Below, one piece after another: positions 1-28,376 of a stretch of 28,376 bases of DNA (positions within the stretch are counted from its first letter, which is position 1; each line of letters opens with the position of its first letter). Both the position numbers and the translations under genes were made by a program. A model generated the notes under the pieces. That model worked only from the letters and a program-made list of their open reading frames with translations. It did no database searches and was not told where the DNA came from. The DNA is from a virus: positions 1 through 28,376 of the IMG/VR virus record IMGVR_UViG_3300021375_000122, one strand, 5' to 3'.

Positions 1-3000
1 ACAGGTAGTGCTACTATTTCAGGTAATCTTACATTCGGTGATGCAGATACTGATAGCATTAATTTAGCTGCTGAGATTGATTCAGATATTATTCCTAACA
101 CTGATGGTACATATGACTTAGGAAGTGCTACAAAAGAATGGCAAGACCTTTACATTGATGGTACAGCTAACATAGATAGCCTTGTAGCTGATACAGCAGA
201 TATTAACGGTGGTACAATTGATGGTGCTACTATAGCAACTTCAGATATAACTGTAGGTTCTGGTAAAACTTTAGACGTTTCATCAGGTACACTAACTTTG
301 GCAGATGACCAAATTTCTGGTGATAAAGTTGAGGGTGGTACAATTGCTGCTACAACTATTACAAGTTTAACAGCAACAAGTGCAGACATTAATGGCGGAA
401 CTATTGATGGTTCAACTATAGCTACATCTAATATTACAGTTGGAACTGGAAAAACTTTAGATGTATCTTCAGGAACTTTAACACTTGCAGATAATCAAAT
501 ATCCGGTGATAAAGTTGAAGGTGGTACAATAGCTGCAACAACCATAACAGATTTAACTTTTGGGAGTCTTAACGATGGCACTATAACTGTAACAGCTTTT
601 GCTGATGAAGATGATATGTCTTCAGACAGTGCTACATTAGTTCCAACTCAACAATCTGTAAAAGCTTATGTAGATAGTCAAGTTACTGCACAAGATTTAG
701 ATGTTACTACAGATAGTGGAACTATTGCAATTGATTTAGATAGTGAAACTTTAACTGTATCAGGTGGTACAGGTCTTGATAGTTCTGCAACAGGTAATGC
801 AGTTACTTTAGCAATAGACAGTACTGTAACAACTTTAACAGGCTCACAAACTTTAACAAACAAAACACTTACAACTCCGGTTATTAGTTCTATATCTAAT
901 ACTGGTACATTAACTTTACCAACTTCAACAGATACATTAGTTGGTAGAGCTACAACAGATACTCTTACAAATAAGACACTTACAAGTGCTACACTTACAA
1001 GCCCTGTAATCAATACAGGTGTATCCGGTACAGCTTTCCTTGACGATGATACTTTTGCAACTGCAACAGCTAGTACATTAGCATCTTCAGAGTCTATTAA
1101 AGCTTATGTAGATACTACAGTTGCTGCAACTAATGAAGTTGTTGAAGATACAACTCCACAACTAGGTGGTGATTTAGATTTAAACTCAAGCGATATAACA
1201 GGTACTGGTAACATTAATATTACAGGTACTATTCAATCTTCAGGAAACATAACAGGCACACTAGCTACAGCAGCTCAACCTAATATTACAAGTCTTGGTA
1301 CGCTTACAGCACTCACAGGCGGTACTGGAGACTTAAACTGGGATAGCGGAACTTTATTTGTAGACTCTTCTGCTAATGCTGTTGGAATTGGAACGACTAG
1401 TCCTGATACTTTATTAGAACTTTCAAAAGCTGCAGGAACAGGAACAAGTTTAGTTAAATTAGCAAATACTTCTTCTGCTGCTACAAACAATATTTCACAA
1501 ATAGATTTTGAATTAAGTAACAGTTTTTCAGGTACTAATGTTGATGTTCAAATTGGTGCTATTAAAACAAATGCAGGTAATGAAGAATCAGCATTTTATA
1601 TTAATACCACAAGTGGTACAGGTACACCAACAGAAAGAATGAGAATAGACTCATCAGGCAACGTTGGAATTGGAACGACTAGTCCTTCAGGTAAATTAAG
1701 TATTTCAGATTCAGGAGCAACAGGTGTTGAATTTTCACCTGATGATTCAAATGCAAGAGTACAACAACTTTATTATGATAGGGTTGATAATGCCTACAGA
1801 ACATCATTATTTGATGCAAATGATTATCAATTTAGAATATCTGGCACAGAAAGAATGCGTATTGATTCTTCAGGCAAACTTCTTATTGGAGACTCTGCTT
1901 CTCATGTTGATGATTTATTACAAATAGAAACTCCTGCTTCTGGCGGTGGTCATGGTATTCAAATAAGAAGAAATGATTCTAATGCTGACCAAGGTATTGG
2001 TCGTATTATGTTTGGTAATAATACTGATACTGACTTAGCTACTATTTCAGCAAAAACAGATGGCTCTTCAGATGCTGCTGCTTTATTATTTTCAACCCAA
2101 CCAAACAGTGGTTCTTCAACAGAAAGAATGCGTATTGATTCTTCAGGTGCAGTTGGCATAGGACAAGTTCCTGAAACAGCAAGATATTCAGGACATGATA
2201 TTTTACAAGTCGGTGGAAGAGCAACACTCTTAGGAAACGATACTGTTTCAGCTACAGGTCAAACAGTACTATTAGACAATCTATATTATGATGCAAGTGG
2301 TAATTTTCAACACAGAGGAGATTCTCGTGGTGTTGCAATGCAGTTCGTTGAAGGCAAAGTAATTTTTTCAAATTCAAACCAAACTACAGGTACTCCGACA
2401 GTAACACCTCGCATGACCCTTGATAATGATGGCAACTTGTTGGTGGGTAAGACTGCTACAGCTTTATCTGCGGCAGGGATTGAACTGGCGGCAAACAATA
2501 CATTGAGGGCAACAAAGGCAAATTCGGCATCTGCTGAGTTTAACAGAACAGGTACAGATGGAGATATTGCTATATTTTGGAAGGATACCTCACCAATAGG
2601 TCAGATTGGTACTTATGGTGGTACAGCATACATTGGTTCAACTCAAGGTGGTATCATGTTTAATGGTACAGATATTGAGCCTACTAGTGGTAGTACAGGA
2701 AGAGCAGATAACAGCATTGATTTAGGCTCTGCTAATTATAGATTTAAAGATGCTTTCTTAGGAGATGGTGTCTATCTAGGCGGTACAGCAGCAGCAAACA
2801 AACTTGACGATTATGAAGAAGGTACTTGGACTACAACTATATCAGCCTTAAATAATTGTTCTAGTGTTGTACTGAATAATGGTAGATATATTAAAATCGG
2901 AAGCAAAGTAACTTTGTTTGGTGAGTTTGAAGGTACTATTACTTCTACAGGAACCGAAACAAGATGGGGATTTACTATACCATTTAATGCCCATGCAACC

Positions 3001-3189
3001 ACTTATAGGGCTTCAGCTAATTTACAAACATTTGTAGGAAGTTATTCGGAGGATAGAGTTCTTGATGGTGGTATAACTAATGGCGGCAGTGCTGTAAATA
3101 GTGCTAACGTGTATTTTAGTGGAGATAGGGTAGTTAAAAGTGGAAGTTTTACGGATGCTGGTTTTAGTTTTACTTACGAGTCAGCATAA
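1..3189 (+). CDS. Tail fibre / appendage protein, 5'-truncated
   Basis: The frame is open from the first base, so the gene begins upstream of the window; the TTG at 298 is only an internal codon. About 1062 residues are visible. They are Thr/Ser/Gly/Asp-rich with many short beta-type repeats: ISGDKVEGGTIAATTIT (twice), TLTNKTLT modules, SVKAYVDS / SIKAYVDT, and ERMRIDSSG followed by VGIGTTSP. Such repeats are typical of tail fibres of marine phages. The last ~130 residues (from about YEEGTWTTTI) form a separate terminal module with a YIKIGSKVTLFGEF-like stretch, which resembles a common C-terminal fibre domain. I see no S74 peptidase chaperone signature. The likely role is receptor binding at the virion surface. 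The product class is fairly sure; the exact position in the virion is not. Confidence 0.85.
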   Translation, partial: TGSATISGNLTFGDADTDSINLAAEIDSDIIPNTDGTYDLGSATKEWQDLYIDGTANIDSLVADTADINGGTIDGATIATSDITVGSGKTLDVSSGTLTLADDQISGDKVEGGTIAATTITSLTATSADINGGTIDGSTIATSNITVGTGKTLDVSSGTLTLADNQISGDKVEGGTIAATTITDLTFGSLNDGTITVTAFADEDDMSSDSATLVPTQQSVKAYVDSQVTAQDLDVTTDSGTIAIDLDSETLTVSGGTGLDSSATGNAVTLAIDSTVTTLTGSQTLTNKTLTTPVISSISNTGTLTLPTSTDTLVGRATTDTLTNKTLTSATLTSPVINTGVSGTAFLDDDTFATATASTLASSESIKAYVDTTVAATNEVVEDTTPQLGGDLDLNSSDITGTGNINITGTIQSSGNITGTLATAAQPNITSLGTLTALTGGTGDLNWDSGTLFVDSSANAVGIGTTSPDTLLELSKAAGTGTSLVKLANTSSAATNNISQIDFELSNSFSGTNVDVQIGAIKTNAGNEESAFYINTTSGTGTPTERMRIDSSGNVGIGTTSPSGKLSISDSGATGVEFSPDDSNARVQQLYYDRVDNAYRTSLFDANDYQFRISGTERMRIDSSGKLLIGDSASHVDDLLQIETPASGGGHGIQIRRNDSNADQGIGRIMFGNNTDTDLATISAKTDGSSDAAALLFSTQPNSGSSTERMRIDSSGAVGIGQVPETARYSGHDILQVGGRATLLGNDTVSATGQTVLLDNLYYDASGNFQHRGDSRGVAMQFVEGKVIFSNSNQTTGTPTVTPRMTLDNDGNLLVGKTATALSAAGIELAANNTLRATKANSASAEFNRTGTDGDIAIFWKDTSPIGQIGTYGGTAYIGSTQGGIMFNGTDIEPTSGSTGRADNSIDLGSANYRFKDAFLGDGVYLGGTAAANKLDDYEEGTWTTTISALNNCSSVVLNNGRYIKIGSKVTLFGEFEGTITSTGTETRWGFTIPFNAHATTYRASANLQTFVGSYSEDRVLDGGITNGGSAVNSANVYFSGDRVVKSGSFTDAGFSFTYESA

Positions 3190-3197
3190 CAACAATA

Positions 3198-3217
3198 TAC
3201 CTAGTGGATTCTAGGTA
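3198..3217 (+). promoter_or_regulatory. Intergenic hairpin after the fibre gene
   Basis: A perfect 7-bp inverted repeat, TACCTAG / CTAGGTA with a TGGATT loop, lies between the fibre stop and the next ribosome binding site. It has no T-tract after it, so it is a poor intrinsic terminator. It could be a transcript-processing or partial attenuation structure. The functional role is inferred only. Confidence 0.35.
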
Positions 3218-3238
3218 CGGACAAAAGGAGAAAATAGA

Positions 3239-3532
3239 ATGGCAATAACAAAAGAATTAATAGAAGATAAAATAGAAGTTGTAGGAGACTACAAAACTAT
3301 ACAAGTAAGAACAGCTACAGTCATCAAAGAAGATGGTGTAGAGCTTAGCAGGTCTTTTCATAGGCACGTATTAGAATGTGTAAGCTCTGCAAAAAATGAT
3401 GACGATACTTGGACTCATACAGATGCTGATGTATCAGGCGAGTCTACAGAGGTTCAAGGCATTGCTTCAGCCGTTTGGACAGACGCAGTGAAGACTGCAA
3501 AACAGAACGCTAACGAAGCATCTGCAATATAA
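3239..3532 (+). CDS. Small hypothetical phage protein (97 aa)
   Basis: This short protein starts at an ATG preceded by a clear AAGGAG. It has alternating beta-type segments (IEVVGDYKTIQVRTATVIKEDG, quoted here only in part: IEVVGDYKTIQVRTATV) and an acidic middle (KNDDDTWTHTDADVSGES). A helical end follows. It has no signal peptide or membrane segment. It sits directly between the fibre gene and another small protein of similar size, in the late operon. I recall similar proteins next to fibre genes in marine phages, but I do not know a function. A minor virion or fibre-assembly role is possible. Confidence 0.7.
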   Translation: MAITKELIEDKIEVVGDYKTIQVRTATVIKEDGVELSRSFHRHVLECVSSAKNDDDTWTHTDADVSGESTEVQGIASAVWTDAVKTAKQNANEASAI

Positions 3533-3545
3533 TAGGAGAAATAAT

Positions 3546-3890
3546 ATGGCAATAGGATATACTTGGGATGTTTCAACAGTTGATACTTACCCAACACTAG
3601 AAAGTAATGCAGACGTAGTTTATAACGTGCATTGGAGATTAACAGCAGAAGATGATGCTAATCAGGATGCTGATGGCAACAACTGGACTGCTACATCATA
3701 CGGAACTCAATCTGTAGATACTTCAGACTTGTCAAGCTTTACAGCTTTTGCAGACTTAACAAGCTCTGACGTACAAGGCTGGGTAGAAGCTGCTATGGGT
3801 AGTGATGCTGTAACAGCTTTAAAGTCTGGCTTAGATGCTCAAATCGCTTTAAAAATTACACCAACATCCGTTACTAAAACAATAGGATAG
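3546..3890 (+). CDS. Small conserved phage protein, 114 aa
   Basis: The start is an ATG behind AGGAG, 13 bases after the previous stop. The N-terminus (GYTWDVSTVDTYPTLESNAD) and the pattern VVYNVHWRLTAEDD look like a beta-sandwich beginning. The C-terminal half (TSSDVQGWVEAAMGSDAVTA) is helical, and the end has KITPTSVTKTIG. I recall this family as a widespread domain of unknown function in marine phages (perhaps DUF7936, unchecked), usually near tail genes. It has no membrane segment or signal peptide. Function unknown. Confidence 0.7.
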   Translation: MAIGYTWDVSTVDTYPTLESNADVVYNVHWRLTAEDDANQDADGNNWTATSYGTQSVDTSDLSSFTAFADLTSSDVQGWVEAAMGSDAVTALKSGLDAQIALKITPTSVTKTIG

Positions 3891-3903
3891 ATTTATAAAC
3901 CAT

Positions 3904-3917
3904 CACCTTAGGAGGTG
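3904..3917 (+). promoter_or_regulatory. Shine-Dalgarno within a small hairpin
   Basis: CACCT and AGGTG can pair around a TAGG loop, so most of the strong AGGAGG at 3910-3915 for the gene at 3923 can be hidden in a 5-bp stem. It may damp translation of the following coiled-coil protein until the upstream gene is being translated. It is short and could be coincidence. Confidence 0.3.
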
Positions 3918-3922
3918 CACTA

Positions 3923-4156
3923 ATGCAAAAAGAAGAAAAGAAAGCCGTCATTGGCGATAACGAAATTCTAGAAAAAGAAATGACTGAGGAGCAAAAATAT
4001 TTAGCTAACCAGATAACTGATTTAAGAAATAAAAAAGCTAAAATCCAGTTCGACTTAGACCAAATACAAGCTGCTTTAACCGTTTTTGAAAACACTTTTA
4101 TAGCTTCTACTAAAAAAGAAGCTGATGAAGTTCTAGAAGAAAAAGAGGAAAAATAA
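3923..4156 (+). CDS. Small charged coiled-coil protein (77 aa)
   Basis: Almost the whole protein is predicted helix rich in Lys and Glu. It has a heptad-like run from about residue 15 to 60 (TEEQKYLANQITDLRNKKAK), and the C-terminus ends in EEVLEEKEEK-like charge. It has no membrane segment. The next gene, a one-TM protein, starts on the base after its stop. Small coiled-coil proteins in this position occur in many marine phages, but no function is known to me. A partner for the neighbouring small membrane proteins is an inference. Confidence 0.65.
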   Translation: MQKEEKKAVIGDNEILEKEMTEEQKYLANQITDLRNKKAKIQFDLDQIQAALTVFENTFIASTKKEADEVLEEKEEK

Positions 4157-4312
4157 ATGGTAGATTTAATTATGTGGATTACTACAATAGTAACAGTTGC
4201 TTCAATCGTAGCAGCTTCTACTCCCACTCCAAAAGACGATGCGTGGATTGGTAAGTTATACAAATTTGTAGACTTATTAGCTTTAAATATTGGTAAAGCA
4301 AAACAAAAATAA
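4157..4312 (+). CDS. Small one-TM membrane protein (51 aa), holin candidate
   Basis: The ATG directly follows the previous TAA, and the stop overlaps the next ATG by one base (TAATG). Residues about 4-20 form one hydrophobic segment (LIMWITTIVTVASIVAAS). A short PTPKDD turn and an amphipathic, Lys-rich tail follow. Size and topology fit small phage membrane proteins near lysis genes, including pinholin-like proteins, but nothing in the sequence proves that. The tight translational coupling to the next small membrane protein suggests that the two act together. Confidence 0.6.
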   Translation: MVDLIMWITTIVTVASIVAASTPTPKDDAWIGKLYKFVDLLALNIGKAKQK

Positions 4313-4494
4313 TGCCTACGGTCAAAGACGCATTAGCAGAGCTTAACGCACACGAAAGAGAATGTGCTATTCGCTATGAGTATATAGAAAAACGTCTTGA
4401 CGAAGGCTCTGCAAAATTTAAAAGACTAGAAATGCTTCTTTGGGGAATATATCCTTTTATAGTGGGTTCAATTATTCTTACTAAGTTTTTATAG
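4312..4494 (+). CDS. Small XhlA-like membrane protein (60 aa), holin candidate
   Basis: The protein has an N-terminal charged amphipathic helix (about residues 1-40) followed by one C-terminal hydrophobic segment (MLLWGIYPFIVGSIILTKFL). This soluble-helix-then-TM layout resembles XhlA/hemolysin-type phage holin accessory proteins. It overlaps the upstream 51-aa membrane protein by one base and its stop lies within the ribosome binding site of the large tail gene. It is likely co-translated with the upstream gene. The endolysin lies 2.2 kb downstream, so it is a candidate part of the lysis pathway. Family assignment is tentative. Confidence 0.6.
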   Translation: MPTVKDALAELNAHERECAIRYEYIEKRLDEGSAKFKRLEMLLWGIYPFIVGSIILTKFL

Positions 4495-4503
4495 GAGGAT
4501 TTA

Positions 4504-6396
4504 ATGCCTCTTCAAAAACTTTTATTTAAACCAGGAATAAACAAAGAAGCAACAGATTATGCTAATGAAGGCGGTTGGGTTAATTCTAATTTAGTTCGTT
4601 TTCGTAAAGGATTACCAGAAAAAATAGGCGGTTGGGCTAAAGCAACTAGTAACACCTTTAAAGCCACAGGACGAGCACTTCATGCTTGGGTAGATTTAGC
4701 AGGTACTAAATATTTAGGATTAGGAACTACTTGGAAATATTACGTTATAGACGGCACAGTTTTTAATGACATAACTCCAATACGTTCTACCACTGCTGCA
4801 GGAGACGTAACGTTTGCAGCAACTAATGGTTCTTCTACTATTACCGTAACCGATACAGGACATGGAGCTGTTGTAAATGATTTTGTTACTTTTAGCGGAG
4901 CAGCTACTTTAGGCGGTAATATTACAGCAGTTGTTTTAAATCAAGAATATCAAGTAGTAACCGTTCCTTCTGTAAACAGCTACACTATTTCTGCGGTAGA
5001 TACTGAAGGAAATGCCGTGACAGCTAATGGTTCTGATACAGGTAATGGTGGCGGTAGTACGGTAGGTACTTATCAAATAAACGTAGGACTTGATGTTTAT
5101 ATACCTTCAACTGGTTGGGGTTCTGATTATTGGGGAGCAGGAACTTGGGGAAGTGTTTCACCTTTAGGAGCTACAAACCAGTTAAGACTTTGGTCTCATG
5201 ATAATTTTGGAGAAGATTTAGTTTTTAATGCACGTGGTGCAGGTGTTTTTTATTGGGATGAATCTAGCGGCACTGATACAAGAGCTGTTGCTTTATCTAG
5301 TTTAGCAGGAGCTAATTTAACACCAACTTTAGCATTACAAGTAATGGTATCTGATGTAGACAGGCACGTTATTTGTTTCGGAGCAGACCCTTTAAATGAT
5401 TCAAGCACGGCTAGAACAGGGGCGATAGACCCCATGTTTATAGCGTGGAGCGACCAAGAAAATATAGAACAGTGGGAACCGTTACCAACTAATACAGCAG
5501 GTTCTTTTAGGCTTTCAGCAGGTTCTGCAATCGTAGGAGCTGTTAGAGCAAGACAAGAAACTTTAATATGGACAGATACGTCTTTATATTCTATGACTTT
5601 TGTAGGGCAGCCTTTTACTTTTTCAATTAACTTAGTTAATGAAGGTGTGGGTCTTGTTGGACCTAATGCTGTGATTAATACTCCTAAAGGGGTATTTTGG
5701 ATGGATAAAAAAGGTTTTTATTCTTATGCAGGTGCTATACAAGAGCTTCCATGTAGCGTAGATGATTATGTATTTTCTGATTTAAATCAAACACAAAGTT
5801 ATCAAGTATTTGGTTTTGTTAATAAAGCGTTTAACGAAGTCGGTTGGTTTTATTGCTCTGCGGATAGTAACGTTATCGATAAATATGTTACGTACAACTA
5901 TGAAGAAAATTTATGGATGATAGGAGAACTTTCTAGAACCTGTTGGATAGACGAAGGTATATTTAGTGCTCCTAAGGCAACGTACAGCACTAATAATGTT
6001 GGGTATTTATTTAATCATGAAACAGGAAATGATAACGATGACACCGCTATGACTAATGTATTTATAGAGTCCGCTGATTTTGATTTAGGCGAAGGAGATA
6101 TGTATCAATCTATTAGTAGAATAATTCCTGATGTTAAGTTTACAGGCTCTGCGAGTACAGGAGCAGACGGTCAAACATTAGACATAATTTTAAAAAGAAG
6201 AAACTTTCCTGGAGAAGAACTTACTACAGCAGTTACCAGTGCCTGTACTTCAGTAACTACCAAAATAGATACTCGTGTAAGGGGAAGACAAGCTGTATTA
6301 AGAATTCAGTCTAATGATACAAACACTAACGATACAGGAATGGGTTTTAGACTAGGAGCAACTCGTATAGATATAAAACCTGACGGAATGAGGTAA
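4504..6396 (+). CDS. P22 gp10-like tail / DNA stabilisation protein
   Basis: This 630-aa protein starts at an ATG five bases after a perfect AGGAGG. The N-terminus (LLFKPGINKEATDYANEGGW, then VRFRKGLPEKIGGW) and the central FIAWSDQENIEQWEPL / AGSFRLSAGSAIVGAVRA / LVGPNAVINTPKGVFWMDKK motifs match the P22 gp10-type packaged-DNA stabilisation family as I know it, which is common in podovirus-like marine phages. P22 gp10 forms part of the tail hub that closes the portal after packaging. An Ig-like insertion (about residues 100-190, Thr/Val/Gly-rich) is larger than in P22 gp10 and may be surface exposed. It is followed without gap by a small protein (ATG overlaps its stop), and belongs to the tail module. 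Confidence 0.8.
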   Translation: MPLQKLLFKPGINKEATDYANEGGWVNSNLVRFRKGLPEKIGGWAKATSNTFKATGRALHAWVDLAGTKYLGLGTTWKYYVIDGTVFNDITPIRSTTAAGDVTFAATNGSSTITVTDTGHGAVVNDFVTFSGAATLGGNITAVVLNQEYQVVTVPSVNSYTISAVDTEGNAVTANGSDTGNGGGSTVGTYQINVGLDVYIPSTGWGSDYWGAGTWGSVSPLGATNQLRLWSHDNFGEDLVFNARGAGVFYWDESSGTDTRAVALSSLAGANLTPTLALQVMVSDVDRHVICFGADPLNDSSTARTGAIDPMFIAWSDQENIEQWEPLPTNTAGSFRLSAGSAIVGAVRARQETLIWTDTSLYSMTFVGQPFTFSINLVNEGVGLVGPNAVINTPKGVFWMDKKGFYSYAGAIQELPCSVDDYVFSDLNQTQSYQVFGFVNKAFNEVGWFYCSADSNVIDKYVTYNYEENLWMIGELSRTCWIDEGIFSAPKATYSTNNVGYLFNHETGNDNDDTAMTNVFIESADFDLGEGDMYQSISRIIPDVKFTGSASTGADGQTLDIILKRRNFPGEELTTAVTSACTSVTTKIDTRVRGRQAVLRIQSNDTNTNDTGMGFRLGATRIDIKPDGMR

Positions 6397-6722
6397 TGGC
6401 TAAGCTATTAGAAACGAAACTTCCTGTAGCTATAGGACCTATTGACCCTGCGATATTTAATCGGTTAGTTAGAATATTAGAACTAAGTTTAAACAGAGTA
6501 AATGTAGGCTCTACTATAAACGTTAATGAGTCTCAACGAAATATAAACCAGTTTAATACAGGCGATATTATTTGGAATTTAACTACTAAACAACTCCAAC
6601 TATGGACAGGAGAACAATGGTCAGATATTTATTTAGGAACAGAAAAAGGAGTTCAGGGAACTACGACTCTTGGACAAGTAAGCGTTTCAACTGGTGGAGA
6701 CACCCTAGTAAAAGTATTATAA
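6396..6722 (+). CDS. Small tail-module hypothetical protein (108 aa)
   Basis: It starts on the last base of the upstream stop (TAATG), so translation is coupled to the gp10-like gene. The N-terminal half is helical (IDPAIFNRLVRILELSLNRV). The second half has beta-type segments with the pattern GDIIWNLTTKQLQLWTGEQW, reminiscent of short virion-surface or trimerisation modules. It has no signal peptide or membrane segment. It lies between the tail protein and the endolysin. It is probably structural, but no family is recognised. Confidence 0.7.
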   Translation: MAKLLETKLPVAIGPIDPAIFNRLVRILELSLNRVNVGSTINVNESQRNINQFNTGDIIWNLTTKQLQLWTGEQWSDIYLGTEKGVQGTTTLGQVSVSTGGDTLVKVL

Positions 6723-6733
6723 ACGGAGGTAAT

Positions 6734-7180
6734 ATGAATTTAACGAAGTTACAAGAAGAATTAACTTTTGATGAAGGCTGTATAGATAAAATATATCTAG
6801 ACCATTTAGGTTATCCTACTTTTGGTATAGGTCATCTAATACTAGAAACAGACCCTGAACATGGACAAGCTGTAGACACACCTGTCTCTAAAGAAAGAAT
6901 AGACGAATGTTTCAAAAACGATATACAAAACGTTATAAACGATTTAGATAGAAACTTGGTTTGGTGGAAAGATTTACCTGAAGATTTACAAAGAGTTATG
7001 GCTAATATGTGTTTTAACTTAGGTATTACACGTTTATTAAAATTTAAAAACTTTTTATCAGCTATGGAAAATAATGATTGGGATAAAGCAGCGGTAGAGA
7101 TGTTAGATAGCCGATGGGCTATACAAGTAGGTCCTAGAGCGATAAGATTGAAAGATAGAGTTTTAAAAGGACAACTATGA
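6734..7180 (+). CDS. T4-type lysozyme (endolysin), GH24
   Basis: The product is a 148-aa muramidase that cleaves the glycan strands of peptidoglycan at the end of infection. The start chosen is the ATG at 6734 behind GGAGG, because a start further upstream (6602) would overlap the previous gene by 120 bases. The catalytic triad of T4 lysozyme (E11, D20, T26) aligns at E14, D23 and T29 in FDEGCIDKIY, LDHLGYPTFGIGH. The C-terminal half has the typical RRVMANMCFNLG-like helix and DSRWAIQVGPRA. It has no signal peptide, so export needs a holin. Candidates are the small membrane proteins at 4157, 4312 and 8222. It overlaps the next gene by four bases (ATGA). Confidence 0.93.
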   Translation: MNLTKLQEELTFDEGCIDKIYLDHLGYPTFGIGHLILETDPEHGQAVDTPVSKERIDECFKNDIQNVINDLDRNLVWWKDLPEDLQRVMANMCFNLGITRLLKFKNFLSAMENNDWDKAAVEMLDSRWAIQVGPRAIRLKDRVLKGQL

Positions 7181-7356
7181 AAGGCGTTAATCATTATAAA
7201 AAAGACGGTACTTTACACAAAGGAGGCACTCATAAAATGCCTAACGGAAGTTTACACTCAGGTAAAACTCACGGTAAAACTAGTGTAAAACTTTTTCATT
7301 ACGGTGAGCTATCTAAAACTGCAAAAGCTAAAGCTAGAAAAAACAGGAGAAAATAA
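7177..7356 (+). CDS. Small basic Gly/His/Lys-rich protein (59 aa)
   Basis: It starts in an ATGA overlap with the lysozyme. It is a short basic protein with KKDGTLHKGGTHKMPNGSLH and a Lys/Arg-rich end (KAKARKNRRK). The repeated DGTLHKGGTHK / NGSLHSGKTH pattern is a motif that I recall in small proteins from many marine phages. It has no hydrophobic segment. It forms the first of three adjacent basic proteins. The function is unknown, but DNA or virion-interior binding is possible from the charge. Confidence 0.72.
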   Translation: MKGVNHYKKDGTLHKGGTHKMPNGSLHSGKTHGKTSVKLFHYGELSKTAKAKARKNRRK

Positions 7357-7358
7357 AC

Positions 7359-7538
7359 ATGGCGGCAAAAAAGAAATCTAGTAGTAAATACCATACAACT
7401 AAAGACGGTAGACGAGCTAAAAAAGGTTTATGGTATAACATTAATAAAAGGAAAAAAGCGGGAACAAGCAGACCAGGAAAAGGAACTGTAAGCGATAAAG
7501 CTATTAAACGTTCTAGAAAAACAACTAAAAAGAAATAA
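7359..7538 (+). CDS. Small very basic protein (59 aa)
   Basis: It starts at ATG 7359 after a two-base gap and ends by overlapping the next ATG (TAATG). More than a third of residues are Lys or Arg (AAKKKSSSK, GRRAKKGLWYNINKRKK, KRSRKTTKKK). It contains no membrane segment. The centre has an SRPGKGTVSDKAI stretch. Its charge resembles that of nucleic-acid condensing or ribosomal-like proteins, but no family is recognised. It is certainly a gene given its coupling on both sides, but the role is inferred only. Confidence 0.72.
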   Translation: MAAKKKSSSKYHTTKDGRRAKKGLWYNINKRKKAGTSRPGKGTVSDKAIKRSRKTTKKK

Positions 7539-7831
7539 TGCCTAGAAAAAAAGAAAAGCCTATAAGACGTACTACAGGTAAAGGCGGTAATTACCGCTCA
7601 ACTAAATCTGGTGCAGGTATGACTAAAAAAGGAGTAGCCGCTTATAAAAGAAAAAATCCTGGAAGTAAATTAAAAACAGCGGTTACAGGCAAAGTTAAAA
7701 AAGGAAGTAAAGCAGCAAAAAGAAGAAAATCTTATTGTGCTAGAAGTGCAGGACAGATGAAGAAGTTTCCCAAAGCTGCTAAAAACCCTAATTCAAGATT
7801 ACGTCAAGCACGTAAAAGGTGGAAATGTTAA
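7538..7831 (+). CDS. Basic conserved phage protein (97 aa), DUF6321-like
   Basis: Strongly Lys/Arg-rich, with the motif series RRTTGKGGNYRSTKSGAGMT, KNPGSKLKTAV, KRRKSYCARSAGQMKKFP and NPNSRLRQARKRWKC. I recall this as a widespread small phage family, probably DUF6321 (not checked), found in both cyanophages and other marine phages. Its two Cys residues, near residue 67 and at the last position, are typical of the family as I remember it. It is coupled to the preceding basic protein and directly precedes the nuclease. DNA binding is likely by charge; exact role unknown. Confidence 0.8.
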   Translation: MPRKKEKPIRRTTGKGGNYRSTKSGAGMTKKGVAAYKRKNPGSKLKTAVTGKVKKGSKAAKRRKSYCARSAGQMKKFPKAAKNPNSRLRQARKRWKC

Positions 7832-8215
7832 ATGGCTAAAAAAGCACCTGATGCGTTTGTATACAACGCAACGTTAGAAAGGATAGTAGATGGAGACACT
7901 TTTGACTGTTGTCTCGATTTAGGTTTTGATGTTAAACTACATAAACAAAGAGTTCGTCTTTCTGGCATTGATACCCCAGAATCTAGAACTAGAGATTTAG
8001 CAGAAAAGAAATTAGGTCTAGCCGCAAAAGAAAGATTAAAAGAACTTTGTACAGGTAAATTTAAAATAAAATCGTTAGGTAAAGGCAAATATGGTCGTAT
8101 TCTTGGCATACCTTATACTGAAGACGGTAAAGATATTTGTCAAATGCTTATAGACGAAGGTCATGCTGTTGAGTATCATGGAGGTACAAAAACTAAAATC
8201 TGGGGAGATTATTAA
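7832..8215 (+). CDS. Staphylococcal-nuclease-like endonuclease
   Basis: This 127-aa single-domain SNase-fold enzyme cleaves phosphodiester bonds in DNA or RNA with calcium. The start is the ATG directly after the previous TAA. Catalytic residues are present: the VDGDTF loop (D20, D22), R42 and E50 in RVRLSGIDTPE (matching R35 and E43 of staphylococcal nuclease), and R89 in GKYGR (R87). It has no signal peptide, so it acts in the infected cell, perhaps in host DNA degradation or in DNA processing, alongside the small basic proteins encoded upstream. The family is certain; the role in the phage cycle is inferred. Confidence 0.9.
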   Translation: MAKKAPDAFVYNATLERIVDGDTFDCCLDLGFDVKLHKQRVRLSGIDTPESRTRDLAEKKLGLAAKERLKELCTGKFKIKSLGKGKYGRILGIPYTEDGKDICQMLIDEGHAVEYHGGTKTKIWGDY

Positions 8216-8221
8216 TCTCTT

Positions 8222-8572
8222 ATGGATAGTGTTGTCCAATTAATCAATGAAGTAGGTTTTCCTATAGCGGCAGCTATAGGTCTGGGTATGTTTATTTGGA
8301 AACTTATAAACAAAATTATCGATGGTATGGAAACAAAAGTAGATGTTTTAGATGAAAAGGTATCTGCTCAGATATCAGAAATAGAAGCAAGATTAGGTCA
8401 AAAACTAGATTCACAACACGGTATATTAGTAGCACTTATAGACAGAGTTAGGTCGGTGGATAATGAGATAATTAGACAAGATACGCTTTTAAAGACTATA
8501 CTAGGAGTACCACAGCTTATGCATACTGACAGGTTAGCAAAAGCTGATAGAGATGACCAAAGGAAGGATTAA
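8222..8572 (+). CDS. One-TM coiled-coil protein (116 aa), holin-like
   Basis: One hydrophobic segment at about residues 9-27 (EVGFPIAAAIGLGMFIWKLI) is followed by a long coiled coil (about 33-90, with METKVDVLDEKVSAQISEIE). The hydrophobic segment resembles the BhlA/UviB-like small holin group, but the coiled coil is longer than in that group. The Shine-Dalgarno is weak: GGGGAG at 8202-8207 is 14 bases before the ATG. A spanin-like or membrane-anchored scaffold role is also possible. It lies just upstream of the curli-type cassette, and its last base overlaps the next ATG. Confidence 0.65.
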   Translation: MDSVVQLINEVGFPIAAAIGLGMFIWKLINKIIDGMETKVDVLDEKVSAQISEIEARLGQKLDSQHGILVALIDRVRSVDNEIIRQDTLLKTILGVPQLMHTDRLAKADRDDQRKD

Positions 8573-8757
8573 TGAAAAAAGTATTTTTAACAGAGTTTAA
8601 AGTAGGTGATAAAATATACGAAGGTCCCTTCATATATGCTAATACTTTTGAAGAAGCTGATTTAGAAGCAGAAGCTTACGGAGTAGTCATTGTAGGAGAG
8701 GCTAAAATAGTTATAGGAATAGATGAAACTGAAGAACAAGAAAGAGTTTTACATTAG
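8572..8757 (+). CDS. Small acidic hypothetical protein (61 aa)
   Basis: It starts in a TAATG overlap with the upstream membrane protein. It has a beta-strand pattern (KVFLTEFKVGDKIYEGPFIY, VVIVGEAKIVIGIDE) with an intervening Glu-rich helix (TFEEADLEAEAYG), which looks like a small alpha/beta domain. Its stop overlaps the ribosome binding site of the CsgF-like gene, so the two are probably co-translated. No family is recognised and no signal peptide is present. Confidence 0.65.
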   Translation: MKKVFLTEFKVGDKIYEGPFIYANTFEEADLEAEAYGVVIVGEAKIVIGIDETEEQERVLH

Positions 8758-8768
8758 GAGGATTGGTT

Positions 8769-9263
8769 ATGGGAGCACGAAGAACACCTGAAGAAGAAAA
8801 AGACAAAATAATTTGGGCTGTTTTATTTATAGGAATCTGTTTGATTATAGGTATTTTTGTAGAAAATATTAGAGCAGACCAAATAGTCCACAAGTTTAAA
8901 TCTCCTAGTTTTAATGGAGTAGGAACATCATCTCATTATCTAACAATAGAAAACCAAGAGTTTAGTCGTAAATTAACAATTAAAGAAGAAATAAAAGCAC
9001 TACAAGAAGAAATAGAAAGAGAAAAAGAAAACTCTACACTTGCTAGATTTATGCGTAATCTTGAATCAAGAGTTTATGCTGAGTTATCAAGACAACTAGT
9101 TAATAACCTCTTTGGCGAAACACCTTCTGATTCAGGTACAATAACTTTAGAAGGAAACACCATAGAATACACAAGTGATGGTGTAACATTAACTCTTAAA
9201 ATAACGGAAGCCGATGGAACAGTTACTGAAATTACGATACCTATTGGTACTTTTACTTTCTAA
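8769..9263 (+). CDS. csgF: CsgF-like curli secretion accessory protein
   Basis: ATG 8769 is chosen because AGGAGG (8756-8761) has seven-base spacing to it; the TTG at 8763 would leave one base. The 164-aa protein has 13 charged residues, a hydrophobic segment (about 14-31) and a possible cleavage site after IRA (residue 36). Mature-like residues 37-60 match the E. coli CsgF N-terminus: KFKSPSFNG aligns with the FRNPNFGG motif that plugs the CsgG pore. The C-terminal DGVTLTLKITEADGTVTEIT matches the CsgF end. Odd points are a charged helical insertion (about 69-90) absent from E. coli CsgF, and the longer N-terminus. In E. coli CsgF couples the CsgG pore to the curlin nucleator. It overlaps csgG by 50 bases. 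The family call is strong; the function in phage is inferred. Confidence 0.85.
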   Translation: MGARRTPEEEKDKIIWAVLFIGICLIIGIFVENIRADQIVHKFKSPSFNGVGTSSHYLTIENQEFSRKLTIKEEIKALQEEIEREKENSTLARFMRNLESRVYAELSRQLVNNLFGETPSDSGTITLEGNTIEYTSDGVTLTLKITEADGTVTEITIPIGTFTF

Positions 9264-10050
9264 TTGTTCTACATTAGACCAAATTGAAGATACGTACGAA
9301 CATAGGTTTCAAAGACACAATGTAGTAAATATACAGGATTTACAATCTTCAGCCTTACTTGCAGTTGATATTCCAAAAGTTAGTCCTGTAGTTGCTGTTT
9401 ACCCTACAGCGTTTACAGACCAAACAGGTCAGCGTAAATCTAATTCTGAATTCGCTTTATTTAGTACCGCCATAACTCAACAACCTAACGCATTACTTAT
9501 ACGAGCATTAAAACACGCTGGAAACGGTAATTTCTTTAGAGTAGTGGAACGAGTTGGTTTAGATAATCTCACAAAAGAAAGACAACTTATACGTTCTGCT
9601 AGAGAACAATTTGCTAGTGAAGAAGAAAAGAAAAAACAATTAGCTCCTTTATTATTTGCAGGTATTTTAATTGAAGGTGCCGTTATTTCATATGAGGCTA
9701 ATTTAGAGTCGGGAGGTGTTGGTGCAAGATACTTAGGTATTGGAAATAGTATTCAATACAGAGAAGACAATATCACAGTTAGTCTTAGAATGGTTTCTGT
9801 TGCTACAGGAGAAGTATTATTAGAAGTTTTAAGTCAAAAAACTATTTTTAGTTATGGTAAATCTAATGATGTTTTTAGGTTTATAGAAGCTGGAACTGAG
9901 CTAGTAGAAATAGAGTTAGGTAATGCTAGAAACGAGTCTTCTACTATAGCTTTAATGAAAGCTATTGAGGGGGGTGTGTTAGAAATAATTAAATTAGGTT
10001 ACAAAAAAGAATACTGGGTTTTACAAACAAAAGAAAAAAGGGTAGAATGA
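9214..10050 (+). CDS. csgG: CsgG-like curli outer-membrane secretion channel
   Basis: This 278-aa lipoprotein has signal MEQLLKLRYLLVLLLSNC with lipobox LLSNC (Cys18). Alignment with E. coli CsgG is clear along most of the chain: TGQ...FSTAITQ, DNLTKERQLIRSAREQF, AGILIEGAVISYEANLESGG, VGARYLGIGNSIQY, TVSLRMVSVATGEVL, SQKTIFSY, VFRFIEAGTEL and EVYWVLQTKEK-like end. E. coli CsgG forms a nine-subunit, 36-strand beta barrel that exports unfolded curlins through the outer membrane. The start is forced by the signal; 50 bases overlap csgF in the +1 frame. The constriction loop (about 70-86) is one residue longer than in E. coli and lacks the Tyr and Asn. No csgE, csgD or csgC is nearby. Family certain; use by the phage unknown. 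Confidence 0.93.
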   Translation: MEQLLKLRYLLVLLLSNCSTLDQIEDTYEHRFQRHNVVNIQDLQSSALLAVDIPKVSPVVAVYPTAFTDQTGQRKSNSEFALFSTAITQQPNALLIRALKHAGNGNFFRVVERVGLDNLTKERQLIRSAREQFASEEEKKKQLAPLLFAGILIEGAVISYEANLESGGVGARYLGIGNSIQYREDNITVSLRMVSVATGEVLLEVLSQKTIFSYGKSNDVFRFIEAGTELVEIELGNARNESSTIALMKAIEGGVLEIIKLGYKKEYWVLQTKEKRVE

Positions 10051-10054
10051 GATT

Positions 10055-10786
10055 ATGATGATGAAGAAGTGCATACAGTTTTTGCTATGTCTTGCTTTAT
10101 TTCCCCTGTACGCAGCGGATAACGAAATATACGTAGACCAGTCTGGAACTGGTGCAAACATAGATTTAGAACAACTTGGTATATCTAATATTATCGGTGG
10201 TTTAAACTCCTCTGCAGGGAGTTTAACTGCTTTCAATTTAGATGGTACAAGCATGACTCTAGATATTAATATGATAGGAGCTACTAATAAGTTCTTAGGA
10301 GATATTACCGCAGACAGCTTTACTGGTTTTTATGAGTTTACTGGCGGTACTAATGTTTTTACTATTCAAGTAGACCCAACTAATACTTATGGTGCTGATT
10401 CATCTAATCAAAATGTTCAAGTTACTGGTAGTGGCAACACATTTACTTTAAATCAAGGCACTACAGCACTAGCTGCAACTTTAGACCTAGACTGGATTAT
10501 TCAGGGCTCTAACAACACGGTTACATCTAATATTAATATTGACGGTGCTACAAACTATATGGACATAGACGGTTCAGATAACACAATTAATTATACAGGC
10601 ACAGGTGTTACGGCTTCAGCAGGAGGCTATTTTTACTTAGACCACACAGGCGGACAAAGAACATTTAATATTCAACAACTGAGTACCCAAGACAATGACT
10701 GGCTTAAAATTATATCGGTCGGTGGTAACGCTAGTTCTACTGTGTGTGTTGTTCAAAACGACCAAGGCACAAGCACAAGCTGCTGA
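10055..10786 (+). CDS. Secreted curlin-like beta-repeat protein (243 aa)
   Basis: A short signal peptide (MMMKKCIQFLLCLALFPLYA) precedes a mature chain with curlin-like repeats. Residues 29-45 (QSGTGANIDLEQLGISN) fit the curlin spacing Q-x-G-x-x-N...Q-x-G-x-x-N with one extra residue. Further beta-turn units follow: IGATNKF, TGSGNTFTLNQ, QGSNNTVTSNI, DGATNYMDI, DGSDNTINYT. They share a G-x-x-N core with beta strands, so a solenoid or amyloid-like fold is plausible. The end has Cys231 and Cys243. It sits directly after csgG, where a CsgG substrate would be expected. Three ATGs in a row (10055, 10058, 10061) could start it; the first is used. The last 92 bases overlap the FecR gene in another frame. 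It is not an obvious CsgA/CsgB orthologue, and could be another secreted repeat protein. Confidence 0.7.
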   Translation: MMMKKCIQFLLCLALFPLYAADNEIYVDQSGTGANIDLEQLGISNIIGGLNSSAGSLTAFNLDGTSMTLDINMIGATNKFLGDITADSFTGFYEFTGGTNVFTIQVDPTNTYGADSSNQNVQVTGSGNTFTLNQGTTALAATLDLDWIIQGSNNTVTSNINIDGATNYMDIDGSDNTINYTGTGVTASAGGYFYLDHTGGQRTFNIQQLSTQDNDWLKIISVGGNASSTVCVVQNDQGTSTSC

Positions 10787-11816
10787 TATTGGGGACATAT
10801 CTGAACTAAATGGTTCAGCACAAATAGTAAGAGACAAACCATACGACGCTAATTTAAAATTTGCTATACAAAGCAACGATGAAGCTATAACTAAAGATGG
10901 CAGAATGGCTATTAAGTTTTTAGACGATTCTACAGTCAAACTTACTGAACACTCACAACTTTTAATAGATGAATATATCTATGACCCTGACCCATCTAAA
11001 TCAAAAATGGCTCTTACCTTTGGTCTTGGTACAGCAAGATTTATTACAGGCAATCTTAATAGAATAGATAAACAAAATATAAAACTTAAAACACCTACAG
11101 CAAATATTGCGATAAGAGGAACAGATTTTACAGCTACAGTAGATGAGTTGGGTAGGTCATTAATAATACTTCTGCCTGACGCTTTAGGTTTATCTAGCGG
11201 TGAAATAGAAGTAGTTACTGCTATGGGAACTGTTTTATTAAATAAACCTTATGAAGCTACAACTGTAAGTGTTTTTGAATCAGCTCCTAGTAAACCAGTT
11301 ATTTTAGATTTAACGTTAGATGTTATCGATAATATGTTAATTGTTACTCCTCCTAAAAAAGAAAAAATAGCATACGAAGAACAAGTTTCTGCTAAACAAG
11401 AAAGTATTTTAGATTTTAATGAACTAGACGTAGATTACTTAGAGGTGGATTATTTAGGCGAGGATGAGCTTGAATTTACGGAACTCGATATTAATTTTCT
11501 AGACGTAAATTATCTTGAAGACCTTCTTAATGTATTAGACGCATTAGCTATAGCAGAAGATGAAGATGCTTTAGCCCAAGCTACAAGCACACAAATATCT
11601 GGAACTCTTTTAGGTAAAGACCCAGACACTCAAATAACAGCTTTAATAACTGGAAATGTTATTAGTTTACGAAGACAAGTTAATGAAAGCGTTAGAGTTG
11701 ATTTGAACGGTAGTGATGCGTACACCGTAATTTTGATACAAGACGGAGTATCTAATATAATCAAGGTGAACGGAGGAAGCGATAGTGTTATAACCATTAC
11801 GCAAAACGATGGATGA
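10695..11816 (+). CDS. Secreted FecR-domain protein with curlin-like C-terminus
   Basis: The 373-aa protein has a signal peptide (MTGLKLYRSVVTLVLLCVLF, cleavage likely near AQA, residues 25-29), then a FecR domain (about 32-150: ISELNGSAQIVRD, FLDDSTVKLTEHSQL, GTARFITGN, IKLKTPTANIAIRGTDF). In other bacteria such proteins often pair with CHASE2 cyclases or act in surface signalling. Residues about 225-290 are acidic repeats (ELDVDYLEVDYL, ELDINFLDVNYL) followed by Leu/Ala. The end has curlin-like spacing: LIQDGVSNIIKV and VITITQNDG (residues 347-373). The start lies 92 bases inside the upstream gene in the +1 frame because the signal peptide is needed. The stop overlaps the cyclase start (ATGA), so both are likely made together. 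Family clear; ligand and role unknown. Confidence 0.8.
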   Translation: MTGLKLYRSVVTLVLLCVLFKTTKAQAQAADIGDISELNGSAQIVRDKPYDANLKFAIQSNDEAITKDGRMAIKFLDDSTVKLTEHSQLLIDEYIYDPDPSKSKMALTFGLGTARFITGNLNRIDKQNIKLKTPTANIAIRGTDFTATVDELGRSLIILLPDALGLSSGEIEVVTAMGTVLLNKPYEATTVSVFESAPSKPVILDLTLDVIDNMLIVTPPKKEKIAYEEQVSAKQESILDFNELDVDYLEVDYLGEDELEFTELDINFLDVNYLEDLLNVLDALAIAEDEDALAQATSTQISGTLLGKDPDTQITALITGNVISLRRQVNESVRVDLNGSDAYTVILIQDGVSNIIKVNGGSDSVITITQNDG

Positions 11817-13546
11817 AAAAATTAATAATACCTTTATTAATCATTTTAGTATTACCTTTAGTATTTCAAACAACACCCACAGAAATATTAAAACTTAAAG
11901 TATTCGACACTTTTATAAAAGAACAGCAGCCTTCTGGTAATTTTGTTATTTTAAATATAACAGAAGAAGATGTTGAACGTGAGGGTGGTTATCCTTTACC
12001 TAGAAAAAGATTAGCAGATATACAATTAGAGTTATTAGGTAAAGGAGCTCTTGGTGTTGGTTGGGTTATAAGTTTTCCACAACCTGATAGACTTATGGGG
12101 GATGAGGATTTTGCTAGGTCTTTAGGCTATGCTCCTAGTGTTATCGCTATGTTTGAGACACCTAATAATAAATACCCTAAAACTACAGGCACTGTTATAA
12201 AAGGAGAAGATATTGGTGGTATACTTACACAGGGAGTCAAGGAAAATTTCTACACCTACGAAAATATACTACAAGGAATCGCCAGTGCTCCCACCGAAGT
12301 AGACCAATTAGTTAGACGAGTCCCTTTGTTATTAAGAACGCCTGAAGGTTGGGTAGCTTCTTTTGGTACACAAATATACAAAGCATTATTCGATGTTAAA
12401 ACGTATATTATTTCAACTAATCAAAACGGTATTCAAGAAATAGCTATACGAGGAATACCTCCAGTTAAAACAGATAGTCTTGGTCGTAAATGGATTAGTT
12501 GGGTAGATACACCACAAACTAATTTACAAGAAATGGAAGTAAATGGTAAGTTTGTTTTTGTAGGTGTTACAGCTAACGGTGTAATGCCTCAGGTTGCTAC
12601 GCCTGTTGGATTACTAGAACCGCATAAAATACAAGCTGCTCTTGCAGAGTCTCTTTTAATCCAGGATAGTCCTTATATACCTGATTACGCTTTAGCATTA
12701 GAACTTCTTATTTTTATAGCTTCTGTGGGGCTCGTATGGGCTTTTATAAGCTATTTAGGTATAACATGGGGCGTAAGCTTAGCTTTACTTACGATGGCTT
12801 TAACGGGCTTCTACGGTTATTACACGATATCTATGGGTGTTTTAATAGATGTTACGTGGTCTTTAGTTTCACAGTTTATCGCAGGAGCTATAGCTTTCTA
12901 TTTAAGATTTAGAGAACAATATAAACTAAGACAACAAATCAAAAAACAATTTGAACATTATCTTGACCCACGACAAGTTAAACGTTTACAAAAAGACCCT
13001 AGCTTATTAAAACTAGGGGGCGAAAAAAGACGCTGTACGTTTTTATTTACAGATGTTAGAGGATTTACAGCTTTATCAGAAACGTTATCACCTGAAGAAG
13101 TAACAGTAATAATGAATAAAGCATTAACTATACAATCAAACGCAGTACAAAAACACGGCGGTATGGTTGATAAATATATAGGTGATGCAATGATGGCTAT
13201 CTTTAATGCACCTATGGATTTACTACACCACGAACGGATAGCTGTAGAATGTGCTAAAGAAATACAAGAAAATATAATAAAAGCTGATATTGGTGTTGAA
13301 ATCGGTGTCGGTGTAAATACAGGCGAAGCTGTTATTGGTAATATGGGAAGCGATACACGGTTTGATTATTCAGCTATAGGAGACGCTGTAAATACCGCTG
13401 CTAGACTAGAATCTGCAACTAAAGAAGCAGGTGTGAATATACTTATAGGAGAAGAAACAGAGTTATATTGTGGGTATAGATTAAAAAAATTAAAACCGAT
13501 AAAAGTAAAAGGTAAAGAAAAACCTTTAAAAATATACACTTTTTGA
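11813..13546 (+). CDS. CHASE2-domain class III adenylate cyclase
   Basis: The 577-aa protein likely makes cAMP from ATP. Layout: an N-terminal membrane segment (about 3-19), an extracytoplasmic CHASE2 sensor (about 25-285), three membrane segments (about 295-313, 318-338, 342-363), a short linker, then a cytoplasmic class III catalytic domain (about 405-577). The motifs are intact: metal-binding D414 (FTDVRGFT) and D458 (YIGDAMMAIF), substrate Lys454 (MVDKYIGD), a Ser520 in the class IIIb Thr/Ser position, and Asn527 and Arg531 (AVNTAARLE). Guanylate cyclases would have Glu/Cys-type residues there, so adenylate is more likely. It is coupled to the FecR gene by ATGA. In a phage this enzyme would give the infected cell a surface-coupled second messenger. 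Activity is predicted only. Confidence 0.88.
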   Translation: MKKLIIPLLIILVLPLVFQTTPTEILKLKVFDTFIKEQQPSGNFVILNITEEDVEREGGYPLPRKRLADIQLELLGKGALGVGWVISFPQPDRLMGDEDFARSLGYAPSVIAMFETPNNKYPKTTGTVIKGEDIGGILTQGVKENFYTYENILQGIASAPTEVDQLVRRVPLLLRTPEGWVASFGTQIYKALFDVKTYIISTNQNGIQEIAIRGIPPVKTDSLGRKWISWVDTPQTNLQEMEVNGKFVFVGVTANGVMPQVATPVGLLEPHKIQAALAESLLIQDSPYIPDYALALELLIFIASVGLVWAFISYLGITWGVSLALLTMALTGFYGYYTISMGVLIDVTWSLVSQFIAGAIAFYLRFREQYKLRQQIKKQFEHYLDPRQVKRLQKDPSLLKLGGEKRRCTFLFTDVRGFTALSETLSPEEVTVIMNKALTIQSNAVQKHGGMVDKYIGDAMMAIFNAPMDLLHHERIAVECAKEIQENIIKADIGVEIGVGVNTGEAVIGNMGSDTRFDYSAIGDAVNTAARLESATKEAGVNILIGEETELYCGYRLKKLKPIKVKGKEKPLKIYTF

Positions 13547-13554
13547 TATATAAT
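13525..13554 (+). promoter_or_regulatory. Candidate internal sigma70-type promoter
   Basis: TTTAAA (13525-13530) is followed after 18 bases by TATAAT (13549-13554). A perfect inverted repeat, TTGAT-ATATA-ATCAA (13543-13557), covers the -10. Transcription would begin at about 13561, just before the foldable leader and a small gene that head the second structural block. The -35 is weak and the region is AT-rich, so chance matches are common. Confidence 0.4.
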
Positions 13555-13562
13555 CAATATAT

Positions 13563-13635
13563 CAGCCATTGTGCTGCAGCTTACGGGGTGAGCTTTAACT
13601 CGCAAATACGTGTAGACACGCTGGAGAAACAATGG
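13563..13635 (+). promoter_or_regulatory. Foldable leader that can hide a start codon
   Basis: Between the cyclase stop and the next gene there are 85 bases with several complementary segments. CCATTGT (13566-13572) pairs perfectly with ACAATGG (13629-13635), which contains the ATG of the 35-codon gene. Inside are GTGAG/CTCGC (13588-13592 with 13599-13603) and CGTG/CACG (13609-13612 with 13617-13620). CAGC (13563-13566) can alternatively pair with GCTG (13573-13576), which would compete with the outer stem. The GGAG ribosome site (13623-13626) lies just inside the outer stem. It could be a cis-regulatory RNA; I see no match to a known riboswitch. Confidence 0.4.
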
Positions 13636-13739
13636 TTGGAGTAGATAAAAAGACTTATAAGAAAAAAGCACAGAGCCGTTCGGGTTTTGTTATATACTCG
13701 TCTAAAGGAAAAAAGACAAAATCGAGGAGCCGTTTCTAA
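13632..13739 (+). CDS. Small basic protein, 35 aa
   Basis: ATG 13632 has GGAG five bases before it (13623-13626) and the stop overlaps the next gene's ATG (TAATG). The 35 residues are mostly Lys, Arg and Ser (VGVDKKTYKKKAQSRSGF, SKGKKTKSRSRF) with one short hydrophobic patch (GFVIY). There is no recognised family. The tight coupling on its 3' side and proper ribosome site support that it is translated. It could serve as a leader peptide for translation of the downstream cupin-like gene, or as a small DNA/RNA-binding protein. Confidence 0.5.
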   Translation: MVGVDKKTYKKKAQSRSGFVIYSSKGKKTKSRSRF

Positions 13740-14284
13740 TGGCTTTGTCTCTTATTAAAAATCCAGAACTAACTTATCAAGAAGCTTGTGAATTTTTTGA
13801 TTATAAAGAAAATAAAATAAAGTTTCAAAATAAAATAAAAGAGTTTGAAGCAGCTATTACTAAGCACTGCGAAGAAAACAATAATCAAGATTTAAACAGC
13901 CAAATAACAGGTCAGACCGAAGGAGCTGTTACACATAACTTTGCAGACGGTCAATACATAAGAAAAATTGTTATGCCTAAAGGGTTATTAGTTACAACTA
14001 AAATACATGCCAAAAACCATCCTTTCTTTATTATGAAAGGAGAAGCATCTATTTATAGCAATAACGGAGTAGAACGTATAGAAGCACCTTTTCATGGAAT
14101 AACTGAAGCAGGAACAAAAAGAGTTTTATATATCCATGAAGAATGTACTTTTATAACAGTACATAGAACAGATTGTTTAAGTATAGATGACGTTGTAAAT
14201 GAAATAACAGTTGATGATTTTTCTAAACTAAACTTAAAAGGTTTTGATATAGAACAAATAGATAAAATAATGGAGAAAATTTAA
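13739..14284 (+). CDS. Cupin-like phage protein (181 aa)
   Basis: The first ~65 residues are helical and charged. The remainder (about 66-145) is a beta-rich domain with regularly placed histidines: FADGQYIRKIVMPKGLLVTT, KIHAKNHPFFIMKGEASIYS (H90, H94, E102), a Gly-turn, APFHGITEAGTKRVLYIHEE (H119, H133) and TVHRTD (H142). This resembles the cupin metal-binding pattern, and I recall similar proteins in marine phages near structural genes. The role is unknown; structural or sugar-modifying roles have been guessed for the group. It uses GAGGAG nine bases ahead of its ATG and is coupled to the next gene (TAATG). Confidence 0.7.
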   Translation: MALSLIKNPELTYQEACEFFDYKENKIKFQNKIKEFEAAITKHCEENNNQDLNSQITGQTEGAVTHNFADGQYIRKIVMPKGLLVTTKIHAKNHPFFIMKGEASIYSNNGVERIEAPFHGITEAGTKRVLYIHEECTFITVHRTDCLSIDDVVNEITVDDFSKLNLKGFDIEQIDKIMEKI

Positions 14285-15273
14285 TGGCGTTAGCAAGTAT
14301 AGCAACAGCCATAGCGGTTGGGGTAGGAACAAATTTAATCACTAGAAAAATTGCTGGCGACCCTGATATGCCTGCACAAATTGGTAGTGGAACTTCTCCT
14401 TCGTTAACTCCAGGAGCCGATATAGAAATCAATCCTATAATGGGTAGTGAAGTTCAAGAGTTTGGTGATTTTAAATTTGAAGATTTAACTTCTCCAGAAG
14501 ATGGACAAAAAGAAATGATACTAGCACAGTTAAAAGAAGCAGGAGTAGATGTAGCTGATTTAGACCAATACGGTATTGCAGGTATGGCTGTTGGTGGTTA
14601 TTTAAACAGAGCTAACGGCGGTAATTTAGGATTAATGGCTTTATTAAAAGAACAAGGTCTTATTCCCGAAGATAAACCAGAAAGTTTATCGGGTGTTGTT
14701 GATGTAGATTTTTCTGAAATAGCAGAACCAAAACCAGAAGATTTATTAGAAGAACAAATGATGGCAGACATAAATTTTGAAATGCCTGATGTTCCTATGC
14801 CTGAAAATCCTTTAACAAATTTACAAAAAGTAGAATCTTTTATAGATAACCAAAATCCTATGGTGTCTGAAGCAATATACAGTGGTTTAGGAAGTATAGG
14901 CTCGGCTTTGTTTGGTGAGTTATTTGGTTTAAATGATAAAAAACGTAAAGGTAGTTTAGTAAAAACTGAAACACTTCCTGGAAACTCTAATAGAAGAAGA
15001 AGTCAATTAGATAAAATTTCACCTATTGGTGGCTCTAGTGTAACATTTGCTAACGAAGGTAAAGTATTACAAAGACCAATGTTTATGCCTCAGGGAGGTC
15101 CTATGAGAGGTCCAGGTGGTCCTAAGGACGATTTAATTCCAGTAATGGCGAGTAACGGAGAGTACATGTTGTCTAAGGCAGCAGTAGATGCAGCAGGTGG
15201 TGGCAGTCATGCTAAAGGAGTTGCTGTTTTAGATAAATTTAATAAAATGGGAAATAAGAGATATGGCGTCTAG
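14284..15273 (+). CDS. Structural / internal virion protein (329 aa)
   Basis: The N-terminus begins with a hydrophobic Ala/Ile-rich helix (ALASIATAIAVGVGTNLI) that could be a membrane-interacting segment of an ejection protein. The middle is acidic and Met/Pro-rich (DVPMPENPLTNLQ). The C-terminus has the motif PQGGPMRGPGGPKDDLIPVM followed by ASNGEYMLSKAAVDAAGGGS, which I recall as a shared terminal module in structural proteins of marine phages. It overlaps the next gene by 11 bases. The likely role is inside the virion, inferred from this motif and the neighbouring large proteins. The exact function is unknown. Confidence 0.65.
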   Translation: MALASIATAIAVGVGTNLITRKIAGDPDMPAQIGSGTSPSLTPGADIEINPIMGSEVQEFGDFKFEDLTSPEDGQKEMILAQLKEAGVDVADLDQYGIAGMAVGGYLNRANGGNLGLMALLKEQGLIPEDKPESLSGVVDVDFSEIAEPKPEDLLEEQMMADINFEMPDVPMPENPLTNLQKVESFIDNQNPMVSEAIYSGLGSIGSALFGELFGLNDKKRKGSLVKTETLPGNSNRRRSQLDKISPIGGSSVTFANEGKVLQRPMFMPQGGPMRGPGGPKDDLIPVMASNGEYMLSKAAVDAAGGGSHAKGVAVLDKFNKMGNKRYGV

Positions 15274-17200
15274 AGAAGAACAAGAATATTCCAGTCAAGC
15301 CCCCGCCCCGTATATAGGGCAGTTTTTACAACAGGATATATTTCCTTTTGCACAACAATTTTTAAGGCAACAGTTTCAAAACTTAGGTCAGGCTGATTCA
15401 AGTCCATTTACTTACACAGGACAAAGGGTTGCTGATTTTGACCCTAGAGAACTTTATGGTATGGAACTTGCTGATTCAGCTATCGGCAGCTATAGACCGT
15501 ATTTAGGTGCACAAGCCGATTTACTAGACGAAGCGGCAGGAATATCTAGAGGAGCATTAGCTAGAGGTCAAGACGAAATAACCGCAGGACTAGGTGCGGG
15601 TAGAGGATTAGCAGGTTTAGGTGCTGACCTTACTAGAGGAGCAAGATTCGATACAGCAGGTAGAGATTTATTAGCAGGAGCACAACAAAGACAATCAGGT
15701 AGAGGTCTTATAGAAGGAGCAAGGTTCGGTCAATCAGGTAGAGATTACTTACAAAGCGGAGTACCTTCGTTCAGTGAAGCACAAGCATTAACAAGAGCAG
15801 GAGCACCTAATTTAGATTTAGCTAGAATGGAAACAGCAGCAGCTAGACCACAGTTCGGTGGTGCTAGAGCTGGTTTTGCAGGTGCTAGAGCAGAAACTTT
15901 AGGAGCAAGACCAGATTTTAGAGGAGCTACAGGAACATTAGGTAGAGCAGAACAAACAGGTTATGGTTCCACAGGTAGTTTTGACCCCAGAGGAATAGGA
16001 AGTTTTTATAATCCGTTCGAAGAAGACGTAGTACAACAAACATTAAAAGACGTTAGAGAAGGTTTAGCTAAAAGCGATATGGGTTTAAGAGACGAAGCTG
16101 TTAGTGGAGGAGCTTTCGGCGGAGCTAGGTCAAGATTAAGACGTGGTGAACTAGCAGAAAATGTTGCAAGAGGAGCAGCAGAACAAGTAGGAGCTATCCG
16201 TAGTGGCGGTTATTCTGACGCGGCTAATAGAGCACAACAAGCTTTTGAAGCACAACAACAAAGACAAGCAGGTCTTGCAGGATTACAATCTAATATAGCA
16301 GGACAGCTAGGTGGTTTCGCAGGTCAAGAAGCACAAACCGCATTAGGTAGAGCTTCGCAGTTAGGTAATTTAGCAGGTCAAGAAGCAGGATTAGCAGGTC
16401 AAGAAGCACAAAGTGCTTTAGCCAGAGGTAGACAGTTCGGCGACCTTTCTACAACCGAAGCTCAAAACCAACTAGCTAGAGCACAACAACTAGGAAGTTT
16501 AGAAGCACAACAAGCACAGGCTAAATTAGCAACAGGTCAAGCACTAAACGCTTCTGAACAAGCAGCTATAGACAATATGATGTCTAGAGGACAACAATTA
16601 AATACTTTAGACCAACAAAGATTTGCTAATCAAATGCAACAAGGACAACAGTTATCTAATATAGACCAACAAAGATTTGCTAATCAGTTACAACAAGGCT
16701 CACAATTAGGTGCTTTAGGACAACAACAGTTCGGTATGGGGCTACAAGGTGGTCAGGGCTTAGCAGGACTAGGTCAACAAACAGCAGGTGCATTAAGTGG
16801 TTTTGGTAGTCAATACGGTGGTATGGCTAGTTTATTACCACAACTACAACAACAAGATATTTCATCAATGATGGGTATGGGTGGACTAGGTAGAGGAAGA
16901 CAACAGTCTTTAATGGATTTAAACTACCAAAACTTTACAGGTCAGTACAACTTACCTATGCAAACGTTACAAAACGTTGGAGCACTTACAGCTTCTCTTG
17001 GACCTATGGCAGGTGGTTATGGCTATGCGGGTGGTGCACAAGCTCCTTACGGTAATTATTCACCCACAGGAACTATGGGAACAGGGTTGATGAATCAAGG
17101 TATAGCAGGTCTTAATCCTGCTCCTGGTCAAAATCAAACGCAGGGACCAGTTAAAGGATTCCCTAACTTCTCAATTCAAAACATGGGGATGCAGTTTTAA
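15263..17200 (+). CDS. Gln/Ala/Gly-rich structural protein (645 aa)
   Basis: The N-terminus (APYIGQFLQQDIFPFAQQFL) and a YTGQRVADFDPRELYGMELA stretch are like those of structural proteins in marine phages. From about residue 115 to 500 it consists of repeating helical units rich in Ala, Gly, Gln and Arg: GARFGQSGRD, ARPQFGGARAGFAGAR, LAGQEAQ(T/S)ALARG, QQRFANQ(M/L)QQGQQL. The C-terminus is Gly/Pro-rich. Long helical repeats fit a tape-measure-like or internal virion (ejection) protein. It starts 11 bases before the upstream stop and its own stop overlaps the next ATG. Which virion part it forms is not clear. Confidence 0.65.
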   Translation: MASREEQEYSSQAPAPYIGQFLQQDIFPFAQQFLRQQFQNLGQADSSPFTYTGQRVADFDPRELYGMELADSAIGSYRPYLGAQADLLDEAAGISRGALARGQDEITAGLGAGRGLAGLGADLTRGARFDTAGRDLLAGAQQRQSGRGLIEGARFGQSGRDYLQSGVPSFSEAQALTRAGAPNLDLARMETAAARPQFGGARAGFAGARAETLGARPDFRGATGTLGRAEQTGYGSTGSFDPRGIGSFYNPFEEDVVQQTLKDVREGLAKSDMGLRDEAVSGGAFGGARSRLRRGELAENVARGAAEQVGAIRSGGYSDAANRAQQAFEAQQQRQAGLAGLQSNIAGQLGGFAGQEAQTALGRASQLGNLAGQEAGLAGQEAQSALARGRQFGDLSTTEAQNQLARAQQLGSLEAQQAQAKLATGQALNASEQAAIDNMMSRGQQLNTLDQQRFANQMQQGQQLSNIDQQRFANQLQQGSQLGALGQQQFGMGLQGGQGLAGLGQQTAGALSGFGSQYGGMASLLPQLQQQDISSMMGMGGLGRGRQQSLMDLNYQNFTGQYNLPMQTLQNVGALTASLGPMAGGYGYAGGAQAPYGNYSPTGTMGTGLMNQGIAGLNPAPGQNQTQGPVKGFPNFSIQNMGMQF

Positions 17201-18867
17201 TGGCAAACGGTAATAGAGGTATAGGAGGCTTTATGCCTTTTCCAACTTTCGGTGGACCTAAAGACGCAGGGGGAATTACACCTGTTAAACTAGCTCCGAC
17301 TCAAATGAGATTTCCAACGGCTCGTGGACCTGTTAGACGTACACCTGAACCAGAAACTATAGAAAAAATAGCTCCTTTTCTTCCTTTAGTGACTGAAGGT
17401 GTTATGAGTTTATTTAAAGACACGCCTAAACCTCAATCAAGAGACGATTATCTTAAAAGTATCGCTGTTGATGCAACAGAGCCCACTAAGTTAGAAGAAG
17501 CAAGGGCTGATGCCTACACATTGTTTGGAGCACCCGAACAAAGAGACGGTTTTGGTCTTAATGAACTAGTTAATTTAGCTGTCGGTAGCCAAACAGGTAG
17601 AGGAGCAAAAGATTTTGCTAATACGTATTTTCAAATTAGAAAAGGTAAAGAAGCCGCTAGAGTATCTAAAGAAGGACAAAGAGCAAGTTTCATACAAAAA
17701 CAAATAGACCCTGACGCTTTTCAATTTTTAAATTTACAAGATACTAATAAAGCTAAAACAGGTGTAGTTGATATACGTCCAGGATATTTTGATAAAGAAA
17801 CAGGACAAACCTATATAAAAGACCCTAAAAATAAAGAAGCTAATGAGTATGGATTTATTGTTGCTGGTGAAAACTGGATAGACCCTGCTAAATTAGCTAC
17901 TAGTGGTTCAACAGGTATTGATATTTACAAAGACCCTCAGTATACCGAACTTGTAAAAACTAATACAGAAATAACTGCTAAAGACAGTGCGGTTATGGGA
18001 ACATTAAACGTTGCTAATAACACAATAGAGATGTTAGACGAAGCTATTAAAGACCCTAGTAAAGCACCGACAACTGTTGTTTCTTCTATACTGAATATGG
18101 GTAATAGTGCTATAGCAAACTTTGACCAAATAGCTTCATTAAACGGTAATCGTGACCCTCTAACATATTTCAGTGCTGATGACGCAGGTGGTAGTATGTT
18201 TATAGGTAGAGGAGATAACGCTAGAGAATTATATATAGCTCTTAAATCAGGAGACGAAGAACAAATAGAACGAGCTACGGCTAATTTTGAAAACGCAACA
18301 GGAACAAACCTTAGACAAGTTATGGGTCAAGCTGCTTACGCTAACGTAGCAACTAGAGCAAATTTTTTACAATTAGCTTATATGGCAGCGGCAGCAAACG
18401 GTCAAACAGGTAGAACGCTTTCTGATAAAGACTTAGCACATCATTTGAATATAGTTGGTTTTGGTTCAACACAAGACCCTAAAGTATTGAAAGACAACTT
18501 AATACGTTTTGTTGATACTTTGGTTGGTGGAGCAGATGACCAAACACAAGTAGCTATTCCTAGAAACGGGTTACAACGTTACAATATGAATGACGAAACA
18601 TTTCAGTCTATTGTTACTATGTATTATAATCCGTTGATAGGAAAAGACGCATCAGGAGCAGATACGCCTCAATGGTTAAACCACAGTGCTTATACTTACA
18701 AACCTTTTTACGAAAGATATAAAGGTGTAGGAGCAGTAGACCAGTGGCAAAAACACGACACAATGTTTTACGATAGAAAAACAAAAGGCTCAGCTAATTT
18801 AACGTCGCCTGTAAATCCATCCGTAGATTTAGATAAAACATTAAAAGACATAGAAAACTTATATTAA
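17200..18867 (+). CDS. Structural-region protein of unknown function (555 aa)
   Basis: It starts with a Pro/Gly-rich leader (FMPFPTFGGPKDAGG, PTARGPVRRTPEPET), then mostly helical segments. The centre (about residues 170-220) has a YFDKETGQTYIKDPKNKEA beta part, the remainder is mixed, and an FLQLAYMAAAANGQTGRTLS stretch lies near residue 395. It has no signal peptide or clear membrane segment. It is coupled to both neighbours through TAATG. It lies between the Gln-rich protein and the very large protein, so a role as an internal or ejected virion protein is likely by context. I do not recognise the family. Confidence 0.65.
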   Translation: MANGNRGIGGFMPFPTFGGPKDAGGITPVKLAPTQMRFPTARGPVRRTPEPETIEKIAPFLPLVTEGVMSLFKDTPKPQSRDDYLKSIAVDATEPTKLEEARADAYTLFGAPEQRDGFGLNELVNLAVGSQTGRGAKDFANTYFQIRKGKEAARVSKEGQRASFIQKQIDPDAFQFLNLQDTNKAKTGVVDIRPGYFDKETGQTYIKDPKNKEANEYGFIVAGENWIDPAKLATSGSTGIDIYKDPQYTELVKTNTEITAKDSAVMGTLNVANNTIEMLDEAIKDPSKAPTTVVSSILNMGNSAIANFDQIASLNGNRDPLTYFSADDAGGSMFIGRGDNARELYIALKSGDEEQIERATANFENATGTNLRQVMGQAAYANVATRANFLQLAYMAAAANGQTGRTLSDKDLAHHLNIVGFGSTQDPKVLKDNLIRFVDTLVGGADDQTQVAIPRNGLQRYNMNDETFQSIVTMYYNPLIGKDASGADTPQWLNHSAYTYKPFYERYKGVGAVDQWQKHDTMFYDRKTKGSANLTSPVNPSVDLDKTLKDIENLY

Positions 18868-21800
18868 TGGCTATTACGCAACAACAATTTGATGAATTTA
18901 AAAAGATGCAAGAAACATATGCTCTTGATTTATCAAAACAACCTTTAAAAGATAATCCCAACATTACCTACGGTCAGTTGTTATCTCCTAAAGAACTAGA
19001 CTTAGCAGCTATTCTATATAGTCCTGAACTTAAATCGAAAGCTACAAGTATCTATTCATCAGAAGACATGAGCAAGATAGAAAACGCTATTGATTGGCAA
19101 AACAGAGTTGCTCCTTATAATAGAGCACCTATCGAATATGATATGTACGAACGTCATCCTGAGTATATGAAACAACTAGATGAGTTTAATAGTCCCGAAG
19201 GTCAAGAAAGAAGAAACATGATAAAAGTTCGTGGTAATTTTCCTGATACTTATGAACCGTTAGAGCCTATTGCTCCATTAGGAATAGAAAAAGCAAAAAA
19301 GATAGCGGCTCTTGGTTTTGACCCTGCGAATGAATTACAGTTTCAAACATTTAAAGACGGTGTTGGTTTTAGAAGTAAGTTAGCTTTTGCACCTAGAAAA
19401 ACAACAGTAGAAGATTTTAAAAAACTAGGCGACCAGTACGGTTTAGTTGGTGATTATAGATACATAAACCCTAGCGACCCTTCGTTAGGTTTAGCTTTTA
19501 AACCTGAAGGTTCTGATGATTTTCAATTATTAAATACGCCATACGTTACTGCAGAAGATACCTATAACTTTTTAATACAAGAATTTCCTGCAATAGCAGG
19601 TGATATAGCTTTAACAGTATATGGTTCTAAAAAGTTTACTAGTCCTTTTGGTTTAAGTGATAAAGTAAGCGGCAAAGTTGGTAAAGTTTTAGGTTTATCT
19701 GGTTTATCGGCAGCAGGTGCAGCAGGTGGAGACTTTTTACGTTTAACTGCTGGTTCTGCCATGGGAGCTCACGATAGAGATTTCGATGATATATTAAAAG
19801 AATCAGGAATGATTGGTGCATGGGCGTTTGGTGGTACTGCTGTTATCAGTGGAGCCGCACAAACGATACCTAAAATTTGGAAAATGATTACAGGTAAAGA
19901 CGTGCCTCCTAGTTTTTATGAAAAGATAGATGATGCTATGCAAGAAGCTAGAGCACAAGAACGAGGAGACGGAGCATTAGCTTCTGGAATACTTTACGGT
20001 GATGCAACGTCAGTAAAAGTAATTAATGACCAAATAAATGATTTAGCTAAACGTTTCGATGTAGAACTAAAAAACTATAACCCTACAATAGCTTCAGCTG
20101 CTGGTACACAAGGTGCTGCTGATTTAGAAACATTATTCTTAAAATACGCAGACGACCCTGATTTAAGAGAGTTGTATCAACAAGTAAAAATAGGCAACCA
20201 AGAAGTTATTGACCGTTTTATACAAACACTAAACGAAAAAGTTGGACCTTCAACTACAGGCGGTGCAACAGGGGCAACGGTTAGTGCTGGTGTACGAGAA
20301 CTAGCTCAAAAAGATATAGATGCTTTTAACGACCAAGCCTACGATATGATTGACCAAGTTAGGCTGCAAGTGGGTGGTGCTGATGATGCTGCTGTTGCAG
20401 GTCAGTCGTTATTGAAACAAGTTGACGACCCTAATGCTTCTACTGGACCTTTGTTTGAAAGACAACAAACTAGACTATTAGAAATTAAAAAAGACTACAT
20501 AGCCCCATATAACCAAGCTTGGAATGCTGCTTTAGAAAATCCTCGTTATGTTAATTTAACCACAGGTGCAGGATTTACAAGAAAACCTATTAATGAATGG
20601 ATGAATTTAAGAAAAGGTGACGCTAATAAGCTGTTTAAATCAGCTGATGCAAGTGAATCTGTTAAGTTGTTATACGAACAATTACCTGCAGGAACTCAAA
20701 ACACTTTAAATAGATTAGCTGGTAGAAATCAAAAAGGTAAATTTGAATCACCTAATTTTACGTTAAGAGAACTTAATGACGCTAGAGTATCGTTAAATGA
20801 ATTCGCTAGTACAACTAATAACCTAAAAGCAGCAAAACAAGCAAGACAATTAGAACGTGGATTAGAAGAACAAATGAATCAATTGTTACGAGAAGGTGCT
20901 TCTGCTGAATCAGGTATACCTATTACAAGAAAAGTAGAATTAGAAAACTGGATGACGCAAAATAAATACGGTGATGATTTAAGACTAGCTTGGTCAGAAC
21001 AAAAAGAAGCTATACAGTTAGCTAATTCACAAGCAGTACGTTCTATATTAGAACAAAGACCTGAAAAAGTTGCAGATTATTTATTTAATACTGTGGCTAA
21101 AGGCAGTAAACAAAACACCGTTGTTACTGATTTAATGACGTTACTAAAAAGAGACGGTTCTGACGAAGTAAGACAAATACAAAACGGTTTAGCTGAATAT
21201 ATACAAAGAGAAGTATTATCTAACCCAGATAAAACACCGCTACAATTAGCTAGAGATTATAGAAAGTTTGTTACCGATAACGAAGGAACTTTACGTGCGG
21301 TGTTTGGTGATGATTTCCAAGCAAGATTTTTACAGAACCCTAAACAGTTTAATAAAGCAGTTATAGAGCCGTTAAAAAATTTAGAACAAAATATATTAAA
21401 AATAGAGGCTCGTGTTGGATTGGCTAATAAAGGTCCTGCTGATAGAAGGGTAGCTAATATTGTTGAATCTATTCTAGCTACAGGTAAAACACAAAGACAG
21501 TCTGGAATATTATTAGATGACATAGACTATATTACAAACATAGTTAAAAAAGACCCACTATTACAAGACCAAGTTGCACAAGTAACAAAACGTTATTTAA
21601 TGCAAGAAATGATGGAGCCTAGAGCAGGTGGTGGTTTTGTTATAAGTCCTCAAAAATTAAATGATTTATTATATAAAGGTTTTGGTCCCGAAGATGTTAC
21701 AGGTCCAACACTAACTTTCGATAATTTTGTACAACCATTGTTAGGTAAAGAAGGCAAAGATTATGTAGCTAATTTAAAAGTTATAAATGAAATGGTACAA

Positions 21801-22226
21801 AGAGAAATGGGGGCTATGCCTAGTAAGGGTGTGGTTAGAGATTTAACTAGAGGTGAGTATGGAGCAGGTGCTAACATCGAAGGTATTAGAATGTTACAAA
21901 GATTACTTATTGCTCCGTTAACACAAACAGGTAGAAGAATAACAGCTCTTTCTAATAGCCAAGCTAACAGGTCGCGAAAGTTTATTGGACGTATGTTATT
22001 AGACCCAGAACTATTTGAAAGAACAGCAAGTTTCGCTAAAGGACAGCAATCAACTCAGAATTTTATAAGGTTTTTAAGTAGTTATGGTTTTGTGTATGGT
22101 GAAGATTTAGGTAACGAAATGAAGTATTATGATACAGTAGATAAGGCTCAAAAAACTCCTGAAAACAGAAATTTTATAGATGAAACACAAGAACGAGCTA
22201 AAGTCATTACAGGAGGAACTAACTAA
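18867..22226 (+). CDS. Very large internal / ejection-type virion protein (1119 aa)
   Basis: It is the largest complete gene in the window. Residues about 230-340 have small-residue hydrophobic stretches (LSGLSAAGAAGGDFLRLTAG and MIGAWAFGGTAVISGAAQTI) that could enter a membrane, as seen in ejection proteins of T7-like phages. The remainder is mostly helical, with long charged segments and a Gly/Thr linker (PSTTGGATGATVSAGV) near 460. No lytic transglycosylase or protease motif is seen. It may be the equivalent of an internal core protein in podoviruses, by size and position only. It is coupled to neighbours (TAATG on both sides). Confidence 0.6.
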   Translation: MAITQQQFDEFKKMQETYALDLSKQPLKDNPNITYGQLLSPKELDLAAILYSPELKSKATSIYSSEDMSKIENAIDWQNRVAPYNRAPIEYDMYERHPEYMKQLDEFNSPEGQERRNMIKVRGNFPDTYEPLEPIAPLGIEKAKKIAALGFDPANELQFQTFKDGVGFRSKLAFAPRKTTVEDFKKLGDQYGLVGDYRYINPSDPSLGLAFKPEGSDDFQLLNTPYVTAEDTYNFLIQEFPAIAGDIALTVYGSKKFTSPFGLSDKVSGKVGKVLGLSGLSAAGAAGGDFLRLTAGSAMGAHDRDFDDILKESGMIGAWAFGGTAVISGAAQTIPKIWKMITGKDVPPSFYEKIDDAMQEARAQERGDGALASGILYGDATSVKVINDQINDLAKRFDVELKNYNPTIASAAGTQGAADLETLFLKYADDPDLRELYQQVKIGNQEVIDRFIQTLNEKVGPSTTGGATGATVSAGVRELAQKDIDAFNDQAYDMIDQVRLQVGGADDAAVAGQSLLKQVDDPNASTGPLFERQQTRLLEIKKDYIAPYNQAWNAALENPRYVNLTTGAGFTRKPINEWMNLRKGDANKLFKSADASESVKLLYEQLPAGTQNTLNRLAGRNQKGKFESPNFTLRELNDARVSLNEFASTTNNLKAAKQARQLERGLEEQMNQLLREGASAESGIPITRKVELENWMTQNKYGDDLRLAWSEQKEAIQLANSQAVRSILEQRPEKVADYLFNTVAKGSKQNTVVTDLMTLLKRDGSDEVRQIQNGLAEYIQREVLSNPDKTPLQLARDYRKFVTDNEGTLRAVFGDDFQARFLQNPKQFNKAVIEPLKNLEQNILKIEARVGLANKGPADRRVANIVESILATGKTQRQSGILLDDIDYITNIVKKDPLLQDQVAQVTKRYLMQEMMEPRAGGGFVISPQKLNDLLYKGFGPEDVTGPTLTFDNFVQPLLGKEGKDYVANLKVINEMVQREMGAMPSKGVVRDLTRGEYGAGANIEGIRMLQRLLIAPLTQTGRRITALSNSQANRSRKFIGRMLLDPELFERTASFAKGQQSTQNFIRFLSSYGFVYGEDLGNEMKYYDTVDKAQKTPENRNFIDETQERAKVITGGTN

Positions 22227-23617
22227 TGGCGATTACAGGTTTTGAAAATTTACCAGATTTACTTAAATCTATTAATTTAAGAAAAGACGCAAACGATTCT
22301 TTAAGCAACGCTACTGACCAGTACGAAGCAGATGTTGCCGATTTTAAAAATTCACAAGCTAATGAATTCGAACAAGGGTTAGCGTCTTTGATGGATAGGA
22401 TAGGAGCATTAGAAAATACACCAGCACCTAGCTTTAATATGCCAGACCTATCAGGATTTGCTAGAATAGAGGACATTCCCTCAATAGATACGAGTCAGTT
22501 TTTAACTGCTGGAGACATTCCCTCAATAGATACGAGTCAGTTTTTAACTGCTGGAGACTTGCCTTCATTTAATCCCGATGATTATAGAGATGATTTTCTT
22601 TCTATCGCTAGAGAAGGAATAGACATACCTGAGTTTGAACAACCAGATTTAAGTGGGTACGCTAGGTTAGATGATATACCTAGTTTTGATTTTAATCCAG
22701 ATGATTATAGAGATGATTTTCTTTCTATCGCTAGAGAAGGAATAGACATACCTGAGTTTGAACAACCAGACCTTAGTAATTTTGCTACACTAGACGACCT
22801 ACCTACTTTCGATTTTGATGAAGGTGCTTTTAGAGATAATTTATTTAAAGATATTTTAGAAAACATTCCTCAACCACCACAACCACCACAACCACCACAA
22901 CCACCTGCGTTTAATGAAGATGAATTAAGAGAAAGTATCTATAATGATATTATTGGTGATTTGCCTGGATTGTTTGAAGATTTTGATTTCCCTATTCCTG
23001 GGGTTCCTGGAGACTTACCTCCTATGACTCCTCCAACAGATATTCCTGGAGGAGGTAATCCATATGAAAATATTTTTGGTCCAGGACAAGGAATGTTTCC
23101 TCCTATAAATTTCCCTCCTGGATTTTTTGAGGGTATTGGTTTTCCACCAGACGATGGAGGAGGATTGCCGCCGTTTGTTCCACCAATCACCCCTCCGAAC
23201 GACCCAATTACTCCACCACCCCCCGTGGATAATACACCGACAGGTCCTATAAATCCGTACACAGGTCAACCAATCAGTAATCCGTATACGCCATACTCCA
23301 CAGAGAGCGGAGCAGCACCATTAAGGAAAGCAATAAGTCCTAGGGATTTTGGTCAAGCTCCTGGATTTGAACGTCCTATAGGAGGTCCTCCTGTTAAACC
23401 AATAGACCCACCAAGAAAATTACCTCCTAAACCACCTTCGATTGGAGGAATAGGTGGTGGTGGAAAAATCTATCTAAACGATGAAATAAGATTACCGCCC
23501 CCAGAAGATATTCGTAGATTAAAAGGCGGTGGAGGTATTTCTATGTTGCCGATGAACGGACAAGGTGATACACTAACAACACAGGTATTCCAAAGCGGAT
23601 TCCGACCAAGAAGATAA
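22226..23617 (+). CDS. Repeat- and Pro-rich structural protein (463 aa)
   Basis: After a helical N-terminus (LPDLLKSINLRKDANDSLSN) it has repeat units: IPSIDTSQFLTAGD (two copies) and NPDDYRDDFLSIAREGID plus IPEFEQPDLS (two copies). A run of PPQPPQ follows, then a long Pro/Gly-rich region (about 235-400: PGVPGDLPPMTPPTDIPG, PPFVPPITPPNDPITPPPPV). The final ~60 residues (LPPPEDIRRLKGGGGISMLP) are shared in style with other structural proteins of this block. It has no signal peptide. The Pro-rich linker suggests an extended virion protein, perhaps a fibre-attachment or scaffold-type protein. AGGAGG at 22212-22217 gives a good ribosome site; the ATG overlaps the upstream stop. Confidence 0.65.
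   Translation: MAITGFENLPDLLKSINLRKDANDSLSNATDQYEADVADFKNSQANEFEQGLASLMDRIGALENTPAPSFNMPDLSGFARIEDIPSIDTSQFLTAGDIPSIDTSQFLTAGDLPSFNPDDYRDDFLSIAREGIDIPEFEQPDLSGYARLDDIPSFDFNPDDYRDDFLSIAREGIDIPEFEQPDLSNFATLDDLPTFDFDEGAFRDNLFKDILENIPQPPQPPQPPQPPAFNEDELRESIYNDIIGDLPGLFEDFDFPIPGVPGDLPPMTPPTDIPGGGNPYENIFGPGQGMFPPINFPPGFFEGIGFPPDDGGGLPPFVPPITPPNDPITPPPPVDNTPTGPINPYTGQPISNPYTPYSTESGAAPLRKAISPRDFGQAPGFERPIGGPPVKPIDPPRKLPPKPPSIGGIGGGGKIYLNDEIRLPPPEDIRRLKGGGGISMLPMNGQGDTLTTQVFQSGFRPRR
22472..22555 (+). repeat. Perfect 42-bp tandem duplication in the Pro-rich gene
   Basis: Two identical 42-base units lie head to tail (22472-22513 and 22514-22555), each encoding DIPSIDTSQFLTAG. A diverged third unit begins at 22556. 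Perfect identity suggests a recent duplication. Confidence 0.85.
22577..22770 (+). repeat. Perfect 71-bp direct repeat with 123-bp period
   Basis: Bases 22577-22647 and 22700-22770 are identical and encode DDYRDDFLSIAREGIDIPE plus EQPD. The intervening part is a diverged version of the same 41-residue unit, so the period is in frame. Confidence 0.85.
22871..22906 (+). repeat. Short CAACCACCA tandem repeat
   Basis: Four 9-base units (the last with one change) encode a QPP repeat. It can slip during replication, which would change linker length in frame by three residues. Confidence 0.8.
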
Positions 23618-23627
23618 GGAGATAATT

Positions 23628-24302
23628 ATGGACCCAAATGAAAAACTAACAGGAATTGCAAGCATGATGCCACAAGGCGGAGCACCAATGGGTGGTGGAC
23701 AACCCTCAATGCCTCCAATGCCTCCAATGCCTCCTATGGGTGGTGGACAACCCCCAATGCCAGAACCAGGAATGGGGGAAATGGCTATGCAAGGGCAAGA
23801 ACCCCCTATGGAAGAACCTGGAATGAGTATAGAACAAGACTCTGCTGCATTAGCACAAGCCGTTGTCGGTAGAACACAAGGCGATATAGGAGCAGCAGTT
23901 GCTGTGTTAGATAATGCAAAAGCTTTATTAATCGCTAGTACCGAACAACAAGAACCACAAGCAATGAAATACGGTGGAGACGTTCAGCGTAAAATGGGTG
24001 GCGGAGAAATTAAATACATGGAAGGCGGTGGTTCATTAAAACCAGTTCCTGAAAATAATACAGGATTATCTAAACTTCCCCAAGACGTTAGAAACAAGAT
24101 GGGTTTTATGAACATGGGAGGACCTTTGTATCGTGAAGGCGGTGGCGGTATGTCTGAAAGTGATGTATTAAGACAAATGATTATGGAAAACTTACAAAAA
24201 CCTGCTGTTCAAAAACAAGCTATGGCGAAAGCAATGAATCAAATGGCACAGCCTACAAAACAGGACGCTATGGCTGACCTTATGAAATATAGAATGTCTT
24301 AA
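23628..24302 (+). CDS. Met/Pro/Gly-rich structural-region protein (224 aa)
   Basis: The ATG is seven bases after AAGGAG (23616-23621). The first ~70 residues are low-complexity (MPPMPPMPPMGGGQPPMPEP). A central helical part (about 75-110: ALAQAVVGRTQGDIGAAVAV) is followed by Gly-rich segments (KYGGDVQRKMGGGEIKYMEG) and a helical end (RQMIMENLQKPAVQKQAMAK). The gly-rich KYGGDVQRKMGGG type segment also occurs in structural proteins of marine phages. It is the last gene of the structural block; its stop TAA shares the TTAA with the helicase stop on the other strand. Function unknown. Confidence 0.65.
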   Translation: MDPNEKLTGIASMMPQGGAPMGGGQPSMPPMPPMPPMGGGQPPMPEPGMGEMAMQGQEPPMEEPGMSIEQDSAALAQAVVGRTQGDIGAAVAVLDNAKALLIASTEQQEPQAMKYGGDVQRKMGGGEIKYMEGGGSLKPVPENNTGLSKLPQDVRNKMGFMNMGGPLYREGGGGMSESDVLRQMIMENLQKPAVQKQAMAKAMNQMAQPTKQDAMADLMKYRMS

Positions 24303-25741
24303 CCTATCCAGTCTTTCCACTTTTCATCACCTAGCACTTCTTGTGCTAGGTCAAGTTTGTTTCTAAGAGCTTTTACAATCTTTTCATCAACCGTACCTTT
24401 AGCAACTAAATCAATATAAGTTACTTTGTTTGTTTGCCCTATACGGTGTGCACGGTCTTCAGATTGTAAACGTTTTTCGAGGTCATAATTATTACTATAA
24501 TAAATAACCGTGTTAGCTTCTGTAAGAGTTATACCATAACCGCCTGTTTGAGTGTTACTAATTAAATATTGTAGGTCTGAGTTAGGGTCTTGAAATCTTC
24601 TAATTATTTCTTGACGTTCTTCATCAGGTGTTTCTCCGTAATAAGTAGCTACGCTATCAACCCCTGTTATTTGGTGTAGTTTTTTCAGAATACGTTTTAT
24701 ATCATATTGATAGTTAGCCCATATAATAGTTTTACCTTGAACTTCTTGTAAAACATCAAGAAGTTCGTCTAATCGATTACTTTTTACTTCTACTTCTTCT
24801 CCGTTATCGTGTCTAACAAAACCACATACTACTTGATGTAGTCTTAGTATTTGAGTAAGTACAGAAGTTACACTAACTATCTCGTGTGAATCTAATTCAG
24901 CTATAGCATAATCTGTAAGCTGTTTATAGACTTTCTTTTGTTCAGGTGTAAGTTCCACCTCCCTACGCTGATACACTTTATCAGGAAGGTCTAAGCATTC
25001 TTTCTTAAGAACCCTATAAGAGAACTCATTTACATTTGCAGTTAGTTCTTCTAAGTTTTGATAACCTACGACTTGTCTAAAAGACCTAGCCCCCATTTTA
25101 CGATTAATTAATTTAGCGTATCTATTTTGAAACGAATAAAAAGAGGTATAGCCTAATAACTGTGGTGATAAGAAAGTGCTTTGACTGTATAAATCTAAAG
25201 GTGATTGAGTCACAGGAAATCCTGTAAGTATTCTCCTATATTTAGTATTAATAGCTAACTTCAACAAGTTCTTAGTTCTTTGTGCTTTAGGGTTTTTAAT
25301 AGTAGTTGATTCATCAACCGCTATTAATGCATTATGAGCTAAGATAAATTTTTCTACAAAAGCTACACCTTTTTTAGTGCTGAAAGCTTCTACGTTTATG
25401 ACTAATATTTTTAAATCATGACTAACTTCAAATAATTTAGTTAATTCTCTTTTTTGTTTTAATGTAGGTGCTGGATTCCATACTCCTATATGTTTTTCTA
25501 TATGGTCTGGCATATGAGCAGGTATTTCTTTTTCCGACCAGTTTCTATAGACACCTTTAGGAGCTACGATTATAGCACCGTTGATTCCACCTTTGTCATA
25601 AAGTATAGAAATATTATCTATAAGAACTTTAGATTTACCAGTACCCATTTCCATAAAATAAGCGTACTCACGTTTATTCCATGATTTATTTAGTGCCAAA
25701 AGCTGATGCTCATACGGCTTTGTTTTAAATTTATATTTCAT
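24299..25741 (-). CDS. SNF2-family (SF2) helicase/ATPase
   Basis: The 480-aa protein is an ATP-driven DNA translocase or helicase, probably used in DNA replication or recombination. Motifs in order: Walker A MGTGKS (residues 32-37), DEST (143-146), LTG (172-174), the GYGITLTEANTVIYYSNNYD region, and SEDRAHRIGQ (427-436), a hallmark of the SNF2 branch. It lacks any extra C-terminal or N-terminal domain, in keeping with compact phage helicases. It is the only minus-strand gene in the window and converges on the structural operon; both share a TTAA as stop. A weak AAGG site lies before the ATG (25741), and a candidate promoter is just upstream. Family certain; exact role inferred. Confidence 0.92.
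   Translation of the reverse strand: MKYKFKTKPYEHQLLALNKSWNKREYAYFMEMGTGKSKVLIDNISILYDKGGINGAIIVAPKGVYRNWSEKEIPAHMPDHIEKHIGVWNPAPTLKQKRELTKLFEVSHDLKILVINVEAFSTKKGVAFVEKFILAHNALIAVDESTTIKNPKAQRTKNLLKLAINTKYRRILTGFPVTQSPLDLYSQSTFLSPQLLGYTSFYSFQNRYAKLINRKMGARSFRQVVGYQNLEELTANVNEFSYRVLKKECLDLPDKVYQRREVELTPEQKKVYKQLTDYAIAELDSHEIVSVTSVLTQILRLHQVVCGFVRHDNGEEVEVKSNRLDELLDVLQEVQGKTIIWANYQYDIKRILKKLHQITGVDSVATYYGETPDEERQEIIRRFQDPNSDLQYLISNTQTGGYGITLTEANTVIYYSNNYDLEKRLQSEDRAHRIGQTNKVTYIDLVAKGTVDEKIVKALRNKLDLAQEVLGDEKWKDWIG
24329..24351 (+). terminator. Intrinsic terminator for the structural operon, nested in the helicase gene
   Basis: A perfect 9-bp stem, ACCTAGCAC / GTGCTAGGT with a TTCTT loop, lies 27 bases after the last plus-strand stop. 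It is followed by CAAGTTTGTTTC, a moderate T-rich tail, so it can terminate plus-strand transcription. It sits inside the 3' end of the opposite-strand helicase gene, encoding part of its LAQEVLGDE end. On the minus strand the tail is not T-rich. Confidence 0.55.
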
Positions 25742-25767
25742 AATAACCTTTCTAATTTCTAATTGAG

Positions 25768-25796
25768 ATTATATATTACAAACTAGTAGAATTAAA
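25768..25796 (-). promoter_or_regulatory. Candidate promoter for the helicase gene
   Basis: Read on the minus strand, TTTAAT (25796-25791) and TATAAT (25773-25768) are separated by 17 bases. Transcription would start about 20 bases before the helicase ATG. AT-rich context weakens the support. Confidence 0.4.
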
Positions 25797-25911
25797 AGTA
25801 CAGCGTAATATTTTCTCATGCCCTCTAATAGAAATATAGAGTTTTTAATATTGACATCTATAAATCTAATATTGGTTTACCCTCTTAAACACTGTGTTTT
25901 ATTATAATCAG

Positions 25912-25935
25912 TATTAGTATATTAGTAATATTAGT
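25912..25935. repeat. Three TATTAGT iteron-like copies
   Basis: TATTAGT occurs at 25912-25918, 25920-25926 and 25929-25935, spaced one and two bases apart. Close tandem copies in a divergent AT-rich region suggest an operator or iteron. A TATAAT lies just upstream (25903-25908). Confidence 0.45.
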
Positions 25936-25996
25936 TATTCTCGAAATATTTTTTCAGAAAAATTTTTAATTTTTAAAAAGACATATCGGTAATAGC

Positions 25997-26025
25997 TTTA
26001 CTTTGCCTTTATTCGTATATATTAT
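25997..26025 (+). promoter_or_regulatory. Candidate early promoter
   Basis: TTTACT (25997-26002) and TATTAT (26020-26025) are separated by 17 bases. Transcription would start about 25 bases before the GTG start of the first early gene. It is a plausible sigma70-type match in AT-rich DNA. Confidence 0.42.
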
Positions 26026-26056
26026 TTATTTACTAGAAATAAGAAAGGAGAAAATA

Positions 26057-26383
26057 GTGACAGTATATGTCGTACAAGAAGTTCCAGGACGAAACATTGC
26101 CTCTGCTAGACAGTATGGTGATTTTGAAGTTCTTTTACCTTCTAACACACAAATTATGTTAAGTGCGTCTCCCTCAGTCCGTAGGATGAAAAGTCTTTTA
26201 CAGGATTACAAAGAAGGAGATTACTTATTATTAATAGGCGACCCTGCCGCCATTGGCGTAGCGTGTTCTATCGCTGCATTTTATAATAGAGGTAGGTATA
26301 GTATATTAAAGTGGGATAGGCAGGAAGGCTTATATTATCCCGTTAATATTGACTTACACCAGAAAGGAGAAATAGATGAATGA
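26057..26383 (+). CDS. Early hypothetical protein, 108 aa, GTG start
   Basis: GTG 26057 is used because AGGAG (26046-26050) is six bases ahead; an upstream TTG at 26003 has no ribosome site and would run through the promoter region. The protein has beta/alpha alternation (TVYVVQEVPGRNIASARQYG, DFEVLLPSNTQIML, DYLLLIGDPAAIGVACSIAA) and an aromatic end (YSILKWDRQEGLYYPVNIDL). It resembles small phage proteins encoded just before replication genes in marine phages, as I recall them. No function is known to me. It overlaps the next gene by eight bases. Confidence 0.75.
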   Translation: MTVYVVQEVPGRNIASARQYGDFEVLLPSNTQIMLSASPSVRRMKSLLQDYKEGDYLLLIGDPAAIGVACSIAAFYNRGRYSILKWDRQEGLYYPVNIDLHQKGEIDE

Positions 26384-26951
26384 AAAACCAACCTTTGAGG
26401 ACTTAGTCGGCACAGATGATGTTCAGGAATGGACAAATAATGTAACCGATGGAGAACTTACTATAGTTTCTGATTTAGCCAACAAACAGTTAAAACTAGC
26501 TACTCAGGTAGCCGAGTTAGAAGCTGATTTAAAAGCTAAAAAAGAAGAACTTCGTTTGACTTCGGAGCAAGAACTGCCTGATGCTATGCAACAAGCAGGA
26601 CTTACTCAAATAACACTTAGTAGTGGAGAAAAAATCTCTATTAATGAGTTTTATAATGCTCACATATCGAAAGCAAACCAAGAAAAAGCGTATGAATGGC
26701 TAGTATCTAATGGTCACGAAGGACTTATAAAGAACGAAGTTCTATTAAAGTTCGGTCGTGAAGAAAACGAAGTCGTAAACGAAACTGTTTATGCTTTGCA
26801 AGCTAGAGGACTATCACCAGAGGTGCGTCAAAGTGTTCACCCCAGTACATTAAAAGCTTTTGTAAAAGAGCAAATTACTGGTGGGAACGATATACCAACC
26901 GAGCCATTTGGTATCTATATAGGTACTAAAGCTACTATTAAAAAGGATTAA
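26376..26951 (+). CDS. Early-region protein with coiled coil (191 aa)
   Basis: The ATG at 26376 follows AAGGAG and overlaps the upstream stop. Residues about 25-60 form a coiled coil (LANKQLKLATQVAELEADLK). A beta part (LTQITLSSGEKISINEFYNA) and a mixed domain (ANQEKAYEWLVSNGHEGLIK, about 105-170) follow, with a conserved-looking LSPEVRQSVHPSTLKAFVKE end. I recall proteins of this type next to replication genes in several phages but not a function. It is probably linked to DNA replication or recombination by position alone. Confidence 0.7.
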   Translation: MNEKPTFEDLVGTDDVQEWTNNVTDGELTIVSDLANKQLKLATQVAELEADLKAKKEELRLTSEQELPDAMQQAGLTQITLSSGEKISINEFYNAHISKANQEKAYEWLVSNGHEGLIKNEVLLKFGREENEVVNETVYALQARGLSPEVRQSVHPSTLKAFVKEQITGGNDIPTEPFGIYIGTKATIKKD

Positions 26952-26955
26952 TACT

Positions 26956-27732
26956 ATGGCAGATAATAAAAATGAAATAGCTGAAGCTAAGTCTACAGCA
27001 GTTAGTACGTTTGATGATTCGTTACTATCAGGAGGTACTGGGTTAGAAGAAACTACAACGGATGATTTTGCGATTCCGTTTATTAGAGTTTTACAACCTA
27101 TGTCACCGCAATTACAAAAACAACACGGAAGCTATGTAGCAGGTGCTAGTGCAGGAGACTTGTACAACACAGTTACAGGTGAAGCTTACGATGGAGAAAC
27201 AGGAATTTCTATTGTTCCATGTGCTTATAACAAAAAGTATATAGAATGGATTCCTAGAGAAAAAGGCGGTGGTCTAGTAAACGCTAACCACGATATTTCT
27301 ATACTTTCTAAGTGTACAAGAGACCCTGAGTCTAGAAGATACTACACTCCTGAAGGTAATGAAATTGTAGAAACAGCTCAGTTTTTTGTTCTAGTAGTCC
27401 CTCAGGGCAAAGCTCCTCAACAAGCAGTTCTTGCATTTACCTCTACTCAATTAGGAGTATCTAGGAAGTGGTTAACAATGTTAAGAATGGCTAGAGTGCA
27501 AAACTCTAAAGGTGAGTCAGTAGAGGCTCCGATGTTTGCGTATACCTATAGGCTTACCACAACTACACAGTCTAACGATAAAGGTAGTTGGAACGCTTAT
27601 AGTATTAATCAGGAAGGTGCCACCGATATGTCTGTAGTTATGATGGCTAAAGACTTTATGGGTGCTGCTAGGTCTGGTGATGTTGCAGTAAAACAAGAAC
27701 AGCAAAACGATATTGTTAACGACACTATCTAA
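26956..27732 (+). CDS. Replication-region protein (258 aa), possibly ssDNA-binding
   Basis: An ATG eight bases after AAGGA begins a protein with a low-complexity N-terminus. It has FAIPFIRVLQPMSPQLQKQH, a Gly/Ala turn (YVAGASAGDLYNTVTGEAYD), beta segments (ISIVPCAYNKKYIEWIPREK, AQFFVLVVPQGKAPQQAVLA) and a hydrophilic, Gln/Asp-rich tail. Its beta-rich core and position directly before the primase are compatible with a single-strand-binding or recombination accessory protein. I recall this as a conserved phage family of uncertain function. No catalytic motif is visible. Confidence 0.7.
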   Translation: MADNKNEIAEAKSTAVSTFDDSLLSGGTGLEETTTDDFAIPFIRVLQPMSPQLQKQHGSYVAGASAGDLYNTVTGEAYDGETGISIVPCAYNKKYIEWIPREKGGGLVNANHDISILSKCTRDPESRRYYTPEGNEIVETAQFFVLVVPQGKAPQQAVLAFTSTQLGVSRKWLTMLRMARVQNSKGESVEAPMFAYTYRLTTTTQSNDKGSWNAYSINQEGATDMSVVMMAKDFMGAARSGDVAVKQEQQNDIVNDTI

Positions 27733-27743
27733 GGAGATATTGT

Positions 27744-28376
27744 ATGTCGTTAGCAGAAAAGTTTGCTGTACGCTATGCTGGATTACGTCAAGCGTATGGA
27801 ACTTTTACAGCTAACAATGAAACTAGGGAAGATGGAAAGGCAAGTGGTAAAAACATTACTATATCTAAAGAGCTATCTGATAGTGATTTATTAAAGTTAT
27901 GGGAAGACCATTTGTCTGGTCATCAAAGTGTAGGTATTGTAGCGATAGACGAGCACAATAAATGTGTTTGGGGAGCCATAGATGTTGACGAGTATCAAAT
28001 AGATTTAAAAGATTTAGCAGTAAAGATTGCAAAACAAGAACTACCTTTAGTTCTTTGCCGTAGTAAAAGTGGCGGAGCACATATCTATATTTTCTTGACT
28101 GAGTCAGTACCAGCAGCAATGCTGCAAAGAAAACTAAGACAGATTGCAGCAGCTATTGGGTATGGTCAAGTTGAGATTTTTCCTAAACAAACAAAACTGT
28201 TATTAGATAGAGGAGATAGAGGCAGTACATTAAATATGCCTTATTTTGGTGGAGAGAACTCCACTAGATATGCCTACGATAAAAAAGGAGCAGCAATGAC
28301 TCCTGAAGAATTTTTAAACTATGCTAAAGAAATAGAATTAACCCCCAACGAATTAGAAAAACTAGAAGCTAGTCCA
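27744..28376 (+). CDS. AEP-type DNA primase, 3'-truncated
   Basis: AAGGAG (27731-27736) is seven bases before the ATG; the frame stays open for 211 codons to the window end, so the C-terminus is missing. The archaeo-eukaryotic primase motifs are visible: the metal-binding DVD (D80, D82, in WGAIDVDEY), SKSGGAH (residues 107-113, with His113), and VEIFPKQ (Glu144) leading to RGSTLNMPYFGG (159-170), which recalls the LGN/LPY motif of TOTE-like and phage primases. It would make RNA or DNA primers and is probably joined to a helicase domain in the missing part, as in many phage primase-helicases. The role in replication fits its place after two early genes. Confidence 0.82.
   Translation, partial: MSLAEKFAVRYAGLRQAYGTFTANNETREDGKASGKNITISKELSDSDLLKLWEDHLSGHQSVGIVAIDEHNKCVWGAIDVDEYQIDLKDLAVKIAKQELPLVLCRSKSGGAHIYIFLTESVPAAMLQRKLRQIAAAIGYGQVEIFPKQTKLLLDRGDRGSTLNMPYFGGENSTRYAYDKKGAAMTPEEFLNYAKEIELTPNELEKLEASP

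Follow-up and report, generated by a model that had tools for sequence, protein, structure and literature searches.

A further phage copy of the curli secretion cassette, with FecR and CHASE2 cyclase genes and a small membrane protein gene ahead of csgF

The window, i.e. the whole stretch of 28,376 nucleotides analysed here, is a linear 28.4-kb IMG/VR record (IMGVR_UViG_3300021375_000122). Profile searches assigned the following run of genes:

8222-8572, plus strand: small membrane and coiled-coil protein of 116 aa, YvrJ/holin-like, hereafter HOL (phrog_18771, 2.2e-16; holin phrog_4898, 2.1e-5)
8769-9263, plus strand: CsgF (PF10614, 4.5e-16); the frame is open from TTG 8763 (8763-9263), and 8769 is its first ATG
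9214-10050, plus strand: CsgG, outer-membrane lipoprotein pore (PF03783, 3.8e-46)
10055-10786, plus strand: curlin-repeat protein (CsgA/B-like), with a signal peptide (by eye) and a beta-repeat body
10695-11816, plus strand: exported FecR-domain protein (PF04773, 2.1e-9)
11813-13546, plus strand: membrane-bound CHASE2 sensor with class III adenylate cyclase (PF05226, 4.4e-24; PF00211, 1.2e-20)

The genes from csgF to the cyclase gene abut or overlap their neighbours and stand in the order that a preliminary description, made from the letters alone, had given for a gapless five-gene set. Its limits were right for these five genes and one gene too short, as the small membrane protein gene at 8222-8572 belongs to the cassette too. 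Four of the five genes also fall in phage protein families of unknown function; signal peptides and the lipobox were judged by eye. As the same description had it, phage genes lie on both sides: tail fibre, stabilisation protein, endolysin, nuclease and holin-like genes upstream, and tail-fibre adhesin and ejection-type protein genes downstream. The stabilisation protein has relatives at 33-40% identity in phage DSL-LC04, Roseobacter phages CRP-901/902 and Pelagibacter phages HTVC027P/HTVC023P, and the source of the window is likely a podophage akin to the HTVC023P type. A promoter scan gave a signal no higher than in shuffled sequences. Elsewhere in the window, two large proteins (555 and 1119 aa; 17200-22226) had no match in PHROG or in 50,697 phage records, and a basic 35-aa open frame between the cyclase and adhesin genes (13632-13739; MVGVDKKTYKKK...RSRF) is kept in phages whether or not they carry the cassette.

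The pore and its partner are the best-defined parts of the set. The CsgG profile matches solved CsgG structures (E=2.3e-68), and the lipobox Cys18 is invariant in 31 sequences; the outer-membrane pore of a curli, or type VIII, secretion system is thus present. In CsgF, an FxxPxFxG segment aligns, weakly (E=0.0036), to the mature N terminus of E. coli CsgF, and its residues F45, P48, F50 and G52 are invariant in 32 sequences. CsgF is accordingly predicted, from sequence, to bear the CsgG-binding N terminus expected of such a system. Because these four positions are conserved, we favour a continued pairing of CsgF with CsgG, contrary to the divergence considered in PMC9004378. CsgE was found in none of 14 records (the window and 13 related ones, among them three bacterial cassette genomes), which extends the earlier remark that no csgE lies nearby; this protein has been described as non-essential (PMC7029224).

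The gene at 10055-10786 had been called curlin-like, and its relatives bear this out. Searched alone, the window protein remains below threshold against the Pfam family Curlin_rpt (E=0.23), while 17 of 30 homologues match that family (PF07012; best 8.6e-6). The motif QxGxxN occurs 1.77 times per protein in the curlin-protein set compared to 0.10 in shuffles (about 17 times commoner), and the Gly-x-x-Asn and Gln positions (GxxN/Q) are invariant and regularly spaced. An AlphaFold model is all-beta (pLDDT 82, pTM 0.79); a search of the PDB with this model returned nothing significant. The profile matches the solved curlin-repeat protein 8c50 (E=9.6e-4) in a compositionally biased alignment. Together, the family matches and repeats indicate a putative curlin-repeat substrate, as a type VIII system would need.

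All 37 homologues of the FecR-domain protein contain PF04773, and the structure model of the protein matches the periplasmic signalling domain of PupR (6ovk, E=4.4e-5). A stretch resembling a signal peptide opens the protein and the FecR domain comes next, with neither an anti-sigma N-terminal domain nor a further Pfam domain; therefore, the role of a classical FecR anti-sigma regulator is not supported. We also considered its C terminus as a fused curlin domain and rejected this idea: QxGxxN occurs in 23 of 37 homologues, yet the profile comparison was not significant (hhalign probability 3%). In the cyclase, D414, K454, D458 and R531 are invariant and N527 is nearly so across 30 sequences, so that the two metal-binding Asp, the substrate Lys and the transition-state Asn/Arg of class III adenylate cyclases appear to be intact. 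A FecR-domain gene adjoins a CHASE2 cyclase gene in 4 of 19 alphaproteobacterial loci outside curli operons. This speaks for a functional pairing apart from curli and makes it plausible that the two proteins form a sensing pair here.

The preliminary description had proposed a new kind of auxiliary system. This does not hold: the gene set was published between 2020 and 2022 and is present in the GenBank records of HTVC008M and Melnitz, and the contig is a further copy of a known phage curli secretion cassette. Part of the set was described from pelagimyophages in 2020 (PMC7029224). Two accounts followed in 2022, one of the methylophage Melnitz (PMC9004378) and one of a type VIII secretion set in HTVC023P-type podophages and pelagimyophages, with curlin, FecR and adenylate cyclase included (PMC9599517); the latter paper also saw its expression in metatranscriptomes. 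The module of PMC9599517 (CsgF-CsgG-CsgA/B-FecR-(CsgA/B)-AC, without CsgE, CsgD or CsgC and with one or two short proteins ahead) has the order found in the window, which carries one curlin gene and the cyclase. The T4-like myophage HTVC008M (KC465899) shares csgF, csgG, curlin, FecR-like and cyclase genes with two HOL homologues before csgF, at about 35-49% protein identity and with an extra gene between FecR and cyclase. Methylophilales phage Melnitz (MZ577097), a myophage of OM43, encodes CsgF, CsgG, curlin, FecR, curlin and cyclase and likewise has a HOL pair before csgF; PMC9004378 states that csgA/csgB are absent, whereas the GenBank record lists two 'curlin associated repeat' proteins.

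The curli system of E. coli (csgBAC-csgDEFG) resembles the window in its CsgG and CsgF homologues and its curlin repeats, and differs in including CsgE, CsgD and CsgC. To our knowledge, the E. coli operon holds neither FecR nor cyclase.

Recurrence was the check proposed in the preliminary description, and a single occurrence its counter-case. Scans of viral contigs found 304 CsgG relatives and, in a second scan, at least 596 cyclase relatives. The complete order CsgF-CsgG-curlin-FecR-cyclase is present in 106 of 160 fetched loci on at least 100 distinct IMG/VR contigs (six contigs were fetched via both the CsgG and the cyclase query), and the check is thus passed by a wide margin. The other counter-case, a bacterial fragment joined onto a phage contig during assembly, was suggested by genes of bacterial type within a phage operon and is refuted by independent contigs that cross both junctions (42 and 67 alignments), one (L006) at 98% identity over 7801-14400 and others at about 80-86%.

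The small membrane proteins that always precede csgF in phage cassettes are a new lead. HOL relatives are often a tandem pair of about 95 aa each directly before csgF. All 94 complete cassettes with upstream sequence have one or two HOL-type proteins ahead of csgF, either next to it or with one small gene in between; the remaining 12 of the 106 start at a contig end. Conversely, csgF/G lies downstream in 65 of 66 HOL loci, in a scan that finds close relatives only. PMC9599517 places one or sometimes two short 'histidine kinase' genes upstream of csgF. These are probably the HOL genes, as inferred from position; neither the window HOL nor any of 28 relatives has a histidine kinase or kinase domain, and they show a weak likeness to YvrJ or holin families. 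We do not favour the HOL pair as a plain lysis holin, given that the podophage loci with a pair that we read gene by gene have a separate 3TM holin-like gene too. The single-copy HOL of the window, which stands in the position of that 3TM gene, may be a lysis holin; an 80% identical relative of this single-copy form lies among clustered lysis genes at a locus with no csg gene (L236:916-1263).

The cassette as a whole can be absent. In nine sister-phage loci the flanking genes are kept and the entire block, including HOL, is missing; in the seven of these read gene by gene (L251, L287, L292, L295, L296, L297 and L311; L252 and L260 by gene order only), the slot is filled by an unrelated secreted-protein set. 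This alternative module, between the nuclease and adhesin/g14284 genes, comprises a 3TM holin-like protein, an N/T-rich repeat protein in some phages, a protein of about 720-770 aa with a mostly signal-peptide-like start, and a 115-121-aa transmembrane and coiled-coil protein. The slot thus seems to swap two unrelated secreted-protein modules. In two loci the cyclase alone is missing.

Bacterial counterparts exist as well. A genome scan found the csgF-csgG-curlin-FecR-cyclase operon in Hyphomonas TMED17 and two Caulobacteraceae MAGs (L314, L316 and L317) on contigs of 706, 83 and 32 kb, and the flanks of the two loci read gene by gene hold chromosomal metabolic genes rather than phage genes, as judged by eye from the translations. 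These operons share the gene order of the phage set, and their CsgG and cyclase are the nearest to phage among sampled bacteria; unlike the phage set, they have no HOL genes. PMC9599517 states that FecR and cyclase do not occur in bacterial type VIII operons, with which these three genomes are at odds. In trees of CsgG and of the cyclase, the three bacterial and the phage copies lie together on one side of a fully supported branch, apart from the other sampled bacteria. Neither tree resolves how the phage and bacterial cassette copies branch from one another within this group, so that the trees do not show which was donor and which recipient. Among 299 genomes of the order of G001, only G001 itself holds a close FecR relative, and the bacterial operon is therefore rare in that order. 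Four further loci binned in bacterial MAGs (L315, Sphingobacteriales; L318, Planctomycetaceae; L320, Pelagibacter; L347, Pirellulales) look like misbinned phage DNA with a curli cassette, and a 1.5-kb 'Salmonella phage' record (OR851715.1) with a CsgG at 44% identity is probably host bacterial DNA.

From the gene identities, their fixed order and recurrence, the intact catalytic residues and the presence or absence of the block, all observed directly, we infer that the cassette serves the export of curli-like surface fibres late in infection, with sensing by the FecR protein and the cyclase, a reading to which we assign a probability of roughly 0.6. The cassette would be the phage version of a curli (type VIII) secretion operon of alphaproteobacterial type, and it is probably switched on together with the late genes. 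In the outer membrane, CsgG would form the pore, capped by the N terminus of CsgF, and the curlin-repeat protein, accompanied by a second one in many relatives, would leave through this pore and assemble into amyloid-like fibres on the surface of the infected cell. Together, the exported FecR-domain protein and the CHASE2 cyclase may act as a periplasm-to-cytoplasm pair that senses some envelope state and makes cAMP, and the small membrane proteins before csgF would be a phage-side addition. The likely benefit would lie at the cell surface, where neighbouring hosts might be aggregated or superinfection blocked. Fibre export is backed by the family identities, the conserved pore-binding segment of CsgF, the curlin repeats, the single order in 106 of 160 loci, the HTVC008M/Melnitz set, the block-less sister phages, the bacterial counterparts, the CsgG and cyclase trees and the metatranscriptomic expression given in PMC9599517. 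Against it stand the lack of CsgE, a cAMP target that is unexplained, and the report that Melnitz-infected cultures show no clumping and that CsgG and CsgF may no longer pair (PMC9004378). Curli cassettes are abundant in ocean phages, and the module itself is already published; if hosts are indeed made to display amyloid-like fibres, the picture of how phages in the ocean encounter new hosts would change.

Three other roles were weighed against fibre export. The CsgG pore could serve lysis in a pinholin- or secretin-like manner, partnered in the inner membrane by the small membrane protein, as put forward for Melnitz (PMC9004378); the position of the window cassette after the endolysin and a holin-like gene, and the single-copy HOL in the csg-free lysis-gene neighbourhood of L236, would fit. 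We do not favour this role and consider it unlikely, as CsgG is an outer-membrane lipoprotein and not an inner-membrane pore, curlin-repeat substrate genes stay with it, the csg-less sister phages retain the endolysin, and the HOL-pair podophage loci have their own 3TM holin-like gene. Quite unlikely, too, is a pore that takes up large nutrients or cofactors across the outer membrane during infection, with the curlin gene secondary (PMC7029224, PMC9599517): the absent CsgE gate agrees with uptake, but uptake does not account for CsgF, curlin, FecR and cyclase being conserved in a fixed arrangement. That curlin, CsgF or FecR belong to the virion or act in adsorption, instead of being displayed by the infected cell, is very unlikely; the cassette does lie in the midst of tail genes and trades places with another secreted-protein module beside the tail-fibre adhesin gene, but the signal peptides, lipobox and export pore indicate secretion, and the cassette has other neighbourhoods in myophages and other viral contigs.

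Besides the small proteins before csgF and the bacterial operons already holding FecR and cyclase, a third useful lead lies in the Pelagibacter order. We sampled 147 genomes of the order to which G004 belongs, a MAG labelled Candidatus Pelagibacter. Class III cyclases are missing from all of them. A cNMP-binding domain occurs in ten, nine times in a frame of 870 aa and once in a frame of 372 aa that lies at a contig end; these long frames do not resemble a CRP protein, and none of 14 phage records has a cNMP-binding domain or receptor. It is for these reasons that the target of the cAMP is unexplained: in a Pelagibacter host, any cAMP made would lack a known receptor. This apparent lack of cAMP machinery turns the purpose of the cyclase into a sharp and testable question. 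One tentative reading, which we regard as improbable, is that phages remade the bacterial curli operon, such that the paired small membrane proteins, found in our sample in phages only, are inner-membrane export or gating parts replacing CsgE and the cyclase brings cAMP signalling to hosts without cAMP enzymes and receptors.

Follow-up and report, generated by a model that had tools for sequence, protein, structure and literature searches.

A predicted CHASE2 adenylate cyclase at the end of a phage curli operon and the counterpart of this operon in Caulobacterales

A phage T8SS cluster with a FecR gene and an adenylate cyclase gene has already been published for HTVC023P-type podoviruses and HTVC008M-like myoviruses, and the phage modules were said to resemble alphaproteobacterial ones (PMC9599517). 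The order in these pelagiphages (CsgF, CsgG, curlin, FecR and cyclase) is that of the locus analyzed here, and the available text of that paper does not name CHASE2. In HTVC008M (AGE60353.1) and Melnitz, a CHASE2-cyclase likewise ends the CsgF-CsgG-curlin-FecR module, with FecR and cyclase separated by a second curlin gene; the identities to our cyclase are 35% and 31%, respectively. Outside phages, most CHASE2 cyclases of Campylobacterota have an outer-membrane protein with a FecR domain in their gene cluster, together with a phosphodiesterase and a TPR protein (PMC9239204). In S. meliloti, the CHASE2 cyclases (CyaD1, CyaD2 and CyaK) respond to a protein signal by way of NsrA, an outer-membrane barrel (PMC13001267). 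CyaD1 of S. meliloti without its CHASE2 domain makes cAMP constitutively (PMC5498481). In both groups, a CHASE2-cyclase and an outer-membrane or FecR partner form a sensing unit as proposed here for the phage, although the available texts, unlike the phage locus, describe no curli with it (PMC9239204, PMC13001267).

The stretch analyzed here (the window) is the 28,376-nucleotide virus record IMGVR_UViG_3300021375_000122. Genes for virion, lysozyme, helicase and primase proteins surround the cyclase gene in this record, which bears out the preliminary description of a phage-borne enzyme and rules out a bacterial contig artefact. Compared with HTVC027P, HTVC023P and 023Pt_psg01, the virion protein is 33-36% identical (query coverage 92% or more) and the helicase 46-57% identical (query coverage 99-100%). 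By these shared virion and replication genes, the record is judged to come from a close relative of HTVC023P-type phages; it differs from the phages given in the available text of PMC9599517, and its backbone is related to HTVC023P/HTVC027P. This likeness does not fix the host, because phage DSL-LC04, listed with Gammaproteobacteria as its host, is similarly close to the window. The preliminary description regarded such cyclases as rare in phage genomes. This is true of isolates: 9 of 50,697 phage records match the cyclase, six with a query coverage of 80% or more. It is not true of uncultivated marine viruses, in which at least 596 stretches are related to it.

All genes of the module lie on the plus strand. 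CsgF, the curli assembly factor (8763..9263; Pfam CsgF, 4.5e-16), is followed by CsgG, the curli outer-membrane pore (9214..10050; Pfam CsgG, 3.8e-46; NCBIfam PRK15184.1, 4.7e-51, below its cut-off), a curlin-like secreted repeat protein resembling CsgA/B (10055..10786), a FecR-domain protein of 373 aa (10695..11816; Pfam FecR, 2.1e-9) and the cyclase (11813..13546). The curlin-like gene has no Pfam match and is linked to annotated curlins through relatives: an ORF of a phage in a MAG matches it at 6e-101 and also matches the annotated curlins of Melnitz (2e-11) and HTVC008M (1e-10). Directly upstream of CsgF is a gene for a holin-like membrane/coiled-coil protein (8222..8572; PHROG 4898 holin, 2.1e-5), and a phage lysozyme gene (6602..7180; Pfam Phage_lysozyme, 5.2e-10) marks the flanking lysis region. 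Whereas the available text of PMC9599517 places a histidine kinase upstream of CsgF, the window gene at that place matches the holin PHROG and no kinase family. The preliminary description was silent on membership in this already described phage curli cluster.

All 39 viral loci that extend 3.4 kb or more upstream have the complete order, with the cyclase last. Of the 56 viral loci with 1.3 kb or more upstream, 55 have FecR ahead of the cyclase, the exception (L061) having a DNA methyltransferase-like gene instead; counted outward from CsgG, FecR and cyclase are both present in 55/55 loci with room. The FecR stop overlaps the cyclase start in the window (ATGA), and the distance between the two is -3 to +2 nt in 60 of 71 loci. 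The holin-like gene lies upstream of CsgF in all 38 loci with room. A promoter scan gave no signal (28 sites against 28.0 expected). The link to a neighbouring surface system raised in the preliminary description is thus supported by the 39/39 and 55/55 loci; these obligate operon partners rule out a stand-alone auxiliary gene, and the cyclase almost certainly forms a functional unit with the curli module.

The cyclase ORF is open throughout from an ATG start and encodes 577 aa. Pfam CHASE2 (E = 4.4e-24, residues 11-302; 85.9 bits, cut-off 26.3) and Guanylate_cyc (E = 1.2e-20, residues 406-574; 74.3 bits, curated cut-off 21.9) both matched above their cut-offs. The layout is TM1 (4-22), CHASE2 (about 21-290), TM2-4 (294-312, 312-330 and 343-361), a linker helix and the catalytic domain (about 401-577), so that CHASE2 lies between TM1 and the later TMs and N-terminal to the enzyme, as in CHASE2 receptor cyclases; the protein is complete, as had been proposed. 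In the AlphaFold2 model (mean pLDDT 88.9), the cyclase domain aligned with CyaC 1wc1 (Z 25.3, rmsd 1.7, 175 aligned) and CyaB 3r5g (Z 25.0, rmsd 1.6, 174 aligned), while no CHASE2 structure was among the best 50 structural matches listed for the model (VIA-align). CyaC, CyaB and Cya2 (2w01), all of class IIIb, are the closest solved relatives at 29-37% identity and have the catalytic fold in common with the phage enzyme (Z about 25), in agreement with the class IIIb grouping suggested earlier; a class IIIb-like adenylate cyclase is a supported prediction.

In class III cyclases, two Asp residues serve the metals, Asn and Arg serve the transition state, and a pair of Lys and Thr/Ser recognizes the base. 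We aligned 83 phage proteins (window, 80 viral loci, HTVC008M and Melnitz), which are not independent observations, several of the 80 loci being near-copies. D414, K454, D458 and R531 were invariant (83/83), N527 was kept in 82/83, and position 520 was T in 44, S in 38 and D in one (T/S in 82/83), confirming that the catalytic residues are in place; in the alignment, the longer Melnitz cyclase (683 aa) carries D at position 520 and S at position 527. Position 454 is Lys in the phage enzyme and Glu in the guanylyl cyclase Cya2; ATP rather than GTP is therefore the likely substrate, in keeping with the adenylate cyclase of the preliminary description, and a guanylyl cyclase is unlikely. Identity among the 83 proteins is very varied, down to about 31%. 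In five pairwise comparisons, dN/dS was 0.05-0.14 in the cyclase part and 0.13-0.23 in the CHASE2 part (approximate values, with dS mostly near 1), which indicates purifying selection on the phage gene. The phage protein is very probably an active ATP cyclase.

The FecR-domain protein consists of an apparent N-terminal signal sequence (by eye), the FecR domain, a long low-confidence linker and a C-terminal phi-x-phi-x-Q motif, and its model was poor outside the FecR domain (mean pLDDT 57.2). The motif is near the C-terminal end of all 59 complete FecR proteins, and among 651 ORFs of at least 150 aa, the 73 that end in it are 70 FecR proteins, two unassigned proteins and one CsgG. A C-terminal curlin repeat was convincing by eye, but an HMM of curlin C-termini did not separate the phage FecR proteins from shuffled sequences, and the likeness is at the level of the motif.

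The same operon, in the same order, was found in three bacterial MAG contigs, one from Hyphomonas (705 kb; L091) and two from Caulobacteraceae (L088 and L094), next to genes for TonB receptors, a glycosyltransferase, an amidohydrolase and an FAA hydrolase. This bacterial counterpart of the phage FecR-cyclase curli operon is new here; our literature search, which covered text outside figures and supplements, returned no paper on such a form of the bacterial operon. The three cyclases have the domain order of the phage protein at 33-36% identity, with a C-terminal extension of their own to 688-691 aa, and their host genomes have 4-7 cNMP-binding matches each. A FecR-cyclase pair without Csg genes occurs in Devosia, and 31/31 ordinary alphaproteobacterial csgFG loci are without FecR and cyclase. 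Of the 30 best alphaproteobacterial homologues of the cyclase, only 5 have a FecR gene within 1.5 kb; the Hyphomonas locus is itself one of these, and in at least three of the remaining four the two genes are on different strands. The pairing is therefore not general in Alphaproteobacteria. In the CsgG tree the cyclase-bearing forms group together (support 99/97). The cyclase tree does not fix the direction of transfer: in it, the cyclases of the three bacterial operons group with those of the podoviruses at low support (26) and on very long branches.

We are inclined, by a modest degree, to read the cyclase as the signalling end of a captured curli operon, in which FecR and CHASE2 sense the state of the envelope or fibre and convert it into cAMP. 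The curlin-like fibre protein would leave the cell through an outer-membrane pore made of CsgG and CsgF, and the FecR-domain protein, which seems to be exported to the envelope, may be the periplasmic partner of CHASE2. A change in pore or fibre state would then pass from CHASE2 through the membrane helices to a dimeric cyclase, which would convert ATP to cAMP inside the infected cell; the cyclase is presumably expressed together with the lysis and virion genes. On balance, FecR is somewhat favoured as the input partner of CHASE2, while the status of the curli or envelope as the signal sensed is a tentative suggestion.

In the genomes grouped around the MAG that carries the curlin-matching ORF (labelled Pelagibacter order; 1.0-1.6 Mb, four loci from them with 28-29% GC), a cNMP-binding domain was found in 10/98, against 58/76 alphaproteobacteria and 10/14 control genomes. 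The two matches of that MAG (G001), which may be contaminated, are counted among the positives. In all ten positives, the domain lies within long proteins, and the two that were read (cNMP+acyltransferase and cNMP+ABC/C39) are not CRP-like. The 21 phage records have no cNMP-binding domain, and the one class III cyclase among the 98 genomes is the phage contig itself. The likely host group thus appears, from its genomes, to be without the standard cAMP receptor. One extension of the signalling reading, possible but doubtful, is a self-sensing type of curli with a FecR-CHASE2-cyclase circuit common to a few Caulobacterales and marine phages; because the phage hosts would lack a CRP-type receptor, phage cAMP would have to act through an undescribed receptor or outside the cell.

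Alternatively, the module may belong to the lysis programme; the CsgG pore would then help to breach the outer membrane or to collapse gradients, while the cyclase would report envelope damage and so time lysis. A lysis role for CsgGF in Melnitz was proposed in the available text of PMC9004378; a lysozyme homologue lies beside the module in 26/26 loci of at least 12 kb; a lysozyme, 159-aa membrane protein or Rz-like protein is present in 76/80 loci; and adjacent genes match endolysin, Rz-like spanin and holin PHROGs. However, the curlin-like and FecR genes, which a simple pore does not need, are kept throughout, and the HTVC008M and Melnitz modules are near ssDNA-binding and baseplate genes, with no annotated lysis gene in the stretch, so that we consider this unlikely. 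That the cyclase is a passenger, brought in along with the operon and without function in the phage, is improbable: the bacterial counterpart and the absence of an evident receptor in the Pelagibacter-order genomes and phage records fit it, but the catalytic residues are retained at identities down to about 31%, dN/dS in the cyclase part is low, and the cyclase is never missing from the CsgG loci with room.

The preliminary description had also suggested that cAMP resets host carbon metabolism or triggers a cAMP-gated effector. For the former, acting through a CRP-type receptor, speak the intact enzyme with ATP-type residues and the CRP-cAMP control of csgD in E. coli cited in PMC9599517; with 88 of the 98 Pelagibacter-order genomes and all 21 phage records without a cNMP-binding domain, and the single native class III cyclase being that of a phage, it is quite improbable, and no cAMP-gated effector was found encoded in the window. 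It is hardly credible that the enzyme is a pyrimidine cyclase of the Pycsar kind that serves a defence effector: although PADLOC PycC models match the cyclase (best 1.5e-27) and the gene after the L088 cyclase is PycTM (Pfam, 8.8e-25), the PycC model matches the Devosia (1e-25) and Hyphomonas (3.5e-26) CHASE2 cyclases equally well and is unspecific, PycTM is missing at that place in L094 and L091 and beside the phage gene, no Pyc effector was matched among the next genes in the window, and the sequences of known structure that match at E 0.001 are named adenylate/guanylate cyclases, nucleotide cyclases or related.

Little attention has gone to phage second-messenger enzymes that bring along an envelope sensor; the present one is common in marine viral contigs. 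The bacterial counterpart operon offers a laboratory route, as the Caulobacterales relatives can be worked on without Pelagibacter. If the enzyme is active, a lytic phage would provide streamlined hosts, which seemingly have neither cyclase nor receptor, with a secretion pore, a fibre and a reporter based on cAMP, and two questions would become testable: the purpose of phage curli, and a non-CRP cAMP receptor in SAR11-like cells.

The preliminary description had claimed a complete adenylate cyclase with a CHASE2 domain and its catalytic residues in place, and our analysis upheld this claim. The open reading frame at window positions 11813-13546 is real and intact, and both the CHASE2 and the Guanylate_cyc domains of its product scored well above the Pfam cut-offs. 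Residues D414, K454, D458 and R531 were invariant across 83 phage proteins, N527 had one exception among the 83, and position 520 was Thr or Ser in 82 of them; dN/dS of the cyclase part was 0.05-0.14 in five comparisons. The positions of the transmembrane segments found by hydropathy (residues 4-22, 294-312, 312-330 and 343-361) would make CHASE2 extracytoplasmic and the catalytic domain cytoplasmic. In an AlphaFold2 model built from 38 sequences (mean pLDDT 88.9), the cyclase domain matched those of CyaC (1wc1; Z 25.3, rmsd 1.7, 175 residues) and Pseudomonas aeruginosa CyaB (3r5g; Z 25.0). Phage Lys454 and Ser520 align with Glu and Gly in Cya2, a guanylyl cyclase, and with Lys and Thr in CyaB; on this basis ATP is the expected substrate.

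In the window, genes for CsgF, CsgG, a protein resembling curlin and one with a FecR domain precede the cyclase gene, and the FecR stop codon overlaps the cyclase start codon in the sequence ATGA. Two more junctions overlap, CsgF-CsgG by 50 nt (9214-9263) and curlin-FecR by 92 nt (10695-10786), the second gene of each pair starting within the first, so the operon is tightly packed. Viral loci for comparison were, for each scan, the 80 that best matched proteins of the window, near-copies included. Among these best 80 matches, the five-gene order was complete in all 39 loci where the sequence extended 3.4 kb or more 5' of the cyclase, and FecR and cyclase were both present in 55/55 loci where it extended 3.6 kb or more 3' of CsgG. 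In 60 of 71 loci the FecR-cyclase spacing was -3 to +2 nt; seven others carry an insert of 449-987 nt, and in four the start was not resolved. In one viral locus (L061, 1-1622), the cyclase gene lies directly 3' of an apparent DNA cytosine methyltransferase gene, with no FecR match upstream.

Such a type VIII secretion (T8SS) cluster, comprising CsgF, CsgG, CsgA/B, FecR and adenylate cyclase, is known from HTVC023P-type podoviruses and pelagimyophages, and was assigned an alphaproteobacterial origin with transfer between phage families (PMC9599517, the main text of which does not contain the word CHASE2). CsgF and CsgG were first reported in pelagimyophages by PMC7029224, and a lysis role for CsgGF was proposed in PMC9004378. 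Since these reports already cover phage curli genes, the module is a further member of the described cluster; what is new here is the comparative result, a bacterial counterpart subtype, and the missing cAMP receptor is raised as a question.

The window comes from a virus record. Its virion protein and helicase are closest to those of phages DSL-LC04, 023Pt_psg01, HTVC027P and HTVC023P, which places this virus close to the HTVC023P type. SAR11 is no more than a likely host, because DSL-LC04, equally among the closest, is recorded from Gammaproteobacteria. Late expression is suggested by the position of the module in or beside the lysis region. A holin-like gene (8222-8572; holin PHROG, 2.1e-5) precedes CsgF and gave no kinase family match, this being the position at which PMC9599517 reports a histidine kinase. 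Endolysin and Rz-like spanins are among the genes 3' of the cyclase in many loci, and a lysozyme homologue was present in all 26 loci that span 12 kb or more among the best 80 matches. A small SNase-like nuclease gene (7832-8215; Pfam, 2.4e-13) separates the lysozyme from the curli module, and homologues occur near the module in many loci.

Bacterial T8SS operons are said in PMC9599517 to be without cyclase and histidine kinase. When 84,980 species genomes were searched with a profile of the phage cyclase, 10 loci were obtained. Six (L085-L087, L089, L090 and L092) are probably phage contigs binned into MAGs, judging from gene content, phage-protein identity and contig size; their labels are Pelagibacter, Neomarinimicrobiota, Maricaulis and Flavobacteriaceae, and their curli modules are of phage type. 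The order CsgF-CsgG-curlin-FecR-CHASE2 cyclase, the same as in the phages, was found in L091 (Hyphomonas, 705-kb contig) and in L088 and L094 (Caulobacteraceae, near-identical to one another), flanked by ordinary bacterial genes (TonB receptors, FAA hydrolase, glycosyltransferase, amidohydrolase). The tenth locus, Devosia L093, has a FecR-cyclase pair without csg genes. The gene 3' of the L088 cyclase (12491-13084) encodes a PycTM-type Pycsar effector (Pfam, 8.8e-25); L094 and L091 have other genes there.

For comparison, 31 csgF loci above cut-off were taken from order-level and class-level sets of 249 and 289 genomes, leaving out the locus of genome G007 itself and a below-cut-off match in genome G274. 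CsgF and CsgG were present in all 31, and FecR or cyclase matches in none within the 5-18 kb or so read around each, a weak negative for the short regions L231 (5 kb), L233 (beginning at the gene) and L227 (0.7 kb past CsgG). A 51-row CsgG tree was built with the 30 ordinary loci that passed the length cut; in it, a 99/97 branch separated the phage and three cyclase-linked bacterial sequences from the 30, although the program flags long branches. These two results support a cyclase-bearing curli subtype that may have moved as a unit, in either direction.

CHASE2 cyclases elsewhere read signals through envelope partners (PMC9239204, PMC13001267). Most of those in Campylobacterota are encoded in clusters with an outer-membrane protein that has a FecR domain (PMC9239204), Sinorhizobium meliloti CyaD1, CyaD2 and CyaK receive a protein signal via the outer-membrane barrel NsrA (PMC13001267), and CyaD1 without CHASE2 is constitutive (PMC5498481). 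If the phage enzyme works in a similar way, FecR may control it, possibly jointly with CsgG and the fibre protein. The conserved FecR-cyclase adjacency favours FecR as the partner, but L061 lacks it, and only 5 of 30 general alphaproteobacterial cyclase homologues have a FecR neighbour.

The preliminary interpretation held in part: the catalytic residues and the link to the neighbouring surface system stood, but a standard receptor for the cAMP is scarce in the likely hosts, with a cNMP-binding domain in 10 of 98 Pelagibacter-order genomes. Nine of these have one match each (27.7-29.2 bits); in the example read, L096, the domain is fused to an acyltransferase (919-3264), as in like genes of a few Pelagibacter-order genomes, and, judged by eye, is without the usual phosphate-binding cassette. 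In the tenth, MAG G001, the example read (L095) is an ABC-transporter-type protein. The same search was positive in 58 of 76 alphaproteobacteria, and it gave 4 to 10 matches in each of the four bacterial genomes that have the operon or the FecR-cyclase pair. A class III cyclase was found in one of the 98 genomes, on a phage contig. None of 21 phage records, several of them fragments, gave a cNMP-binding match, and the gene after the cyclase (13739-14284) matched short tail fibre/adhesin PHROGs (7.6e-26) instead of an effector. The domain counts suggest that, within the limits of host likelihood, domain-model sensitivity and MAG completeness, the likely hosts would be without a standard receptor for phage-made cAMP. 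That the active site is nevertheless kept by selection is the most interesting point of this analysis.
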